Part shown: positions 1-64,000 of the stretch, one piece after another | Position numbering within the stretch: the stretch's first letter is position 1 | How the letters are laid out: the number at the start of each line of letters is the position of its first letter | Assembly (NCBI RefSeq): GCF_020991275.1 | Contig: NZ_JAJLQY010000001.1 | Coordinates: forward strand, 930,001 to 994,000 | Direction of reading: 5' to 3' | Length of the DNA stretch: 64,000 nucleotides | Source: Actinocorallia sp. API 0066 | GTDB lineage: Bacteria > Actinomycetota > Actinomycetes > Streptosporangiales > Streptosporangiaceae | Translations under genes and position numbers: made by a program | The notes under the pieces: model-generated | What the model was told of the DNA's origin: nothing | Seen by the model: only the letters and a program-made list of their open reading frames with translations | The model's database searches: none

Positions 1-339
1 CGTGTCGACGCGCGGCTCCTGGAGGCGGCCCGCGACCTGTACGCCTCGCGCGTCCAGACGTTCCTGCGGGTGGTGCTCCCGCTGTCGCTGCCCGGCGTGT
101 TCGCGGGCGTCGTCATGACGTTCATCCCCGCGTCGGCCGACTACGTCAACGCCGACGTGCTGGGCGGCAGCGGCAACGTGATGATCGGCAACGTCATCTA
201 CCTGGAGTACTTCAACAACAGCAACTACCCGACGGCCTCCGCCCTGTCGTTCACGCTGATGGGCGCGCTGCTCGTCGGCATCTTCCTGTACGCGCGGCTG
301 CTGGGCACGAAGGACGTCCTGGAGGCGGCGGGCCGATGA
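1..339 (+). CDS. Polyamine-type ABC transporter permease (PotB-like), 3' part
   Basis: This is the C-terminal 112 residues of an inner-membrane ABC permease; the 5' end lies outside the window. The frame is open from the first base and shows the EAA loop (EAARDLYASRV, then LPLSLPG), the cytoplasmic coupling helix that contacts the ATPase. A last hydrophobic segment (ALSFTLMGALLVGIFLYARLL) follows. The family fits the spermidine/putrescine importers because a PotC-like permease starts inside its stop codon (ATGA, 4-nt overlap) and an amine-oxidase-like flavoprotein follows. The ATPase and binding protein are presumably upstream and unseen. Substrate is inferred from context only. Confidence 0.85.
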   Translation, partial: RVDARLLEAARDLYASRVQTFLRVVLPLSLPGVFAGVVMTFIPASADYVNADVLGGSGNVMIGNVIYLEYFNNSNYPTASALSFTLMGALLVGIFLYARLLGTKDVLEAAGR

Positions 340-1121
340 AACTCCTCAAGGGGCGCCTCCTCCACGCCTACACGCTGCTGCTCGTCGCGTGGCTCGTGCT
401 GCCGATCGCGGTGATGATCGCGTTCGGCTTCAACGACACGTCCTCCAAGCAGAACTTCGTCTGGGAGGGCTTCACCTTCGAGTGGTACGCCCGCCTGTTC
501 GAGAAGGAGGACCTGACCAGGGCGCTGGTCAACTCACTCCTGATCGCCCTGCTCAGCACGGTGGTCACCACGGTCATCGGGACCATGGTCGGGCTCGCGC
601 TCGGCAGGTTCCGGTTCCGCGGCCAGGGCACGTCCAACTTTGTGCTCTTCGCCGCGATCTCGACGCCCGAACTCGTCATGGGCTCCTCGCTCCTGGCGAT
701 GTTCGTGCAGCTCAACACCCCGCGCGGGTTCGTCACGATCCTGCTGGCGCACGTGATGTTCTCCATCGCGTTCGTCGCGGTGACGGTGCGCGCGCGGGTC
801 GTCGGCCTCGACCCCTCCCTGGAGGAGGCCGCGGCCGACCTCGGGGCCTCCGGCTGGACGACGTTCCGGCTGGTCACCCTGCCGATGATCATGCCGGGCG
901 TGATGGCCGGGGCGATGCTCGCCTTCGCCCTGTCCGTCGACGACTTCGTGATCACCAATTTCACCAGCGGGTCCACCGTGACGTTCCCGCTGTGGGTGTG
1001 GAGTTCCACAAGAACGGGGACGCCACCCCAGGTCAACGTGATGGGCACGTTGATCTTCGCGGTCGGTGTGCTGGTCGCGCTCTACAACCTCTGGTCGGCG
1101 CGCCGCCGCAGAACCACCTGA
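336..1121 (+). CDS. potC: Polyamine-type ABC transporter permease (PotC-like)
   Basis: A 261-residue integral membrane permease with about six hydrophobic segments (the first at residues 9-31, HAYTLLLVAWLVLPIAVMIAF). It carries a clear EAA loop near residue 170 (EEAAADLGASGWTTFRLVTLP) and the following DDFVITNFTSG segment typical of PotC proteins. It pairs with the preceding permease to form the translocation pore of a polyamine-type importer. Its ATG overlaps the upstream stop as ATGA, so the two are probably translationally coupled. Length is normal for PotC. Family assignment is strong; spermidine/putrescine as substrate is inferred. Confidence 0.9.
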   Translation: MKLLKGRLLHAYTLLLVAWLVLPIAVMIAFGFNDTSSKQNFVWEGFTFEWYARLFEKEDLTRALVNSLLIALLSTVVTTVIGTMVGLALGRFRFRGQGTSNFVLFAAISTPELVMGSSLLAMFVQLNTPRGFVTILLAHVMFSIAFVAVTVRARVVGLDPSLEEAAADLGASGWTTFRLVTLPMIMPGVMAGAMLAFALSVDDFVITNFTSGSTVTFPLWVWSSTRTGTPPQVNVMGTLIFAVGVLVALYNLWSARRRRTT

Positions 1122-1138
1122 GACGTGACCCTAGTCGC

Positions 1139-1178
1139 GGCCGGGGAAGCCCCGTCTGAAAGCGGACGGGCCCCGGCC
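1139..1178 (+). terminator. GC-rich hairpin between potC-like gene and amine oxidase gene
   Basis: The arms GGCCGGGG (1139-1146) and CCCCGGCC (1171-1178) pair perfectly. A second inner stem (CCGTC with GACGG) lies within the loop. No T-run follows, as is common for actinomycete hairpin terminators. It ends about 30 nt before the next GTG start, so it could partially terminate or attenuate read-through from the transporter genes into the oxidase gene. Confidence 0.5.
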
Positions 1179-1209
1179 GACGGCCCAGGGGGCACAGGAG
1201 AAGGGACAT

Positions 1210-2619
1210 GTGAATGCGTTGAAGGCTCTGGCGCAGGCCGAGCCGACTCCGTACTGGCTTGAAGACCCGGCTCGACCCGAGCCCCTCCCGTCGCTGGTGG
1301 AGACGACCACCTGCGACCTGGCCGTGATCGGCGGCGGTTACACGGGACTGTGGACCGCCCTCATGGCCAAGGAGCGCGATCCGTCCCTGGACGTGGTCGT
1401 CGTCGAGGCCGACCGCGTGGGTGGCGCGGCCTCCGGACGCAACGGCGGTTTCTGCGCCGCGTCCCTCACGCACGGCCTGTGGAACGGCATGGCCCGCTGG
1501 CCGGGCCAGATCGCCGAGCTGGAACGGCTCGGCAAGGAGAACCTGCAGGAGATCGCCGACACCGTCGCCAGGTACGGCATCGACTGCGACTTCGAGTTCA
1601 CCGGCGAACTGCACGTCGCCACCGAGCAGTGGCAGCTCGCCGATCTCGCCGAGGAGGCCGAGCACGGCGCCCGCCTCGGCCACGACGTGCGGCTGCTGGA
1701 CCGCGAGGCCGTCCGCGCCGAAGTCGACTCGCCCACCTACCTCGGCGGCCTCTGGGACCGCGACGGCGCGGCGATGCTGCACCCCGCCAAACTCGCCTGG
1801 GGGCTGCGCGAGGCGTGTGTGGCGCTCGGCGTCCGGATCTACGAGCACACGCCCGTCACGGCGCTCCAGGAGGCGCGCGCGGGCCTGTGGCTGCGCACCC
1901 CCTACGGCGGGGTGCGGGCGGGCCGGGTGGCGCTCGGCACCGGCGTGTTCCCGCCTCTGCTGAAGCGGCTCAAGCACTACCTGGTGCCCGTCTACGACTA
2001 CGCCCTGATGACCGAGCCGCTGAGCGACGCCCAGCTCGCCTCGCTCGGCTGGCGCAACCGCCAGGGGCTCGGCGACTCGGCAAACCAGTTCCACTACTAC
2101 CGGCTGACCGCCGACAACCGCGTCCTGTGGGGCGGGTACGACGCGATCTACCACTTCCGCAACGGGCTGCGGCACGAGCTGGAGTCACGGCCGGAGACGT
2201 TCGCGCGGCTGTCGTCCCACTTCTTCCGCACCTACCCGCAGCTGGAGGGCCTCGCCTTCACGCACGCGTGGGGCGGCGTGATCGACACGTGCAGCCGCTT
2301 CTGCGCCTTCTACGGGACGGCGATGGGCGGCCGCCTCGCCTACGCGACGGGTTACACGGGCCTCGGGGTCGGCGCGACCCGGTTCGGCGCCAACGTGATC
2401 CTCGACCACCTCGGCGTCGGCCTCGCACCGGGCGAGCAGACCCGCAGGATGGGGCTGGACATGGTGCGGAGCAAGCCGCTGCCGTTCCCGCCCGAGCCGT
2501 TCCGGTTCGGCGCGATCCAGCTGACCCGCTGGTCGATCGCCAGGGCCGACGCCAACCAGGGCAAACGCAACCTCTGGCTGCGCACCCTGGACAAGTTCGG
2601 TCTCGGCTTCGACTCCTAG
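1210..2619 (+). CDS. FAD-dependent amine oxidase (DAO family, gamma-glutamylputrescine oxidase-like)
   Basis: A 469-residue flavoprotein of the D-amino acid oxidase superfamily. The N-terminal Rossmann dinucleotide motif GGGYTGLWTA (near residue 41) is followed by GGAASGRNGGF, a segment typical of PuuB-like oxidases that deaminate gamma-glutamylputrescine or related secondary amines. A C-terminal GYTGLGVGATRFGANVI stretch closes the FAD site. GTG at 1210 is chosen because AGGAG lies about 9 nt upstream and the preceding ATG at 1208 runs straight into TGA. The position behind polyamine permeases suggests it acts on imported polyamine after glutamylation. The exact substrate cannot be read from sequence. 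Confidence 0.82.
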   Translation: MNALKALAQAEPTPYWLEDPARPEPLPSLVETTTCDLAVIGGGYTGLWTALMAKERDPSLDVVVVEADRVGGAASGRNGGFCAASLTHGLWNGMARWPGQIAELERLGKENLQEIADTVARYGIDCDFEFTGELHVATEQWQLADLAEEAEHGARLGHDVRLLDREAVRAEVDSPTYLGGLWDRDGAAMLHPAKLAWGLREACVALGVRIYEHTPVTALQEARAGLWLRTPYGGVRAGRVALGTGVFPPLLKRLKHYLVPVYDYALMTEPLSDAQLASLGWRNRQGLGDSANQFHYYRLTADNRVLWGGYDAIYHFRNGLRHELESRPETFARLSSHFFRTYPQLEGLAFTHAWGGVIDTCSRFCAFYGTAMGGRLAYATGYTGLGVGATRFGANVILDHLGVGLAPGEQTRRMGLDMVRSKPLPFPPEPFRFGAIQLTRWSIARADANQGKRNLWLRTLDKFGLGFDS

Positions 2620-2625
2620 AGACGG

Positions 2626-2662
2626 CGACGGCCGGGGACCCTCGGGCGGTCCCCGGCCGTCG
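2626..2662. terminator. Strong bidirectional terminator hairpin
   Basis: A perfect 15-bp stem: the arm GACGGCCGGGGACC (2627-2640, extended by one C-G pair) pairs with GGTCCCCGGCCGTC (2648-2661) around a 7-nt loop. It sits exactly between the convergent oxidase gene (ending 2619) and the minus-strand membrane protein gene (ending 2677), so it can terminate both transcripts. Confidence 0.85.
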
Positions 2663-2676
2663 GCCTCGCCCGCTCG

Positions 2677-3957
2677 TCAGGTGGCGAACAGAAGGAACAG
2701 CCCGCCGACGGTGTAGAAGACCATGAGCAGAAGCAGCGGAAGCTGCCCGGTGAGCGCGCGGCGGGTCGGAAGCAGCGCGACGGCCCTGTCGTGCGCCGAG
2801 AACACCCCGAAGATGTGCCCGGCGACCACCGCGCCCGCCCTGACGACGGCGAGCAGCCAGACGGGCAGCAGTTCGAAGTTCACCGCGAAGTCCCCGACGC
2901 CGAGGTAGTCGGCGTTGGTGCCGAACGGGTCCGACCACAGGATGAACGCGCTCTGCGAGCTGTAGAAGAACAGCGAGAAGTAGTGCGCGATCAGGTAGCC
3001 CACCGCGATCGGGATGAGCGAGTGGGCGAGTTCACCCGGGCCGCCCGGCCCCGCCGAGTAGGTGCACAGCCAGTACGTCACCGCCACGATGAGCACGAGG
3101 GCGAACATGCCGAGGGTGCTCATCAGGGTGGGCGGCAGTGGGCCGTCCTGGACCTGGCCGACCCACCACGGCGAGCGCGTGAACCCGTCGTAGGCGGTGG
3201 AGCCGAGCATGACGCACAGCACCGCGACGAGGCCGGGAGCCGGACGCAGCCCCACGAGCCCGTCGAACGGGTTCCGGAAGACCAGATGGCCGTCCTCGTG
3301 CCTACCGATCGGCGCCATCCGGCCGATGAACGACGAATAGACCTCGAACGGATCGGCCTTGTCGAAGAACTCCGTGCCGAAGACCGTCGAGCCGACGATC
3401 ATGACGGCCGCGTAGATCGAGAACCAGGTGAGCAGCGCCCAGCCCTCGACCCGGTCCGGCGCGACCAGCTCCATCCAGGTGAACGCCAGCAGGCCCACGG
3501 CGGCGGGCCAGTAGCCGAGCCCGGCCGGATAGCGGGCCAGCGGCTTCCCGCCGCTCAGCAGGGCGATCCCGCGATGCACCGCGCGCAACGGGTTCAGCAG
3601 CTTCCACACCGGGCCGAACGCCAGCGACGCGAACACCAGGCCGACCCAGAAGATCACGTAGACCGTCCAGGGCGCCGGGTTGGCGTTGCCCGACGGGCCG
3701 AACGCGGCGGCGACGATCGTCGCCAGGGTGCCGAGCACACCGACGAGACGCAGCACCGTGCGGGTGACCCGGGAGTCGGCGAACGCCTGGAGCCACGCCG
3801 GGACGGGGCGACCGGCGTCCGCGCGGAACTTCGACCGCTGCCAGGTCAGGCCCAGCGCGGCGAACGACGCGAGCACCGCCAGGGCCGCGCCGATCATCAG
3901 CACTTCCAGCGGGATCGGAAGGTCCTGCCGCCCGCCGATGCCGTGGGCGATGACCAT
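2677..3957 (-). CDS. Polytopic membrane protein of unknown function
   Basis: A 426-residue integral membrane protein with roughly ten hydrophobic segments, starting with LEVLMIGAALAVLASFAALGL and ending with a C-terminal helix (LPLLLLMVFYTVGGLFLLFA). No catalytic motif or characterised family was recognised. Its ATG overlaps the stop of the upstream lipoprotein gene by one base (TGATG), so the two are almost certainly co-translated. The lipoprotein has a cupredoxin-like fold. A metal or redox role at the membrane is therefore possible but is only an inference from the pairing. Confidence 0.75.
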   Translation of the reverse strand: MVIAHGIGGRQDLPIPLEVLMIGAALAVLASFAALGLTWQRSKFRADAGRPVPAWLQAFADSRVTRTVLRLVGVLGTLATIVAAAFGPSGNANPAPWTVYVIFWVGLVFASLAFGPVWKLLNPLRAVHRGIALLSGGKPLARYPAGLGYWPAAVGLLAFTWMELVAPDRVEGWALLTWFSIYAAVMIVGSTVFGTEFFDKADPFEVYSSFIGRMAPIGRHEDGHLVFRNPFDGLVGLRPAPGLVAVLCVMLGSTAYDGFTRSPWWVGQVQDGPLPPTLMSTLGMFALVLIVAVTYWLCTYSAGPGGPGELAHSLIPIAVGYLIAHYFSLFFYSSQSAFILWSDPFGTNADYLGVGDFAVNFELLPVWLLAVVRAGAVVAGHIFGVFSAHDRAVALLPTRRALTGQLPLLLLMVFYTVGGLFLLFAT

Positions 3958-4391
3958 CAGGACACCTGGAGGGTGAACAGCAGCAGGTGCGCCCCGTGCG
4001 TCTCCACCTCAAAACGGCCGCTCACGTCGGCGGTGAACTCGACGGTGGCGGGCTCGCCGGCCTTCAGCGCGGCGGACTTGTCGTAGCCGTGCACGTGGAG
4101 CTCGTCGTCGGCGTCGGCCGTCACGGTGATCCGGACCTTGGTGCCCTTGGCGACCTTCTGGATCGACGGACGGGGCGCGACCTTGCTACCGGTGATCGTC
4201 ACGGTGAACTCCTCGCCGTCGAAGGCGGGGGTCGCGGGGGTGTCCGTGGGGGCGGCGTCCGGGGTCTGCGGCGCGGTGGCCGTCGCGGCGGGGGTGCTCG
4301 CGGCCGTCTCCGGCTCGTCGCCGCCGCCGCAGGCGGACACGGCGAGCAGGGACAGCGCGAGGACGGGCACGAGGACGCGGACGCTGGGCAC
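3957..4391 (-). CDS. Lipoprotein with cupredoxin-like domain
   Basis: A 144-residue exported lipoprotein. The signal peptide ends in a lipobox (LLAVSAC, Cys near residue 21), followed by a Thr/Pro/Ala-rich linker (residues 28-58) and one beta-sandwich domain (FTVTITGSKV to the C-terminus). The HVHGYD stretch and the late ETHGAHLLL segment resemble the histidine-bearing strands of cupredoxin-like domains, although a full Cys/Met copper site is not evident. It is the first gene of a two-gene unit with the downstream polytopic membrane protein. Function is unknown. Confidence 0.75.
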   Translation of the reverse strand: MPSVRVLVPVLALSLLAVSACGGGDEPETAASTPAATATAPQTPDAAPTDTPATPAFDGEEFTVTITGSKVAPRPSIQKVAKGTKVRITVTADADDELHVHGYDKSAALKAGEPATVEFTADVSGRFEVETHGAHLLLFTLQVS

Positions 4392-4499
4392 GTCGGAACT
4401 CCGAGGGGTCGGGGGTGTTGACGGCGCCAGTCTAGATAACGGGAGATACCGGTGGGGTAAGGGATGCCGGGAGCGGTTCGGCCGGGACGCGGCCGGGGC

Positions 4500-5033
4500 T
4501 CAGTCCGGGTTGTCGTCGATCGACGGGAAGATCATCGAGGAGATCTCGAAGTACAGTTGCTCCGGGTAGGGCATGTAGGTGACCTGGCGGAACGCCTGGT
4601 CGTCGCCCGCGCTCTCCATGATGAACGTGCCGTAGTCGAGGAACTGGCCCTGGATGGGGCGTTCCAGTTTGATGTCCGTCACCTTCTTCAGCGGGATCAT
4701 GCCGACCCGGCGCTCGATGAGGCCCTGGATGTACATGAGGCGGCGCTCGGTGACGATGAAGAACTCGACATACCAGGTGAGGACGCGCCACATCAGGCGT
4801 CCGACGAGGAACAGCCAGGCGAACCAGACGACGAGCGACGCCGCGCCCGCGCCCAGCCAGCGGCTCAGCACCCCGGCGAGGATGAGGCTGCCGAACACCT
4901 CCGCGACCGGCCGCCACAGCGCCACCGGGTGGCGGCGTACCGCGATGACCTGCTCCTCGTCGGCCATGAGGTAGTGCCGGATCGTCCTGGACCTTGTCCT
5001 GTCGCGCACGACCATCATGTCGTTGAAGCCCAC
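4500..5033 (-). CDS. PH-domain (bPH2/DUF304-type) membrane protein
   Basis: A 177-residue protein. Two adjacent membrane helices (about residues 45-80) are followed by a bacterial pleckstrin-homology domain seen in EFFIVTERRLMYIQGLIERRVGMIPLKK and the downstream GTFIMESAG strand. Such proteins are membrane-anchored with the PH domain facing the cytoplasm; their biochemical role is generally unknown. A GTG start at 5033 is used; in-frame ATGs at 5018 and 5015 are alternatives, since no strong ribosome-binding site precedes the GTG. The gene is divergent from the winged-helix regulator at 5107. Confidence 0.8.
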   Translation of the reverse strand: MGFNDMMVVRDRTRSRTIRHYLMADEEQVIAVRRHPVALWRPVAEVFGSLILAGVLSRWLGAGAASLVVWFAWLFLVGRLMWRVLTWYVEFFIVTERRLMYIQGLIERRVGMIPLKKVTDIKLERPIQGQFLDYGTFIMESAGDDQAFRQVTYMPYPEQLYFEISSMIFPSIDDNPD

Positions 5034-5094
5034 GTGTCAAGGATCGCATACGGGAAAGCCGCTGTAACTCTATATACTCGACCAAGTTAGTGTG

Positions 5095-5100
5095 TAATAT
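5095..5100 (+). promoter_or_regulatory. Putative -10 box of a leaderless transcript
   Basis: TAATAT at 5095-5100, with TGTG just before it, lies in an unusually AT-rich 40-bp island (TATATACTCG nearby). It is only 6 nt upstream of the ATG at 5107. A start point about 7 nt downstream of this box would coincide with the ATG, giving a leaderless mRNA. That agrees with the absence of a purine-rich ribosome-binding site. No good -35 hexamer is visible. Confidence 0.4.
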
Positions 5101-5106
5101 GGGTTC

Positions 5107-5571
5107 ATGGACACCTTGACAGCCGCCGCGAAAGTGGAGGGCATCCCTGCCGACCAGGGACAGCTGCTCGGCGTCGTCCCCATGGAGGGGACCGACACCG
5201 CCCTCGTCATAGTCGGACACATCGTGCCATTGAGCAGGGAGGGTGAGGCCCCCGTCACGCCCGTCCTGCCCGAGGACACGCGCATCGTCCACGATGGTCT
5301 GACCGTGGACGAGGTGTCTCGTTCAGCCCATGTGGACGGCCGCAAGATACCCCTGACCTACCAGGAGTTCGAACTGCTCGCGCACCTCACGGCCAGTCCC
5401 GGCCGGGTCCACTCGCGCGTCCAGCTCCTGCGCGCCGTCTGGGGCTACTCCGAAGCGGGCTCCGTCCGCACCGTCGACGTGCACATCCACCGCCTCCGAG
5501 GCAAGCTCGGCCCCTACCGAGACCGCATAGTCACGGTACGCCGCCTCGGCTACATGTACACCCGCCGCTAA
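5107..5571 (+). CDS. Orphan winged-helix (OmpR/PhoB-type) transcriptional regulator
   Basis: A 154-residue protein. Its C-terminal half (about 70-154) is an OmpR/PhoB DNA-binding domain: LTYQEFELLAHL, then RVHSRVQLLRAVWGY, the recognition helix in RTVDVHIHRLRGKLG and the wing TVRRLGYMY. The N-terminal 70 residues lack the Asp pocket of a receiver domain, so it is not a canonical response regulator and no sensor kinase is adjacent. ATG at 5107 probably starts a leaderless message. It is divergent from the PH-domain gene and could regulate it; targets are unknown. Confidence 0.82.
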   Translation: MDTLTAAAKVEGIPADQGQLLGVVPMEGTDTALVIVGHIVPLSREGEAPVTPVLPEDTRIVHDGLTVDEVSRSAHVDGRKIPLTYQEFELLAHLTASPGRVHSRVQLLRAVWGYSEAGSVRTVDVHIHRLRGKLGPYRDRIVTVRRLGYMYTRR

Positions 5572-5978
5572 CCCGCTCCGCTTCCTTCCAGGCCGCGCCC
5601 AAGAGCCCCGGCCCAGCTCCACCACGCCCCCAGAACGCGCCCCCGGCCAGACCCCAACCCGATCCGCCGCCGACCGTCCTGGCGCGCCGCCACCCGCGCG
5701 CCCGAACCCGTGCGGCGAACGCGCCCACAGTCGGACCCACCGCGCCCGCCCCAGGGCGGCCCGCGCACGACTGTCGCGCGCCCGAACCCGGCCGATCCAC
5801 CGGACACAACGCGCCAAGAACCACCGGCGCCCTCCGGGCCCGCGAACGCGCCCTGGCCACGAACACCTGTCTGCCCGACCCAGGGACCCCCGCCTCCCGC
5901 CACGAGCCGGACTCACGTGACGCCCTCCGCGCGAGCCGCGCCGCTTCGCGCGCCCTGGCGATCGCCCCTTCCGCGCGG
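5572..5978. other. 407-bp C-rich stretch without a recognisable gene
   Basis: The plus strand is strongly C-rich. Long frames are open on both strands, but their translations are low-complexity Pro/Arg/Gly with no domain, ribosome-binding site or codon pattern of a gene. It separates the convergent 3' ends of the winged-helix gene and the 5979-6708 mini-gene unit. I see no clear hairpin terminator, promoter or repeat in it. Confidence 0.4.
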
Positions 5979-6287
5979 TCACCCGTGGCAGCCCACCCGC
6001 CGCCGGATCATCCCCAGGATCCGCGCGACCCCGTTGTCGCTGGATCCGAGGTAGTCGTTCACCTCCCCGCCGGGAACATCCGCCCAGTAACGGGCAGGCT
6101 CGTCGTCGGGCTGCGACACCCACACCAGCAACTTTCGCCCACCGGGCCCCGTCACGATCACCGAGTCCACCGAGATGGCCCACCCCATCACGACGGTGAC
6201 ACCCGGCGTCCGCGAAAGCTCCCGGAACAACTCATGAACCGCCTGACCCCGCCGAATCGTCGGCTCCGCCGCCGGACCGCGCCTCAC
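5979..6287 (-). CDS. Small hypothetical protein, third gene of a coupled unit
   Basis: A 102-residue soluble protein of unknown function. A central beta-rich stretch (VTVVMGWAISVDSVIVTGPGG, then LLVWVS) precedes an acidic middle and a basic C-terminus. The GTG start lies inside the stop codon of the preceding 30-residue membrane peptide (GTGA), so translation is probably coupled. Codon usage is normal for the genome. No domain recognised. The unit runs 6708 to 5979 and is divergent from an XRE-family regulator. Confidence 0.6.
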   Translation of the reverse strand: MRRGPAAEPTIRRGQAVHELFRELSRTPGVTVVMGWAISVDSVIVTGPGGRKLLVWVSQPDDEPARYWADVPGGEVNDYLGSSDNGVARILGMIRRRVGCHG

Positions 6288-6376
6288 CGGCCCGCCCTAG
6301 CCCACACGACCAGGGCGACCACGCCCAGCACCCACACCAACACGCCGATGATCCCGCCCACAATGAGGTCCGTCAC
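6284..6376 (-). CDS. 30-residue single-pass membrane peptide
   Basis: A very small open frame of 30 codons encodes one hydrophobic helix (DLIVGGIIGVLVWVLGVVAL) with a short basic tail (WARAGR). Its GTG start overlaps the stop of the upstream gene (GTGA), and its own stop overlaps the next GTG in the same way. This is strong positional evidence that it is translated. It could be a small membrane effector or an anchor peptide for its partners. No homologue was recognised. Confidence 0.6.
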   Translation of the reverse strand: MTDLIVGGIIGVLVWVLGVVALVVWARAGR

Positions 6377-6708
6377 AGCCTCTCCACCGCCCCCACCGCC
6401 CCGCCGGTCACCCCGCAGCACGCCCGCCCGTCCAACAGATGCCACCACGCCGCGTCCACACTGCACAGGTAGCCATCCGCCGTGTGCCGATCCGCCAGCG
6501 ATTCCGCCTCCAACTGACGCCACAGCCGACGGCACGTGTCCTCCATCAACGTCGGCGAACACCCCGCCCGCACCTGCCGCAGGTCCAGTTCCGCACGCCG
6601 GGACGCCATCCACGCCCCACCCGACGCCCGCCACACGTTCCACCCGGGATACCCCTCCCGCAACCCCGCCAACTCAGCGGCCTCCCGCTCCGTCTGCGTA
6701 TACGTCAT
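6373..6708 (-). CDS. Hypothetical protein, first gene of a coupled mini-gene unit
   Basis: A 111-residue protein rich in Trp and charged residues (GYPGWNVWRASGGAWMASRRAE near residues 20-40). It looks like a small globular protein encoded beside XRE regulators in actinomycetes, but no named domain was recognised. The ATG at 6708 is preceded by a strong AGGAGAGGA ribosome-binding site; the longer frame upstream is non-coding. It heads a three-gene unit joined by GTGA overlaps. The divergent XRE gene suggests a regulator-effector pair, which is inference. Confidence 0.65.
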   Translation of the reverse strand: MTYTQTEREAAELAGLREGYPGWNVWRASGGAWMASRRAELDLRQVRAGCSPTLMEDTCRRLWRQLEAESLADRHTADGYLCSVDAAWWHLLDGRACCGVTGGAVGAVERL

Positions 6709-6793
6709 GGCGCGTCCTCTCCTGTAGCGAAACAGACACGTCCAGTGGACTCCCTGTGCTCGGCCGCTGGGCAGGGCCACAATGGCGGACAGG

Positions 6794-6819
6794 GACCCGG
6801 ACAACCGCGTGTCCGGGTC
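6794..6819. promoter_or_regulatory. Inverted repeat upstream of the XRE regulator gene
   Basis: A perfect 10-bp inverted repeat: GACCCGGACA (6794-6803) and TGTCCGGGTC (6810-6819) around the 6-nt spacer ACCGCG. It ends 23 nt before the ATG of the XRE gene and lies in the divergent intergenic region shared with the mini-gene unit. It could be an operator for autoregulation. A leader hairpin near the ribosome-binding site is the alternative. Confidence 0.5.
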
Positions 6820-6842
6820 GGGTCAGCGCGAGAGGCCGAGGG

Positions 6843-8063
6843 ATGGACCAGGACATTCCGGAATGGGCAGGGCGGCTGCGCCGGGCGCGGGAGCAGCGCG
6901 GCTGGTCCAAGTACGAGATGGCCCGTCAGCTCCACCGGGCGCGTGGCGAGGAGTACCCGCCGCTGGAATCCCTCGCACGCCAGGTCCGCCGGTGGGAGCG
7001 GGGCGAACACCACCCCGACGACGTGTGGAGCCCGGCTTACGCCGCCGCGTTCGGGACAACAGAGGGCGAACTGTTCGGTTCGTTGCCGGGTGGGGGGCCT
7101 TCGCCGGGTGTGGTGCTTAGGGAGCTGCTGCCTTCAGTTGATCTGTTGGGGTGGGGTGGGCGGCGGGTTGGGCGTGGGGTTGTGGACGATCTTGTTGGGC
7201 GGGTGCATGGGTTGCGGTTGGCCGATGACGTGTTGTCCGGTGGGGATCTTGTCGGGCCCGCTTTTCGGGAGCTGGGATCGGCGGTGCGTGTTCATCGCGA
7301 GGGGACGCATTCTGGGCGGACTGGGCGGGCGTTGCTCCGGGTGATCGGGGAGTTCGCCCAGATCGCCGGGTGGGTCGCCAGTGACGCGGGCCAGCATGCC
7401 AGGGCCGTTGAGGCGTATTGGCTGGGCATTAGTGCGGCGCGTGAGGCAGGTGACGGCGTGCTGGAGTCGAATCTGCTCGGGTCGTTGGCCTATCAGGAGT
7501 CGAACGTCGGCGACGTGGCCGGGGCCGTGCTGCGGGCTCGTGCTGCCCTCGACGTCGCGGGGCCCGGTGCTCCGGCCCGTGTGCGGGCCCTGGCTTGGGA
7601 CAGGCTTGCGTGGGCGCACACCAAGGCGGGGGAGGCGCAGTCCGCGATGCGGGCGTTGGGGGAGGCGGGCGAGGCGTTGGCGGAGTACACGGTCGGTGAG
7701 GATGAACCGGGGTACGTGTACTGGGTGGACGCCGGGGAGCTCCAGGTCATGGAAGCCCGCGTCTACACGGAACTTCGGCGCCCGCTGCGTGCGGTGCCGC
7801 TGTTGGCCGAGGTGCTGGCGCGTTACGACGCGACTCACACGCGTGAGCTCGCGCTCTATCTGTCGTGGTTGGCCGTTGCTCTGGCTGACGCCAACGAGGC
7901 GGAGGAGGCTGCGGCTACGGCCCGGCGGATGCTCGCGCTCGCCGCCGACCTGTCCAGCGAACGTACCGCTACCCGCGCGCGCGCCGTGCTCACCCGGCTC
8001 AAGGACTACCGGTCGGTTCCCGAAGTGGCCGAGTTGCTCAACGACTACCCGCAATCCGCGTGA
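6843..8063 (+). CDS. XRE-family helix-turn-helix regulator with TPR-like domain
   Basis: A 406-residue regulator. The N-terminal helix-turn-helix (about residues 6-60: WAGRLRRAREQRGWSKYEMA, then RQVRRWERGEHHP) precedes an alpha-helical repeat region (about 170-400) resembling tetratricopeptide repeats, as in large actinomycete XRE/TPR regulators. ATG at 6843 is chosen because the helix-turn-helix begins immediately after it. The much longer open frame upstream is low-complexity. It is divergent from the 5979-6708 mini-genes and has an inverted repeat just upstream. The helical domain probably senses a peptide or a partner protein; the ligand is unknown. Confidence 0.82.
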   Translation: MDQDIPEWAGRLRRAREQRGWSKYEMARQLHRARGEEYPPLESLARQVRRWERGEHHPDDVWSPAYAAAFGTTEGELFGSLPGGGPSPGVVLRELLPSVDLLGWGGRRVGRGVVDDLVGRVHGLRLADDVLSGGDLVGPAFRELGSAVRVHREGTHSGRTGRALLRVIGEFAQIAGWVASDAGQHARAVEAYWLGISAAREAGDGVLESNLLGSLAYQESNVGDVAGAVLRARAALDVAGPGAPARVRALAWDRLAWAHTKAGEAQSAMRALGEAGEALAEYTVGEDEPGYVYWVDAGELQVMEARVYTELRRPLRAVPLLAEVLARYDATHTRELALYLSWLAVALADANEAEEAAATARRMLALAADLSSERTATRARAVLTRLKDYRSVPEVAELLNDYPQSA

Positions 8064-8413
8064 GCACCTGGGAGTTCGGGGGCGTGGTCGGTCTTTGTGC
8101 CCTCAGCTGCGGCCGGGGTGGTCGGCCGCCGTGCTGTCGCAGAACGCGCTGAAATCCGTGTGATGTCGGGGGCCTGATGGGCCGGGCGTTGATCCGGGCC
8201 CGAGTCGGGCGATGCGGCGTGGGTGGGGGCGGGTGAGTTGGGTGGGGGTGGTGGGAAGTCAGGGGTTATTGGGAAAGGAGTGGGGCCTTTTTTGGGGTGT
8301 TGTTGGGGGAGGGGTGGGGAAGGGTAGGGGGTGTGGGGTGGGGATTTGCGTTTGGGTGGGGTGGGGAATGTTAAGAGTGGGGGTGGGGGTCGCGGTGGGC
8401 TGGGGGAGGGGGG
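8064..8413. other. 350-bp intergenic region ending in an extreme G-rich tract
   Basis: No gene is supported. From about 8206 the plus strand becomes almost free of C, with repeated GGGTGGGGG-type runs that continue into the 5' end of the kinase gene (to about 8640). Many four-G-run arrays capable of forming G-quadruplexes are present on the plus (non-template) strand. I see no clear -10/-35 pair. Confidence 0.6.
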
Positions 8414-10357
8414 ATGATCGGGAGTGGGTGGGAGGGTGGGTGTCCGGAGGAATTGGTGGGGGTTATGGGCTTGGGTGGGGTTTTGGGCAGGGTGGGGGTG
8501 GTGGTTGTTGTGCCCGTGGTGGTGGTGCTCGGGGTGTTGGGGGTGGTCGGGTGGGGGGTCTTCGGGGAGGTGGGGGAGGCTCGGCGTGGGGTTGTGGTGG
8601 GGGAAGGGGTGGGTGGGGTTGGGCGGGAGCTTGTGGCGGCGGTGCAGGTGGAGAGGCGGCTGACCGGGCCGTTTCTGGCGGGCGGGGAGGGGCGGGGTGG
8701 GCCTGCGTACGGGCGGTTGACGGCGGTGCGGGCGGTGGTGGACGAGGTTGAGGCGCGGTTTCGGAGTAAGGCGTTGAGTGGGGAGGTGCCAGCTGGGGTC
8801 GTGGCGCGGGTGGAGGGGTTGGTGGAGGCGCTTGACGGGCTTGCCACACTGCGGGAACGGGTGGACGCCGGGACGGTGTCGCCCGGTGAGGCGGTGCGGG
8901 GGCTCAGTGACGTGGTGCTGGCGGGGCTCGGTGTGGTCAGTGCGCCCGAGGTCGGCGGCGGGGGTGACGGGGCTGTGGTGTTCGCGTGGGCGCGGGAGTT
9001 CCTGTTGCGGGAGGACGCCATCGTCGGGACGGCCGTGGCCGGGCGGGGGAGGCTCTCGGCGACGCGGCACCGTGAGTTCACGGGCTGGGCGGCGGCCCGG
9101 CACCAGACCGTCACGGTTGCCCTCGCGCGGCTCGGCGGACCGAAGGCGGGCGTCGGCGCGGGCGCTGCGCACACCCAGGTGCCGGGCTCGGCCTCGGACT
9201 CGGCGCATGCCCAGGTGCCGGGCTCGGCTTCGGGCTCGGCGCATGCCCAGGTGCCGGGTCTGGCCTCGGACGTGGCGGGTAACCGGGTGCGGGATGTTGT
9301 CGCGGATGCGGCGTATGTTCGGGTGCGGGAACTTGAGGAGCTGGTGAAAGAGGCGGGGCCTGGGCGGTTGCCGGAGCGGGTGAGGGTGGGGTGGGGCCCG
9401 GCGGTCACTGAGCTGCTCGGTGTCTGGGACGCGCGGATGGGTGCGGCCGAGCGGGCGGCGCGGGTGGAGCGGGAAGCCGAGGTGGCGGCGTTGGCGCGGC
9501 GGTTGTGGTGGATCGGCGGGGTTGGGTCGGGGGTGGTTCTTGTTCTGCTGGTCGTGGCCGTGAGGGTGGGGCGTGGCCTTGTTCGTGATGGGGAGGAGGC
9601 GCGGAACGTTGTTGTTGAGGCGGGTGAAAGGGAGAAGCGGCTGAAGGAGGGGGTGGGGAGGCTGTTCCTGAACCTGGCCTGGCGGGCGCAGACGCTGCTG
9701 CACCGGCAGGAGCAGGCGCTGGACGCGGTGGAGTCGCGCGTCCAGGACGGCGAGGCGCGGGACGAGCTGCGCGGGCTCGGGCGGCTCACCGGAAGGATGC
9801 GCCGCTACACCGAGGGGCTCGTGGTGCTCTCCGGCACGGCGCCCGCGCGCGCCTGGAGCCGTCCCGTCCCGGTCGCCGACGTGCTGCGCGAGGCGGTCGC
9901 CGCGGTCGAGGACGGCGAGCGGGTCAAGTTGGTGTGCGCGGCCCGGGTGGCGCTGGCCGGGGTCGCGGTCGCCGACGTGGTGCACCTCGTCGCGGAACTC
10001 GTGGAGAACGGGACGGCTTACGCGCCCCCGCCTACCGAGGTGCTCGTTACGGGTGAGCAGGTCGCCGAAGGGTTCGCGGTGGAGGTGGTGGACAGGGGAG
10101 TGGGCCTGTCGGAGGCGGAGCTCGCCGCGCTGAACCGGCGGCTGCGGGAGGCGCCGGAGCCGGATCTGGCCGCGAGTGACCGGCTCGGGTTGTTCGTCGT
10201 CGCCAGGCTCGCCGTCCGGCACGGCATCCGGGTGACGCTGCGGCCCTCGCCGTTCGGCGGGGTCAGCGCGTTCGCGCTCGTCCCGTCCGGGCTCGTGGTG
10301 CCCGAGGAGCCCGGTTGGGACGCCGCGGCGCGCGGCTCGGGGGAGGGGTCGGCCTGA
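8414..10357 (+). CDS. Orphan CvnA-like sensor histidine kinase (nitrate-sensor type)
   Basis: A 647-residue membrane kinase resembling the CvnA component of conservons. A signal-anchor helix (VVVVVPVVVVLGVLGVVGW) is followed by a nitrate-sensor-like extracellular domain, a second helix (IGGVGSGVVLVLLVVAV, near 370-390) and the dimerisation segment NLAWRAQTLLHRQEQALDAVE. The ATPase core has an N box (ELVENGTAYAPP), G1 (VDRGVGLSE) and G2 (RLGLFVVARLAVRHGI). A HAMP domain is not obvious. ATG at 8414 is used; ATG at 8465 (GGAGG 14 nt upstream) would start closer to the helix. No roadblock/DUF742/GTPase genes follow, so it is an orphan. A triplicated 12-residue insertion sits near residues 252-287. 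Confidence 0.8.
   Translation: MIGSGWEGGCPEELVGVMGLGGVLGRVGVVVVVPVVVVLGVLGVVGWGVFGEVGEARRGVVVGEGVGGVGRELVAAVQVERRLTGPFLAGGEGRGGPAYGRLTAVRAVVDEVEARFRSKALSGEVPAGVVARVEGLVEALDGLATLRERVDAGTVSPGEAVRGLSDVVLAGLGVVSAPEVGGGGDGAVVFAWAREFLLREDAIVGTAVAGRGRLSATRHREFTGWAAARHQTVTVALARLGGPKAGVGAGAAHTQVPGSASDSAHAQVPGSASGSAHAQVPGLASDVAGNRVRDVVADAAYVRVRELEELVKEAGPGRLPERVRVGWGPAVTELLGVWDARMGAAERAARVEREAEVAALARRLWWIGGVGSGVVLVLLVVAVRVGRGLVRDGEEARNVVVEAGEREKRLKEGVGRLFLNLAWRAQTLLHRQEQALDAVESRVQDGEARDELRGLGRLTGRMRRYTEGLVVLSGTAPARAWSRPVPVADVLREAVAAVEDGERVKLVCAARVALAGVAVADVVHLVAELVENGTAYAPPPTEVLVTGEQVAEGFAVEVVDRGVGLSEAELAALNRRLREAPEPDLAASDRLGLFVVARLAVRHGIRVTLRPSPFGGVSAFALVPSGLVVPEEPGWDAAARGSGEGSA
9167..9274 (+). repeat. 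Three tandem 36-bp in-frame repeats within the kinase gene
   Basis: Three consecutive 36-bp units (9167-9202, 9203-9238, 9239-9274) encode AHTQVPGSASDS, AHAQVPGSASGS and AHAQVPGLASDV. They lie in the sensor domain. The nucleotide copies are almost identical, so this looks like a recent in-frame slippage expansion that may vary between strains. Confidence 0.9.
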
Positions 10358-10369
10358 CCGTCCGGCCGG

Positions 10370-11392
10370 TCAGGCGAGGCGCCGCACGACGTACTCGGCG
10401 AGGGCGGTGAGCGCGGCCGCGGCCGGGCCGCCGAGCTGGTCGATGACGGCGAGGGCGGCGGTGAGCTCGCGTTCGGCGAGCTCCTCGGTGAAGCGGCGCC
10501 CGCCCGCCTTCTCGATGAGGTCGGCGGCGCGCAGCGCGCGCGCGTCGTCGTCGGGGCGGGCGGCGAGGAGGTCGGCGAGGCCCTCGGTGTCGGTGCGCAG
10601 CGCGGCGACCACCGGCAGGCTCTTTTTGCCCTGCCGCAGGTCGTTGTGCACGGCTTTGCCGGTGACGTCCGGGTCGCCCCAGATGCCGAGGAGGTCGTCG
10701 ACGGCCTGGAAGGCGAGGCCCAGGTGACGGCCCATCGCGTCCATCCGCTCGGCCCCGGCGGAGTCGCCGCCGCCGAGCAGCCAGCCGAGGGAGGCGGCGC
10801 AGCCGAGCAGCGACGCGGTCTTGCCCGTCGCCATCGCCGTGTACTCCTCGACGGTGACGGCATGCGGACCGCTCCAGGCACGGTCCTCGAAGGCGGTGTC
10901 GGCGGCCTGCCCGTTGACGAGTTCGACGAGCACCCCGGTGAGCCGCCGGACGGCTTCGGCGTGTCCGGTGCGGGCGAGGGTGTCCAGGGCGAGGGCGAGG
11001 AGTCCGTCTCCGGCGAGCACCGCGGCGCCGACGCCGTACGCCTTCCACGCGGTCTGGCGGTGTCGGCGCAGTTCGTCGCCGTCCATGATGTCGTCGTGCA
11101 CGAGGGAGAACGCGTGCGTGAACTCGACGGCGACGGCGCCGGGCGCGGCGTCCTCGGGGCGGCCTCCGGCGGCGGTGGCGGCGAGTCCGGCGAGCGCGGG
11201 TCGGACGCCCTTGCCGCCGTCGCCGTCGCGGGGTGTGCCGTCGGCCTCGCGCCAGCCGAAGGTGAAGCCGGAGATCTGGCGCGGGCCCGGGTGCAGGCGG
11301 TTCGCGGTGTCGATCATCGCGGGCCGCATCCAGCGTCTGGTGTCGTCGAGTATCCCGGTGATCCCGGGAGCGAGTGCCTGGGGGGTCATCAT
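10370..11392 (-). CDS. Polyprenyl diphosphate synthase (GGPP/FPP synthase-like)
   Basis: A 340-residue trans-prenyltransferase that condenses isopentenyl diphosphate with allylic diphosphates. Both Mg-binding motifs are intact: first DDIMD (residues 100-104, within SLVHDDIMDGDELRRHR) and second DDLLGIWGD (232-240). The substrate-binding GKGVRP motif is near 61. The form resembles enzymes that supply GGPP to actinomycete diterpene clusters, but chain length cannot be fixed by eye. Start ATG at 11392 (a second ATG follows directly) has AAAGGG upstream. It is divergent from the P450-terpene synthase-cyclase operon across an AT-rich promoter region and probably provides its substrate. Confidence 0.88.
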   Translation of the reverse strand: MMTPQALAPGITGILDDTRRWMRPAMIDTANRLHPGPRQISGFTFGWREADGTPRDGDGGKGVRPALAGLAATAAGGRPEDAAPGAVAVEFTHAFSLVHDDIMDGDELRRHRQTAWKAYGVGAAVLAGDGLLALALDTLARTGHAEAVRRLTGVLVELVNGQAADTAFEDRAWSGPHAVTVEEYTAMATGKTASLLGCAASLGWLLGGGDSAGAERMDAMGRHLGLAFQAVDDLLGIWGDPDVTGKAVHNDLRQGKKSLPVVAALRTDTEGLADLLAARPDDDARALRAADLIEKAGGRRFTEELAERELTAALAVIDQLGGPAAAALTALAEYVVRRLA

Positions 11393-11730
11393 GCGGCCCT
11401 TTCTCACGACTGCGATGGCGCCGATATTCCAGACTGCCAAAAACGATCATCTGATGAAACCATTCTTGGTTTCATTGTTGTAAGTATCTTTCGATGATCG
11501 GTCGATTGCGGAGAGTCATTCCGATAAATGCCTGTAGCGGAGAGTTCATCACTTCTCACGGCCTGTATCGCATTGTGTGAGAGGTCACAGGAACGTGTCC
11601 GACTTGTCAGGTTGCGTACGTCTTGATCCTCTCATTGGATCATGAAACACTCCGGACTTGTCGGGTTCATCCTGGTCTGGTCTGTAACCCGGACCGGACC
11701 GGCGCGTGTACGGAAAGAGGCGTCCGAACA
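11393..11730. promoter_or_regulatory. AT-rich divergent promoter region of the terpenoid cluster
   Basis: A 338-bp intergenic region much less GC-rich than its flanks. It contains inverted repeat ATGAAACC / GGTTTCAT (11454-11461 and 11468-11475, 6-nt loop). This is enclosed by a second pair, CGATCATC (11444-11451) and GATGATCG (11493-11500). A near-direct repeat GACTTGTC(A/G)GGTT occurs at 11601-11613 and 11655-11667, 54 bp apart. These are plausible regulator-binding sites controlling the divergent prenyl synthase and P450 operon. A ribosome-binding site (AAAGAGG, 11714-11720) precedes the P450 ATG. Confidence 0.55.
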
Positions 11731-13086
11731 ATGGCCCTGGATACCGCCGTCAGACCGGTCCGCGAAGCGCGAAAGCTACCCGTCTACCGTGACATTCCGA
11801 GCTTTCTACGTGACCCTCTGGGTACCTTCGAGGAATTGGGGCGCCAGGCCGACGGGGAGATCGTCAGGCTCGACGCCAAGGTCCTCGGCCCGTACCTGGT
11901 CACCGGCCCCGAGCACATCCAGCACATCCTGCGCGCGAACCAGAACAACTACGCGCGCGGCGGCATGTTCTACGCGCCCCTCGACAAGCTGTTCGGCGAC
12001 GGCATCCTCGGCCAGGACGAGGAGGCCTGGATGCACAGCCGCCGCATCATCCAGCCCATGTTCACCGCCCGTCACATCAAGCAGATCCAGTCCCAGATCG
12101 CCGGATTTGTCAACGAGGGACTCGACCCCCTCGAAGAGGCGGCGCGCACCGGAGAACCGGTGGACGCCCTTGATCTCATGGCTTCGATCGTCACCAAGGC
12201 GATCGTGGGTGTGATCTTCGGGCAGCGGATCAGCCGCGAACAGGTGGACGATCTCGCCGTCGCGACGAACGCGATCATCCCGTCGATGATCCCGCGCGTC
12301 GTCACCCCGTTCCTGCCGCGCTGGGTGCCCCGGCCGAAGGACAAGCAGTTCAACGACGCGATCAAGACCTTCGACCGGCACATGTACGCGGTGGCCGAGG
12401 CGACGCCGCAGGAGGGTGACGACGACCTGCTGACGCTGCTGCTGGGCGCGCCCGACCCGCACGGCCTGCCCGCCTCGCCCAAGTGGCTGCGCGACAACTT
12501 CTCCGGCGTCTACGGCGCGGCCAGCGAGACGACGGTCTCGGCGATGGTCTGGGCGATGCCGATCCTGTTTCGGCACCCCGAGGTGTACGCGAAGCTGTGC
12601 GCGGAGGTGGACGAGGTCATCGGGTCGGACCCGGTGACGCCCGAGCACCTGCCGAAGCTGACCTACGCCAAGCAGGTCATCGACGAGTTGTTGCGCTACA
12701 TGCCGGTCGGCTGGCTGTTCAGCCGGGTCGCGGTGGACGACGACGTCATCGACGGCGTCCGCATCCCCAAGGGCGCCGACATCCTCATCAGCCCGTACCT
12801 GACGCACCGCAGCGCCAAGTTCTGGGACCGCCCCGACGAGTTCGACCCCGAGCGGTTCGCCCCCGGCGCGCCCGTTCCGCACCGGTACGCGTACTTCCCG
12901 TTCGGCGGCGGCGGCCACATCTGCATCGGGAACCACCTGTTCGCGGTCGAGGCGCTGCTGCTGCTCGCGGGCCTGATCAGCAGGTTCCGGATCACGAGTG
13001 TGACGCCGGAGAACCCGACGCCGGTGGTGGGCGCGACGCTGCGGCCGATGGAACGCGTGATGATGACCGTCCGCCCGGCGCGCTGA
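11731..13086 (+). CDS. Cytochrome P450 of the terpenoid cluster
   Basis: A 451-residue soluble P450. The I-helix oxygen-activation segment reads GAASETT (262-268), with Ser-Glu where Asp/Glu-Thr is common. The K-helix ExxR is E319-LL-R322. The heme loop is FGGGGHICIG with ligand Cys398. It would hydroxylate or oxidise the terpene product using ferredoxin partners encoded elsewhere. ATG at 11731 is chosen because upstream codons are non-conserved and AAAGAGG lies about 10 nt before it. It is the first gene of the plus-strand operon with the terpene synthase (30 nt downstream) and cyclase. Confidence 0.9.
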   Translation: MALDTAVRPVREARKLPVYRDIPSFLRDPLGTFEELGRQADGEIVRLDAKVLGPYLVTGPEHIQHILRANQNNYARGGMFYAPLDKLFGDGILGQDEEAWMHSRRIIQPMFTARHIKQIQSQIAGFVNEGLDPLEEAARTGEPVDALDLMASIVTKAIVGVIFGQRISREQVDDLAVATNAIIPSMIPRVVTPFLPRWVPRPKDKQFNDAIKTFDRHMYAVAEATPQEGDDDLLTLLLGAPDPHGLPASPKWLRDNFSGVYGAASETTVSAMVWAMPILFRHPEVYAKLCAEVDEVIGSDPVTPEHLPKLTYAKQVIDELLRYMPVGWLFSRVAVDDDVIDGVRIPKGADILISPYLTHRSAKFWDRPDEFDPERFAPGAPVPHRYAYFPFGGGGHICIGNHLFAVEALLLLAGLISRFRITSVTPENPTPVVGATLRPMERVMMTVRPAR

Positions 13087-13115
13087 CCCCCGCCCACGAG
13101 CACGAGGACGTGCCG

Positions 13116-13958
13116 GTGAAAGACCTGCTCGACGCCCGTGGCTGCGGCATCGCCGCCGCCGTCTCCGGCCAGTCCCAGCGGCGGATGCGCGGCTGGGCGG
13201 CCCGGTATCCAGGCCTGTACGACAAGCCCGAGTTCGACCCCGCCCTGTACGGCACACTCGCCCAGGCGACCGCGTTCAGCGGCCCCTGGTACGGCGCCGA
13301 CCAGCTCGACGCCGCCAACAAGACCTGCCTGTGGGCGTTCGGCCTCGACTGGCTCGTGGACTACCAGGCCAAGTCCGAGGACGAGGTGACGACCCTGCTC
13401 ACGCGGATCACGGCCGTCGCCGCGGGCGAGGCCGAGCCGGACGACGAGCTGACCACCTTCCTCGCCGAACTGCGAGACGACCTGCCCGAGGACCCCGCCC
13501 TGCGCGGCGTCTGGCGGGACGAGCTGGCGATCATGCTCGACGGCATGGCCCTGGAGTGGCGCTGGAAGACCGAAGGCCCGCGCCCCGATCTTGACGGCTA
13601 CCTCGCGAACGCCGACAATCTCGGCTTCTCGTTCGTGTTCTTCGCACACTGGATCGCCAACGGCGCGACCGGCGACCTCCCGGCGATCCGGGACGCCAGC
13701 CGGGTCGTGCAGCGGGTGATCCGGCTGCTCAACGACCTGGGCACCTACGAGCGCGACCTCAAGTGGGGCGACCTCAACGCCCTGCTGCTGCCCGGCGCCG
13801 ACCGGGCCGCCGTGGAGAAGCGGATCGAGGAGCTCATGGCCGAGGCCAGGGAGCTGCTCGCCGCGCTGCCGCCCGAGCACGGCGGCTACATGCGCAGGCA
13901 GATGGAGTTCTGCGCGGGCTTCTACGGCGTCACCGACTACTGGGGAGCTGAACTTTGA
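13116..13958 (+). CDS. Class I terpene synthase
   Basis: A 280-residue all-alpha terpene synthase that would ionise a prenyl diphosphate. The aspartate-rich site is atypical (LDWLVD, Asp78 and Asp82, a DxxxD rather than DDxxD). The second metal motif is NDLGTYERD (206-214), matching the (N/D)DxxS/TxxxE pattern with Asp as last ligand. An RY-like pair is not evident at the C-terminus. GTG at 13116 is preferred (GAGGA 7 nt upstream); GTG at 13110 is possible. The small size and the following class II cyclase suggest it removes the diphosphate from a bicyclic intermediate, as in labdane-type pathways. The product is not predictable. Confidence 0.82.
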   Translation: MKDLLDARGCGIAAAVSGQSQRRMRGWAARYPGLYDKPEFDPALYGTLAQATAFSGPWYGADQLDAANKTCLWAFGLDWLVDYQAKSEDEVTTLLTRITAVAAGEAEPDDELTTFLAELRDDLPEDPALRGVWRDELAIMLDGMALEWRWKTEGPRPDLDGYLANADNLGFSFVFFAHWIANGATGDLPAIRDASRVVQRVIRLLNDLGTYERDLKWGDLNALLLPGADRAAVEKRIEELMAEARELLAALPPEHGGYMRRQMEFCAGFYGVTDYWGAEL

Positions 13959-15454
13959 CCGACCGGGACGAGCGGGCCCAGCGGATCGTCGACGGCCTGC
14001 TCGCCCAGCCGTGGGGGAGGTCCTCCCCTTCGGTGTACGAGACCGGCCGTCTGGTGGCCCTCACGCCCTGGCTGGCGGGGCACGACGCGCGCGTCAGGCA
14101 CCTTCTGGCGGCGCAGCGGCCCGACGGAGGGTGGGGCCCGCCCGACGGCCCCGGCTACCGGATCGTGCCCACGCTCAGCGCCGTGGACGCCCTCCTGTCC
14201 GAAGGCGGACCGGCCGCCCTTGAGGCCGCGGAGAAGGGCCTCGTGTACGTGCGCGGCCTCCTGTCCGAGCTGCCCCCGCTGCCGGACATGCCCGCGCTGG
14301 AGCTGATCTCCGCGTCGCTCATCCGGGCCGTCAACGCGCGCAGGCCGGACGCCGTGCCCGTCCCGCCCGACCTGGACGACGGCACGCTCGACCTGGTCAG
14401 GGCGGCCGCGACGGACGGGCGCGCGCTGCCCGTCAAGCTGCTGCACGCGCTGGAGATCCTCGGCCCCGACGCGGTCGGCCTGGCCACCGCGCCCGTCGAG
14501 CCGACCGGCACCGTGGGGGCCGCCCCGGCCGCCACCGCCGCCTGGCTCGGCCCGCAGGAGCCGCCGCCGAGCCATCCCGCGCGGCGCTTCCTGGAGACGG
14601 CAGCGCGCCAGTACGGCGGTCCGGTCGCGCCCGGTGTGCCCATCACCGTCTTCGAGCGCGGCTGGGTGCTCATCGCGCTCGCCCGCGCGGGCCTGGACTT
14701 CACCCCGCACCCGGACCTGCTGCTCAGCCTCTCGGGGTCGCTCGGCGAGCACGGCGCGCCCGCCGCCGCGGGCCTGCCGCCGGACGCCGACACCACCTCC
14801 GGCGCGCTGTACGCGCTCGACTGGCTGGGCGCGCCCGTCGCGCCCGACATGCTGCTCTCCTACGAGACGGAGACGCACTTCTGCACCTGGCCCGGCGAAC
14901 AGGGCAGATCGGTCACGACCAACGCGCACGTCCTCGAAGCGTTCGGCAGGGCGCTGGAACGCGGCGCGAATTCGCGTTACGAGGCGGCGGCGGCCAAGGC
15001 GGCGGCCTTCCTGCGCGCGACCCAGCGGCCCGAAGGCTTCTGGGACGACAGGTGGCACGTCTCCCCGTACTACGCGACCATGTCGGCGGCGCTGGCCCTG
15101 GCCGCCTATGGTGGTCCGGAGAGCGCGGAGACGGTCGCGGGGGCCGTCGCGTGGGTCCGCGCGACCCGGGGCGCGGACGGCGGCTGGGGCGGCCGGGGCG
15201 CCACCGCAGAGGAGACCGCGTTCGCCCTCCACGTGCTGCTGCTCGCCGACCCCGACGGCGCGGGCCCGGACGACCCGGACGTGCGTGCCGGAGCGGCGTT
15301 CCTGGACCGCTGGAACGGGACGCATCCCGCCCTCTGGCATGACAAGGACCTCTATCTTCCGGTGGCGATCGTGGAGGCCACGGTGCTCGCCGCGGCGCGT
15401 CTCGCGGGCGCCGCGCCAGGCCATGCGCGGTCTCACCGGGCGTTGGTCACGTAG
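13955..15454 (+). CDS. Class II terpene cyclase with DxDTT motif
   Basis: A 499-residue protein of the squalene-hopene/copalyl diphosphate synthase fold (length of two alpha-barrel domains). QW-type repeats are visible (QRPDGGWG at 54-61, QRPEGFW, ADGGWGG). The protonation motif is DADTT (277-281): the first and the middle catalytic Asp are kept, but the usual fourth Asp of DxDD is Thr. DxDTT variants are known from some drimane-forming class II cyclases. The enzyme would protonate and cyclise an intact prenyl diphosphate. The start is TTG overlapping the synthase stop (TTGA) with GGGGAG upstream, so it is translationally coupled. Confidence 0.85.
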   Translation: MTDRDERAQRIVDGLLAQPWGRSSPSVYETGRLVALTPWLAGHDARVRHLLAAQRPDGGWGPPDGPGYRIVPTLSAVDALLSEGGPAALEAAEKGLVYVRGLLSELPPLPDMPALELISASLIRAVNARRPDAVPVPPDLDDGTLDLVRAAATDGRALPVKLLHALEILGPDAVGLATAPVEPTGTVGAAPAATAAWLGPQEPPPSHPARRFLETAARQYGGPVAPGVPITVFERGWVLIALARAGLDFTPHPDLLLSLSGSLGEHGAPAAAGLPPDADTTSGALYALDWLGAPVAPDMLLSYETETHFCTWPGEQGRSVTTNAHVLEAFGRALERGANSRYEAAAAKAAAFLRATQRPEGFWDDRWHVSPYYATMSAALALAAYGGPESAETVAGAVAWVRATRGADGGWGGRGATAEETAFALHVLLLADPDGAGPDDPDVRAGAAFLDRWNGTHPALWHDKDLYLPVAIVEATVLAAARLAGAAPGHARSHRALVT

Positions 15455-15671
15455 AAGCATCCTCATACTCCGGAACGCATTTCTGTGACTTATCTGGAAG
15501 ATGCTGTGATGTTGTCGTTTACAGCGATGCCGACCTACCGGTGTTGCTATCGTGTCTGACCGTCGATCCGAATCGGTACCGCAGATCCAGTGCCGCGTTT
15601 GATTCGACTTTGTTAACGGGACGCCGGCCCGCCGGTGATCCCTCGTCTATGTGCGATGGAGCGGCTGTAAT

Positions 15672-17933
15672 ATGCGTCTCCGCAATTCTCGGGTGCGGAC
15701 CAAAATCACGGCTCTGCTGCTCTCGCTCGCCGCGCTGTGGGTCTTCGCCGCCTGGGTCACCCTCCGTGAGGGCGTGAACCTGCTCTGGGTCCAGCAGATG
15801 GACCAGCGGATCTCGCAGCCGGGTGACGTCCTCCTGCTGGACCTCCAGAAGGAACGTCGGCTTTCGATGATCCTCGCGGGCCAGCGCGACCCCGCCAACG
15901 TCGACGCGCTGCGCGAGCAGCGCGCGGCGACCGACAAGTCCCGCGCCGAGTACACCCGGCTCGCCGACTCCACGCTCGCCCGGCTCGCGTCCGACGACCT
16001 CCTGGAGCGCCGGATCGACGCGTCCTTCACCGCGCTCAACGAGCTGGAGGAGGCGCGGCAGTGGTTCGACAACCCCAGCTCGCAGTACGCGGACTGGGCG
16101 CGCGCCCGCTACACCGACGCGATCGCGGCGATGTTCCGCGTGTACGACGGCATGGCCACCCTCGACGACGACAAGTTCGCCGCCGACACCCGCATGCTGG
16201 TCGCGGCCAACCGGGCCCGCGAGCTGTTCTCCCAGGAGGACGCGCTCGTCTCCGGCGTGCTGGCGACCGGCCGCTTCACCACCGTCTCCTACAACGAGTT
16301 CGTGCAGATCGTGGGCGCGCAGCGGCACGCCTACAGCGAGGTCGTGCAGGGCCTCTCCGAGGCGTTCCCGAAGGCCGGGGAGGGCATCTCCTCCAGCGCG
16401 ACCCGCGCCAAGGCCAACGGCCTGGAGGACCAGCTGATCGGGCTCGCCAACCCGCGCAAGCCGATCCGCACGGTCACCCTGAGTGAGTGGAGCACGGCGT
16501 CCAGTGCCTGGCTGGACGAGGGCTACGGCTACGTCCGAGGCTCCGGTGACCTCCTGATCGAGGCGTCCATCCCGATCGCCGCGGGCGTCATCGTCCGTCT
16601 GATCCTCGCCGGTGGTCTCGGCTTCCTCGCGGTCGTCGCGTCCGCCATCCTGTCGGTCACCACCGCGCGGCACCTCGTGCAGCAACTGGAGCGGCTGCGC
16701 GACTCCGCGCACGAACTCGCCGACGTGCGGCTCCCGGACGTCGTCGACCGGCTCGGCCAGGGTGAGAGCGTCGACGTCAAGGCCGAGGCGCCGCCGCTGG
16801 AGTTCGGCGACGACGACATCGGCAAGGTGGGCCAGGCGTTCAACGCCGTCCAGGAGACGGCGATCCGCACCGCCGTCGAGCAGGCCGAACTGCGCCGCGG
16901 CATCCGCGACATCCTGCTCTCCCTGGCCCGCCGCACCCAGGCGCTCGTGCACCGGCAGCTGACCCTGCTGGACGTCATGGAGCGCCGCGAGATCGACACC
17001 GAGGAGCTGGAGGACCTCTTCAAGATCGACCACCTCGCGACCCGGATGCGGCGCAACGCCGAGAACCTCATCATCCTCTCCGGCGCGACCCCGGCCCGTG
17101 GCTGGCGGCGCCCCGTCCCGATGGTGGACGTGGTCCGCTCCGCGGTGTCCGAGGTCGAGGACTACACGCGCGTCACCGTCATGCCGATCGACGAGGTCCA
17201 CCTCGTGGGCCGCGCCGTCGCCGACATCGCGCACCTGCTCGCCGAGCTCATCGAGAACGCCGTGTCGTTCTCGCCGCCCTACACCTACGCGCAGGTCTCC
17301 GGCCACATGGTGGCCTCGGGCTACGCGATCGAGGTGGAGGACCGCGGTCTCGGCATGTCGGACGAGAACCTCGAACTGATCAACCAGCGCATCGCCCACC
17401 CGCCGGAGTTCAACCTCTCCAGCTCGGTCCAGCTCGGCCTGTACGTGGTCGGCAAGCTCGCCGAGCGGTACGGCATCCAGGTGATGCTCAAGCGTTCGCC
17501 CTACAAGGGCACGACCGCGGTGGTGATCATCCCGCGGGAACTCATCGAGGAAGGAGAGTCCGGCGCGCCGTCGAAGCCCTTGACGGTCGTCGGGGCGTCC
17601 ATGCCGGAGAGCACCGACACGCCGAGCCGGAACGGGGAGCTGTTCAGCGCACCCGCCCTGGTTCCCCCTCCCGCACCCGCCGTCGAGGCGCCGCCTGCCG
17701 TCTCCGCGTCGTCGGCCGAGGACGCGTCTGACCCGTCGCAGACGACGCCGTCCGGGCTGCCGGTGCGGGTTCCGCAGGCCAGCCTCGCCTCCCAGCTCCG
17801 GGAGGACCCGAACGAGGCTCCCGCCGAAGACGATCCAGGCCGTTCGCCCGAGGAGATCCGCAGGATCGTGGGCGCGTTCCAGAGCGGCACACTGCGCGGC
17901 AGGGCCGCCTCCGTTGAGAGTGAGACCGAGTGA
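15672..17933 (+). CDS. cvnA: Conservon sensor histidine kinase CvnA
   Basis: A 753-residue membrane kinase. TM1 is near residues 10-30 (ITALLLSLAALWVFAAW). A nitrate-sensor-type extracellular domain, TM2 near 300-330 and a HAMP-like linker (RHLVQQLERLRDSA) follow. The dimerisation segment is LARRTQALVHRQLTLLD. The ATPase domain has N box ELIENAVSFSP, G1 EDRGLGMS and G2 QLGLYVVGKLAERYGI. The C-terminus is a Pro/Ser/Thr-rich disordered tail with a short conserved end (PEEIRRIVGAFQSGTLRG). CvnA acts with CvnB-D as a membrane complex likened to a G-protein-coupled receptor. ATG at 15672 is preferred over 15651. Confidence 0.9.
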   Translation: MRLRNSRVRTKITALLLSLAALWVFAAWVTLREGVNLLWVQQMDQRISQPGDVLLLDLQKERRLSMILAGQRDPANVDALREQRAATDKSRAEYTRLADSTLARLASDDLLERRIDASFTALNELEEARQWFDNPSSQYADWARARYTDAIAAMFRVYDGMATLDDDKFAADTRMLVAANRARELFSQEDALVSGVLATGRFTTVSYNEFVQIVGAQRHAYSEVVQGLSEAFPKAGEGISSSATRAKANGLEDQLIGLANPRKPIRTVTLSEWSTASSAWLDEGYGYVRGSGDLLIEASIPIAAGVIVRLILAGGLGFLAVVASAILSVTTARHLVQQLERLRDSAHELADVRLPDVVDRLGQGESVDVKAEAPPLEFGDDDIGKVGQAFNAVQETAIRTAVEQAELRRGIRDILLSLARRTQALVHRQLTLLDVMERREIDTEELEDLFKIDHLATRMRRNAENLIILSGATPARGWRRPVPMVDVVRSAVSEVEDYTRVTVMPIDEVHLVGRAVADIAHLLAELIENAVSFSPPYTYAQVSGHMVASGYAIEVEDRGLGMSDENLELINQRIAHPPEFNLSSSVQLGLYVVGKLAERYGIQVMLKRSPYKGTTAVVIIPRELIEEGESGAPSKPLTVVGASMPESTDTPSRNGELFSAPALVPPPAPAVEAPPAVSASSAEDASDPSQTTPSGLPVRVPQASLASQLREDPNEAPAEDDPGRSPEEIRRIVGAFQSGTLRGRAASVESETE

Positions 17934-18340
17934 TGCAGAAGACCGGGGCAGGCGCCGATCTGGCGTGGCTGCTAGACGACCTGGTCAAGCGGGTCAACGA
18001 GGCCGAGCACGCCATCGTGCTTTCGGCCGACGGCCTGCTCATGGCCCAGTCGCACGGGATCGTCCGCGACGACGCGGAGCACCTGTCGGCCGTCGCGGCC
18101 GGTATCCAGAGCCTGGCCAAGGGCGCGGGCGAGCGCTTCGGCGGCGGCGCGGTACGGCAGACGATCGTGGAGATGCGGTCGGCGTTCCTGCTCGTCACCG
18201 TCGCCGGGCAGGGCGCCTGCCTCGCCGTCCTCAGCACCGAGGACGCCGACGTCGGCCTCATCGCCTACGAGATGGCGATGATGGTGACGAAGCTGGGCCA
18301 CCACCTCTCGACACCGGCACGGGTGACGGAGTCGGCGTGA
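17933..18340 (+). CDS. cvnB: Roadblock/LC7-domain protein CvnB
   Basis: A 135-residue single Roadblock/LC7 domain protein (AWLLDDLVKRVNEAEHAIVLSADGLLMA, then the helix HLSAVAAGIQSLAKG). In conservons CvnB binds the kinase and GTPase and probably modulates nucleotide cycling, as MglB-type proteins do. The ATG shares one base with the cvnA stop (TGATG) and the gene ends inside the cvnC start, so the operon is tightly coupled. Confidence 0.92.
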   Translation: MQKTGAGADLAWLLDDLVKRVNEAEHAIVLSADGLLMAQSHGIVRDDAEHLSAVAAGIQSLAKGAGERFGGGAVRQTIVEMRSAFLLVTVAGQGACLAVLSTEDADVGLIAYEMAMMVTKLGHHLSTPARVTESA

Positions 18341-18726
18341 GCTACCCGCCCCAGGAGCCGGACCAAGAGCGCTGGACCGACGACGGCGCCGGTCCCCTCG
18401 TCAGGCCGTACGTGATGACCGGCGGACGGCTTCAGCCCGTCCGCGGCAACTTCGACCTGATCACCCTGGTGGAGGCGACGGGACCCGTTCCCGCGCACGT
18501 GATCGGGCTGGGCCCCGAGCACCTGTCGATCCTCCGCCTCACCCAGACGATGATGTCGGTGGCCGAACTGACCGCGCACCTGGACCTCCCCTCCGGAACG
18601 GTTCGGGTACTGCTGGGCGATCTGCTCGACAAGGGTCATGTCACCGTCCAGGAACCCACACCGGAGATCGACATGCAGGACCTCAGGATGTACCAGGCGG
18701 TGATCGATGGCCTCCGCGCCCTCTAG
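18337..18726 (+). CDS. cvnC: DUF742 protein CvnC
   Basis: A 129-residue DUF742 protein: the conserved LVRPYVMTGGRLQP near residue 21, followed by a winged-helix-like region (MMSVAELTAHLDLPSGTVRVLLGDLLDKGHV) and the C-terminal LRMYQAVIDGLRAL. This is the typical third component of a conservon and may bind DNA or a partner protein. The GTG start overlaps the cvnB stop (GTGA). The longer open frame upstream is the shadow of cvnB. Confidence 0.92.
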   Translation: MSYPPQEPDQERWTDDGAGPLVRPYVMTGGRLQPVRGNFDLITLVEATGPVPAHVIGLGPEHLSILRLTQTMMSVAELTAHLDLPSGTVRVLLGDLLDKGHVTVQEPTPEIDMQDLRMYQAVIDGLRAL

Positions 18727-19297
18727 CGCTCCGGGGACGCGCCGCCGCATGCCCACGGCGATCAAGATCCTCGTGGCGGGCGGCTTCGGCGCCGGCAAGA
18801 CGACGCTCGTCGGCACCGTGTCGGAGACCAAGCCGCTGCGTACCGAGGAGGTCCTGACCGACCGTGGTATCGGCGTCGACCATCTGGACGGCGTCGAGGC
18901 CAAGCGGACCACCACGGTCGCGATGGACTTCGGCCGGATCACCTTCGGCGACGAGTTCGTCCTCTACCTGTTCGGTACGCCGGGCCAGGAGCGGTTCTGG
19001 TTCATGTGGGACGAGGTGGCGCTGGGCGCGCTCGGCGCCGTCGTCCTCGCCGACACCCGGCGCCTGGCCGACTGCTTCCCGGCGATCGACTACTTCGAGC
19101 GCCGCGGCACCCCGTTCATCGTCGCGGTGAACTGCTTCGAGGGGGCGCAGCGGTACGACGTGCACGACGTCAGGCAGGCGCTGCAGATCCCGGGCGAGAT
19201 CCCCGTCGTGCTGTGCGACGCCCGGTCCAAGGAGTCCTCCAAGGAGGTCCTCATCACGCTGGTGCAGCACGCGATGCGCCAGCGCGCGGCCCGCTAG
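18707..19297 (+). CDS. cvnD: Ras-like GTPase CvnD
   Basis: A 196-residue small GTPase of the conservon type. The P-loop is GGFGAGKTT, the switch II region is FGTPGQERFWF, and the position of the NKxD base-recognition motif is VNCFEG, a divergence usual for CvnD proteins. It cycles between nucleotide states under control of CvnA/CvnB. The start at 18707 overlaps the end of cvnC by 20 nt; ATG at 18749 with GGGGA upstream is an alternative. It closes the cvnABCD operon. Confidence 0.9.
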   Translation: MASAPSSAPGTRRRMPTAIKILVAGGFGAGKTTLVGTVSETKPLRTEEVLTDRGIGVDHLDGVEAKRTTTVAMDFGRITFGDEFVLYLFGTPGQERFWFMWDEVALGALGAVVLADTRRLADCFPAIDYFERRGTPFIVAVNCFEGAQRYDVHDVRQALQIPGEIPVVLCDARSKESSKEVLITLVQHAMRQRAAR

Positions 19298-19303
19298 CCG
19301 GGC

Positions 19304-20158
19304 TCAGCTGCACCCTTCGAACTGCGGCACGTGCCCGGTGGTCTTCAGTCCGGCAGGACGGAACCACCGGGCCAGCAGCCGTGCCGCCGTCCCGTCCTGG
19401 TACATCCGGGTGAGCGCCCGGTTGACGGCCTCGCATCCGCCGATGTCGTCCTTGTGCAGGCCGATCCCGTACTTCTCGTCGGTGAACTTGGCGTTCACGA
19501 GGCGGAACGCGTCGGGGTTGGCCAGGGCGTACCCGGCGAGGATCACGTCGTCGGTGGTGAGCGCGTCGAGGTCGCCGGCCTGGAGCATCCGGACGCACTC
19601 GCCGTAGGTCGCGGCGGGCACGAGCCGCGCCTTGATGCCGAGTTCGACGGTGACGCGCCGCCACGAGTTGGAGCCGCCCGCCTGGCACAGCCGTTTGCCG
19701 CGCAGGTCGTGCACGCCCGCGACGTCGGTGGCGTCCTCGCGGACCATGATGTCCTGGTGGCCGATGATGTACGGGCCCGCGAAGTTCACCTCGCGCCGCC
19801 GGTCCGGCGTGATCGAGTAGGACGCGACGACGAGGTCCACCTCGCGGTCCCTGATCCGCCGCTCCCGCTGGTCGGAGGTGATCCGGACGAACTCGGGGGT
19901 GGCGCCGAGCGCGGCCGCGACGTACTCGGCGACGTCCACGTCGAAGCCCTCGAAGGTGCCGTCGCGGCGTTCCTGGCCGATGCCGGGCTGGTCGAACTTC
20001 ACACCGACGCGCAGCACCTTCTTGCCCTCGATGCCGGTGGGCTCCTCGTCGGTGCAGCCCGCGAGCGCGGCGCTGAGTGCGGCGCAGACGAGGAGCGGGG
20101 CGAGGAGGAGGCGGAGACGCATAGGGGAGTGTCCCTTTCGGGCGGTGCGGGGGCTCAT
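19304..20158 (-). CDS. glnH: Amino-acid-binding lipoprotein (GlnH-like)
   Basis: A 284-residue periplasmic-type solute-binding lipoprotein (SBP family 3, glutamine/glutamate type). The signal peptide ends in lipobox ALAGC (Cys near residue 35). Family motifs include FEGFDVDVAEYVAAAL and VDLVVASYSITPDRRREVNFAGPY. No transporter permease or ATPase is linked. Instead it overlaps the stop of a GlnX-like membrane protein gene (ATGA) in a pknG operon, as in the mycobacterial GlnH-GlnX-PknG module, where the lipoprotein senses Asp/Glu/Gln rather than importing it. ATG at 20158 is preferred because of the overlap; 20122 is possible. Confidence 0.85.
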   Translation of the reverse strand: MSPRTARKGHSPMRLRLLLAPLLVCAALSAALAGCTDEEPTGIEGKKVLRVGVKFDQPGIGQERRDGTFEGFDVDVAEYVAAALGATPEFVRITSDQRERRIRDREVDLVVASYSITPDRRREVNFAGPYIIGHQDIMVREDATDVAGVHDLRGKRLCQAGGSNSWRRVTVELGIKARLVPAATYGECVRMLQAGDLDALTTDDVILAGYALANPDAFRLVNAKFTDEKYGIGLHKDDIGGCEAVNRALTRMYQDGTAARLLARWFRPAGLKTTGHVPQFEGCS

Positions 20159-21564
20159 CGGAACTCCGCGAGCCGGGGCCGGACGCCCAGCAGGACCAGC
20201 GCGAGCACGGCGGCGGCGCCGACGGGCAGGCCGGTGCCCCAGCCGCCGAGTGCCCGTTCCGCCCTGGTGATCCGGTCGTCGAAGACGGTGCGGCCGCGGG
20301 CGACGAGCGCGCCGAGCTCGCGGTCGTAGTCGGCGTAGACGCCGACCATCGTGCCGGTGCGCAGCACGATCGCGTGCCTGGTGCGGCCCGCCCCGGCCAG
20401 GCCGCGCAGCGTCCTGTCCGCCTTCTGGAACGCCCGGTACCTGACGACGACGGGGTCGGTCGCCTTGGTGGACTGGAGGAAGCCGCCCTTCAGCGGGACC
20501 TTCTCCAACGCCGTGTAGTAGGCGGCGAGGTTGCCTGCGGGCACGTAGGCGATGGTCTGGGACGTGTCGAAGTACACCTGTTCGTAGGTGTCGGCGCGGG
20601 CCGGGTCGATCAGCCAGCGGACCTGGTCGGCCGCCGCGGTGTTGCTGATCGCGCGGGCACGGGCGTAGGTGAGGGCGCTGTCGAAGCCGTCCTCCTTGGC
20701 CGCGCGCAGGTGCGCCGAGGAGCGGCCGAGCGACGTCGCGGCGAGCGCGGTGATCGCGAGGGCGACGGCGGTGGCCAGCGCGAGCGGCGGGCTGACGGCG
20801 CGGCGGAACCTGCGCGAGATCGTCACCTGGAGGCCGCCGAGGACGCCGAGGAGCACCACGCCCGCGACGGCGACCCGGGCGAGCGCGTCGGTGGCCCGGT
20901 CGGTCTCCGAGACGTGGGTGCGGCGGACGATCGCGGCGCTCTCCAACGTCAGGTTGTACGCCTGCGGCAGGAGCTGGGCGCGCATGAGGTCGGTGGCCTG
21001 CCGGTAGACGGCCAGGACCGGGGCGGGCGGCGGGCCCGCGCGGTGCCCGGCCCGCTCGTCCAGCACGAGGGCGCGGGCGGCGAGCCGCTCGTAGGCGCCC
21101 AGCCCGTCCAGGACGGACTGGACGGTCTCCCGCCCCGTGGCGTTCTGCCCGGCGATGTCGAACGCCTGGAGCACGGCCTGGCCCGCCTCCCGGCGGCGCT
21201 TCTCGTAGATGGCGAGCGCCTTGGCGCGGCCCTGCCCGAGCCGGTGCTCCCGGCCGATGAGGAGGATCCCGGCGAGCTGCGCGTCCATGTCGCTGAGCGC
21301 GAGGTAGAGGGTGCCGGTGTTGACGGCCTGCGGCCCGGCGTCCCGGCCGATGACGCGCAGCCCCTCGCGGGCCTCGTCCACGCCGCTGTGCACGGCGGCG
21401 AACAGGCCGACCAGGGCGAGCGCGACGGCCGCCGTCCAGATCCGCAGGACGGCCGGGACGGTGCGGGGCGGGCCGAGCGCGCCGCCGCGCCGCCGGTAGC
21501 GGGCCCGGCGGCGGCGGGGCCCGGGCTCCCGTCGCCGGGACGGCGGGGCGAGCGTGTCCGTCAC
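20155..21564 (-). CDS. glnX: GlnX-like membrane sensor protein
   Basis: A 469-residue membrane protein with four predicted helices: AVLRIWTAAVALALVGLFAA near 40-58, ALARVAVAGVVLLGVLGGL near 225, LALATAVALAITALA near 255 and LPVGAAAVLALVLLGV near 448. Two large extracellular helical regions lie between them. The N-terminus is very Arg-rich and cytoplasmic. Position between a PknG kinase/PP2C pair and a GlnH-like lipoprotein matches GlnX, which in mycobacteria relays amino-acid binding by GlnH to PknG. Sequence similarity to GlnX was not computed, so identity rests on topology and synteny. Confidence 0.75.
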   Translation of the reverse strand: MTDTLAPPSRRREPGPRRRRARYRRRGGALGPPRTVPAVLRIWTAAVALALVGLFAAVHSGVDEAREGLRVIGRDAGPQAVNTGTLYLALSDMDAQLAGILLIGREHRLGQGRAKALAIYEKRRREAGQAVLQAFDIAGQNATGRETVQSVLDGLGAYERLAARALVLDERAGHRAGPPPAPVLAVYRQATDLMRAQLLPQAYNLTLESAAIVRRTHVSETDRATDALARVAVAGVVLLGVLGGLQVTISRRFRRAVSPPLALATAVALAITALAATSLGRSSAHLRAAKEDGFDSALTYARARAISNTAAADQVRWLIDPARADTYEQVYFDTSQTIAYVPAGNLAAYYTALEKVPLKGGFLQSTKATDPVVVRYRAFQKADRTLRGLAGAGRTRHAIVLRTGTMVGVYADYDRELGALVARGRTVFDDRITRAERALGGWGTGLPVGAAAVLALVLLGVRPRLAEFR

Positions 21565-21604
21565 GGCGGTGCTCCTCGTCGGCCGGGGCGCGGGCTGGGC
21601 GGGC

Positions 21605-22540
21605 TCACAGTTCCAGCCCGCCCGCCTCGACGGGGACTATCGCGACGGTGATGTTGTCGTGGCCGCCGCCGTGCAGCGCCGCCCGCACCAGCTCGCGGGC
21701 GACGGCCAGCGGGGTGCGGCGGCTGCCGCGCGGGCCGGTGAGCGGCCCGGAGACGGGGTCGGCGAGCGGGTCGGCGACGGCGGCGGCCATCGCGATGGGG
21801 GAGGCCATGTAGTTCCACAGGCCGTCGGTGCAGACGACGAGGACGCCCGGCACCTCGGGCGCGTAGACGCGGACGTGCACGTCGATGTCGCGGGCGTCGG
21901 CGCCGAGCCAGCCGACGAGCATGTGCGCGCGCCGGTCGGCGTACGCCTCCTCCTCCGTCATCATGCCGTGCGCGATCACGTACTCGGCCCACGAGTCGTC
22001 CTCGGTGAGCAGCTCGTCGCCGGTGGCGCCGACCCAGTAGGCGCGGCTGTCGCCCACCCAGCCGAGCGTGATGGTGTCGCGGCCGTCCACCCGTCCGGCG
22101 ACGGCCGAGATGTAGGTGCAGGCGGGGGCTGCGGTCCGGTCGGCGGTGAGGGAGGCGACGGCCTTGGCGGCGGCCAGCGCGGCCGTCCGGGTGGCGTCGC
22201 GGGCGTCGGCTCCGGCGTCCAGTTCGGCGGTGAGCACCGCGAGGCCCGTCTCGACGGCGGCGCGGGACGCCTCGTCGGGCCGGGGCGAGGCCGACACCCC
22301 GTCCGACAGCACGGTGACGACGCCCGCGCCCGTCCTGGCCAGCGCCATGCCGTCCTGGTTGACCGCGTGCCGAAGGCCCCGGTCGCTCACCGCGGCGGCG
22401 TCGTGCCCCAGGTCGATCTCCGCGTGGTCGGCCGGCGAGGTGCGCCGGGCCGGGCCGCCCGCCTCGGCCAGCCGGTGGCCGCAGGACTCGCAGAACACGT
22501 CACCGGAGAGGACCGGTGCGGAGCAGATCGGGCAGTGCAT
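21605..22540 (-). CDS. PP2C-family Ser/Thr phosphatase with N-terminal zinc ribbon
   Basis: A 311-residue protein. An N-terminal zinc ribbon (C3-xx-C6 and C17-xx-C20) precedes a PPM/PP2C catalytic domain with the metal-binding and structural motifs SDRGLRHAVNQD, LSDGVSASPRPDEAS, GWVGDSRAYW, VVCTDGLWNY and GGHDNITVAIV. It should dephosphorylate Ser/Thr proteins in the cytoplasm using Mn/Mg. It lies 31 nt downstream of pknG and 40 nt upstream of glnX, so it is probably the cognate phosphatase of PknG or its substrates. The zinc ribbon echoes the metal-binding rubredoxin-like motif of PknG. Confidence 0.9.
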   Translation of the reverse strand: MHCPICSAPVLSGDVFCESCGHRLAEAGGPARRTSPADHAEIDLGHDAAAVSDRGLRHAVNQDGMALARTGAGVVTVLSDGVSASPRPDEASRAAVETGLAVLTAELDAGADARDATRTAALAAAKAVASLTADRTAAPACTYISAVAGRVDGRDTITLGWVGDSRAYWVGATGDELLTEDDSWAEYVIAHGMMTEEEAYADRRAHMLVGWLGADARDIDVHVRVYAPEVPGVLVVCTDGLWNYMASPIAMAAAVADPLADPVSGPLTGPRGSRRTPLAVARELVRAALHGGGHDNITVAIVPVEAGGLEL

Positions 22541-22571
22541 GTCGTTCCGTTCGCTGGGAGCTGGCGGCTGT

Positions 22572-24647
22572 TCACAGAAGTGTTCTCGGCCGGACGGCGT
22601 TCGCGCGGGCGATCAGTCGGTGCCTTTCCGGTGTGTCGTCGCAGAGCCGGGCGAGTGTCCGGTAGGTCCGTTCGAGTCCTTTGCGCAGGCCGCGTTCGGT
22701 GAGGGGGTCGCCGAGCAGGCGGGCGGTGGAGCGGTGTCCGGCCAGGACCCAGCCGAGCGCGGCGTCGAGCACCTCGGCGGCGAGCCTGCCGTGCCGTTCG
22801 GCGTCCAGGCGGAGCCGGTCGAGCCGGTGCCCGGCGTCCAGCAGCTCCTCCTCGGTCAGTTCGGCGGGGGCGCGGCCGAGGACGAGCGCGCGGACGGCGG
22901 CCATCCCGGCGGCCTGGCGGTGGCTGGAGACCGCGGGCACCGAGTCGAGCGCGGCGACGGCGCCGGGCCGGTCGCCGCCCGCCAGCCGCACCCGGGACAG
23001 GCCGAACGCGGCGCTCACGTGCGAGCGTCCGGTCCGCCAGACGGCGAGGTAGCGGCGGGCCGCGGAGTCCAGGTCGCCGAGCAGCTCGCAGCAGAACGCG
23101 AGGCCCAGCTTGGGCGCGAGCTCGCCGGGCAGCAGCGCGTACAGCGCGTCGAACGCGGCGGCGGCTTCGGCGGCGTCGCCTGCGGCCAGTGCCGCCATGG
23201 CCAGGCACCAGCCGGCCCGCCAGTCGTCGCGCAGCGGCGCGAGCAGCGCCCGCGCCGCGTCGCGGCCGCCCAGCTCGATGTGCGCGAGCGCCTGGCGCAG
23301 CAGCGCCTCGGGGGAGGCGTCGCCCGCGGCGGCCAGCGCGGCGAGCACCGCGACGGGGTCGTCGCCGCCCGGCCCCGCCGCGCCCGCGATGAGCGGCACC
23401 GGCAGCGCCTGCACCGCGCGTTTGGGGGTGAGCTCGCCGGTGACGGTGTGCCGCTCGGGCCCGAACAGCGTGGACGGCGCGGGCCTCGGCTCCTCGTCCT
23501 GGGCCGACAGCACCTCGCGCAGCACCCCGGTGAGCTGCTCGGCCATCTCGCCCGCGTCGGTGAAGCGCGCGAACGGGTCGCGGGAGCAGGCGCGGCGTAG
23601 GAACCTGTCGTAGGACTCGTGCTCGCGGAGCACGTCCACCTGCTCTCGGGGCGGCAGGTCCGCGACGTAGGTGGTGGTGAAGCGGCGGAACGGGAAGCTG
23701 AGGACGGCGAGGGTACGGCCGACGGTGAACAGGTCGGAGGAGACCGAGGGGCCGAGCCCGGAGATCTCCGGCGCCTGGTAGCCGACCGTGCCGTAGATGG
23801 CCGAGGTGAAGTCCTCCATCCGGCGCACTCCGCCCAGGTCGATGAGCTTCAGCTGCTCCTCCGCCTGGATCGCGTTGTCCGGCTTGAGGTCGCAGTACAG
23901 CAGGCCGAGCGCGTGCAGGTAACCCATCGCCCGGAGCACCTCAAGAGCGTAGGCGATGGCCTGCGCGAGCGGCAGGGCGGTGTCGGGTCCGTGCTCCTCA
24001 CGGTGCTGGAGCAGCACGTCCTTGAGTGACTTGCCTCCGACGTACTCCATGACGATGTAGCCGACCATCGCGAAGGTGCGCGGCTCGGGGTGCTGGACGA
24101 AGTTGTAGATCCGGACGATGTTGGGGTGCTCGACCTCGGCCAGGAACGCCTTCTCGGCGGCGGCGACGGCGCCGGCGGCGGGGTCGCCGGTGTCCAGCAG
24201 GCCCTTGAGGACGACCCAGCGGTCGTTCACGTTGCGGTCGCGGGCCAGGTACACCCAGCCCAGGCCGCCGTGCGCGAGGCAGCCGAGCACCTCGTACTGG
24301 CCGCCCACGAGTTCGCCGGGCCGCAGCTTCGGCAGGAACGAGAACGGCGAGCCGCAGCGCGGGCAGTAGCCCTCGGTGCGGCCCGGCCTGCCGCCGCGCC
24401 CCCTGCCCACGGGTTCGCCGCAGCGGCAGAACCTGCGGCGCTCGGCGACGACGGGGTCCTTGAGCACCGCTTCGGCGGGGTCCCGGTACGGCACCGGGGG
24501 CACCTCGACCAGGCCCGCCCCGAGCAGGCCGCGCCGGGACCGGCCGCTGGTGGAGCCCCGTGCTGAGGGCGCCGACCAGGCCGCCGGGGGCCGGATCGAA
24601 CCCGTCCGGGGGAATCCGTCGTCCGCGACGGTCGGCTTGTGGTCCAT
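22572..24647 (-). CDS. pknG: Soluble Ser/Thr protein kinase PknG
   Basis: A 691-residue PknG-type kinase without a membrane helix. A rubredoxin-like metal site (C74-x-C76 and C95-xx-C98) precedes the kinase domain: glycine loop AHGGLG, Lys148 in VLKGL, catalytic loop YCDLKPDN (no Arg before Asp, so non-RD), and DLG in place of DFG. The C-terminal about 250 residues are TPR-like helices. In mycobacteria PknG phosphorylates the FHA protein GarA/OdhI and tunes glutamate metabolism and the TCA cycle. ATG at 24647 is chosen (GGGGA upstream); GTG at 24698 preceded by GGAGG is a real alternative. First gene of pknG-PP2C-glnX-glnH. Confidence 0.92.
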   Translation of the reverse strand: MDHKPTVADDGFPRTGSIRPPAAWSAPSARGSTSGRSRRGLLGAGLVEVPPVPYRDPAEAVLKDPVVAERRRFCRCGEPVGRGRGGRPGRTEGYCPRCGSPFSFLPKLRPGELVGGQYEVLGCLAHGGLGWVYLARDRNVNDRWVVLKGLLDTGDPAAGAVAAAEKAFLAEVEHPNIVRIYNFVQHPEPRTFAMVGYIVMEYVGGKSLKDVLLQHREEHGPDTALPLAQAIAYALEVLRAMGYLHALGLLYCDLKPDNAIQAEEQLKLIDLGGVRRMEDFTSAIYGTVGYQAPEISGLGPSVSSDLFTVGRTLAVLSFPFRRFTTTYVADLPPREQVDVLREHESYDRFLRRACSRDPFARFTDAGEMAEQLTGVLREVLSAQDEEPRPAPSTLFGPERHTVTGELTPKRAVQALPVPLIAGAAGPGGDDPVAVLAALAAAGDASPEALLRQALAHIELGGRDAARALLAPLRDDWRAGWCLAMAALAAGDAAEAAAAFDALYALLPGELAPKLGLAFCCELLGDLDSAARRYLAVWRTGRSHVSAAFGLSRVRLAGGDRPGAVAALDSVPAVSSHRQAAGMAAVRALVLGRAPAELTEEELLDAGHRLDRLRLDAERHGRLAAEVLDAALGWVLAGHRSTARLLGDPLTERGLRKGLERTYRTLARLCDDTPERHRLIARANAVRPRTLL

Positions 24648-24997
24648 CAATTCCCCATTATCGGACAAGCGCCGCCTTTCGGTATTGTTTACCCCCACTC
24701 CGCCTCCGGAGTTGTACGGTCCGTGACCGCTGTTTTCCTCTTTGGATGCGAGATTCCCGCAAGCGGTTCATCTAGGTGGGCATCATGCGAAAACCCACCC
24801 GGTCTGGGACGCGTCAAAGGGGTTTCGTGGTCCGTCCGGAACGTCGGCGAACCGGAAACCGGGGACGGACCCCCGCCAGGAGGTCGCAAACCGGTCGGGA
24901 CCGGCGCGCCGGGAACGGTCCCGTCTCCCCGGCCGCGTGGACGCGCTCCGTCATCCCGCCCCGCATTGAGTCGATCTTGGTGGGGTAGGTCGCGGAC
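24648..24997. other. 350-bp divergent intergenic region upstream of pknG
   Basis: Contains the promoters of pknG (minus) and the hydrolase-like gene (plus). A TACAACT element on the minus strand about 20 nt before the alternative GTG start of pknG could be a -10 box. An inverted repeat GGTGGG (24775-24780) / CCCACC (24794-24799) with a 13-nt loop is present. Nothing else was recognised. Confidence 0.35.
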
Positions 24998-26134
24998 ATG
25001 CGCCTGTTCGAGGATCCGCTGCTCCAGTTGTTCGCCTCGCGCGCGCTGGCGATGATCCCGCGCGGCGCCGCGGAGTTCGGCGAGTGCGAGACGGCCGCCT
25101 CCGGCGTCGTCGAGGGCGACGACGCGAGCTGGTACCGCTCCTGGACGGCCGTCGGCGACATGGTCGCCGAATGGGCCGCGCACAGCGACGACAGGGGGCA
25201 CTTCCGCAGCGCCGCCGACGCCTGGCTACGGGCCGCCACCTACTACCGGACCGCCTACTACCCGCTGTTCGGCGCGCCCGTGGACCCGCGCCTCGTCCGC
25301 GGCTTCCGCCGGGAGGAGGAGAGCTTCCGCAGGTTCGCCGCGCTCAGGCACCTGCGCGAGGTGGAGATCCCCTACGAGAGCGTCAAGCTGCGCGGCTACC
25401 TGTGCCTCGCGCCCGGCGCGGAGGAGGAACGGCCCGTCGTCGTCTCCGTCGGCGGCGTCGGCACCGACGTGGCCGAGCGGTGGGCCGTGCACGCGCTGCC
25501 CGCGATCCGGCGCGGCTACCACTGCCTGCTCGTGGACGGCCCCGGACAGGGCGACGCGCTCGTGGACCTCGACCTGCCGATGCGGCCGGACTGGGAGTAC
25601 GTCATGACGCCCGTCCTCACGAGCCTGCGCCTGCACCGCGAGGTCGACCCGGACCGGGTGGCGCTGCTCGGCTCCGGCTTCGGCGCGTTCCTCGCCGCCC
25701 GCGCCGCCGCCGCGCACCCCGGCGTCGCCGCGCTCATCACCGACCCAGGGCCGTGGGACATGGCGGGCGACCCGCCGGACCGGCTCGCGCTCGCCGACCC
25801 CGTCATGCGGTGGCTGTACGAGCGGGCCGGGGCGTGGGCGCACGGCGTGCTCCACCTGGACGCCTACGTGGAGGACCTCTCCCGGTACCGGCTGTCGGAC
25901 GTCGTCGGCGACATCCGCTGCCCGACCTTCGTCGGCGCCGCCGAGGGCGACCTGTTCTCCCACCAGGCGGCGCGGTTCTTCCAGGCGCTCACCTGCCCCA
26001 AGACGCTCGGCGTGTTCATCCGCGCCGAGGGTTCGGCGGGGCCGCTGGAACTGTGGAACAGGTCGCGGTTCGACCAACGCGCCTTCGACTGGCTGGACGA
26101 GGTGCTGCACCACTATCCGGGCTCCCGGGGATGA
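24998..26134 (+). CDS. Alpha/beta hydrolase-fold protein, catalytic Ser and His apparently lost
   Basis: A 378-residue protein of the FrsA/2,6-dihydropseudooxynicotine hydrolase-like branch: a helical N-terminal part, then an alpha/beta hydrolase core from about 125 (VKLRGYLCLAPG, VVVSVGGVGTD, VDGPGQGDA). The nucleophile elbow reads LLGSGFGAF (223-231), so the position of the GxSxG serine is Gly227. The usual EGxGEHC histidine motif near the end is EGSAGPLEL. The acid-loop Asp (AAEGDLFS) remains. As written it should not work as a serine hydrolase. It may be a pseudoenzyme or binding protein. It is complete, with no frameshift. Confidence 0.75.
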   Translation: MRLFEDPLLQLFASRALAMIPRGAAEFGECETAASGVVEGDDASWYRSWTAVGDMVAEWAAHSDDRGHFRSAADAWLRAATYYRTAYYPLFGAPVDPRLVRGFRREEESFRRFAALRHLREVEIPYESVKLRGYLCLAPGAEEERPVVVSVGGVGTDVAERWAVHALPAIRRGYHCLLVDGPGQGDALVDLDLPMRPDWEYVMTPVLTSLRLHREVDPDRVALLGSGFGAFLAARAAAAHPGVAALITDPGPWDMAGDPPDRLALADPVMRWLYERAGAWAHGVLHLDAYVEDLSRYRLSDVVGDIRCPTFVGAAEGDLFSHQAARFFQALTCPKTLGVFIRAEGSAGPLELWNRSRFDQRAFDWLDEVLHHYPGSRG

Positions 26135-26156
26135 ACCCAGGGAGCCCGGAGCGGCG

Positions 26157-27647
26157 TCAGCCGTTGGTCGGGAACCCGAGGTTCACGCCGCCGTGCGACG
26201 GGTCCAGCCAGCGGGCCGTCACCGCCTTGGTGCGGGTGTAGAAGTGCACGCCCTCGGTGCCGTGCGCGTGGCTGTCGCCGAACAGGCTCGCCTTCCAGCC
26301 GCCGAAGCTGTAGTACGCCATCGGCACCGGGATCGGCACGTTGACGCCGACCATGCCGACCTCCACCTCGTTCTGGAAGCGCCGGGCCGCGCCGCCGTCG
26401 TTGGTGAAGATCGCGGTGCCGTTGCCGTACGGGTTGGCGTCGATCAGCGCCATGCCCTCGTCGAAGCTCCCGACCCGGACGACCGACAGGACGGGGCCGA
26501 AGATCTCGTCCCGGTAGCAGTCCATCTCGGCCGTGACGTCGTCGATGAGGGTCGGGCGCAGCCAGAAGCCGTCGCCCGAGGGCAGGCCCTCACGGCCGTC
26601 CACGGCGAGCGTGGCGCCCTGCGCTACCGAGGACGTCAGGTAGGACGCCACCTTGTCGCGGTGCTGGCGGGTGACGAGCGGGCCCATCTCCGAGGCCGGG
26701 TCGTCGCCGGGGCCCGTCACCAGGCCGGAGATCCGGTCCTTGATCTTGGCGACCAGCGCGTCGCCGACCGGGTCCACCGCGACCAGCACCGAGATCGCCA
26801 TGCAGCGCTCGCCCGCCGAGCCGAACCCGGCGTTCACCGCGGCGTCCGCGGCGAGGTCGAGGTCGGCGTCCGGCAGGACCAGCATGTGGTTCTTCGCGCC
26901 GCCCAACGCCTGGACGCGCTTGCCGTGCCGGGCCGACGTCTCGTAGATGTAGCGGGCGATCGGCGTCGAACCGACGAACGAGACGGCCTTGACGTCCGGG
27001 TGCTCCAGCAGCGCGTCCACCGCGACCTTGTCGCCGTGCACGACGTTGAACACGCCGTCCGGCAGGCCCGCCTCGGCCCACAGCTCCGCGATCTTCAGCG
27101 CGGGCGACGGGTCCTTCTCCGACGGCTTCAGCACGAACGTGTTCCCGCAGGCGATCGCGACCGGGAACATCCACATCGGCACCATCGCCGGGAAGTTGAA
27201 CGGCGTGATCCCGGTGACGACGCCCAGCGGCTGGTGGATCGAGTAGGCGTCCACCTTGCTTGAGACGTTCTCGGAGAACCCGCCCTTCAGCAGGTGCGGG
27301 ATGCCGCAAGCGAACTCGACGACCTCCAGGCCGCGCGCGACCTCGCCAGCCGCGTCCGACAGCACCTTGCCGTGCTCGGCGGAGATCAGCGCGGCGATCT
27401 CGCCGGAGTCGCGGACCAGCAGCTCCCGGAACCGGAACAGGATCTTGGAGCGCTGCGTCAGCGAGGTGTCCCGCCAGCCGGGGAACGCCGCCTTGGCGGA
27501 CGCCACCGCCTCGGCCACGTCGGCCGTCGAGGCGAAGTCGACGGTGCCGGTGACGACGCCCGTCGCCGGGTTGAAGATGTCGCCGGTGCGCTCGGCCGTG
27601 CCGCTCCAGGGCTTGCCGTTGATCCAGTGCGTGACGTGCTTGCCCAT
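26157..27647 (-). CDS. mmsA: Methylmalonate-semialdehyde dehydrogenase (CoA-acylating)
   Basis: A 496-residue aldehyde dehydrogenase of the MMSDH branch. Motifs include ITPFNFPAMVPMWMFP, the FVLKPSEKDPS NAD site, FVGSTPIARYIY, LGGAKNHMLVLPDAD and the catalytic Cys282 in GSAGERCMAIS. It oxidises malonate or methylmalonate semialdehyde to acetyl- or propionyl-CoA using NAD and CoA. Its ATG shares one base with the stop of the upstream aminotransferase gene (TGATG). Together they can convert beta-alanine or beta-aminoisobutyrate through the semialdehyde to acyl-CoA, which fits pyrimidine or valine breakdown. Confidence 0.9.
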   Translation of the reverse strand: MGKHVTHWINGKPWSGTAERTGDIFNPATGVVTGTVDFASTADVAEAVASAKAAFPGWRDTSLTQRSKILFRFRELLVRDSGEIAALISAEHGKVLSDAAGEVARGLEVVEFACGIPHLLKGGFSENVSSKVDAYSIHQPLGVVTGITPFNFPAMVPMWMFPVAIACGNTFVLKPSEKDPSPALKIAELWAEAGLPDGVFNVVHGDKVAVDALLEHPDVKAVSFVGSTPIARYIYETSARHGKRVQALGGAKNHMLVLPDADLDLAADAAVNAGFGSAGERCMAISVLVAVDPVGDALVAKIKDRISGLVTGPGDDPASEMGPLVTRQHRDKVASYLTSSVAQGATLAVDGREGLPSGDGFWLRPTLIDDVTAEMDCYRDEIFGPVLSVVRVGSFDEGMALIDANPYGNGTAIFTNDGGAARRFQNEVEVGMVGVNVPIPVPMAYYSFGGWKASLFGDSHAHGTEGVHFYTRTKAVTARWLDPSHGGVNLGFPTNG

Positions 27648-28930
27648 CAGGCGATCGCCTCCAGCGACTCGACGAGGATGCGCAGGCCGTCGGCGGCCTC
27701 GGCCTGCGTGAGGGTCAGCGGCGGAGCCATCCGCATGGTGTTGCCGTACAGGCCGCCCTTGCCGACGAGCAGGCCGCGCGCCCTGGTCTCCTCCATCATC
27801 CTGGAGGCCAGCGCCGGGTCCGGCCGCAGGGTCTCCGGGTCGATCAGCTCGACCGCGAACATCAGGCCCTTGCCGCGCACGTCGCCCACGAACGGGAAAC
27901 GCGGGGCGGCCTCGCGCAGGCCCGCGATGATCTCCGCGCCACGTGCGGCCGCGTTCGCCTGGAGGTCGTGGTCGAGGACGTAGTCGAGCGTCGCGTTCGC
28001 GGCGGCCGTCGAGACCGGGTTGCCGCCGAAGGTGTTCAGGCCGATCGCGTGCGGCGCGTCCATGAGGTCGCCGCGCGCCACCACGCCGCCGATGGCAAAA
28101 CCGTTGCCGAGGCCCTTGGCGAACGTCATCGCGTCCGGCGTGACACCGTGGTTCGCGATGCCCCAGAAGCTCTCGCCGGTACGGCCCCAGCCCGTCTGGA
28201 CCTCGTCGGAGATGAAGAGGATGCCGTACTCGTCCAGCACCTCCTTGTAGGCCGCGAACAGGCCGTCCGGGGCCATCGTGAAGCCGCCGACACCCTGGAT
28301 CGGCTCCGCGATCAGCGCGGCGACGTCGCCGCCCGTCGTCGTCGCCAGGACGTGCCTGAGGTCCTCGACGCACGCCGCCACGTAGTCGTGGTCGGAGAGC
28401 CGGGCGAACTGCGGCAGGTGCCGGTCCGCGCCGTGCAGGAAGCTGACGTTCAGCGGGCTCAGGCCGTTGTTCTTCCAGGCCCGGTTCGAGGTGACCGCCG
28501 TCGCGCCGAACGACTTGCCGTGGTAGCTCTGCCGCATCGCCAGCACCTGGTTGCTCCGGCGCGCGACAGTCGCCAACAGCAGCGCCGACTCGTTGGCCTC
28601 CGTGCCGGAGTTGGTGAAGAAGACCTTGGCGTCCGGAATGCCGGAGAGCCTGGCGATCTTCTCGGCCAGCTCGACCTGGCCGCGCAGCAGGTACACCGTC
28701 GAGGTGTGCACGACGCCCGAGGCGATCTGCCGCTCCACGGCGTCACGCACCTCGGCCACGTCGTAGCCGATCATGTTGGTGAGGATGCCCGCGAAGAAGT
28801 CGAGATACGAGGTGCCGTCGGCGTCGACGACGTGGTTGCCCTTGCCCCCGGTGATCTCGATGGGCTGCTCGTAGTAGAGGCTCAGCCACTGGGGCATGAC
28901 CGCGCGGTGCCGCGCCAGGAGTTCCGACAT
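27647..28930 (-). CDS. Class III aminotransferase (beta-alanine/GABA type)
   Basis: A 427-residue PLP enzyme of aminotransferase class III. The cofactor-binding sequences are NSGTEANE, SYHGKSFGATAVTS, DEVQTGWGRTG and the Schiff-base Lys in FAKGLGNGFAIGG. It transfers the amino group of an omega-amino acid to a keto acid. Co-translation with methylmalonate-semialdehyde dehydrogenase points to beta-alanine or beta-aminoisobutyrate as substrate; GABA is possible. ATG at 28930 is used because the preceding in-frame residues look like intergenic sequence. It is divergent from a PucR regulator that probably controls the pair. Confidence 0.85.
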   Translation of the reverse strand: MSELLARHRAVMPQWLSLYYEQPIEITGGKGNHVVDADGTSYLDFFAGILTNMIGYDVAEVRDAVERQIASGVVHTSTVYLLRGQVELAEKIARLSGIPDAKVFFTNSGTEANESALLLATVARRSNQVLAMRQSYHGKSFGATAVTSNRAWKNNGLSPLNVSFLHGADRHLPQFARLSDHDYVAACVEDLRHVLATTTGGDVAALIAEPIQGVGGFTMAPDGLFAAYKEVLDEYGILFISDEVQTGWGRTGESFWGIANHGVTPDAMTFAKGLGNGFAIGGVVARGDLMDAPHAIGLNTFGGNPVSTAAANATLDYVLDHDLQANAAARGAEIIAGLREAAPRFPFVGDVRGKGLMFAVELIDPETLRPDPALASRMMEETRARGLLVGKGGLYGNTMRMAPPLTLTQAEAADGLRILVESLEAIA

Positions 28931-29022
28931 GACCCCAGTGTTCAGCGCCCGACCTCCCGCCACCACCTGCAACATGTCGGAGAATCGCGGGAACCCTTTA
29001 CAGCTTGTTCACGCAGGTCACC

Positions 29023-29028
29023 TAGGAT
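29023..29028 (+). promoter_or_regulatory. Putative -10 box for the pucR-like gene
   Basis: TAGGAT lies 9 nt upstream of the ATG at 29038, without an obvious purine-rich ribosome-binding site between. This arrangement would give a leaderless or nearly leaderless transcript. TTTACA at 28997-29002 is a possible but badly spaced (20 nt) -35 element. Confidence 0.35.
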
Positions 29029-29037
29029 GAGGGCACG

Positions 29038-30645
29038 ATGCTGCCGACTCTCTCCGACGTCCTCGACCTCGAACCGGTGCGGCGCGGCAGGCCCCGGGTG
29101 GTGGCCGGCGGCGACCGGCTCGACTCCCGGGTGCGCTGGGTCCACGTCGCGGAGATCGCCGACATCGCGCCGCTGCTGCGCGGCGGCGAACTCGTCCTCA
29201 CCACCGGGATCGCGCTGCCTTCCGAGGCGTCCCGGCTGCGGTCCTACGTGCGGGCGCTCTCCGACGTCGGCGTGAGCGGGCTGATCATCGAACTGGGCCG
29301 CCGGTACCGGGGCGAACTGCCCGCGGCGCTCGTCGCGGAGGCCGAACGGCTCGGCGTCGCCGTGGTGGCGCTGGAGCGGGAGACGCTCTTTGTCGACGTC
29401 ACCGAGGCCGTGCACGCCCGGATCCTGGACGCCCAGCTGGAGGAGCTGCGGGCCTCGGAACAGCTGCACGAGATCTTCACCCAGCTGAGCGTCGAGGGGG
29501 CCGCGCCGGACGAGGTGGTGCGGCAGGTGGCGATCCTCGCGGGGCGGCCCGCGGTGCTGGAGAACCTCTCCCACCAGGTGCTCGCCGCCGACGCGGCAGG
29601 ACGTGATCCGGCCGAGCTGCTCTCGTCGTGGGAGGCGCGCTCCCGTGCCGTGCGGCCCCCCGCGCGGACGGCCTACGACGACGCGTGCGGGTGGCTCGTC
29701 ACCATGGTGGGCGCGCGCGGCGAGGACTGGGGCAGGCTGATCGTGCTGGCCGGGGCCCCGCCCAGCCCGCGCGACACGGTGCTCGTCGAGCGGGCCGCCA
29801 CCACGCTGGCGCTCGGGCGGCTGCTGGACCGGCACGAGGCGTCGCTGGAACGGCAGGCACACGGCACGATCATCAGCGCGATCCTCGCGCACGCCTACTC
29901 CGACCCGCAGGAGGCGGCCGCGCGGGCGCGCGCCCTGGGCGTCCAGCTTTCGGGGCGGCGGCTGCTGGGCGTTGTGGTGCGGCCGCGCGGGGCCGTCACG
30001 CCCGAGGCGGTCGCCGAACTCGCCGAGCAGACGGCCGCCGCCTCGCGCGCCGCCGACCTCGCGGCGCTCGTCGGGGTGCTCGGCGAGGGCACCGGGCAGG
30101 CGCGGGTCGGGGTGCTGGCGTCGCTGCCGCACCGGGCGCACGTCGAGCGGGCGCTCGCCGCGATGGCGACCCGGCTGCGCGAGGGCGCGCCGGAGGCCGT
30201 CATGGCGTGCGGCTCGGTCGTGGAGTCGGTGCGCGACGTGCGGCGCTCCTTCCTCGAAGCCGAGCAGGTCGCCGACGTCGCCGCGCGCGGCACCGGCGAG
30301 CGGCTCTTCTACCGGCTGCCCGACCTGCGGCTGCGCGGCCTCCTCCACCTCCTGCGTGACGACGCCCGCCTCCAGACCTTCGTGGAACGCGAACTCGGCC
30401 CCCTCCTCGAATACGACGCCCAACGCTCCGCCGACCTCACCGGCATCCTCGGCCTCTACCTGGACTGCGGCCGCAACAAGGCAGAGGCCGCCCAACGCGC
30501 CCACCTCTCCCGCCCCGCCCTCTACGAGCGCCTCCGCCGCATCGAACGCGTCCTGGACACCGACCTGGACGACATCGAAACCTGCACCTCCCTCCACGTA
30601 GCCCTCCTGGCCCTCACCTCCGTCCGCCGCCCCCAGGACCCCTGA
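29038..30645 (+). CDS. PucR-family transcriptional regulator
   Basis: A 535-residue regulator with the standard architecture: N-terminal PucR ligand domain (about 1-125: DSRVRWVHVAEIADIAPLLRGGELVLTTG), a central GGDEF-like domain, and a C-terminal helix-turn-helix (LYLDCGRNKAEAAQRAHLSRPALYERLRRIERVL, about 475-510). PucR proteins activate purine, amino-acid or polyamine catabolic operons. It is divergent from the aminotransferase/MMSDH operon and most likely regulates it. Length is normal. The effector is unknown. Confidence 0.9.
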   Translation: MLPTLSDVLDLEPVRRGRPRVVAGGDRLDSRVRWVHVAEIADIAPLLRGGELVLTTGIALPSEASRLRSYVRALSDVGVSGLIIELGRRYRGELPAALVAEAERLGVAVVALERETLFVDVTEAVHARILDAQLEELRASEQLHEIFTQLSVEGAAPDEVVRQVAILAGRPAVLENLSHQVLAADAAGRDPAELLSSWEARSRAVRPPARTAYDDACGWLVTMVGARGEDWGRLIVLAGAPPSPRDTVLVERAATTLALGRLLDRHEASLERQAHGTIISAILAHAYSDPQEAAARARALGVQLSGRRLLGVVVRPRGAVTPEAVAELAEQTAAASRAADLAALVGVLGEGTGQARVGVLASLPHRAHVERALAAMATRLREGAPEAVMACGSVVESVRDVRRSFLEAEQVADVAARGTGERLFYRLPDLRLRGLLHLLRDDARLQTFVERELGPLLEYDAQRSADLTGILGLYLDCGRNKAEAAQRAHLSRPALYERLRRIERVLDTDLDDIETCTSLHVALLALTSVRRPQDP

Positions 30646-30734
30646 CCCACCCCGCACCCCCACCCGACGGCCCGCCGGTCCACCCGGACCCCACAGGCCC
30701 AGGCACCCCCGGCCGCCCCGGCCCGGCGACACCC

Positions 30735-31014
30735 GCTCCCGACAAAGTCGGGGCCGCGAAGCAGCCGTCCTCCGGGCCCATCGAACACGGCCCGGTTCGC
30801 GGTCGCTCCCGACGGAGTCGGGGTTGCGTAGCGGTCGTCCTCCGGGCGCATCGAGCACGGCCCGGTTGACGGCCGCTCCCGACGGAGTCGGGGTTGCGTA
30901 GCGGTCGTCTTCCGGGTCCATCGGACACGGCGCGGTTCACGGTCGCTTCCGACGGAGTCGGGGTTGTGAAGCGGTCGTCTTCCGGGCCCGTCGAGCACGG
31001 CCCGGTTCGCTTGG
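30735..31014. repeat. Four tandem 70-bp repeats, each with two hairpins
   Basis: Units start at 30735, 30805, 30875 and 30945, exactly 70 bp apart. Each begins with GCTCCCGAC (GCTTCCGAC in unit 4) and contains the inverted repeat CCCGAC-GGA-GTCGGG; the triplet is AAA in unit 1 and the first arm base is T in unit 4. A second pair CCGGGCC / GGCCCGG about 25 nt later (10-nt loop) is perfect in units 1 and 4 and degenerate in 2 and 3. Because 70 is not a multiple of 3 the units shift frame, so this is not coding. The array lies between the convergent pucR and RlpA-like genes and may act as a terminator or structured 3' element. Confidence 0.85.
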
Positions 31015-31054
31015 TCCCGCGCGGCCGGTGCCGACCGGTGACGTGTCCTGGGTG

Positions 31055-32788
31055 TCAGCGGTCCGGTGACCTGTTCGGCGTGGCGGGCTTGGTCGGGACG
31101 CGCATGGCGAGGGCGTAGCCGACACCGGCGGTCTTGTAGCGGCGGCCCTTGCCCCACCTGAGGACCTCGAACCGGACCCGGACGACGTTCGAGCGCTTCC
31201 CGGTCAGATGGGCCATCATCTTCTCCGACAGGTCCACGATCGCGGGCGGCCGATGCTGGCGGACCGCCCACTGCGCCGGGCCGAAGTCCTCAACAAAACC
31301 GACGGTGCTCCGGCCCCGATAGGTGATCCGCACCTTCGTCCCCAGCGGCCAGTACGGACTCGCCAACGTCCGATACCGCATCGGTTTCCCCGACGCCGTC
31401 TGCGCGTCCCAGAACGACGTCGCCACACTCACCCCCGCAGGCAACCGAGGCCCCGGCTTCCCTTCCTCCCCAGGCTTCCCCTCCTCCCCAGGCTTCCCTT
31501 CGCCCTCTTCACTCTCGCCACCGTCCGACTCCTCCCAAGGCCCGTCCCAACCGCCTTCCCCACCCTCTTCTTCGCCACCGTCTTCTTCTTCGCCACCGTC
31601 TTCACCTTCCCCGGGCTTGTCCTCAAACTTCCCCGCCTCACCAACCTCCCCACCTGGCCTCCCCGCCACATCCCCGTCACCAGCCCCCTCCTCCCAGGGC
31701 CCATCCCACCCGCTTTCCCCACTTCCTCCCGGTTCGTCCCCACCGATCCCCTCCGCCCCCGGCCGCTGCGACCCGGCGCCCTGCCCGTCCCCCTGCTCCC
31801 ACGGCCCGTCCCATCCCGGTTCACCGCTCCCCGTGGCCTCGCCCGCACCGGGCGAGTCGGCGGCCGCGCGGTTCTCGACGGAACCGAGCTCCCGAGGGCT
31901 CGCGGACGTCCCTTCCGGCCGCTGCGTCCCGGCGTCCCGTCCGGCCTCCCCCTCCCAGGGCCCGTCCCAGCCGGACGGGTCACCGCCCGGCCGGTGCGCC
32001 GCGAGCACGAGTCCTTCCGCGCTGCCGGACGCGCCTTGTGGCCGCTGCGTCGCGGCGCTCCCGCCGGAGTCCCGTTCCCACGGTCCGTCCCAGCCGCCCT
32101 GGCCGCTTTCCGCAGGTTCGTTCACGGCGGATGGGTCACCGCCCGGCCGGTTCGCGGTGAGCGCGAGTCCTTCCGTGCTGGCGGACGCGCCTTGTGGCCG
32201 CTGCGTCGCGGCGCTCCCGCCGGAGTCCTGTTCCCACGGTCCGTCCCAGCCGTCCTGGCCGTTTTCCGGGGGTTCGTTCGTGGCGGGTGGGTCAGCGACC
32301 GGCTGGTTCGCCGTGAGCGCGAGTCCTTCCGTGCTGGCGGACGCGCCTTGTGGCCGCTGTGGGGTGGTGTCCTGGCCGGGGTCCTGTTCCCATGGGCCGT
32401 CCCAGCCGGGTTCGCCGCTTTCTGCGGGTTCGTCTGCATGGGACGGGGTGCCTACCGGGGGGTTCTTGGTGAGGTCGGGGCCTTGGGTGCTGGCGGGTGC
32501 GTCTTGGGGTTGTTGTGGCGGGGGGTTCTGGGTGGGGGCGGGTTCCCAGGGGCCGTTCCAGCCGGGGGCGGGGGTGAGGAGGTAGAGGGTGGAGTCGGGG
32601 GTGAGGAGGAGGGTGTGGGGGGGTGGGGGGGAGGGAGGGGTGGGGTCGGCGTGGGCGGGAGGGGCGAGGAGGGGGGTGGCGGCGAGGGAGGCGGCCAGGA
32701 GGGTGGCGGTGCGGCGGGCGGCGGTGGTGGTGGTGCGGGCGGTGGTGGTGGCGGACGGGTGGCGCGGTGGTGTGGTGGGCTTCGACAA
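31055..32788 (-). CDS. Secreted RlpA-like protein with eight GWDGPWE repeats
   Basis: A 577-residue exported protein. A Thr/Arg-rich N-terminus and hydrophobic segment end in a signal-peptidase I site (PAHA-D, about residue 47). Residues 76 to about 440 are low-complexity, acidic, Pro/Gly/Glu-rich sequence with eight copies of GW(D/N)GPWE. Several copies sit within longer, nearly identical units (TQRPQGASAS, EGLALTAN). Residues about 452-545 form an RlpA-like double-psi beta-barrel (ATSFWDAQTASGKPM, ASPYWPLGTKVRI, PAIVDLSEKMM). RlpA-type domains bind or cleave peptidoglycan. The C-terminus is basic. The catalytic state of the barrel is uncertain. The repeats are probably a wall-spanning or ligand-binding stalk. 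Confidence 0.8.
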   Translation of the reverse strand: MSKPTTPPRHPSATTTARTTTTAARRTATLLAASLAATPLLAPPAHADPTPPSPPPPHTLLLTPDSTLYLLTPAPGWNGPWEPAPTQNPPPQQPQDAPASTQGPDLTKNPPVGTPSHADEPAESGEPGWDGPWEQDPGQDTTPQRPQGASASTEGLALTANQPVADPPATNEPPENGQDGWDGPWEQDSGGSAATQRPQGASASTEGLALTANRPGGDPSAVNEPAESGQGGWDGPWERDSGGSAATQRPQGASGSAEGLVLAAHRPGGDPSGWDGPWEGEAGRDAGTQRPEGTSASPRELGSVENRAAADSPGAGEATGSGEPGWDGPWEQGDGQGAGSQRPGAEGIGGDEPGGSGESGWDGPWEEGAGDGDVAGRPGGEVGEAGKFEDKPGEGEDGGEEEDGGEEEGGEGGWDGPWEESDGGESEEGEGKPGEEGKPGEEGKPGPRLPAGVSVATSFWDAQTASGKPMRYRTLASPYWPLGTKVRITYRGRSTVGFVEDFGPAQWAVRQHRPPAIVDLSEKMMAHLTGKRSNVVRVRFEVLRWGKGRRYKTAGVGYALAMRVPTKPATPNRSPDR

Positions 32789-32874
32789 GTGTTCCCCCGA
32801 ATTGTCGGTGTGGATTACGGACTTCGGGGGGTGGTATTTGTGGGCAGATCACGGGTTGGAGGCAAGAACGGTTT

Positions 32875-34218
32875 TCACAGCCACTTGGGGGGATCCTCGG
32901 CGGGGACCGGGGGCGGGGTGGCCCACTGCGGGCGGAAATCGCCGATGGCGCCCGGGGGTAGCACGAAGGTGAGAACTCCGTGCGGGCTGTCCATCGCGGC
33001 GAGCACGTCGTCGGGCGGGGTGCCCGCCGCCGTCAGGTCGGTGCGGCCGAGCCCGTCGAGCCAGCGGGCCGTCCCGGCGAGCGAGACGGCGCCGTGCCAG
33101 CCGCCGCCCGTCGCGGCCCGGTGCACGAGGCCGCCGATCGCGGTGAGCGCGGCCAGGTAGCCGGTGGCGTGGTCGAGCGCCTGGGCGGGCAGCGCGCTCG
33201 GCGTGTCCGACCCGGCCGCCCGCGCGGACTCGGCGGCGATGCCGGTGGCGAACTGCACGAGGCTGTCGAACCCGCGCCGCCCCGCCCACGGCGTGCCCGG
33301 CTCGTACGCCTGGACGTCCACCGTCACCAGCGAAGGGTTCAGCTCCGCGAGCGCCTCGGGGCCGAACCCCAACGCGGCGAGCGCCCCCGGCCGGTACCCC
33401 TGGACGAGAACGTCGGCCCCGGCGACGAGCTCGCGCAGATCCGCCCTGCCCCCGGCTGTCTTCAGGTCGAGCCGACAGGCGCGCTTCCCGAAGCTCATGT
33501 CAAGGAACAGCCCCGGCATCTCGGGCACTTCGGGCGAGCCCACGTGGAGCACGTCGGCCCCGTACGCGGCGAGCATCCGGGTCGCGACGGGCCCGGCGAT
33601 GACCCTGGTCAGGTCCAGGACGCGCACGCCCTCCAGCGGGCTCTCCGCGGCCGTGGGGCGCACCACGGGCGCGTCGCCGCGCCGCTCCAGCGTGAGCAGC
33701 GGCCCGTGCGGGAACGCCGCCCACTCGGTGCCGTCGCGCAGCGCCGCCGCCGCGCCGCCCGCGCCGAGCACCGCCTCCTCGACGTCGAGCGCGGCGCGTC
33801 CGGCGCAGGCGGCCGAGACGGACTCCGGCTCGGGCAGGCAGTCCAGCGCGCGCAGCACGGCGTCCCGGTGCGCGGGGAAGTTGCAGTGCAGCCGGACCCA
33901 GCCGTCGCGCGTCCGGTAGTCGCCGGACAGCTCGGCCCACAGCCGCAGCGGCCGCCCGGCGATCTTGAAGACGCGTTCGGAGAGGAAGGCGAGCTGGGCG
34001 TGCCCGCTGTCGACGGTGGCGGCGGCGGGCGGCCCGCCACGCAGCTCCCACAGCAGCGCGGCGGCGGCCGTGGCGGCGCCGACGCTCGCCGCGGCGACGG
34101 TGTCGACCTCGTACACCGACGGCAGCAGGCCGGTGGAGCCGCCGAACGCGACGGGCACCGGGGGCAGCGCCGCGAGGCCGCAGAGCCACGCGGTCTGGTC
34201 TTCGGGCGTGTCCTTCAC
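32875..34218 (-). CDS. CoA transferase family III (CaiB/BaiF-like), apparently permuted
   Basis: A 447-residue protein. The canonical beginning of a CaiB/BaiF domain (LEGVRVLDLTRVIAGPVATRMLAAYGADVLHV) appears only near residue 180. Then follow DLKTAGGRADLRELVAGADVLVQGYRPG, RRGFDSLVQ and LDHATGYLAAL, whose Asp matches the catalytic Asp of the family. The first 170 residues resemble the region that normally comes later (AAAALLWELRGG, then RTRDGWVRLHCNFPAHRDAVLRAL). The order therefore looks rearranged. It would transfer CoA between carboxylic acids. GTG at 34218 (GGGAAGA upstream) is preferred over far-upstream starts. Substrate unknown. Confidence 0.75.
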   Translation of the reverse strand: MKDTPEDQTAWLCGLAALPPVPVAFGGSTGLLPSVYEVDTVAAASVGAATAAAALLWELRGGPPAAATVDSGHAQLAFLSERVFKIAGRPLRLWAELSGDYRTRDGWVRLHCNFPAHRDAVLRALDCLPEPESVSAACAGRAALDVEEAVLGAGGAAAALRDGTEWAAFPHGPLLTLERRGDAPVVRPTAAESPLEGVRVLDLTRVIAGPVATRMLAAYGADVLHVGSPEVPEMPGLFLDMSFGKRACRLDLKTAGGRADLRELVAGADVLVQGYRPGALAALGFGPEALAELNPSLVTVDVQAYEPGTPWAGRRGFDSLVQFATGIAAESARAAGSDTPSALPAQALDHATGYLAALTAIGGLVHRAATGGGWHGAVSLAGTARWLDGLGRTDLTAAGTPPDDVLAAMDSPHGVLTFVLPPGAIGDFRPQWATPPPVPAEDPPKWL

Positions 34219-34384
34219 TTGGGCGGTCTTCCCGCCCTCGGGCCGCCGAATCACGGTACGGAACGGTCTGTGCGTGAACAATCCGGTTAAGGGTCGGCGC
34301 GGCACAATTTCCGGGGTCGCGGGTAAGCCCGAGTGTAAGCCGTTTTCCGGATTGCCATGGCATTGCGGAACATTCCTACAAGGC

Positions 34385-34413
34385 TTGACCTGAATTGTTT
34401 CCGTGGACACACT
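34385..34413 (+). promoter_or_regulatory. Putative promoter upstream of the 34441 gene
   Basis: TTGACC at 34385-34390 resembles a -35 element. The hexamer CACACT at 34408-34413, 17 nt downstream, is a weak -10. The spacing is canonical and the following leader carries a good ribosome-binding site (GGGAGG, 34439 upstream side) before the ATG at 34441. Confidence 0.3.
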
Positions 34414-34440
34414 CGACAATGACGGTAAAGGGAGGCGGGC

Positions 34441-34743
34441 ATGTCGTACGCGGGCGGAGTCACCCCGGGGCATGTCGCAGAACTCCTCTTCCTGGTCAGG
34501 CGTTATCCGCGGTGGACGATCTGGTTCGGCCCCGCGACCGGCAGCTGGTGGGCCCTGCCGCCCCGGGACCGGGACATCGGCGACTTCGTCGAGGCCACGG
34601 ACGTGGAAAGGCTCGTCGCACGTATCGAAGTGATCCAGTCAGAGCCCCCGGCGTACCGGGACGCGGCGAGCTTCCTCCGGCTCGGCGCGCCACCGGTCCG
34701 GCGGGTGCCGTTGGCGACGCGGCCGGGTGACCCTGCAAGGTGA
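34441..34743 (+). CDS. Small hypothetical protein
   Basis: A 100-residue protein of unknown function. The N-terminal half is aromatic-rich (YPRWTIWFGPATGSWWALPP), followed by an acidic helix (DIGDFVEATDVERLVARIEVIQ) and a basic, Pro-rich C-terminus. A strong GGGAGG ribosome-binding site 5-6 nt before the ATG and normal codon usage support it as a gene. No domain recognised. Divergent from the CoA transferase gene. Confidence 0.6.
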   Translation: MSYAGGVTPGHVAELLFLVRRYPRWTIWFGPATGSWWALPPRDRDIGDFVEATDVERLVARIEVIQSEPPAYRDAASFLRLGAPPVRRVPLATRPGDPAR

Positions 34744-34954
34744 CCCGTTGTTCCCCCGGCCCGGCCGCGGCCGACGGCGACACGACGACCCCGGAGGGAG
34801 ACGCGGACGTGCTCGCTTCCTCCGACAAGCCCCTCGCGAGCGCGCCCGCCAGGCGGCCCGCCCGCCCTCCGGGGTCGTCACCGTGCCTACGGCGCTGAAC
34901 CGACGGCGCCGACGTCACCGCTCCCACCCCTTCCCGGTGGCCGCGCCGCGCCGG

Positions 34955-34960
34955 TTAGGC
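34955..34960 (+). promoter_or_regulatory. Putative -10 box for the solute-binding lipoprotein gene
   Basis: TAGGCT lies 9 nt before the ATG at 34970 with no purine-rich ribosome-binding site between, consistent with a leaderless transcript. No convincing -35 hexamer is visible. Confidence 0.35.
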
Positions 34961-34969
34961 TGCCCGACC

Positions 34970-36157
34970 ATGAGTCTTCTTCGGGCCTCCGCCGTTCTCG
35001 GGACCGCCCTGGCGGTGACGTTGGCGGGCTGTACCGCCGACCGTCCGGCCCCCGGCGTCGCGGCGACCCCCGCGGTCTCGGTCGGCCCGGCCGAGGGCGC
35101 GCTGACCCTCGTCGCGCCGCCCGGTTACGCCGAGGAGGGCGCGGTCGACCAGGCGGTGGACTGGGTCACCCCGTTCGAGCGCGAGACCGGCTGCCAGGTG
35201 ACGGTCAGGACGGCGCACACCGCGCAGGACGCCTACGAGCGCATGGCGGGCGGCGCCTACGACGGCGGCCTTGTCCCCGTCGAGGTGGCCGGGGCGCTTA
35301 TCGACGGCGGGAAGGTAGCGCCGCTCAACCTGGATCTCATCCCGTCGGCGCAGGCGATCCCGAAGGAGCTGCGCGCGCTCGTCACGGCGGCGCCGGAGGA
35401 CGAGGAAGACAGGAAGCCACGGAAGGTCTACGGGGTGCCGAACGCGTGGGGCGCCGACCTGCTTCTGTTCGATCCGCGCAAGGCCGCTCCGGCGTCATGG
35501 GGCGACGTGTTCGATCCGGAGCGGAGCAAGCCGCACCACGACGCCATCCTGTGGCGGGACACCCCCGCGACGATCGGCCTCGCCGCCCTCTACCTGAAGG
35601 AGCGGCGGCCGAAACTCAAGATCGACGACCCGTTCGCGCTGACCGTCCCGCAGCTCGACGCGGTCGCCGAGGTGCTGGCCGCGCAGCGGCCGCACGTGCG
35701 GCCGGTGTGGCGCGACCCGGCCGTCCCGGTCGAGGCGTTCGCGACGGGCGGCGCGGCGGTCGGGGTCGGCGACGCACACACGTTCGACGTGCTCGTGGGC
35801 GGCGGCGTCCAGGTGGCCGAGGCTGCCGCGCGCGAGGGCGGCACGGGCTGGGCCAACGCGTGGATGATGGGCGCCCGCGCGCGGCACCCCGGCTGCCTGT
35901 ACCGGTGGTTGGACTGGACGGCCTCGCCGGAGGTGCAGCGGGCGATGGCCGAGTGGCGCGGGGTCGCGCCCGCGAACCCCGGCGCGTGCGCGACGCTGCG
36001 GGCGGGCTTCTGCGCCGCCTACCGCGTGGGCGACCGCGCCTACCTGGAGAAGCTGGTGTGGGCGAGGACGCCCGGCCTGTCCTGCCCGGACGACAAGGAG
36101 TGCACCGGCTGGGCCGACTGGGCGAAGGTGTGGGAGTCGCTGCGCGGCGACGGCTGA
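34970..36157 (+). CDS. PotD-like extracellular solute-binding lipoprotein
   Basis: A 395-residue secreted lipoprotein (lipobox LAGC, Cys near residue 20) of the SBP family resembling spermidine/putrescine-binding proteins: KVYGVPNAWGADLLLFDPRK, then SWGDVFDPERS, and YRWLDWTASPEVQRAM. Several Cys near the C-terminus (GACATLRAGFC, SCPDDKEC) may form disulfides. ATG at 34970 follows a TAGGCT box. No permease or ATPase genes accompany it, so it may serve the Pot-like permeases elsewhere or act as a sensor. Substrate unproven. Confidence 0.75.
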   Translation: MSLLRASAVLGTALAVTLAGCTADRPAPGVAATPAVSVGPAEGALTLVAPPGYAEEGAVDQAVDWVTPFERETGCQVTVRTAHTAQDAYERMAGGAYDGGLVPVEVAGALIDGGKVAPLNLDLIPSAQAIPKELRALVTAAPEDEEDRKPRKVYGVPNAWGADLLLFDPRKAAPASWGDVFDPERSKPHHDAILWRDTPATIGLAALYLKERRPKLKIDDPFALTVPQLDAVAEVLAAQRPHVRPVWRDPAVPVEAFATGGAAVGVGDAHTFDVLVGGGVQVAEAAAREGGTGWANAWMMGARARHPGCLYRWLDWTASPEVQRAMAEWRGVAPANPGACATLRAGFCAAYRVGDRAYLEKLVWARTPGLSCPDDKECTGWADWAKVWESLRGDG

Positions 36158-36583
36158 CCCGGCCTGACCCCGGACACGAGAACGGGCCCGACCGCCCCCA
36201 GTCAGGCCCGTCTCGCGGACGCGCGGGCGAAGAGCGCCGCTGCGCGTCCCTTTGTGGGAGCGGGAGCCCCTGGCCAACCCCCCGAAAGCCAGGGGCCCCG
36301 CTTATCCAGTGAGGTTCAACTCACCCCGGAACCGTGAACGGCCAGCGCGGGGATACACGGCAGGGCGGGCACGCCGATCGACGCGTGCGCGAACACCCCT
36401 GAGCCGCCCGGCATGCGGGCGCGAGCGCCGGCGCCGGAGACCTCTTCCTCTCGGCTGGTCCTTCGGCTCATTGCTCACCTCCCGGCGGTGACCGTTCCTC
36501 GGTTCTCCTCCTTTGTACGTGCCGGGGGGTTCGGTTGGGGAATGGCGGCGCCCAAGACCTGGCAAAGGCCCTCGTGTCGGACG
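36158..36583. other. 426-bp intergenic region between convergent genes
   Basis: No gene is supported. It contains a hairpin at 36266-36296 (listed separately). A second, weaker inverted repeat lies around 36181-36214 (ACGGGCC and GGCCCGT). The remainder (36300-36583) shows no promoter, repeat or RNA gene that I can recognise. Confidence 0.4.
36266..36296. terminator. Hairpin terminator downstream of the solute-binding gene
   Basis: GCCCCTGGC (36266-36274) pairs perfectly with GCCAGGGGC (36288-36296) around a 13-nt loop. It lies about 110 nt after the lipoprotein stop and upstream of the convergent gabT 3' end. Confidence 0.6.
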
Positions 36584-37927
36584 TCAGCGGGTCGCGGCGA
36601 ATGCCTCGTCGAGCAGGTCGAGGCCCTCGCGCAGGAGGTCCTCGGGGATGACGAGCGGGGGCAGGAACCGCAGCACGTTGCCGTAGGTGCCCGCGGTGAG
36701 GACGACGAGGCCCTTCGTGTGGCAGGCGCGGGCGATCGCCCCGGCCAGTTCCGCGTCGGGCTCCTTGGTGCCCGGCTTGACCAGTTCGACGGCGACCATC
36801 GCGCCCCGGCCCCGGACGTCGCCGATCCTGGGGTCGGCGGCGGCCAGCGCGCGCAGGCGCGGCAGCATGATCTCGCCGATCCGCTCGGCCTTGGCGACGA
36901 TCTCGTCGGCGTCCAGCGCGTCCAGGACGGCGAGGGCGGCCTCACACGCGAGGGGGTTGCCGCCGTAGGTGCCGCCCAGCCCACCGCCGTGCACGGCGTC
37001 CATGATCTCGGCCCGGCCGGTGACGGCGGCCAGCGGCAGGCCGCCCGCGATGCCCTTGGCGGTGGTGATGAGGTCCGGGACGACGCCCTCGTGCTCGGAC
37101 GCGAACAGGTTCCCGGTGCGGCCGAAACCCGTCTGGATCTCGTCGGCGATGAACAGGATCCCGTTCTCCCGCGCGAACTCGGCGATGGCCGGGAGGAAGC
37201 CGGGGGACGGGACGATGAAGCCGCCCTCGCCCAGGATCGGCTCGACCACCACGGCGGCGACGTTGTGCGCGCCGATCTGCTTGGTGATCTGGTCGATGAC
37301 CTGCGCGGCGGTCGCGGGGCCGTCCTCGGGGGAGCGGAACGGGTAGGCCATGGGCACCCGGTACACCTCGGGCGCGTAGGGGCCGAAGCCCTCCTTGTAC
37401 GGCATGTTCTTGGCCGTCAGGGTCATGGTGAGCAGGGTGCGGCCGTGGTAGCCGTGGTCGAAGACGACGACGGCCGGGCGCTTGGTGGCGTACCGCGCGA
37501 TCTTCACGGCGTTCTCGACGGCCTCCGCGCCGGAGTTCACGAGGATCGTCCGCTTCTCGTGGTCGCCGGGCGTGAGCGCGTTGAGCCGCTCGCAGACCTC
37601 CACGTACGGCTCGTAGGGGGTGACCATGAAGCAGGTGTGGGTGAACGCCGCGACCTGCTCCTGGACCCGCCGGACGACCTCCGGGTGGGCGTTGCCGACG
37701 TTGGTGACGGCGATGCCGGAGCCGAAGTCGATGAGGCTGTTGCCGTCCACGTCCACCAGGACGCCGCCGCCCGCCGCCGCCGTGTAGACCGGCAGGACCG
37801 AGCCGACCCCGGGCGGCACCGCCTTCAGCCTCCGCTCCTGCAGGGCCCGTGACTTCGGCCCCGGGATCTCGGTGACGATCTTGCGCTGCTGCGGCAGGCC
37901 GGGCCCGCCCTTCGTCGGCTCACTCAT
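36584..37927 (-). CDS. gabT: 4-aminobutyrate aminotransferase
   Basis: A 447-residue class III PLP aminotransferase, full length for GabT. Cofactor motifs: NSGAEAVENAVKIAR, DHGYHGRTLLTMTLT, DEIQTGFGRTG and the Schiff-base Lys in TTAKGIAGG. VGSVLPVY near the N-terminus and GGLGGTYGGNPLACEAALAV are characteristic of GabT. It converts GABA and 2-oxoglutarate to succinate semialdehyde and glutamate, the step after putrescine breakdown. It is divergent from a PucR regulator (start 38015), the same arrangement as the other aminotransferase in this window. Confidence 0.92.
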   Translation of the reverse strand: MSEPTKGGPGLPQQRKIVTEIPGPKSRALQERRLKAVPPGVGSVLPVYTAAAGGGVLVDVDGNSLIDFGSGIAVTNVGNAHPEVVRRVQEQVAAFTHTCFMVTPYEPYVEVCERLNALTPGDHEKRTILVNSGAEAVENAVKIARYATKRPAVVVFDHGYHGRTLLTMTLTAKNMPYKEGFGPYAPEVYRVPMAYPFRSPEDGPATAAQVIDQITKQIGAHNVAAVVVEPILGEGGFIVPSPGFLPAIAEFARENGILFIADEIQTGFGRTGNLFASEHEGVVPDLITTAKGIAGGLPLAAVTGRAEIMDAVHGGGLGGTYGGNPLACEAALAVLDALDADEIVAKAERIGEIMLPRLRALAAADPRIGDVRGRGAMVAVELVKPGTKEPDAELAGAIARACHTKGLVVLTAGTYGNVLRFLPPLVIPEDLLREGLDLLDEAFAATR

Positions 37928-38014
37928 GGCCTCGACGATAGGCGGCGCGGCCTAGGCTGGGGGTCGTCCACACCGGACAACACGACGCCTCGCAGATGGA
38001 CACCCTGGAAGGCC

Positions 38015-39364
38015 ATGGCACCGACCCTCGCCGCCGTCGCGGCACTGCCCGCGCTGCGGCTCGTCCCGCGCACCGGGGCCGCCCTCGACGTGCCCGTCCG
38101 GTGGGTCGCGGTCAGTGAACTCGCCGATCCGACGCCGTTCCTGGAGGGCGGTGAGCTGCTCCTCACCACGGGGATGCGCCTTGACGACCCGGAGGAGTAC
38201 GTCGCCCGGCTCGTCGGGAGGAGTGTCGCGGGGTTGGGGTTCGGGGTGGGGCTCGGCCACGAGGCCGTGCCTTCCGGGCTTGTGGAGGCCGCGCAGAGGC
38301 ACGGGCTTCCCTTGCTTGAGGTGCCACGGCCCACGCCGTTCGTCGCGATAGGCAAGGCCGTGTCCCGGATGCTGGCGGCCGAGCAGTACGAGGATGTCAC
38401 GCGGGCGGCCACCGCCCAGCGGGAGCTGGCCAAGGCGGCGCTGCGCGGGCCGGAGGCGGTGCTCTCCGCGCTGGCCCGGACGCTGCGGGGGTGGGCGCTG
38501 CTGCTGGGGCCGTCGGGGGAGGTCAGGCACGCGGCGCCCGACGCGGCGCGGGCGCACGCCGCCCTCGTCGTGGCGGAGCTGCCCCGGCTGGCCAGCGCCG
38601 CGAGCCTCGCGCTGCCGGGGCCCGTCGTGGTGCACCCGGTGGGGCTCGGACGGCGGCCGCGCGCGTTCCTCGCGGTCGGGACGCCGGACCCGCTCCGGCC
38701 GGTCGCGCACACCGTCGTGGGGGCCGCCGTCTCGCTGCTCAGCCTGCGTTCGGAGTCGGGCGAGCCGCGCGCGCGGGCGGCGCTGGGGCGGCTGCTGCTC
38801 GGCGAGCCGCCCGGCTTCCCGGACGAGCCCGTGCGGGTCCTGGTGTGCGCGCCGGGCGCCGCCGAGGCGCTGGAGGCCGACGGCGCCGCCGACCGGTGCC
38901 TGGCCGTCCCGTACGGCGCCCTGGTGGCCGTGCTGGCACCTGAGGCCCTCACGGACCGGGTAGCGGCCCTCGTGGCCGTCTGCGGGCCCGTGGGGGTCGG
39001 CGACGCGGTGCCGCTGGCCGACGTGCCGCGCTCGCTCGCGCAGGCCGAGCGCGCCCGCCCGGCGTCCGGGGTGCGCCGCCACGCCGACCTGCCCTCCGGG
39101 CTCCTCGGCCTGCTCGACCCGGCCGCCCGCGAGGCCGCCGACGTCCTCCTCGCGCCCCTCGACGCGACGTTGCGGGCCTCGCTGCACGCCTACCTCGCCC
39201 ACCACGGCCAAGGCGACCCGGCCGCCCGCGCGCTCGGCGTCCACCGGCACACCCTGCGCAACCGCATGCGCCGCACCGCCGAACTCCTCGGCCGCGACCT
39301 GGACGACCCCACGGTCCGCGCCGAACTCTGGCTCGCCCTCACCCTCGCCGCCACCCCGCCCTGA
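38015..39364 (+). CDS. PucR-family transcriptional regulator
   Basis: A 449-residue PucR-type regulator: N-terminal ligand domain (VPVRWVAVSELADPTPFLEGGELLLTTGMRL), a variable middle, and a C-terminal helix-turn-helix (ALGVHRHTLRNRMRRTAELL, near 410-430). It is shorter than the 29038 paralogue because the middle region is reduced. It is divergent from gabT with an 87-bp gap and is the likely activator of gabT. The effector could be GABA or a related amine, by inference. Confidence 0.9.
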   Translation: MAPTLAAVAALPALRLVPRTGAALDVPVRWVAVSELADPTPFLEGGELLLTTGMRLDDPEEYVARLVGRSVAGLGFGVGLGHEAVPSGLVEAAQRHGLPLLEVPRPTPFVAIGKAVSRMLAAEQYEDVTRAATAQRELAKAALRGPEAVLSALARTLRGWALLLGPSGEVRHAAPDAARAHAALVVAELPRLASAASLALPGPVVVHPVGLGRRPRAFLAVGTPDPLRPVAHTVVGAAVSLLSLRSESGEPRARAALGRLLLGEPPGFPDEPVRVLVCAPGAAEALEADGAADRCLAVPYGALVAVLAPEALTDRVAALVAVCGPVGVGDAVPLADVPRSLAQAERARPASGVRRHADLPSGLLGLLDPAAREAADVLLAPLDATLRASLHAYLAHHGQGDPAARALGVHRHTLRNRMRRTAELLGRDLDDPTVRAELWLALTLAATPP

Positions 39365-39532
39365 CTCCGCACCGGCCTTACACGCGGCACGGTGATCCCG
39401 TAGGCGTGGGTGTCATGGGGTGGGAGATCGTCGGGGGGAGTGGGTTAAGGCGAGCCTGGGTGGGCGTCAGGGTTCGGAAAGGGCGGGGCGGTCCGGCGGA
39501 CGGGCCGGTCGGGGGCGGGCCAAGATCGGGCC

Positions 39533-41164
39533 ATGAGACGCGCCGCCGTACCCTCCGTCCTCGTCCTGCTGCTGGCCGGGGCCGCCGTGCCCGGCGGGGC
39601 GGCGCCAGCGCTCGCCGCCCCTGCGGTGCCGTGGAAGCCGTGCAAGGCGGCGCTGCCCGCGTTCGCCGCGCTCTTCGACACGCTCAAGGGCGTCGAGGTC
39701 CAGTGCGCCAAGATCGAGGTGCCGCTCGACCCCGCGAGGCCGATGGGGCGCAAGACCGAGATCGCGCTCTCCCGGATCCCGGCGACGTCGGCACGTCCGC
39801 GCGGCTTCCTCGTCGTCAACCCGGGCGGTCCGGGAGGCACCGGGACGGACTTCGCGGTGGCCGTCGCCGCCCGCGCGTCGGCAAGGGTGCGGGCCGCCTA
39901 CGACATCGTGGGGTTCGACCCGCGCGGCACCGGAGGCAGCGGCGCGATGAGCTGCCTGCCCGGCCACTTCGACCCGGTGCGTCCCGACTACAACCCGCGC
40001 ACCCCCGCCGACTTCGCCTACTGGCGCAAGAAGGCGCGCGACTACGCCCAGGCGTGCGACACCAGGTACGGCGACCTCCTGAACCACATGAAGACCACCG
40101 ACGTGGTGGCCGACCTGGAGCAGATCCGCCGCAGGCTCGGCGAAGACAGGCTGCACTACTTCGGCGTCTCCTACGGGACGTACCTGGGCGCCGTCTACGC
40201 GACCCGCTATCCGCGCCGGGTAGGCCGGATGGTGCTGGACTCCAACGTCTCTCCCGAGGGCGTCTGGTACGAGGCCAACCTCCGGCAGAACCGCACGTTC
40301 GACCGGAACCTGAACCTCTTCTTCGCCTGGGTCGCCCGGCACCACGACGTCTTCCGGCTGGGCCGGACCCGCGCGCAGGTCCGCGCCTACTACCTGGCCA
40401 CCCGCGCGAGCCTGGCCCGCAAGCCGATCTCGGCGAGCATCGGCCCCAAGCAGGCCGCCGCCGACGCCCCGGCCGGGCCGACCCGCGTCGGCCCCGACGA
40501 ACTCGACGACACCTTCCTCGCCGCCGGATACAGGGCTGGCGACGGCGTCTGGGCGCTCCTGGCGCAGGCGCTCCAGGCCCGCAAGGAGGGCGACAACAGG
40601 GGCATCGCCGTCGCCTACCAGCATCTGGGCGCGCAGCGGGAGTCCGGCGGGTACGCGGTCTACACGGGCGTCCAGTGCACCGACGCGCCGTGGCCCGCCC
40701 GCTGGTCGCGCTGGAAGGCCGACCACACCGCGCTGGCCCGCCGCCACCCCTTCATGACGTGGAGCAACGCCTGGTACAACCTGCCGTGCCTGTACTGGAA
40801 GGCGCGTCCCGGCCGTCCGGTGGACATCCGCAGGCGGCCGGGCCTGCCGCGCGTCCTGCTGTTCCAGGCGACCCTGGACGCGGCGACCCCGTTCCCCGGC
40901 GGACGGCAGATGCGGCGCCGTCTCGGCGGCCACCTGGTGGTCGAGGAAGGCGGCCTGAACCACGGCATCGTGCAGCGCGGCAACGCGCCGGTCGATCGGA
41001 TCTTCGAGCGCTACCTGCTCACCGGAAGGCTGCCCACGGGCCGCGAGACACGGGTGAAGTCGCTGCCGCCGCCCGCCGCACCGCTCACCCCGGTGGTGCG
41101 GATCGAGGGTCAGAACAGGACGCTCATGAACTGGTCGACCTCGACGAAGCCGACCCTGTGGTAG
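39533..41164 (+). CDS. Secreted alpha/beta-hydrolase peptidase (tripeptidyl aminopeptidase-like)
   Basis: A 543-residue exported hydrolase related to the SlpD/SlpE-type tripeptidyl aminopeptidases. A signal peptide (about 1-28) is followed by VNPGGPGGTGTDF (oxyanion region), VGFDPRGTGGSG, and the nucleophile elbow GVSYGTYLG. A C-terminal TAP-like domain has LLFQATLDAATPF (acid) and GGLNHGIVQ (His). It cleaves short N-terminal peptides outside the cell. Its last 55 nt overlap the convergent GNAT gene, an antisense overlap at the 3' ends; the extra tail after residue 520 may be non-essential. Confidence 0.85.
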   Translation: MRRAAVPSVLVLLLAGAAVPGGAAPALAAPAVPWKPCKAALPAFAALFDTLKGVEVQCAKIEVPLDPARPMGRKTEIALSRIPATSARPRGFLVVNPGGPGGTGTDFAVAVAARASARVRAAYDIVGFDPRGTGGSGAMSCLPGHFDPVRPDYNPRTPADFAYWRKKARDYAQACDTRYGDLLNHMKTTDVVADLEQIRRRLGEDRLHYFGVSYGTYLGAVYATRYPRRVGRMVLDSNVSPEGVWYEANLRQNRTFDRNLNLFFAWVARHHDVFRLGRTRAQVRAYYLATRASLARKPISASIGPKQAAADAPAGPTRVGPDELDDTFLAAGYRAGDGVWALLAQALQARKEGDNRGIAVAYQHLGAQRESGGYAVYTGVQCTDAPWPARWSRWKADHTALARRHPFMTWSNAWYNLPCLYWKARPGRPVDIRRRPGLPRVLLFQATLDAATPFPGGRQMRRRLGGHLVVEEGGLNHGIVQRGNAPVDRIFERYLLTGRLPTGRETRVKSLPPPAAPLTPVVRIEGQNRTLMNWSTSTKPTLW

Positions 41165-42006
41165 GCGGACCGCGCCCGGTGGTTGAAGTCGTTGACGTAC
41201 AGGGTGACGATCGGAGCGATGTCCTGGAGGCAGGACGCGACGACGGCGGACATGCCGAACTCCGACAGGCCCTTGCCGCGTGACTCCGGATGCACCCAGA
41301 CGCCCTGGATCTGGCACGCGTACGGCGTGATCGCGCCGACCTCGGCCTTGAAGACCACCCGGCCGCCCTCGATCCTGGCGAACGACCGGCCCGCCCGGAT
41401 CAGCTCGGCGACCCGCGCCCGGTAGAGCATGCCGCCGTCGCCCTGGTCGGGGGAGACGCCGACTTCCTCGGTGAACATCGCCACGCACGCCGGATAGAGC
41501 GTGTCGAAATCGGCCATCGTGGCACGCCGGACATAGGGGTCGGCGGGGAAGTCGCTGGGCGCGGTGGTGGCCATGACCGGCTGGATCCCCCGGATGGCGC
41601 GCGGCGGCCCCCAGAACGGCTCCAGGAGGTCCCAGAGTTCGCGGACGGCGTCCACCGGGCCGACGATCGAGCTGCACCGGCGGCCCTGCGTGCGGGCCCG
41701 CTCGGCGAACGCCCGGACGGCGTCGGGCGCGGCGTTCACCGGGATGAGGTTGGCGCCCGCGTAGCACAGCGACTCCAGGCGCCCCTCGCGCCAGAATCCC
41801 CACATCTGGGCGCCCAGCCGGGCGGGGTCGAGCCCGGCCTGGTGGACCCGGGAGGCCACGAAGACGTTGCCGACCGGGTCGGCGTCGAGGATCGCCAAGA
41901 CCTCAGCCCGGTGCCGGTCGTCCAGGACCCGCACCGGGAGGGAACCCAGCATCCGCATCGGCAGCCCACCTGACATCGTCGCTGACAGCTCGGCGCTTAC
42001 ATCCAC
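41110..42006 (-). CDS. GNAT-family N-acetyltransferase (DUF4081 type) next to ispG
   Basis: A 298-residue protein. An N-terminal DUF4081-like region (RAEVLAILDADPVGNVFVASRV) precedes a C-terminal GNAT domain with the acetyl-CoA loop VWVHPESRGKGLSE and the VTLYVNDFNHRARSAYHRVGF strand-helix. It is the conserved downstream neighbour of ispG in actinobacteria (Rv2867c-like), but its substrate is unknown. The GTG start at 42006 has GGAGG about 9 nt upstream; ATG at 41976 is an alternative. Its 3' end overlaps the convergent peptidase gene by 55 nt. Confidence 0.85.
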   Translation of the reverse strand: MDVSAELSATMSGGLPMRMLGSLPVRVLDDRHRAEVLAILDADPVGNVFVASRVHQAGLDPARLGAQMWGFWREGRLESLCYAGANLIPVNAAPDAVRAFAERARTQGRRCSSIVGPVDAVRELWDLLEPFWGPPRAIRGIQPVMATTAPSDFPADPYVRRATMADFDTLYPACVAMFTEEVGVSPDQGDGGMLYRARVAELIRAGRSFARIEGGRVVFKAEVGAITPYACQIQGVWVHPESRGKGLSEFGMSAVVASCLQDIAPIVTLYVNDFNHRARSAYHRVGFVEVDQFMSVLF

Positions 42007-42058
42007 CAGCCTAAGCCTCCGGCTCTGGCGGGGAAGCGCCGGGCGGTTCAGCCGACGA

Positions 42059-43231
42059 TCAAGCGGTGACCACGGACACGCCGGGGCCCGCGTCGCCGTC
42101 GAGATCCACGTCGACGCCGAGCTCCTCGGCGATGCGCATGGCCTCCTCCACCAGGGTCTCCACGATCTGGTCCTCCGGCACGGTCTTGATGACCTCGCCC
42201 TTGACGAAGATCTGGCCCTTGCCGTTTCCGGACGCGACGCCGAGGTCGGCCTCGCGCGCCTCGCCGGGGCCGTTCACGACACAGCCCATGACCGCGACGC
42301 GCAGCGCCACCGGGAAGCCCTCAAGGGCGGCGGTCACCTGGTTGGCGAGCGTGTAGACGTCCACCTGGGCGCGGCCGCAGGACGGGCAGGAGATGATCTC
42401 CAGGCCGCGCTCGCGCAGGCCGAGGGATTCGAGGATCTGGTTGCCGACCTTGATCTCCTCGACCGGCGGGGCCGACAGGGAGACGCGGATGGTGTCGCCG
42501 ATGCCCTGGGACAGCAGGGCGCCGAACGCGACGGCGGACTTGATCGTGCCCTGGAAGGCGGGACCGGCCTCGGTGACGCCGAGGTGGAGCGGGTAGTCGC
42601 ACTTGGCGGCGAGCTGCCGGTACGCCTCGATCATGACGACCGGGTCGTTGTGCTTGACGGAGATCTTGATGTCGCGGAAGCCGTGCTCCTCGAACAGGGA
42701 GCACTCCCACAGCGCGGACTCGACCAGCGCCGCGGGGGTCGCCTTGCCGTACTTCTCCAGCAGCCGCTTGTCCAGCGATCCGGCGTTGACGCCGATGCGG
42801 ATCGGGACGCCGGCGTCGGAGGCGGCGCGGGCGATCTCGCCCACCTTGTCGTCGAACTTCTTGATGTTGCCGGGGTTGACCCGCACCGCCGCGCAGCCGG
42901 CGTCGATGGCCGCGAAGACGTACTTGGGCTGGAAGTGGATGTCGGCGATGACCGGGATCGGCGACTTGCGGGCGATCTGCGGCAGCGCGTCGGCGTCGTC
43001 CTGGGACGGACACGCCACCCTGACGATCTGACACCCGGCCGTCGCGAGCTGCGCGATCTGCTGGAGCGTGGAGTTGACGTCCGAGGTGAGGGTCGTCGTC
43101 ATCGACTGGACGGACACGGGGGCGTCGCCGCCCACCGGCACGCTCCCGACCATGATCTGACGCGACTTGCGGCGTGGGGAGACCTGAGGAGCCTGGGGGC
43201 GGATCTTCGGCAGACCGAGTTCGACGCTCAT
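42059..43231 (-). CDS. ispG: 4-hydroxy-3-methylbut-2-enyl diphosphate synthase (IspG/GcpE)
   Basis: A 390-residue enzyme of the MEP isoprenoid pathway that reductively converts methylerythritol cyclodiphosphate to HMBPP with a [4Fe-4S] cluster. The cluster ligands are in CPSCGR and [10 protein letters not shown]. The TIM-barrel part shows [19 protein letters not shown] and ADIHFQPKY. Length is that of the short bacterial form. It follows dxr after only 4 nt, with AGGA placed unusually close (about 2-3 nt) to its ATG. It is an early supplier of the prenyl units used by the terpenoid cluster in this window. Confidence 0.95.
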
Positions 43232-43235
43232 GTTC

Positions 43236-44423
43236 CTATTGTGTCAGTCGTTGCCGCGTGCTCTCGCGGGCCCACTGATCAGCCGTGAGCACGTCGTCGA
43301 GCGTGGGCGTCCGGATTGTCTGATGTGCCGAGACGATATCCGAGACGGTGTCCACTATGGAAGGAAATGAGATGTGGCCTTTGAGGAAAGCTTCAACGCA
43401 CTCTTCGTTCGCAGCGTTATAGACAGCGGGTGAGGTTCCGCCCTCCTCGCCGACCTGGCGGGCGAGCTGGACCGCCGGGAACGCCTCGTCGTCCAGCGGG
43501 AACAGCTCCCACGTGTGCGCCTTGGTCCAGTCCACGCCGTAGTCGGGACGGTCGATGCGGTCCGGCCAGGTGAGGCCGAGCGCGATCGGCAGCCGCATGT
43601 CCGGCGGGCTCGCCTGGGCCAGCGTTGACCCGTCAACGAACTCCACCATGGAATGGATCACCGACTGCGGATGCACCATCACGGTGATGCGGTCGAAGGG
43701 GATGTCGAACAGCAGATGCGCCTCGATCACCTCAAGGCCCTTGTTCACCAGCGTCGCCGAATTCACCGTGATGACGGGGCCCATCGCCCACGTCGGGTGG
43801 TTGAGCGCGTCGGCGGGCGTCACCTTCTCCAGCTCCGCGCGGCTCCGGCCCCGGAACGGGCCGCCGGAGGCCGTCACGACGAGCCTGCGCACCTCCTCGG
43901 CGCGGCCGCCCACCAGGCACTGGGCCAGCGCGGAGTGCTCGGAGTCCACGGGCACGATCTGGCCCGGCCTGGCGCGCGCCTTCACCAGCGGGCCGCCGAC
44001 GATGAGGGACTCCTTGTTGGCCAGGGCCAGGGTGCGCCCCGCGTCCAGGGCGGCGAGGGTCGAGGACAGGCCGAGCGCGCCCGTGACGCCGTTGAGGACG
44101 ACGTCGCAGGGGTGCGCGGCGACCTCCGCGACCGCCTCGGGGCCCGCGAGGATCTTCGGGATGCGGTACTCGCCCCGGTTGTAGCCGCGCTTGGCGGCCT
44201 CCGCGTAGAACGCGAGCTGGAGGTCCTGCGCGGCGGTGGCGCGCGCGACGGCGACGACCTCGGGCTGGAACTCCAACGCCTGCGCGGCCAGCAGCTCCAC
44301 CTGCCCGCCGCCCGCGGCCAGGCCGACGACCCGGAACCTGCCGGGCTCACGACGGGCGATGTCCAGGGCCTGCGTGCCGATCGAGCCCGTCGAGCCGAGC
44401 ACGACGATGTCCTTCACCTGCAT
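43236..44423 (-). CDS. dxr: 1-deoxy-D-xylulose 5-phosphate reductoisomerase
   Basis: A 395-residue MEP-pathway enzyme that converts DXP to MEP with NADPH. Visible motifs: NADPH fold [24 protein letters not shown], metal/substrate site [23 protein letters not shown], and [22 protein letters not shown]. The last about 45 codons (43300-43440) are near 52% GC against about 70% around them. In many actinobacteria a site-2 protease gene (rip1-like) lies between dxr and ispG; here the two are 4 nt apart. ATG at 44423 has GGAG about 7 nt upstream. Confidence 0.95.
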
Positions 44424-44541
44424 CTGGCGTCTCCGTCCGTCGCCGCTTGAGCCGCCTCATTGTGCAGGGCGCGGGTACCCGTCATGCAAGTTGACCAAAA
44501 GTAGCCACGCGATCACTCGTGGTGCTGCACACTGTCACGTC

Positions 44542-45462
44542 ATGGGTAAGGAGGGCTGGATCGCGGCGGGCGCCGTCGCGCTGGTCGGTCTGTCGCCGAT
44601 GGCGCCCGCAGGGGGGACCGCGATCCCGTCCTCCGAACCCGTCGTCTCGCACGTGCTCCCGTCCGGGAAGGCGCACCGGGACAAGGTGCTCCGCTACTGG
44701 ACCGCCGACAGGATGACCGGCGCGGTCAGCCCCGTCGCGCCACGGCCCGGACCGCTCGGCAAGGCGGAGCCGCCGGGGCGCAGCAACGGCGCGGTGTGGC
44801 CCCTGGACGGCGGCGTCGTGCCGTCCGTCGGGAAGGTGTTCTTCACCCTCGACGGCCGCGACTACCTGTGCTCGGGGGCCGCGGTGCGCAGTGCCAGCCG
44901 TGACCTCGTTGTCACGGCCGGGCACTGCGCCCGCGGGGCTTCGGGCCGGTGGGCGGAGAACTGGATCTTCGTCCCCGGCTACCGGGAGGGCGGCGGCCCG
45001 CAGGGCGGGTTCCCCGCACGGCTCATGGCCGTGCCCGACCAGTGGGCCTCCAAAGCCGACGACGACTACGACGTCGCCATGGTGGCGTTGCACCAGCGGC
45101 GCGGAAAGCACGTCGCCGACCTCGTCGGGGCCAACACGATCGCGTTCGGCAGGCCACGGGGGCGTCCCGTGCACGCGTTCGGCTACCCGTCGCAGGGGCG
45201 GTACGACGGGGAACGGCTCGCCTACTGCGCGGGCACCCCCGAGCCCGACCCCCACCGGGCGACCGTCGCGCAGGGCCTGCACTGCGACCTCACCCAGGGC
45301 TCCAGCGGCGGGCCCTGGCTGATCGGCTTCGACCCGGCGACGGGCACCGGCACCGTCACGTCCGTCAGCAGCTTCAAGTACGCCGACGACAAGGTGACGA
45401 TGTACGGGCCGTACTTCGGGCAGGCCATCCGCGAGCTGTACGCGCGCACCGAGCGCGTCTAG
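44542..45462 (+). CDS. Secreted trypsin-like serine protease
   Basis: A 306-residue exported protein with a short hydrophobic signal (WIAAGAVALVGLSPMAPAGG) and a propeptide-like stretch to about residue 80. The trypsin-like domain has catalytic His in VVTAGHC, Asp in DDDYDVAMVAL, and Ser in QGSSGGPW. The paired Cys in YLCSG/AGHC and YCAG/HCDL fit disulfides. Such peptidases are common in actinomycete secretomes. ATG at 44542 begins immediately before the signal. No ribosome-binding site is obvious. Confidence 0.85.
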   Translation: MGKEGWIAAGAVALVGLSPMAPAGGTAIPSSEPVVSHVLPSGKAHRDKVLRYWTADRMTGAVSPVAPRPGPLGKAEPPGRSNGAVWPLDGGVVPSVGKVFFTLDGRDYLCSGAAVRSASRDLVVTAGHCARGASGRWAENWIFVPGYREGGGPQGGFPARLMAVPDQWASKADDDYDVAMVALHQRRGKHVADLVGANTIAFGRPRGRPVHAFGYPSQGRYDGERLAYCAGTPEPDPHRATVAQGLHCDLTQGSSGGPWLIGFDPATGTGTVTSVSSFKYADDKVTMYGPYFGQAIRELYARTERV

Positions 45463-45466
45463 CCGC

Positions 45467-46888
45467 TTACAGCTGGAGCCCTGTGAGCACCATGACCTTC
45501 TCGTAGGTGTAGTCCGCCATCGTGCTCGCCACACCCTCGCGGCCCACGCCGGACTGCTTGACGCCGCCGTACGGCATCTGGTCGGCCCGATAGGACGGGA
45601 CGTCGCCCACGATCACGCCGCCGACCTCAAGCTCGCGCTGCGCCTTGAACGCGACGTCCAGGCTGCGGGTGAACACGCCGGCCTGGAGGCCGAACTTGGA
45701 GTCGTTGACCCTGGCGAACGCCGCGTCCACGTCGGCGGCCTTCTCGACCAGGAGGACCGGCCCGAACACCTCCTCGCAGGACACCTCGGCCGTCTCCGGC
45801 ACGTCCGTGAGGACCGTGGGGGCGTAGGACGCGCCGTCCCGCTTGCCGCCGGTGAGGACGGTGCCGCCCGAGCGGTTCACCCAGTCCTCGACGCGCTCGG
45901 CGGCGTCCTGGCCGATCAGCGGGCCGACCTGGGTCCTGTCGTCCCACGGGTCGCCGGTGACCAGGCCCTCGACGGCGGCGACGAGCTTCGGGACGAACTT
46001 CTCGTAAGCCTCGTCGCCCACCACGTAGACCCGCTGCACGGCGATGCAGGACTGGCCCGCCTGGTAGTTCGAGAACAGGGCGGTGCGCTGGGCCGCCCAG
46101 TCGAGGTCGGCGTCCGGGCAGACGACGGCGGCGGCGTTCCCGCCGAGTTCGAGGACGACGTGCTTGCCCGGCACCGAGTCCCGGATCGCGTACCCGACCG
46201 GCCCGGAGCCGGTGAAGGAGACGATCGGAAGGCGGGGGTCCTCGGTGAGGGCGGAGGCACGGTCGTTCGGGACGGGCAGTACCGAGAACATGCCTTCGGG
46301 CAGATCCGTCTCGGCGAGCAGCTCGCCCAGCAGCAGCGCCGACAGCGGCGTCTTGGGCGCGGGCTTCACCACGACCGGCGCGCCGACCGCGATCGCCGGG
46401 GCGACCTTGTGCGCTGTCAGGTTCAGCGGGAAGTTGAACGGGGTGATCGCCAGCACCGGGCCGTGCGGGGCCCGCGCCACATAGGCGAGGCGGCCCTCGG
46501 CGGCCGGGTCGGTGTCCAGCCGCAGCGCGCTGCCGCTCCAGCGGCGCGCCTCCTCGGCGGCGAACCGGAACACCGAGACCGCGCGGCCCACCTCGCCCCG
46601 CGCCCACAGCAGCGGCTTGCCGTTCTCGGCGGTGATCAGCCTCGCGATCTCCTCCTTGCGCTCCTCCAGGCGGCGGGCCACGTGGGCGAGGGCCTCGGCC
46701 CTGACGTGCAGGGGCAGCGCGGCGGCCTTCTTGCGGACGGCGTGCGCGGCCGCCACCGCCTCCTCGACCTGGGCCTCGGTCGGCACGGCGGCCCGGCCGA
46801 CCTCGCGCCCGTCCCACGGGTGCGTCACGACGATCTCGTCATCACCGGTGGCGGCCCGCCCGGCCAGCCAGAAAGGAGTAGCGCTCAT
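45467..46888 (-). CDS. NAD(P)-dependent aldehyde dehydrogenase
   Basis: A 473-residue aldehyde dehydrogenase. Motifs include VLAITPFNFPLNLTAHKVAPA, VVKPAPKTPLSA, SFTGSGPVGYAI, LELGGNAA with the general base Glu, and catalytic Cys in YQAGQSCIAVQR. The branch resembles semialdehyde/lactaldehyde dehydrogenases. With gabT and the polyamine genes in this window it could oxidise succinate semialdehyde or an aminoaldehyde, but the gene is not physically linked to them. It ends 5 nt from the convergent protease gene. Confidence 0.85.
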   Translation of the reverse strand: MSATPFWLAGRAATGDDEIVVTHPWDGREVGRAAVPTEAQVEEAVAAAHAVRKKAAALPLHVRAEALAHVARRLEERKEEIARLITAENGKPLLWARGEVGRAVSVFRFAAEEARRWSGSALRLDTDPAAEGRLAYVARAPHGPVLAITPFNFPLNLTAHKVAPAIAVGAPVVVKPAPKTPLSALLLGELLAETDLPEGMFSVLPVPNDRASALTEDPRLPIVSFTGSGPVGYAIRDSVPGKHVVLELGGNAAAVVCPDADLDWAAQRTALFSNYQAGQSCIAVQRVYVVGDEAYEKFVPKLVAAVEGLVTGDPWDDRTQVGPLIGQDAAERVEDWVNRSGGTVLTGGKRDGASYAPTVLTDVPETAEVSCEEVFGPVLLVEKAADVDAAFARVNDSKFGLQAGVFTRSLDVAFKAQRELEVGGVIVGDVPSYRADQMPYGGVKQSGVGREGVASTMADYTYEKVMVLTGLQL

Positions 46889-47901
46889 GCCTCCACGCTA
46901 ACCCCGCGCCGGGCCCCCGTCCCACTGTCCACTATGGATTGTGCCCCCTCCACAATGTCCCCTGCCCTGACGCGTCCCGCGCCCTGCCCGCGCCGGGCTC
47001 GCCGGGGCGGACGAGGCCCTGCTCGTAGGCGAAGACGACGGCGGCGACGCGGTCGCGCAGGCCCGTCTTGGCCAGGACGCGCGAGAGGTGGGTCTTGACC
47101 GTCGCCTCCCTGCCGTGCGGTCCGCGCGACGGCGTCCATGTGGCCGCGCGCCCGCTCCGGATCGACCTTGCCGACCTCGCTCGCCGCCCCCGCGTTCACC
47201 GCGATCACCGAGAGGGCGTGCGCGACGACGTCGTGCAGCTCCCGCGCGATCCGCAGCCGTTCGGCCGCGACCGCCTCCCTGGCCCGTTCCCGCACCCGCT
47301 CCTCGGCGGCCCGCACGGCCGCGTCACGGCGCCGCAGCAGCAGCCCGGCACCCCACGCGCCGACGATGAAGAAGACCATCACCACCAGCGACGACACGTC
47401 CGTCTCGGGCCCGTAGAACCGCAGCCGCTCGGCGCCCAGCATGCCGCCGAGCGCGAGCGCGCACCCGGCCGCCGCGCCCGCCGCCGACCGCGTGTACAGC
47501 GCCGTCGCGAACACCGCGAGCAGGATCGTCGGGAACGGCGCGACGGTGGCGGGCGCCGCGCTCGCGGTCGCCGCGCGCAGCAGCAGCGCCGCCACCGCGA
47601 CCCCGAGCACCCCGAGCGGCGCCCGCCTGAGCAGCGCGACGGGCAGCGTCATCACCAGCGCGAACGCGATCTCGCCCGCGAGGGGGTCGGGCCCGTCCGG
47701 CAGCACTTCGAGCACCGCCCACACCGCGAGCCCCACGGCCAGTACAAGATCTGCCCGCCCCGACCCCCACGGCAACCCCGCCGGACCCCCCTCGGGCCGC
47801 CTCGCGCCCGCCGCGCCCCGCTCCCGGTCGTCGGCGACGGCGTGCGGCTCGGTCGCCGACGGGGCGGTCTGCGGGCCGGTGGGGGGTCGGGTGGTGGTCA
47901 C
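46885..47901 (-). pseudogene. Truncated NarL-type sensor histidine kinase fused out of frame to its response regulator
   Basis: The first about 263 codons encode a two-component kinase: several membrane helices (residues 50-190) and a HisKA_3 domain with the phospho-acceptor in RIARELHDVVAHALSVIAVN. Immediately after VARTARQ (near 47112) the kinase sequence stops and the frame runs through 75 Arg/Pro-rich codons of another frame. The entire ATPase (HATPase_c) domain is missing. The sequence beyond the junction matches the end of a LuxR/NarL response regulator in a different frame. A single deletion removed the kinase C-terminus and most of the regulator. The product would be non-functional as a kinase. 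Confidence 0.8.
46932..47110 (-). pseudogene. Remnant of a NarL/LuxR response regulator (C-terminal helix-turn-helix)
   Basis: Read in its own frame, this stretch encodes EATVKTHLSRVLAKTGLRD and then RVAAVVFAYEQGLVRPG, the DNA-recognition helix and terminus of a NarL-family regulator, followed by about 22 further codons to TAG at 46934-46932. The receiver domain and start are gone. It is joined directly to the truncated kinase gene in another frame, marking the deletion junction at about 47108-47116. Confidence 0.8.
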
Positions 47902-48031
47902 GGAGGTGACGGTACCCGGCGGGGGCGGGACCGCCGTCTGTCTCCGGGATGATGCGGTTCATCCCGTGGAGGTGTCCGTGGGGGCTCGCGGGCGGATGTG
48001 GGTGGGATGTCCTGGTTCTTAGCTTTGCGGC

Positions 48032-48571
48032 ATGGAGACGAGATTCTTTGTTCGGCCGGTGGCGGTGAGCGGGTTGCTGGGCGGGCTCGCGTTGGCGGTT
48101 ACGGGGCTGATGCAGGCGGTGCGGCCGCAGGACGCCGAACCGAAGGTGACCGGGGAAGAGCACGTGATCCTCGGGCTGTTCGCGGCGGCGCTGGTGCTGC
48201 TGGCGCCGCTCGTGTGGACGCTCGCCGGGCTGGGTGGCCGGGCCGCGCGGGCGGGCGCGGCGCTCGTCGTGGCGGGGCACGCGCTGCTCGCGTTCGGCGC
48301 GACCGCCTCGAACCTCAACGGCGAGGACTACGCGTGGTTCCCGGCCGTGGCCGTCCCGGCGAACCTCGCGGTGCTGGCGGGCTCGATCACCCTGGCCGTG
48401 GGACTCTGGCGCGTCCCGGGCCTGCGCCCCTACGCCGCCGCGCTCCCGCTCACCTGGCTCTGCACGATCCCCCTCTCCCAACTCGGCGGCCCCCTCCTCG
48501 CGGGCCTCTACTGGCTGCTCGCCCTACGCCTTCTCGCCCTACGCGCCCCCACGCCCGCCGCCACGCACTGA
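48032..48571 (+). CDS. Four-helix membrane protein of unknown function
   Basis: A 179-residue integral membrane protein with about five hydrophobic stretches (SGLLGGLALAVTGLMQA, ILGLFAAALVLLAPLVWTL, AGAALVVAGHALLAFGATA, ANLAVLAGSITLAVGLW, LLAGLYWLLALRLLAL). No motif for transport or catalysis was recognised. There is no ribosome-binding site before the ATG; a TTAGCT element about 8 nt upstream may give a leaderless mRNA. It lies between the decayed two-component locus and a small minus-strand gene. Confidence 0.7.
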   Translation: METRFFVRPVAVSGLLGGLALAVTGLMQAVRPQDAEPKVTGEEHVILGLFAAALVLLAPLVWTLAGLGGRAARAGAALVVAGHALLAFGATASNLNGEDYAWFPAVAVPANLAVLAGSITLAVGLWRVPGLRPYAAALPLTWLCTIPLSQLGGPLLAGLYWLLALRLLALRAPTPAATH

Positions 48572-48625
48572 CCCCGCGCCCTCCGGAGGCGCCGCACGCC
48601 GCTCTGACGCCCTGACCCACGGCCC

Positions 48626-49009
48626 TCAGGGGTCGGGCAGGTCGCGCCAGAGTTCGGCGGCCCGGGCGAGGAGGTGGCGGAGTTCGGGGCCGGGGAGGAC
48701 GGCGGCGTCGGGGGCGCGGCCCACGTGGAACGTCCACAGGCCCCAGATCTCGGCGACGTCGGGATCGAAGAGGCCCGCCCACTCGGGTGGGACGTCTTCG
48801 GGGTCGGTGAGCCGGGTGGCGGCGAAGGTGTCGGGGACGGTGATGCCGGGGCCGTCGGGGGCGAACCACTCGGCCCACGCCTCCTCCCGGCGGCGTCCCC
48901 TGAGCCGGGCCCAGTCCCGCGCGAACTCCAGGAGGTCCCGGAGGACGTGCAGCGGGTCGTCCGCGACGACGGGCCTGCCGTTCTCCATCCGCAGTGTCCG
49001 CACGGCCAC
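48626..49009 (-). CDS. Hypothetical acidic protein
   Basis: A 127-residue soluble protein of unknown function, rich in Trp, Glu and Asp (LLEFARDWARLRGRRREEAWAEWFAPDGPG, then EIWGLWTFHVGRAPDAAVLPGPELRHLLARAAELW). The ATG at 49009 gives a protein with normal codon bias. No domain recognised. It is upstream of, and convergent with, nothing obviously related. Confidence 0.6.
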   Translation of the reverse strand: MAVRTLRMENGRPVVADDPLHVLRDLLEFARDWARLRGRRREEAWAEWFAPDGPGITVPDTFAATRLTDPEDVPPEWAGLFDPDVAEIWGLWTFHVGRAPDAAVLPGPELRHLLARAAELWRDLPDP

Positions 49010-49064
49010 AAGTCTGCCCGCCCCCGATTCGCCCGGCCATGGCTTTCCGAGGGTGACGGGTGGG

Positions 49065-50114
49065 TCAGAGGGTGCCTCGGCGCCATTCGTGGACGAGGAG
49101 GTAGGCGAGGTAGGCGCCGCCCAGGGCCATCGTGTAGATGCCGACGGGGAGGTCGTCGAACAGGGGGAGCTGTTGGGCGGCGAGGTCGGCCAGGGGGAGG
49201 AGGACGGCGCCGGTGAGGGCGGACAGGGCCAGGTGGGGGCCGGAGGCGTTCGTCAGGCGGCGGGCTATCTGGGGGCCGCACAGGGCGAGGAAGGCGATGG
49301 GGCCCGCCGCCGCGACGGCCGCCCCGGACAAGCCGATCGACAGCAGCACGGCGAGCGTCTTGGTGCGCGCGGGGGCGGCGCCCAGGGCCTCGGCCGTCTC
49401 GTCGCCCATCTCCACGACGGCGAGGTCGCGGAAGAGGAACAGGCAGACGGGAAGGGCGACGAGCAGCGCTGTCGCGGCCGTCAGCGCGTCGTCCCAGGAG
49501 GAGGCGTTGAGGCTGCCGTTGACGTACGCCTTGAGCACGCTCGCCCTGTCGCGTTCGACGGCGTAGACGACGTACTCGATCAGCGCGTTGGCGATGGCGG
49601 CCACGCCGATGCCCGCGACGACGAGCCGTCCCGGGCTGCGGAAGCCCGCGCCCGTCGCCAGGTACACGACGGTCATCGCGAGCGCCGCGCCGAGCACCGC
49701 GCCCACCGGGACGGGCAGCACGCCGGGGAACAGCAGCGCCGTCATGGCGGCGCCCGCCCCCGCCCCGGCGCCGAGCCCGATGACGTCGGGCGAGCCGAGC
49801 GGGTTGCGGGTCACCGACTGGAACAGCGCGCCGGACAGCCCGAACGCCGCGCCCACGGCCATCGCGGTGACCAGCCGGGGCCCACGGAGCCTTTTGATGA
49901 CGAACGCGTCCTTGCCTTGCGCGCCACCCGTGAGCGCGGAAGGCAGGTCGGCGAGGGCGACGCCGAGCCTCCCCAGCGTGAGCGTCGCGACCGAAGCCAC
50001 CGCGAGCAGCACCAGCAGGAGCGCCCCGATAGAGAGGCTGCGCACGCGGACGGGGAAGGCGAGGCCCGGAGCGACTCGGACGAGGCGCTTCCCGGCGGGC
50101 GCGGCGGCGGTCAC
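49065..50114 (-). CDS. FecCD-family siderophore ABC permease
   Basis: A 349-residue inner-membrane permease with about nine helices. Family motifs: QSVTRNPLGSPDVIGLGAGAGAGA, then the cytoplasmic loop GDETAEALGAAPARTK and GPIAFLALCGPQIARRL. It pairs with the following permease to import ferric siderophore. Its GTG overlaps the stop of the preceding permease gene (GTGA). No ATPase gene is found nearby, so an orphan or shared ATPase must energise it. Confidence 0.9.
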   Translation of the reverse strand: MTAAAPAGKRLVRVAPGLAFPVRVRSLSIGALLLVLLAVASVATLTLGRLGVALADLPSALTGGAQGKDAFVIKRLRGPRLVTAMAVGAAFGLSGALFQSVTRNPLGSPDVIGLGAGAGAGAAMTALLFPGVLPVPVGAVLGAALAMTVVYLATGAGFRSPGRLVVAGIGVAAIANALIEYVVYAVERDRASVLKAYVNGSLNASSWDDALTAATALLVALPVCLFLFRDLAVVEMGDETAEALGAAPARTKTLAVLLSIGLSGAAVAAAGPIAFLALCGPQIARRLTNASGPHLALSALTGAVLLPLADLAAQQLPLFDDLPVGIYTMALGGAYLAYLLVHEWRRGTL

Positions 50115-51148
50115 GCCGTCCTCTTCATCCTGCGCACGGCGACGAGCAGGGCGGGCGCGCCGACGAAGGCGGTGACGACCCCGACCATGAGCTCCTGCGG
50201 GCGCAGCACGAGCCGTCCGACGACGTCGGCGCACAGCAGCAGCGCCGGGCCGAGCAGCGCGGAGAAGACGAGCTGCCGCCGGAAGTCGGCGCCGACGAGC
50301 GCCCGCACCACGTGCGGCACCGCGAGCCCGACGAACGCGACGGGCCCGACGGCGGCGGTGGCGGCGGCGCCGAGCACGGTCGCGGCGAGCAGCCCGACGG
50401 CCTTGGTCCGCGCGGGCTTCGCGCCGAGCGCGGCGGCCGGGTCGTCGCCGAGGGCGACGGTGTTGAGGGCGCCGCCGAGCAGCAGCGCGACGGCGAGGGC
50501 GCCGCCCGCGAGTGGCAGCACCGCCCACAGCACGTCGAAGCCGCGTCCGCCGAGCGAGCCGACGACCCAGTACCGGTAGCCGTCGAACACCTGCGGCCTG
50601 CTCAGTGTGACGGCCTGGACGTAGGCCATGAGGATCGCGGAGAGCACCGCCCCGGCCAGCACGAGCCTGACCGTGCCGGAGCCGCCGCCGCGCGTCCCCA
50701 CGGCGTACACGACGAGCCCGGCGAGCAGCGCGCCCGGCAGCGACCACCACAGCGTCGCCAGCTGCCCGGAGACGCCGAGGTAGGCGCTCGCGGTGACGAT
50801 GCTCGCGGACGCGCCGGCGGTGACGCCGAGCAGGCCGGGTTCGGCGAGCGGGTTGCGGGTGACGCCCTGCATGAGGGTGCCCGCGACGGCGAGGCTCGCG
50901 CCCGCCACGAGGCCGAGGAGGGTCCGGGGGTACCTGCTCTCCACGACGGTGGTGATGTAGGGGTCGCCCTGCCCACGCAGCACGTCCCATACGGCTCGGA
51001 AGGACGTCGGGAGGCTGCCGTGCGTGACGCTCGCCAGAAGCGCCACGGCGAGCAGCGTGAGCGCGAGGAGAAGGGTGAACGCCGACCGCGCGGCGCCGGG
51101 GCCCTTGCGCCCGGTGCCGCGCGGCGGCGTCGTAGCCGATGCGGCCAT
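50111..51148 (-). CDS. FecCD-family siderophore ABC permease
   Basis: A 345-residue permease, partner of the downstream one. Family motifs: YPRTLLGLVAGASLAVAGTLMQG, TRNPLAEPGLLGVTAGASASI, GDDPAAALGAKPARTKA and GPVAFVGLAVPHVVRAL. About nine transmembrane helices. ATG at 51148 lies 8 nt after the stop of the binding-protein gene, so the three genes form one operon controlled by the iron box at 52246-52264. Confidence 0.9.
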   Translation of the reverse strand: MAASATTPPRGTGRKGPGAARSAFTLLLALTLLAVALLASVTHGSLPTSFRAVWDVLRGQGDPYITTVVESRYPRTLLGLVAGASLAVAGTLMQGVTRNPLAEPGLLGVTAGASASIVTASAYLGVSGQLATLWWSLPGALLAGLVVYAVGTRGGGSGTVRLVLAGAVLSAILMAYVQAVTLSRPQVFDGYRYWVVGSLGGRGFDVLWAVLPLAGGALAVALLLGGALNTVALGDDPAAALGAKPARTKAVGLLAATVLGAAATAAVGPVAFVGLAVPHVVRALVGADFRRQLVFSALLGPALLLCADVVGRLVLRPQELMVGVVTAFVGAPALLVAVRRMKRTA

Positions 51149-51156
51149 GCGCGGGG

Positions 51157-52185
51157 TTACCTGACCTTGGCGACGGCCTCGTCGATGAGCGGCAGGAAGC
51201 GTTCGATCGCCCACGGCACGGTCAGCGGGTTGATCATCGAGGAGGCGGTGACGAACGGCTGCTCGGTCGGCGCGACGATCGCGCCGTTGGCGATGGCCGG
51301 GATCGCCTTGTACAGCGGCTGTGCCTCGATCTCCTTGCGGTTCTTCGCGTCGCTGTAGAACGTGAAGACGATGTCGGTGTCCTTGAGCTTGTCGGCGTTC
51401 TCCAGGCCGATGACAGCCGACTCGGTGCCTTCGACCTCCTCGAACGTCTCGACGACCGGGTCGGGCCGCAGGCCGAGCGCGGCGACCATCTCGGCGCGCT
51501 GCTCGGTCGGGAAGAAGACGCCGAGGGTGCCGGGGCCGGTGTTGTAGATGTAGGAGAAGGTGTACTTCGGGTAGTCCGGCCGGGTCGCGGCGGCGTCCGA
51601 GAGCCGCTTCTTGATGTCGCCGATGAGGTCCTCGCCCTCGTCGGCCTTGCCCAGCGCCCTGGACACGATCTTGATCTGGTCCTGCCACGGGGTGCTCCAC
51701 GCGGCGCCCGGGTAGGCGACGACGGGGGCGACGTCGCTCAGCAGGTCGAACTGCTCCTGGGTGACGCCTGACCACGCGGCGAGGATGACGTCGGGGTCGA
51801 GTGCGACGATGGCCTCGATGTCGAGTTCCTCACCGCCGGTGAACTGCTCGGGCAGCTCGGCGCCCTTGGACCTGACCGCCTCGTAGATCCACGGCAGGTA
51901 GCCGGTGTCGTCGCTGCCCCATGTGTACTCCTCGATGCCCACCGGGATGGTGCCGAGCGCGATCGCGGTCTCGGTGGAGCCCTGGCCGAGCGTGACGACG
52001 CGCTGGGGCTCCTCGGTGATGACGGCCTCGCCGAGCGAGCTGGTGATGGTGACGGGGAACGCCGCGGCGGAGGGCCGCTCCGGGGCGACCTTGTCGTTCT
52101 CGCCGGATCCGCACGCGCCGAGCAGGAGCGTGAGGGACGCGGCGGCCGTCGCCACGAGGGCGGAGCGGCGCGGGAGGCTGAGCAT
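51157..52185 (-). CDS. Iron-siderophore-binding lipoprotein
   Basis: A 342-residue FepB/FecB-type binding lipoprotein (lipobox LLGAC, Cys near residue 25). Characteristic segments: PQRVVTLGQGSTETAIALGTIPVG, LDIEAIVALDPDVILAAWSG and QPFVTASSMINPLTVPW near the C-terminus. It captures ferric siderophore outside the membrane and hands it to the two FecCD permeases. First gene of the operon; AAGGA precedes the ATG and a DtxR-type iron box lies 60-80 nt upstream. Confidence 0.9.
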   Translation of the reverse strand: MLSLPRRSALVATAAASLTLLLGACGSGENDKVAPERPSAAAFPVTITSSLGEAVITEEPQRVVTLGQGSTETAIALGTIPVGIEEYTWGSDDTGYLPWIYEAVRSKGAELPEQFTGGEELDIEAIVALDPDVILAAWSGVTQEQFDLLSDVAPVVAYPGAAWSTPWQDQIKIVSRALGKADEGEDLIGDIKKRLSDAAATRPDYPKYTFSYIYNTGPGTLGVFFPTEQRAEMVAALGLRPDPVVETFEEVEGTESAVIGLENADKLKDTDIVFTFYSDAKNRKEIEAQPLYKAIPAIANGAIVAPTEQPFVTASSMINPLTVPWAIERFLPLIDEAVAKVR

Positions 52186-52245
52186 GGAGGTCCTTGCGAT
52201 TCGGGCATGCGAAAACCGGCTGGGGGGACAACCGGAAACGGTAAG

Positions 52246-52264
52246 TTAGGCGAGCCTAAGCTAA
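52246..52264. promoter_or_regulatory. Iron box (DtxR/IdeR/DmdR-type operator)
   Basis: TTAGGCGAGCCTAAGCTAA matches 15 of 19 positions of the consensus TTAGGTTAGGCTAACCTAA and contains the perfect palindrome TTAGGC-GA-GCCTAA. It lies 61-79 nt upstream of the siderophore-binding lipoprotein gene. In iron-replete cells an Fe-bound DtxR-family repressor should block transcription of the uptake operon here. Confidence 0.88.
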
Positions 52265-52386
52265 CCGGACAGCTACGGCAACTCGCCCTTAGGGCACCCC
52301 AACGAACGATCCGGGACGGATGTGTCCCGGACGGCCGGGACCCGGGTCACTGTCCGGGGCACCCGCCGCGCGGATCTGATGGCGGC

Positions 52387-52977
52387 ATGCGACGACTCCC
52401 GGCGGCGCTGACCGCCTGCCTCGCGGCCGTGACGGTCTCGGGGTGCTTCGTGTCCTACCCGGACGCCCCCGAGCCCAGGCGGCCCGCCTCCGCGCCGGGA
52501 AGCCGGACCCTGCGCCTGCCCGCCGAGGCGGGCGGCCTGACGAGGGTGCCCGAGCGGAAGCCACGGAAGATCGACTTCGGACCTCCCCGGTTCGTCGGGA
52601 AGACCGTCAGCGCCTACTACCACCGGCCCGGCATCGACCCCGGCGCCCACCCGGCGGACCTCACGTGGGTCGTCGCCGTGGAGACGGCGCCGGCCGCGTC
52701 CGACGACCTCAGGAAGCGGCTGCTGCGCCAGGTGCTCGGCCGCGAGAACGACGACGCCGCCCTCCACGCCGAGACCGGCAGGGACGCCCCCGGCCCGCTC
52801 GGCGGCGTCTCCTACTGCGGCTTCGACGGCGTGCCTGAGGACGGCGCCGTGGTGTGCGCGTGGTCCGACCGGGCCAGCGCGGGCGTCGCCACCTTCCCGA
52901 GCGCGGCCAACAACGAGCCGGGACTCGCCGAGGCCGTCCGGCTGTTCGTCGCGTTCAGGCACGACATCGAGGGGTGA
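52387..52977 (+). CDS. Putative lipoprotein of unknown function
   Basis: A 196-residue exported lipoprotein: signal peptide MRRLPAALTACLAAVTVSGC with lipobox VSGC (Cys near residue 20), a Pro/Arg-rich linker, then a globular domain with two Cys (SYCGFDG and VVCAWSD) probably bridged. No family recognised. ATG at 52387 directly starts the signal peptide. It is divergent from the siderophore operon and could share its iron-regulated intergenic region, though the iron box is 123 nt away. Confidence 0.65.
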   Translation: MRRLPAALTACLAAVTVSGCFVSYPDAPEPRRPASAPGSRTLRLPAEAGGLTRVPERKPRKIDFGPPRFVGKTVSAYYHRPGIDPGAHPADLTWVVAVETAPAASDDLRKRLLRQVLGRENDDAALHAETGRDAPGPLGGVSYCGFDGVPEDGAVVCAWSDRASAGVATFPSAANNEPGLAEAVRLFVAFRHDIEG

Positions 52978-52981
52978 GTGC

Positions 52982-53797
52982 TCAGGCGGGCCGGGAGAGC
53001 AGCTCTTCGAGGCTCTTCGCGTGGTGCCCGGTGGCACGCTCGACGGTGTGGCTGACGGCAGACAGCTCACCCGTCCCGATGGCCTGGTAGGACGTCACCC
53101 AGCCCTCCACCTCCCAGGCGGGGGCGCCGTAGATGTCGCGGGTGCCGTAGGCGTCCTGGACCGTCTGGTCCACGTAGTCGACGCCGAGGAGGCGGGCGAC
53201 GGTGGCCAGGGACAGCGCCTCGGGACCCGTCACGTCGTAGCGGCGGCCCCGGTGCAGCTCGGCGCGCGGCAGGATCGCGGCGGCGACCGCGGCCACGTCG
53301 TCCCGCGCGACGAACGAGCAGCGGCCCTGCCCCGCCGGGCCCTTGATGACGCCGTCCTGCACCAGGTGCGGGACGAGGTCCAGGTAGAGGTTCTGGCGCA
53401 GGAACGTGAAGTCCAGGCCGGAGGCGCGCAGATACACCTCGGTCGCCCAGTGGTCGCGCGCGAACGTGAACGTGGCGTCCTCGGCTGCTGACAGGAACGA
53501 CAGGTAGACGACCCGGCTGACGCCCGCCGCGCGTGCCGCGTCTATCGCCGTCTTGTGCCGGGCGACCCTGTCGGGCGCCTCCTTGGCCGAGACGAGGAAC
53601 AGCGTGTCCACCCCGGTGAGCGCCGCCGTCATCGTGTCGAGGTCGTCGTAGTCGCCGCCCAGGACGGGCTCCGCGCCGGGCAGCTCCGGCAGCCGTGACG
53701 GATCCCGCGCGACGAGCCGCTGCTGGTGCCCGGCCTTGGCGAGCAGCCGCGCGACGCGCCCCCCGACGTTGCCCGTCGCCCCCGTCACCCCGATCAT
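52982..53797 (-). CDS. NmrA-type NAD(P)-binding protein (atypical SDR)
   Basis: A 271-residue atypical short-chain dehydrogenase. The NAD(P)-binding motif is GATGNVGG at residues 5-12. The fold shows VDTLFLVSAKEAP, RVVYLSFLSA and a substrate-domain C-terminus. Family members include redox sensors (NmrA) and quinone reductases (QorB); the catalytic Tyr-xxx-Lys is not evident. It is the third gene of an operon with a HipA-like kinase and a DUF3037 protein; its ATG overlaps the DUF3037 stop (ATGA). Function unknown. Confidence 0.82.
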   Translation of the reverse strand: MIGVTGATGNVGGRVARLLAKAGHQQRLVARDPSRLPELPGAEPVLGGDYDDLDTMTAALTGVDTLFLVSAKEAPDRVARHKTAIDAARAAGVSRVVYLSFLSAAEDATFTFARDHWATEVYLRASGLDFTFLRQNLYLDLVPHLVQDGVIKGPAGQGRCSFVARDDVAAVAAAILPRAELHRGRRYDVTGPEALSLATVARLLGVDYVDQTVQDAYGTRDIYGAPAWEVEGWVTSYQAIGTGELSAVSHTVERATGHHAKSLEELLSRPA

Positions 53798-54162
53798 GCG
53801 CGGACCAGCCTTTCGAAGAGATGGTCGAGTGTGCCGTCCGGATCGCCCGTCATGCCCGGATGGACCGGGCCGGGCTGGACGATGGTGCTGCGGGGGGCGG
53901 TGAGCCAGCGGAAGCGGCGGCCCAGGGACTCGGCGGCGGCGTGGTCGTCGCCCGCGCAGTGCGCGGCGATGCCCGCCAGCGCGCGGCGCACCTCGGTGAG
54001 CGCGGCGGCAGGGGCGAACGCCCGCATCCGCGCCTCGTCGTCGGTGAACCTGACCCCGAGGTAGTCATGCTTCTGACAGTAGACGACGACCCCGACATTC
54101 AGGCATTCGCCCCGTTCGAGGTCGGGGATGAACCGCAGGACGGCGTACTCGTAGGGGGTCAC
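53794..54162 (-). CDS. DUF3037 protein
   Basis: A 122-residue protein of the DUF3037 family: an N-terminal YAVLRFIPDLERGECLNVGVVVYC segment, then FTDDEARMRAF and a helical tail. It is commonly encoded next to HipA-like kinases, as here: its GTG overlaps the HipA-like gene stop (GTGA). By analogy it may be the partner or substrate of the kinase. No enzymatic motif is visible. The longer upstream frame is a shadow of the kinase gene. Confidence 0.8.
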   Translation of the reverse strand: MTPYEYAVLRFIPDLERGECLNVGVVVYCQKHDYLGVRFTDDEARMRAFAPAAALTEVRRALAGIAAHCAGDDHAAAESLGRRFRWLTAPRSTIVQPGPVHPGMTGDPDGTLDHLFERLVRA

Positions 54163-54905
54163 GGCAGCCACGCCCTCGGGTCGGCGGCGCGGGCCAGCAG
54201 CTGGGCCACGTAGGCGTCGCGGACGGCCCCGGCGTCGGCGAAGCCCGGCTCGCCGTCCAGCCACCGGTCCGGCACCAGCGCGACGACCTCGCGCAGCAGC
54301 TCCTCGGTGATGCGAGGCAGCAGTTGGGCTTCGGCGCCCTTGAGGTCCTTCGCCCACGGCTTGAACACGTGGTCGTCCACGTCGTAGGGCCTGCCGACGA
54401 GCTTGGCCGCCGACTTCCACGCGTGGTGGAAGTACAGGCTGGCGCCGTGGTCGATGAGCCAGACGTCGCCGTGCCACACCAGCATGTTCGGGTTGCGCCA
54501 ACTGCGGTCGACGTTGCCGATGAAGGCGTCGAACCACAGGACCCGGCTGGCGAAGCCCGCCTCGGGCGTCCAGGCGAGCGGGTCGTAGCCGAGCGAGCCG
54601 GGCAGGAAGTCCACCCCGAGGTTCCAGCCCGGGGAGGCGTCCAGGAGGTCCTGGACCTCCTCGTCGGGCTCGTGCCTGGCCATCACCGGGTCGAACTCCA
54701 GGACGACCAGCTCGGGCACGGCGAAGCCGAGCCGGCGGGCCAGCTCGCCCGCGATGATCTCGGCGTTCAGGGCCTTGCGGCCCTGCCCGGCTCCGGTGAA
54801 CTTGGCCACGTACGTGCCCAGGTCGGCGGCTTCGACGAGGCCGGGCAGCGACCCGCCTTCGCGGAGCGGCAGCACGTACCTGGTGGCTTGGACGATCGGC
54901 AACAC
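54159..54905 (-). CDS. HipA-like protein kinase
   Basis: A 248-residue stand-alone HipA-like kinase domain. The ATP-binding Lys is in TYVAKFTGAGQG. The catalytic loop is IGNVDRSWRNPNMLV (Asp and Asn retained) and the metal-binding Asp is in WLIDHGASLYF. It is much smaller than HipA toxins (about 440 residues) and lacks the N-terminal HipA_N and DNA-binding partner HipB. It heads an operon with DUF3037 and an NmrA-type protein. It may phosphorylate a small molecule or protein; whether it is a toxin is unknown. Confidence 0.8.
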   Translation of the reverse strand: MLPIVQATRYVLPLREGGSLPGLVEAADLGTYVAKFTGAGQGRKALNAEIIAGELARRLGFAVPELVVLEFDPVMARHEPDEEVQDLLDASPGWNLGVDFLPGSLGYDPLAWTPEAGFASRVLWFDAFIGNVDRSWRNPNMLVWHGDVWLIDHGASLYFHHAWKSAAKLVGRPYDVDDHVFKPWAKDLKGAEAQLLPRITEELLREVVALVPDRWLDGEPGFADAGAVRDAYVAQLLARAADPRAWLP

Positions 54906-54936
54906 CCGCCCAGGCTAGTACGGCCGTCGAGGGGTT

Positions 54937-55389
54937 TTACGGCGCGTAGATCTGGTAGGCGAGCGTGATGCGGCCCTTGGTGTTCCACTGGAGTCCCCAC
55001 TGGGGGTTCATCACGGGGCGGTCCACCGCCTTGCGCAGCGACTTCAGGCCGACCTTGCGCATGGCGAGCCCGCTGTCGGTCGGGACGATGAGGCAGATGA
55101 CCGCCTTCTTGGCGAACCCGCGGGTCTTCTTCTTGCCGACCGGCTTGTAGTAGCCGTCGCCGAACTCGCCCTTGGTGAGCTTGGTGTACCTGCCGGTGAG
55201 CGAGCCGTACGGGTGCTTCTTGCGGGCCTTGCCCACGCCGCCCGGCTTCACGTCGATGATCTTCTGGAACTTGGGCTGCTTGGCCAGGGAGCATGCGGGC
55301 TTGCGCTCGGGAGTGGCGGAGGCGGCCGTCGCGGGGACGACCGCCAGCGGCACGGTGAGCGCGACGACCGCGGCCAGGATTGTTCGCAT
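54937..55389 (-). CDS. Secreted basic protein of unknown function
   Basis: A 150-residue exported protein: signal peptide MRTILAAVVALTVPLAVVPATAASA, then a Lys-rich mature protein (KPGGVGKARKKHPYG, KKKTRGFAKKAVICL) with two Cys. Lys, rare in this GC-rich genome, is unusually frequent, giving a very basic pI. It starts 68 nt downstream of the oxidoreductase gene stop and ends 31 nt before the HipA-like gene. No domain recognised. Confidence 0.65.
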   Translation of the reverse strand: MRTILAAVVALTVPLAVVPATAASATPERKPACSLAKQPKFQKIIDVKPGGVGKARKKHPYGSLTGRYTKLTKGEFGDGYYKPVGKKKTRGFAKKAVICLIVPTDSGLAMRKVGLKSLRKAVDRPVMNPQWGLQWNTKGRITLAYQIYAP

Positions 55390-55456
55390 CTGAACCCCAT
55401 CGTGAAGATTGTCTGGGGTGTTTGATGCGGGCGGGTGCCGTGTGGTTCCGGCGGGT

Positions 55457-56338
55457 TCAGATCCGGTGGATGACCTCGTCGGCGAACCGCTCCATCGTGG
55501 CGATCTTCAGCTCGACGCCGGTGCCGTACTTCTCCTTCTCCCGCGGCGTCGCCGTCCACCAGGGCGCGGCCAGCGTCGAGGAGACGCCCCGGTCGCGCCA
55601 CTTGCGGTACAGCTCCGCGGACGGCATCGCCGCGATGGGGGCGACGACGTCGAAGCCGTCAAGGGAGCGGCCGTGCGCGGCCAGGAGGCCCTCCAGCTTC
55701 ACCAGGAGGGCCTCCAGGGCCTCCTCGGAGTAGACCCGGTTGCCGATCCAGCCGTCGCCGATCCGGGCCGCGCGGCGCAACGCGTGGTCGCTGTCGCCGC
55801 CGATGTAGACCGGCACCGGCGCGGCCGGGGCCGGCGCGATCCGCAGCGGGCCGAAGTCGAAGAACTCGCCGTGGTGCTCGACGTCCTCCCCGCGCCACAC
55901 CTCGCGCAGCGCGGGGATCATCTCGTCCAGGCGGCGGCCCCGGGTGTGGAAGTCCTGGCCGGTCTGGAGGAACTCGTCCTTGCACCAGCCGACCCCCGCG
56001 CCCAGGGTGACCCGCCCGCCCGACAGGACCGAAGCCGTCGAGACGGCCTTGGCGACGGTGAAGAAGTCGCGGGCCACCGGGATGTAGACGTTCGGGGCGA
56101 ACCTGACCCGTTCCGTCACCGCGGCCATGGCGCCGATCGTCACCCAGACGTCCGGCCAGTGCGTCTCGGCCCTGTAGGGCGGCTTCCCCGTCTTGGAGTA
56201 GGGGTAGGCCGCCTCGTACTCGGCGTAGAAGACGTGGTCGGAGACGGTGACGGTGTCGTAGCCCAGCCGGTCGGCCGCGCGGGCCAGCGGAAGGTACTCG
56301 GCCGTGTCGGCGAAGGAGGAGCCGAGCCAGAAGCGCAT
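55457..56338 (-). CDS. LLM-class (luciferase-like) F420-dependent oxidoreductase
   Basis: A 293-residue TIM-barrel enzyme of the luciferase-like monooxygenase family, F420-dependent branch: LARAADRLGYDTVTVSDHVFY, TERVRFAPNVYIPVARDFFTVAKAVSTAS, and GGRVTLGAGVGWCKDEF, with the C-terminal VPVYIGGDSDHALRRAARIGDGWIG. ATG at 56338 is used. It lies 10 nt downstream of another LLM gene, so the two are co-transcribed. A hydride-transfer or oxygenation role on a hydrophobic substrate is inferred. Confidence 0.85.
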   Translation of the reverse strand: MRFWLGSSFADTAEYLPLARAADRLGYDTVTVSDHVFYAEYEAAYPYSKTGKPPYRAETHWPDVWVTIGAMAAVTERVRFAPNVYIPVARDFFTVAKAVSTASVLSGGRVTLGAGVGWCKDEFLQTGQDFHTRGRRLDEMIPALREVWRGEDVEHHGEFFDFGPLRIAPAPAAPVPVYIGGDSDHALRRAARIGDGWIGNRVYSEEALEALLVKLEGLLAAHGRSLDGFDVVAPIAAMPSAELYRKWRDRGVSSTLAAPWWTATPREKEKYGTGVELKIATMERFADEVIHRI

Positions 56339-56348
56339 CTGCCGGGCC

Positions 56349-57599
56349 TCAGTCGGAGAACTCGGGGATGACGTGCTCGGCGAACAGCTCAAGGTTCCGC
56401 TTCACCGTGTCCAGCGGAAGCACGCCCTGCTGGCCCTGCATGAACAGGCCGAACCACTCCAGGTCGGGCATCCGGTCGAGCATGCGCTGGATGCCGCGCT
56501 TGACGTCGTCGGGTGTGCCGAGCAGCGCCATCTCGACCTCGTTCATGCGCTTGAAGTCGCCCTTCTCCGCGCTGATCGGCTTGAACTTGTCGTCCTCCTT
56601 CTTGCGGAGGACCTCCAGGTAGCCGAACGGGCCGAAGAACGAGGCGAAGTCCTTCTGCATGCCCTTGCCGTAGGTGTTGATGGCCTCCTCGCGGGTCTCG
56701 GCCATCCCGACGATCTTGAGAATGCCGGTGTGCTCGCCCAGCTTGTAGATCTTGCCGAGCTTGGCGCACTCGTCCTGGTACAGCTTGGCCTTCTTGGCGT
56801 GCTCGTCCGGGTTCGGGGTGAACATCCAGGGGAGGATGCCCTCCTGCGCGGCGCGGATGACCGAGCGGTCCGACACGGTGAACGGCTGCCACAGCTCCGG
56901 ATGCGGGTACTGGTACGGCTTCGGGCACACCGAGATGCCCTGGATGACGCCGTCGTCGTCGATCTCGCCGGGGGTGCCGAACTTCTTGGTCCAGTCCTGG
57001 GCGGGCCAGCCCTCGATGCCGGAGAACGGCCTCGGCACCTCGTAGTCCAGGACGTCGCTCTTGTAGCGGAGGAGGTCCTCCGACCACGCGAGCTTCATGA
57101 TCTTCAGCACCTCGCCGAAGACGTCGAAGTTGCGGTTGTCGGTGGCCGAGCCGTCCGAGCGGGCCGCGACCGCGTCCCAGCGTTGGCCGAGCACCTGCAT
57201 CCAGCGGTTCTGGTAGCCGCGCGCGACGCCCAGGCGTAGGCGGCCCTTGGAGAAGTGGTCGAGCAGGGCGACGTCCTCGGCCGCGCGGATCGGATCCCAG
57301 GCGGGGAGCACGATGCCGAGCGGGGCGAGCAGGATGCGTTCGGTGCGGGCGGCGAGGTCGGTGAGGAACATCAGCGGGTTGACCGAGAACTCGAAGCCTT
57401 CCGAGTGGAAGTGGTGCTCGGTCATCATCAGCGCGTGGAACCCGACCTGGTCGGCGAGAACGGCGATCTCGCGGACCTCGTCCAGCAGGTTCTGGTAGGA
57501 CTCCACGTCCCGGCCGATCGGGCGCTTGGCCACCGCGTTCTCCTCAGCGGCCCAGCCCGAGCCCGGGATCTGCGGGTTGAGGAAGATCGAGAACTTCAC
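56349..57599 (-). CDS. LLM-class flavin-dependent oxidoreductase (alkanal monooxygenase-like)
   Basis: A 416-residue luciferase-like protein: N-terminal KFSIFLNPQIPG, then FHALMMTEHHFHSEGFEFSVNP, RILLAPLGIVLPAWDPIRAAEDVALLDHFSKGRLRLGVARGYQ. The central FTVSDRSVIRAAQEGILPW insertion resembles the LuxA/B-like bacterial enzymes. It probably uses FMN. GTG at 57599 has GAGGAG upstream. A palindromic CAAG-N6-CTTG site (57673-57686) about 75-90 nt upstream matches one in the hydrolase/oxidoreductase divergent region, suggesting common control. Confidence 0.85.
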   Translation of the reverse strand: MKFSIFLNPQIPGSGWAAEENAVAKRPIGRDVESYQNLLDEVREIAVLADQVGFHALMMTEHHFHSEGFEFSVNPLMFLTDLAARTERILLAPLGIVLPAWDPIRAAEDVALLDHFSKGRLRLGVARGYQNRWMQVLGQRWDAVAARSDGSATDNRNFDVFGEVLKIMKLAWSEDLLRYKSDVLDYEVPRPFSGIEGWPAQDWTKKFGTPGEIDDDGVIQGISVCPKPYQYPHPELWQPFTVSDRSVIRAAQEGILPWMFTPNPDEHAKKAKLYQDECAKLGKIYKLGEHTGILKIVGMAETREEAINTYGKGMQKDFASFFGPFGYLEVLRKKEDDKFKPISAEKGDFKRMNEVEMALLGTPDDVKRGIQRMLDRMPDLEWFGLFMQGQQGVLPLDTVKRNLELFAEHVIPEFSD

Positions 57600-57672
57600 G
57601 GCGCATGCTCCTCGCGGTCGTCGGCGTCCGAGTGGGATTCGGCTCTCGCAAGTCTGGCAAAGCCCGGTCGAA

Positions 57673-57686
57673 CAAGCAAGCGCTTG
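57673..57686. promoter_or_regulatory. Palindromic operator, copy 1 (CAAGCAANNGCTTG)
   Basis: CAAGCAAGCGCTTG lies upstream of the 57599 LLM gene. It contains the perfect core CAAGCGCTTG (57677-57686) and matches copy 2 (58613-58626) at 12 of 14 positions. CAAG...CTTG palindromes are typical of TetR-type regulators of lipid and sterol catabolism in actinobacteria. No TetR gene is in the window. Confidence 0.6.
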
Positions 57687-57791
57687 GGCGATTACTTCCG
57701 GATGTGACGCCAGGCACACGCCCCTCCGGACGACGACACCCCTGCCCGGAGCGTGCCTTCGGGGCGTCGCTGTCAATCCGCCCGAAAAGGG

Positions 57792-58598
57792 TCAGGTGGT
57801 GTGGCGTTCGCGGCGGGCCAGGCGGGTCAGCCAGGCGCGGAGGATGTGGAGGAACTCGGCGGGGCGTTCCTCGTGCAGGCGGTGGCCGTTGCCGGGGAAG
57901 ACGTGCGTCTCGGCGCCCAGGGCCGTGTGCTCCCAGGCCGCGCGTTCGGCGTCGGCCCACAGGGACAGGACGGGCTGGGTCCTGCGCTTCAGGTACGCCT
58001 CCGACTGCGGGCGGACGCCGATCTGGCCCTCCGCTACGAACAGCGCGGCGAACACCTCGGAGAGGACGTGCGCGGGGGTGCCGAGAAGCTTGCGTTCGTG
58101 CCAGGCGCGGATCACGGGCGGCGTCGCGGACGTGTAGAGCGTGGCGTCCATGGCGAGGGCCGTCTCGTGGGGGTTCGCGCGCAGGCTCTCGGCGTACTGC
58201 GGCATGAAGGAGGCGACGTCCTCGCGCAGCCCGTAGCCGGGGTCCACGGTGACGACGGCCCGCACCAGCTCCGGATGCTCGACCGCGAGGATGCTGGCCA
58301 CCTGCCCGCCCAACGAGTGCCCCACGACGACGGCCTTGGGGACGTCCAGGCGGACGAGGAGGGAAGCGAGATCCTCGGCCATCTCGGTAGGCACGTTGCC
58401 CGTCTCGGGGGCCGAAGAGTAGCCGTGCCCGCGCAGGTCGGGGGCGATGACACGGAAGTCCCGCGTCAGGTCGGGGAGGTGCCACACCCAGTCGTGCGAG
58501 TCGGCGCCCATACCGTGCACGAGGACGAGCGCGTCGGCGTCGCGCGGCCCGTCGTCGGTGTGGAAGAGGCGGACGTCGCGGAGGTCGGCGAACGGCAT
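57792..58598 (-). CDS. Alpha/beta hydrolase
   Basis: A 268-residue soluble hydrolase: oxyanion motif VLVHGMGADSHDW, RGHGYS, nucleophile Ser in VVGHSLGGQ, acid probably in LSLWADAER, and His in GNGHRLHEERP. The family spans epoxide hydrolases, esterases and C-C hydrolases, so the substrate is open. ATG at 58598 has AAGGAG upstream and is divergent from the 58641 oxidoreductase gene across a 42-bp region holding a perfect palindrome. The two are probably co-repressed. Confidence 0.88.
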   Translation of the reverse strand: MPFADLRDVRLFHTDDGPRDADALVLVHGMGADSHDWVWHLPDLTRDFRVIAPDLRGHGYSSAPETGNVPTEMAEDLASLLVRLDVPKAVVVGHSLGGQVASILAVEHPELVRAVVTVDPGYGLREDVASFMPQYAESLRANPHETALAMDATLYTSATPPVIRAWHERKLLGTPAHVLSEVFAALFVAEGQIGVRPQSEAYLKRRTQPVLSLWADAERAAWEHTALGAETHVFPGNGHRLHEERPAEFLHILRAWLTRLARRERHTT

Positions 58599-58612
58599 GG
58601 CAACTCCTTGAG

Positions 58613-58626
58613 CAAGCAATTGCTTG
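58613..58626. promoter_or_regulatory. Palindromic operator, copy 2 in a divergent promoter
   Basis: CAAGCAATTGCTTG is a perfect 14-bp palindrome centred in the 42-bp gap between the divergent hydrolase and LLM genes. It ends 2 nt before a TACAGT element (58628-58633) that could be the -10 of the 58641 gene, placing the operator between -35 and -10, where a bound repressor would block RNA polymerase. GTACAGTAC just downstream is another short palindrome. Confidence 0.65.
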
Positions 58627-58640
58627 GTACAGTACCGGAC

Positions 58641-59513
58641 ATGCGCCTCGGCATCACCATGTTCGCGACCGATCACACCATGCCGCCCCACGAGCTGGCC
58701 ATCGCGGCCGAGGAACGCGGCTTCGCCTCCCTGTACCTGCCCGAGCACACCCACATCCCGACCTCACGGCTCACCCCCGCCGCCGCCACACCGGAGACGA
58801 CCGGCGCGGGCGAGGCGCGGTTCCTGCGCGGCACGTCCGGGGACGAGACGCTGCACGAGTCGTACGCGCGCAGCCTCGACCCGTTCGTCGCGCTGGCGGG
58901 CGCCGCCGCCGTCACGGCCACGCTGACGCTCGGTACAGGGGTCGCGCTGATGGCGCAGCGGGAGCCCATCGTCACGGCCAAGGCAGCCGCGACCCTGCAC
59001 CACCTGTCGGGCGGGCGTTTTGTTCTGGGTGTCGGCTACGGCTGGAACCGGGAGGAGGCGGCGGGGCACGGCGTCGTCTGGCAGGAGAGGCGGGCGCTCG
59101 TGCGGGAGCGCGTCCTCACGATGCGCTCGCTGTGGCGGGACGAGGTCGCCTCCTTCGAGGGCGAGCACGTGCGGCTCGCGCCGAGCTGGGCGTGGCCGAA
59201 GGGCGACATCCCGGTTCTGTTCGGCGGAGGCGCGGGCCCCAGGCTGTTCGCCGCGATCGCCGACCACGGCGACGGCTGGATGCCGATCGGCGGCGCCGGG
59301 CTCACCGAGGCGCTCCCCAGGCTGGCCGCCGCCTACGAGACGGCCGGACGCGACCCGTCCACCGCCGTCGTCATCCCCTTCGGCACCCTCCCCACCCCCG
59401 GCAAACTCGACCACTTCGCCTCACTCGGCATCCGGGAGACCGTCCTGCGCGTCACCGCCGCCGACCGCGACACCGTCCTCCGCGAACTCGACGCCCACAC
59501 CCGCTACCTCTGA
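58641..59513 (+). CDS. LLM-class F420-dependent oxidoreductase
   Basis: A 290-residue luciferase-like protein of the F420-dependent branch: AAEERGFASLYLPEHTHIPTS, LGTGVALMAQREPIVTAKAAATLHHLSGGR, FVLGVGYGWNREE, and VLFGGGAGPRLFAAIADHGDGWMP. The start ATG at 58641 lacks a ribosome-binding site and follows TACAGT by 7 nt, so a leaderless mRNA is likely. It is divergent from an alpha/beta hydrolase gene, with the palindromic operator between them. It is part of a three-LLM catabolic block. Confidence 0.88.
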   Translation: MRLGITMFATDHTMPPHELAIAAEERGFASLYLPEHTHIPTSRLTPAAATPETTGAGEARFLRGTSGDETLHESYARSLDPFVALAGAAAVTATLTLGTGVALMAQREPIVTAKAAATLHHLSGGRFVLGVGYGWNREEAAGHGVVWQERRALVRERVLTMRSLWRDEVASFEGEHVRLAPSWAWPKGDIPVLFGGGAGPRLFAAIADHGDGWMPIGGAGLTEALPRLAAAYETAGRDPSTAVVIPFGTLPTPGKLDHFASLGIRETVLRVTAADRDTVLRELDAHTRYL

Positions 59514-59527
59514 TCGTCGTAGCGGGG

Positions 59528-60187
59528 TCAGCGGGAGGCGGGGTCCTGGGCCAGGCCGGAGGTGATGAAGTGGCGGGGGGTGATGAACATGGCGGTGGAC
59601 TCGACGGTGGTCCTGCCGTCGGGGGTGGTGATGGTGCCTTCGACCCAGGTCTTGCGGCCCTCGCGGCGGGCGACGCGTGCCTCCAGGCGCAGGGGGGTGT
59701 TGAGCGGGGTGGGGCGGCGGTAGCGGAGATCGAGCGTGGCGGTCATGCCGGGGGTGCCCGAGGAGGCGGCCACCATGCCGAGGAGCTGGTCGAAGACGGC
59801 GGCGCTGATACCGCCGTGGACGTAGCCGGGCGGGCCCTCGTAGACGTCGCCCAGGGTGAAGTCGGCGGTGACGGAGCCGTCCTCCTGGACCTCGAACGGG
59901 ATGGGCGGCGCGACCGGGTTCACGACGCCCGTCACCGGGTTGCCGAGCTGGCCGAGCATGCCGTGGTCGGCGCTCATCGGCGGGGCGGGCAGCCGTGCCG
60001 CGTTGAGCCGCTCGGTGAGCGCCCGCAGCGCGGCGGCGGCCTCTTCCAGGTCGGCGTCCGGCGCGTCGGTGAACACGACGGCGTCGATCAGGGCGCGGAC
60101 CTCGTCGGCGAGGCCGCCGACGGTCTTGACGCGTGCCTCACCGAGGAACGGGCGCTCCGGGGTCGGGACGGCCGGGGACTGGGTCAT
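59528..60187 (-). CDS. PaaI-like hotdog-fold thioesterase
   Basis: A 219-residue protein with an N-terminal helical extension (about 1-75) and a C-terminal hotdog domain: GPPGYVHGGISAAVFDQLLGMVA (the HGG segment with the helix of the fold) and LRLEARVARREGRKTWVEGTI. It should hydrolyse acyl-CoA thioesters. ATG at 60187 has AGGAGAG upstream. A 19-bp AT-rich palindrome (60216-60234) sits 28-48 nt upstream and probably controls it. Its 3' end converges on the LLM gene at 58641-59513. Confidence 0.85.
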   Translation of the reverse strand: MTQSPAVPTPERPFLGEARVKTVGGLADEVRALIDAVVFTDAPDADLEEAAAALRALTERLNAARLPAPPMSADHGMLGQLGNPVTGVVNPVAPPIPFEVQEDGSVTADFTLGDVYEGPPGYVHGGISAAVFDQLLGMVAASSGTPGMTATLDLRYRRPTPLNTPLRLEARVARREGRKTWVEGTITTPDGRTTVESTAMFITPRHFITSGLAQDPASR

Positions 60188-60215
60188 GGGCGACTCTCCT
60201 GCACCTGGAATCATT

Positions 60216-60234
60216 CTAGAATCGAATTCTAGAC
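60216..60234. promoter_or_regulatory. AT-rich 19-bp palindromic operator
   Basis: TCTAGAATCGAATTCTAGA is a perfect inverted repeat (TCTAGAAT / ATTCTAGA around CGA). It lies just upstream of the thioesterase ribosome-binding site and about 10-30 nt downstream of the LivG-like gene stop. AT-rich in a near-70% GC genome, it stands out as a probable TetR-family operator overlapping the thioesterase promoter. Confidence 0.65.
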
Positions 60235-60244
60235 CGGCGTCCCC

Positions 60245-60988
60245 TCAGCCCAGGTAGGCGGCCCGCACCGAAGGGTCGTCCCGCACGTCGGCGGGGGTGC
60301 CCTCGGCGATGACCCGGCCCAGGTCCAGGACCACGATCCGGGCGCACGTGTCCATGACAAAACCGACATCGTGCTCCACGAGCAGCACCGTCGCGTCCAC
60401 CCCCGCGAGCACCTCGGCGAAGACGGCCGCCTGCGCCGGATCCAGACCGGACGTCGGCTCGTCCAGAAGCAGCAGCTTCGGGGCGTCCACCAGGGCCCGC
60501 GCCAGCTCGACCAGGCGGCGCCCGCCGATGGGCAGCTCGGCCGCGTACATCGCGCGCAGGTCGGCGATGCCGCAGCGCTCCAGGGCCGCCTCCGCGCGCT
60601 CCCTGCGGGCCCGCTCGCGGGCGCCGCGGCCCGGCAGCGCCAGGAGGTCGGCCGCGAGGCCGCCGCCCCCTCCGCGCCACTCCAGGGCCGTCAGGACGTT
60701 CTCCAGCACGGTCAGCCGCCCGAAGACCTGCGGGCGCTGGAACGTCCGCGCCATGCCGGAGCGGGCCCGGCGGACGGCGCCGTGCCCCGTCACGTCCGCG
60801 CCGTCCACGAGGACCCGGCCCGCGTCCGGGCGGCGCAGGCCCGTCACCACGTCGAAGAGCGTGGTCTTGCCCGCGCCGTTCGGGCCGATGACCCCGCAGA
60901 CGCCGCCCTTCTCGACGGTGAAGGAGACCTCGCCGAGCGCGCGCACGCCGCCGAACGCGACGCTGATCCCGTCAAGTGCAAGGCTCAT
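60245..60988 (-). CDS. livG: Branched-chain-type ABC transporter ATPase (LivG-like)
   Basis: A 247-residue cytoplasmic ATPase of the LivG type. Walker A is GPNGAGKTT; the signature loop is degenerate (LPIGGRRLVELARAL in place of LSxGQ). Walker B is LLLLDEPTSGLDP and the switch is LLVEHDVGFV. It energises the fused permease protein encoded just upstream, whose stop overlaps its ATG (ATGA). Together with the fused LivF domain it supplies the second nucleotide-binding domain of the importer. Confidence 0.9.
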   Translation of the reverse strand: MSLALDGISVAFGGVRALGEVSFTVEKGGVCGVIGPNGAGKTTLFDVVTGLRRPDAGRVLVDGADVTGHGAVRRARSGMARTFQRPQVFGRLTVLENVLTALEWRGGGGGLAADLLALPGRGARERARRERAEAALERCGIADLRAMYAAELPIGGRRLVELARALVDAPKLLLLDEPTSGLDPAQAAVFAEVLAGVDATVLLVEHDVGFVMDTCARIVVLDLGRVIAEGTPADVRDDPSVRAAYLG

Positions 60989-63720
60989 GCCCGTCCCTCC
61001 TCGACCGGCCGTCCCGTGGGGCGGATGCCCAGATAGGCGGCGGTCAGCTCGTCGGCGTCCACCTCGGCGCGCGGGCCCGACCAGGTGATCCGGCCCTGCC
61101 CCAGGTAAGCGACGCGGTCGGCCAACTCCAGCGCCTCGTGCGCCTTCTCCTCGACGACGAGGAGCGCCACACCGCGCTCACGCAGCTCCCCGAACAGCGC
61201 GAACACCTGCCGGACGACGAGCGGCGCGAGGCCCAGCGACGGTTCGTCGGCGATCAGCACGTCGGGCGGGCGGATCAACGCGGGCGCAAGCGCGAGGATC
61301 TGCTGTTCCCCGCCGGAAAGGGATCCGGCCGGAAGGTCACGGCGTTCGGCCAGCCTCGGGAACCGCTCGTAGGCGCGCGCCCTGTCGACCGTCGAAGGCA
61401 GCCAGAGGGTGAGGTTCTCCTCCACGGTCAGCCCGGGGAAGATCCCCCTGCCCTCGGGGGCGAGGTACAGCCCTCGACGCGCCCGCTTGACCGCGCCCGT
61501 CGTGGTGATGTCGTCGCCGCCCAGCAGCACCCGCCCGGACGTGGGGGAGACCTCGCCCACGGCGACCGCGCAGGCCGTCGACTTGCCTGCGCCGTTCGCG
61601 CCGAGCAGCGCCAGCACCTCGCCCGAGCGGACCTCCAGGTCCACCCCGCGCAGCACCGTCGTGTCCCCGTAGCCCGCCACGACCCCTTCGAGCCGCAGCG
61701 CGGGTTCTTCTGACGGCCTCGTGCCGGGCCGCTCCACGGGGCTGTCCTCCACCTCGGTGTCCCCATGGCTGGAATCCAAGGGGCCTGCCGACCCGGTTCC
61801 ACCACCCTCCGTGGAAGCCGCCTTCTTCCGTCTCCTTCGATACCGCTGCTCCGCGAACTGGGCGAGCACACCGTCCGGGTGCCTGGCCAGGATCATCCCG
61901 CCCAGCCCGAAGAGGATCGCCTCCACATGCGTCGAATCGGTGACGTAAGACAGGACCTCGTGGGCGACCCCCACGATGAGCCCGCCGACAACGGCCCCGC
62001 CTATCCGCCGCACCCCCTGGAGCACCACCACGGCGAGCCACACGAACCCGAGGTTCACCCGCAGGTCGGTCGCGTAGATCTGGCCCGCGAACGTCGCGAA
62101 CAGCACGCCGCCGAGCCCGCAGACGGCCGAGGCGACCGCGAACAGGGTGAGCTTGGTCCGCACCGCCGACACCCCGGCCGTCCGCGCCGCGGTGGGCGCC
62201 GAGCGGACGGCGAGGATCGCCCGGCCCGAGGGGGAGCGTTCCAGGTTGCGGACGAGCAGCGCGACCACGCCGATCACCGCGAGCAGGAGCACGATCCGCG
62301 TCCTCGGGTCGCTCGTGTCGGTCGGGCCGAGCACGATAGCCGGGAACTTCCAGCCGAGGGTGCCGTTGCTGAACGCGTCGATCTGGAAGAGGACCTGGTC
62401 GGCGAGCAGGCCCAGCGCGAGCGTCGCGAGGGCCAGCACCTTGCCGCCGAGCCGCAGCGCGGGCAGCGCCACCACCAGCCCCGCCGCGACGGCCGCCGCC
62501 ACGCCGAGCACGACCGCGAGCCCGAACGGCAGCCCGTGCCCGACGACGAGCCCCGCCGTCAGCGCCGCCAACGCCGCGAAGGACGCCTGCGCGAGGTTGA
62601 CCATGCCGCCGATGCCCGTCACCACAACGAACGAGCAGAAGATCAGGGAGAACACCAGGCCCGTCGCGACGAGCCCCGCCCAGTAGTCGCCCGCGAAGAA
62701 CAGCACCCACACCAGCCCGACGACCGTGCCCACGATCCACGGTAGGACGCGTCTCCAGGGCGGCAGATCCGCGAGGTAGTCCGGAGGCGGCGTGTCCTGC
62801 GCGACCGTACCGGCGACCCGCGTGCGCGCGCGGTTGAGCACAACCAGGCCGACCAATAGGAGGATCGCGGGTACGCCCGTCGCAAGGCCCGTCACCTGCT
62901 CGGTGAGGGAGCCTCCGTAGCCCGCCACGAGGTTCTGCACGACGCCCAGGGCGAGGCCCGCCGCGAACGTCCAGGGGATCGAACGCAGGCGGCCGAACAC
63001 CGACGCCGTCGCGGCGGTGAACATCAGGACGGTGAAGGCGCTCTGGTCCAGGCCGAGCGCGGGCACCGCGAGGATCCCGGCGAGCGCGGCCAGCGCCGAC
63101 GACAGCATCCACGCCTGCGCGGACGCCGCGTCGGCGTCCACACCCCGCCAGGTCGCCAGGGCGCGCTGGTCCACGGTCGCGCGCATGCGCAGGCCGAGCG
63201 GCGTGTGCCGCATGACGAGCCACAGGCCGAGCGCTGAGGCCGCCGCGAGCGCGAAGACAGCCAACTGGTCGGAGTCGAGACGCACGCCGTCCAGCGGCTC
63301 GTAGGAGGTCGGCGGCTGCGGGCCGAGACCGCGCGCCGACGCGCCCTCGGTGACCGAAGGCAGCCCCAGCACCTCCACCAGCCACAGGCCGAGCGCGGGC
63401 AACGCGATGAGAAGGCCGATCGTCGCGACGATCTGCTGGGTCTCCCCGGCCGTCGCCAGGCCGCGGAACATCAGCCGGTGCAGCACGTAGCCGAGCAGCG
63501 GCGCGAACACCGCGACGGTGAGCGCCGCGGCGGGCCAGGCGGGCCAGCCCCCGCCCGACGTCAGCTCGAAGTACAGCAGCGCGGCGACGAACCCGACGGC
63601 GCCGTGCGCGAAGTTGAACACGCCGGTGGCGGCGTGCGAGAGGGTCAGGCCGGAACCGAGCAGGGCGAAGATCGCGCCGGTCACGAGCCCGCTGAGGACG
63701 AGTCCGAGGAATTCGGTCAA
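60985..63720 (-). CDS. LivH-LivM-LivF fusion: two permeases and an ATPase in one polypeptide
   Basis: A 911-residue ABC transporter protein. Residues 1 to about 300 are a LivH-like permease (GAIFALLGSGLTLSHAATGVFNFAHGAVGF). About 320-620 are a LivM-like permease (GIGGMVNLAQASFAALAALTAG, VRSAPTAARTAGVSAVRTKL). After a charged linker (RRRRKKAASTEG), about 660-911 are a LivF-like ATPase: Walker A GANGAGKST near 707, signature SLSGGEQQ near 800, Walker B LIADEPSLGLAP. Such a triple fusion is unusual. The start is a TTG at 63720 with GGGAG upstream, because an ATG at 63804 falls inside the upstream binding-protein gene. It works with the LivG-like ATPase and a LivK-like lipoprotein; substrate unknown. 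Confidence 0.85.
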   Translation of the reverse strand: MTEFLGLVLSGLVTGAIFALLGSGLTLSHAATGVFNFAHGAVGFVAALLYFELTSGGGWPAWPAAALTVAVFAPLLGYVLHRLMFRGLATAGETQQIVATIGLLIALPALGLWLVEVLGLPSVTEGASARGLGPQPPTSYEPLDGVRLDSDQLAVFALAAASALGLWLVMRHTPLGLRMRATVDQRALATWRGVDADAASAQAWMLSSALAALAGILAVPALGLDQSAFTVLMFTAATASVFGRLRSIPWTFAAGLALGVVQNLVAGYGGSLTEQVTGLATGVPAILLLVGLVVLNRARTRVAGTVAQDTPPPDYLADLPPWRRVLPWIVGTVVGLVWVLFFAGDYWAGLVATGLVFSLIFCSFVVVTGIGGMVNLAQASFAALAALTAGLVVGHGLPFGLAVVLGVAAAVAAGLVVALPALRLGGKVLALATLALGLLADQVLFQIDAFSNGTLGWKFPAIVLGPTDTSDPRTRIVLLLAVIGVVALLVRNLERSPSGRAILAVRSAPTAARTAGVSAVRTKLTLFAVASAVCGLGGVLFATFAGQIYATDLRVNLGFVWLAVVVLQGVRRIGGAVVGGLIVGVAHEVLSYVTDSTHVEAILFGLGGMILARHPDGVLAQFAEQRYRRRRKKAASTEGGGTGSAGPLDSSHGDTEVEDSPVERPGTRPSEEPALRLEGVVAGYGDTTVLRGVDLEVRSGEVLALLGANGAGKSTACAVAVGEVSPTSGRVLLGGDDITTTGAVKRARRGLYLAPEGRGIFPGLTVEENLTLWLPSTVDRARAYERFPRLAERRDLPAGSLSGGEQQILALAPALIRPPDVLIADEPSLGLAPLVVRQVFALFGELRERGVALLVVEEKAHEALELADRVAYLGQGRITWSGPRAEVDADELTAAYLGIRPTGRPVEEGRA

Positions 63721-63776
63721 GACGGCTCCCGGGGGGTCGGCGCCGCCCGGCCGCGCGGCCGGACGGCGCCCGAGGG

Positions 63777-64000
63777 CTACTTCAGCGGGGTGTTCGGGGT
63801 GCACCTGAGGTGCTGGGCCACCTCGAAGGCGGCACCCTTCAGCTGGACGAGAGCGCCGCAGCCATTGGGCTCCTTCTTGTCCTTCGGGTACTCGATACGG
63901 CCGAACCCGGGGTTCTCGTAGGTGAAGGACTCCGCGGCCTTCAGGAACGACTCGCGGGTGAGGTCCTTGCCCGCCTTCTCGGCTATCGCGAGGAACACGT
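63777..64000 (-). CDS. Branched-chain-type ABC substrate-binding protein, 3' part
   Basis: Only the C-terminal part of a LivK-type binding protein is present; the frame is open through the right edge of the window. Visible features: LTRESFLKAAESFTYENPGFGRIEYPKDKK and a pair of Cys (NGCGALVQ, HLRCTP). It lies 56 nt upstream of the fused permease/ATPase gene and delivers the ligand to it. The substrate cannot be inferred from this fragment. Confidence 0.8.
   Translation of the reverse strand, partial: VFLAIAEKAGKDLTRESFLKAAESFTYENPGFGRIEYPKDKKEPNGCGALVQLKGAAFEVAQHLRCTPNTPLK

Follow-up and report, generated by a model that had tools for sequence, protein, structure and literature searches.

The class II terpene cyclase gene of the window (the whole 64,000-nucleotide stretch of Actinocorallia sp. 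API 0066 DNA that was analysed) most likely encodes a GGPP-using copalyl diphosphate (CPP) synthase of the SaCPS type, located in a pimarane-type operon that is tied to a conservon. The cyclase itself looks like an ordinary bacterial enzyme, and most likely it makes a bicyclic diterpene from a C20 precursor. Since this ordinary-looking enzyme is part of a widespread actinobacterial gene set beside a signalling system, its unusual DxDTT motif is no pointer to a 15-carbon product. We consider it probable that the beta-gamma didomain cyclase converts GGPP into CPP, likely of the normal series, and that a class I enzyme and a cytochrome P450 of the same conservon-tied cassette then form and modify a tricycle.

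The cyclase gene and its cassette

The open reading frame that the first-pass annotation had placed at 13955..15454 of the forward strand was recovered there. It starts with TTG and encodes 499 amino acids. The proposed class II terpene cyclase identity was borne out by a Pfam SQHop_cyclase_C match (57.2 bits, cut-off 26.1) and by likeness to PtmT2, Tpn2 and Rv3377c, and the QW-type repeats are visible and conserved (cyclase residues Q54-G58-W60, Q357-G361-W363 and D408-G409-W411). The genome contains one copy of the cyclase. The TTG start overlaps, as TTGA (13955-13958), with the stop of the preceding class I gene, and a GGGGAG lies 7 nt upstream of the TTG, suggesting that the two genes are probably translated together.

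Sequence, motif, synteny, orthology and model fold of the cyclase and its cassette were observed directly. Upstream on the same strand are a cytochrome P450 (11731..13086), which shares 39% identity with the P450 that takes this position in the G641 locus described below, and a Sat1646-like class I diterpene synthase (13116..13958) with the metal motifs LDWLVD and NDLGTYERD. Downstream, also on the forward strand, follow a cvnA-type NIT/HATPase sensor kinase (15651..17933), a cvnB-type Roadblock/LC7 protein (17930..18340), a cvnC-type DUF742 protein (18328..18726, start approximate) and a cvnD-type small GTPase (18707..19297). This is, in order, the make-up described for conservons (cvnA-D, AGPS; PMC13343842). 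The linked prenyl synthase of the first-pass annotation is also present. It is a probable GGPP synthase with a DDIMD motif and a polyprenyl_synt match, encoded divergently at 10370..11440 (-). Its scores were below the curated cut-off of all 16 NCBIfam models matched, the top two being a family 2 encapsulin cargo model (353.5 bits, cut-off 450) and GGPP synthase IdsB.

A second NIT/HATPase kinase gene is found upstream of the cassette (8414-10357, +), and matches upstream of the cassette are also found in L002 and L195. On the other side, 19304-24698 (-) encodes in a row a solute-binding protein, one protein with no Pfam hit, a PP2C phosphatase and a PknG-like kinase, which we take to be a GlnH-GlnX-PknG-like block. 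Between 10000 and 19600, two terminators were found, with 2.0 expected from shuffles, and a promoter scan of the same range yielded a single promoter-like site, which falls within the class I gene.

In order to survey the cassette, 80 named loci (L002-L081) were inspected. Nine had too little flank and 71 were scored, with cvnC outside the count. P450, class I, cyclase, cvnA, cvnB and cvnD were in this order on one strand in 54 of the 71 loci. The class I gene alone was missing from its slot in 11, and both P450 and class I were missing there in four (L026, L031, L037, L073). L047 lacked P450 and cvnA, and L079 showed cvnD only. A GGPP-synthase-like gene was located upstream on the other strand in 28 of the 71. 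On the Micromonospora side, all four hand-picked flanked loci (L154, L155, L156, L114) had the cassette order. L114, on a Micromonospora zamorensis plasmid (NZ_CP107937.1 39465-54937), contains all seven cassette genes and, immediately downstream of them, a tyrosine recombinase.

Two kinds of deviating loci were also seen. In the Actinomadura loci L031, L034, L037, L073 and L079, cvn genes accompany the cyclase, but neither a P450 nor a class I match was seen in the vicinity; their cvnA match is weak, short or missing, and the motif is DADTT (DADSS in L034). In the Nonomuraea loci L058, L065 and L077 the class I gene lies in reverse orientation between the cyclase and cvnA.

No conservon match (E 1e-8) was obtained in five flanked DxDD control loci (L187-L190, L194), nor was a conservon found in the outlying DxDT/S loci L191 and L192; in L193, a contig of 4 kb, a cvnA-like gene is encoded on the opposite strand. 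L191, L192 and L193 indicate that motif and conservon do not always occur together. The linkage of the diterpene cassette to a conservon in two actinobacterial groups is one of the newer points of this analysis. The open-access literature that was searched, outside which most subscription journals fall, yielded no report of a conservon-terpene linkage, and the covered parts of the conservon literature, including PMC13343842, mention P450 accessories and not terpenes. From its position, we infer that the conservon (cvnA-D) would regulate the cassette. A common diterpene operon tied to conservon signalling makes a test of this regulation simple.

In the window's order, 207 of 345 genomes, covering 30 of 70 genera, had a cyclase match (E 1e-20 or better), as did 176 of 350 genomes in the family on the Micromonospora side; in both groups most were counted by match alone, motif and synteny aside. 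The two genomes of the same genus contain the cyclase at 79% and 66%, and Actinocorallia populi likewise scores 66%. Among the matches listed, those in G154, G168, G228, G254, G256, G260, G285 and G324 contain one in-frame stop.

Fold, catalytic residues and predicted reaction

The solved structures closest to the cyclase by sequence were PtmT2 (E 8e-83), Tpn2 (7xkx, 8e-55) and Rv3377c (6vpt, 5.6e-27), the rest being much weaker. An AlphaFold2 model built from 36 sequences (pLDDT 90.9, pTM 0.91) has the beta-gamma didomain fold of bacterial class II diterpene cyclases. Its Z scores were 48.4 for PtmT2 (over 477 residues), 43.7 for Tpn2 and 39.9 for Rv3377c. The structure comparison placed these three cyclases, among them the GGPP user Rv3377c, far above the FPP-using drimenyl synthases, with a Z of 29.4 at most among the entries listed for SsDMS and of about 22 over 267 residues for AsDMS/drimenol synthase.

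Mapping on Tpn2 and PtmT2 identified D111/E116, H164, D277, D279, T280, H325, W367, W461, D463 and Y467 as the corresponding sites of the window cyclase. R366 is Lys in both reference enzymes, and W312 is Tyr or Phe (Phe in PtmT2). D111-E116 (14285..14302, +) form a DxxxxE at the position of the putative Mg/diphosphate motif of PtmT2 and Tpn2, H325 (14927..14929, +) is at the position of the acid-activating Tpn2 H342, and D463 (15341..15343, +) is at the labdane/clerodane switch position (roles according to PMC9814783). Both the central Asp (D279) and the activating His (H325) of class II diterpene cyclases are present. The switch residue is described as D502 in PtmT2 (labdane), G485 in Tpn2 (clerodane) and A475 in Rv3377c (halimane), and Asp at this position as tied to labdane formation (PMC9814783). 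Among 139 DxDT/S cyclases it was Asp in 130, Gly in 7, Gln in 1 and a gap in 1; with Gly in 7 of the 139, the family is not uniform.

The closest functional counterpart came from a search with part of Sat1646 (E 1e-60 or better) in the family of Micromonospora solifontis. Of 354 genomes, 170 gave matches, and G641 alone matched at 98%. This locus has P450, class I, class II, cvnA, cvnB and cvnD in order on one strand. Its cyclase, which carries DADTT and LWHDKDLY, can be taken as SaCPS/Sat1645 on the strength of its 98% Sat1646 neighbour. Sat1646 is the enzyme that forms isopimaradiene in the sat/terp1 cluster of Salinispora; sat is described as almost identical to terp1, with few residues differing between Sat1645 and SaCPS (PMC9814573). 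According to the same source, SaCPS converts GGPP into CPP and the three terp1 enzymes together yield isopimara-8,15-dien-19-ol. The experimental backing for SaCPS is slight, as Sat1645 was reported to be insoluble when produced recombinantly and the yields given for SaCPS/SaDTS in earlier work were low. The window locus has the P450-class I-class II order of terp1. Its cyclase is 46.6% identical overall to that of G641 (class I partners about 40%) and agrees with it at 22 of 24 catalytic and pocket positions, the differences being E/D at the Glu of DxxxxE and G/A at the position of Tpn2 244. The class II pocket is also strongly conserved in general, with a mean entropy of 0.27 bits in 113 paired loci compared to 1.47 for the whole protein, a value that none of 20000 random column sets reached.

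Based on published work on these relatives, we infer substrate, product, stereochemistry and residue roles as follows. The divergent prenyl synthase would supply GGPP. D279, activated by H325, would protonate it, with Thr280 standing for the second Asp. The resulting labdane bicycle would be deprotonated with the help of D463 to CPP, most probably of the normal series. CPP may then be ionised by the neighbouring class I enzyme to form a pimarane-type or related tricycle, which the P450 would oxidise.

A different bicycle from GGPP, namely ent- or syn-CPP, a hydroxylated labdane or the halimane type made by Rv3377c, appears unlikely. The nearest crystal structure is that of an ent-CPP synthase, so that the normal configuration predicted for the window rests on operon analogy, and the class I relative Sat1646 is reported to accept syn-CPP too (PMC9814573). 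Rv3377c shares DxDTT in the form DCDTT, but it is more distant (25% identity, Z of 39.9 against 48.4 for PtmT2), and the switch residue of the window cyclase is Asp, not Ala or Gly. The agreement at 22 of 24 positions with a SaCPS-type cyclase likewise argues for normal CPP. The first-pass annotation had left the choice between a drimane and a labdane product open. The product class is no longer evenly open, as the comparison largely settles it in favour of a labdane.

The DADTT motif and the substrate

The protonation motif was confirmed as DADTT at residues 277-281 (14783..14797, +), with D279 as the central acid and T280 at the fourth position. It aligns with DSDDT in PtmT2, DGDDT in Tpn2 and DCDTT in Rv3377c. 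The window cyclase does not have a strict DxDD, and neither does Rv3377c, an accepted class II member. We collected 176 full-length cyclase ORFs, one per locus and including the window; 145 were left after removal of identical cores. The fourth motif position was Thr in 134, Ser in 5 and Asp in 6 of these, and one of the 134 Thr sequences reads DYGTV, a broken motif without the central Asp. Thr or Ser is the norm in the nearest relatives (139 of 145) and not a chance variant; as the loci are the best matches per search, this share holds for the nearest relatives and not for all class II cyclases.

A quick tree, for which 147 cyclases were thinned to 84 and which left out CavC and Rv3377c, placed the window and G641 cyclases in one clade of 69 rows (SH-aLRT 98). 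The eight DxDD rows were separated from all others by one change, with a low support of 32. Long branches (Tpn2, L112, L184, L185) make the deep part of the tree unsure.

The first-pass annotation had read DxDTT as a hint of FPP and drimane chemistry. The hint did not hold up, as DxDTT is found in the GGPP user Rv3377c, described as making a C20 product (PMC9814783), and probably also in the SaCPS-type cyclase. HAD-fused drimenol synthases carry DxDTT as well (PMC9128629), and with the motif present in both kinds of enzyme, it says nothing about the substrate by itself. In actinobacteria it should not be taken for a mark of FPP or drimane chemistry, as probable CPP synthases with this motif form a large group.

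An FPP-using drimenyl diphosphate synthase, with a drimane sesquiterpenoid as the cluster product, is very improbable, and we rejected this reading. The HAD-type drimenol synthases that share DxDTT are fusion proteins of far lower structure rank, and only SQHop domains were matched by Pfam in the window cyclase, with no N-terminal HAD domain. CavC, an actinobacterial drimenyl-PP synthase, is described as DXDD, with a Nudix hydrolase reported beside DMS genes (PMC11035983). An unannotated ORF on the S. clavuligerus megaplasmid, which is probably CavC judged by its place, has DIDDT and shares 21% identity with the window cyclase; blastp gave no match to it up to E 1. Among nine proteins scanned around the cyclase (8.4-20.2 kb, part of the ORFs), no Nudix hydrolase was found. 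The much lower Z of SsDMS (29.4, compared to 48.4 for PtmT2) and the adjoining Sat1646-like class I synthase also argue against the use of FPP.

A squalene- or hopene-type cyclase, suggested by the Pfam name SQHop_cyclase_C and named by the first-pass annotation as a possible clustering partner, was rejected as practically negligible, as the cyclase did not cluster with such enzymes, scored 46.2 bits with the NCBIfam hopene cyclase model (cut-off 431.1) and likewise far under the cut-off with the squalene model, has a length of 499 amino acids, and reached a Z of only about 27 with 1sqc/2sqc.

The class I partner and comparison with known systems

The GGPP-using CPP synthase would deliver its product to the class I enzyme, in which the effector/base segment NADNLGF (13608..13628, +) has Leu at the position of the catalytic Tyr183 of Sat1646. 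Tyr183 is the proposed base for the C-9 proton, and Y183F is reported to give isopimara-8(14),15-diene instead (PMC9814573). Across 119 class I homologues (non-redundant, the best one of each locus, window copy included, chosen by homology and not by place beside a cyclase), this position was Phe in 34, Leu in 33, Tyr in 22, Cys in 10 and Thr in 10, with Val (4), Ile (2), Ser (2), Met (1) and a gap (1) as rarer states. On a class I tree of 72 rows, built without that column, with Sat1646 and the window in and near relatives thinned, at least 22 changes were counted. The class I pocket as a whole is not unusually variable; its entropy in the 113 paired loci was 1.43, compared to 1.69 for the whole protein, and fractions of 0.20 and 0.80 of random column sets were as low or lower and as high or higher, respectively. 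The near-frozen class II pocket contrasts with the changeable base position of the class I partner.

Micromonospora, Verrucosispora and Microbispora are described as sources of pimaranes, and Actinomadura and Streptosporangium as sources of norditerpenoids. With the exception of Verrucosispora, each of these genera has named relatives of the cyclase. A Micromonospora gave an 8,15-diene (PMC4584356), and L064 (Micromonospora) has Tyr at the Tyr183 position; Microbispora hainanensis CSR-4 gave an 8(14),15-pimaradiene (PMC7338456, PMC10301674), and the residue is Cys in L004 (M. hainanensis DSM 45428). The reported compounds loosely fit the residue, as two points with loci that are not from the producing strains. 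Position 183 of the class I enzyme provides a site-specific prediction for product diversity. We consider it quite improbable that the cassette serves across the lineage as a diterpenoid signal-and-sensor unit, in which a fixed DxDT CPP synthase and a changing class I base would yield a species-specific oxidised pimarane-type compound sensed or gated by the conservon.

Among known systems, the actinobacterial drimenyl-PP synthases SsDMS and CavC share the class II fold (seen for SsDMS) but use FPP, have DxDD and are about 20% identical; a Nudix neighbour is reported for them. The AsDMS-type HAD-fused drimenol synthases have the DxDTT motif in common with the window cyclase, but consist of a HAD domain fused to one beta-type domain. 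Tpn2, the terpentedienyl-PP synthase (7XKX), resembles the cyclase in fold, catalytic His and DxxxxE, and differs by DxDD, Gly485 and a clerodane product. The tuberculosinyl-PP synthase Rv3377c (6VPT) is alike in DxDTT and fold and uses GGPP, but has Ala at the switch, a halimane product and 25% identity. PtmT2, the ent-CPP synthase (5BP8), shares fold, Asp switch, His and DxxxxE; unlike the window cyclase it has DxDD, Lys for Arg366 and Phe for Trp312, and it belongs to the ent series (PMC9814783), in contrast to the normal series predicted here. The normal-CPP synthase SaCPS/Sat1645, for which the G641 cyclase stands in, corresponds to the window in gene order, DADTT, LWHDKDLY and 22 of 24 positions, and the two systems differ in an overall identity of 46.6% and in the Leu that replaces the catalytic Tyr183 in the window class I enzyme.
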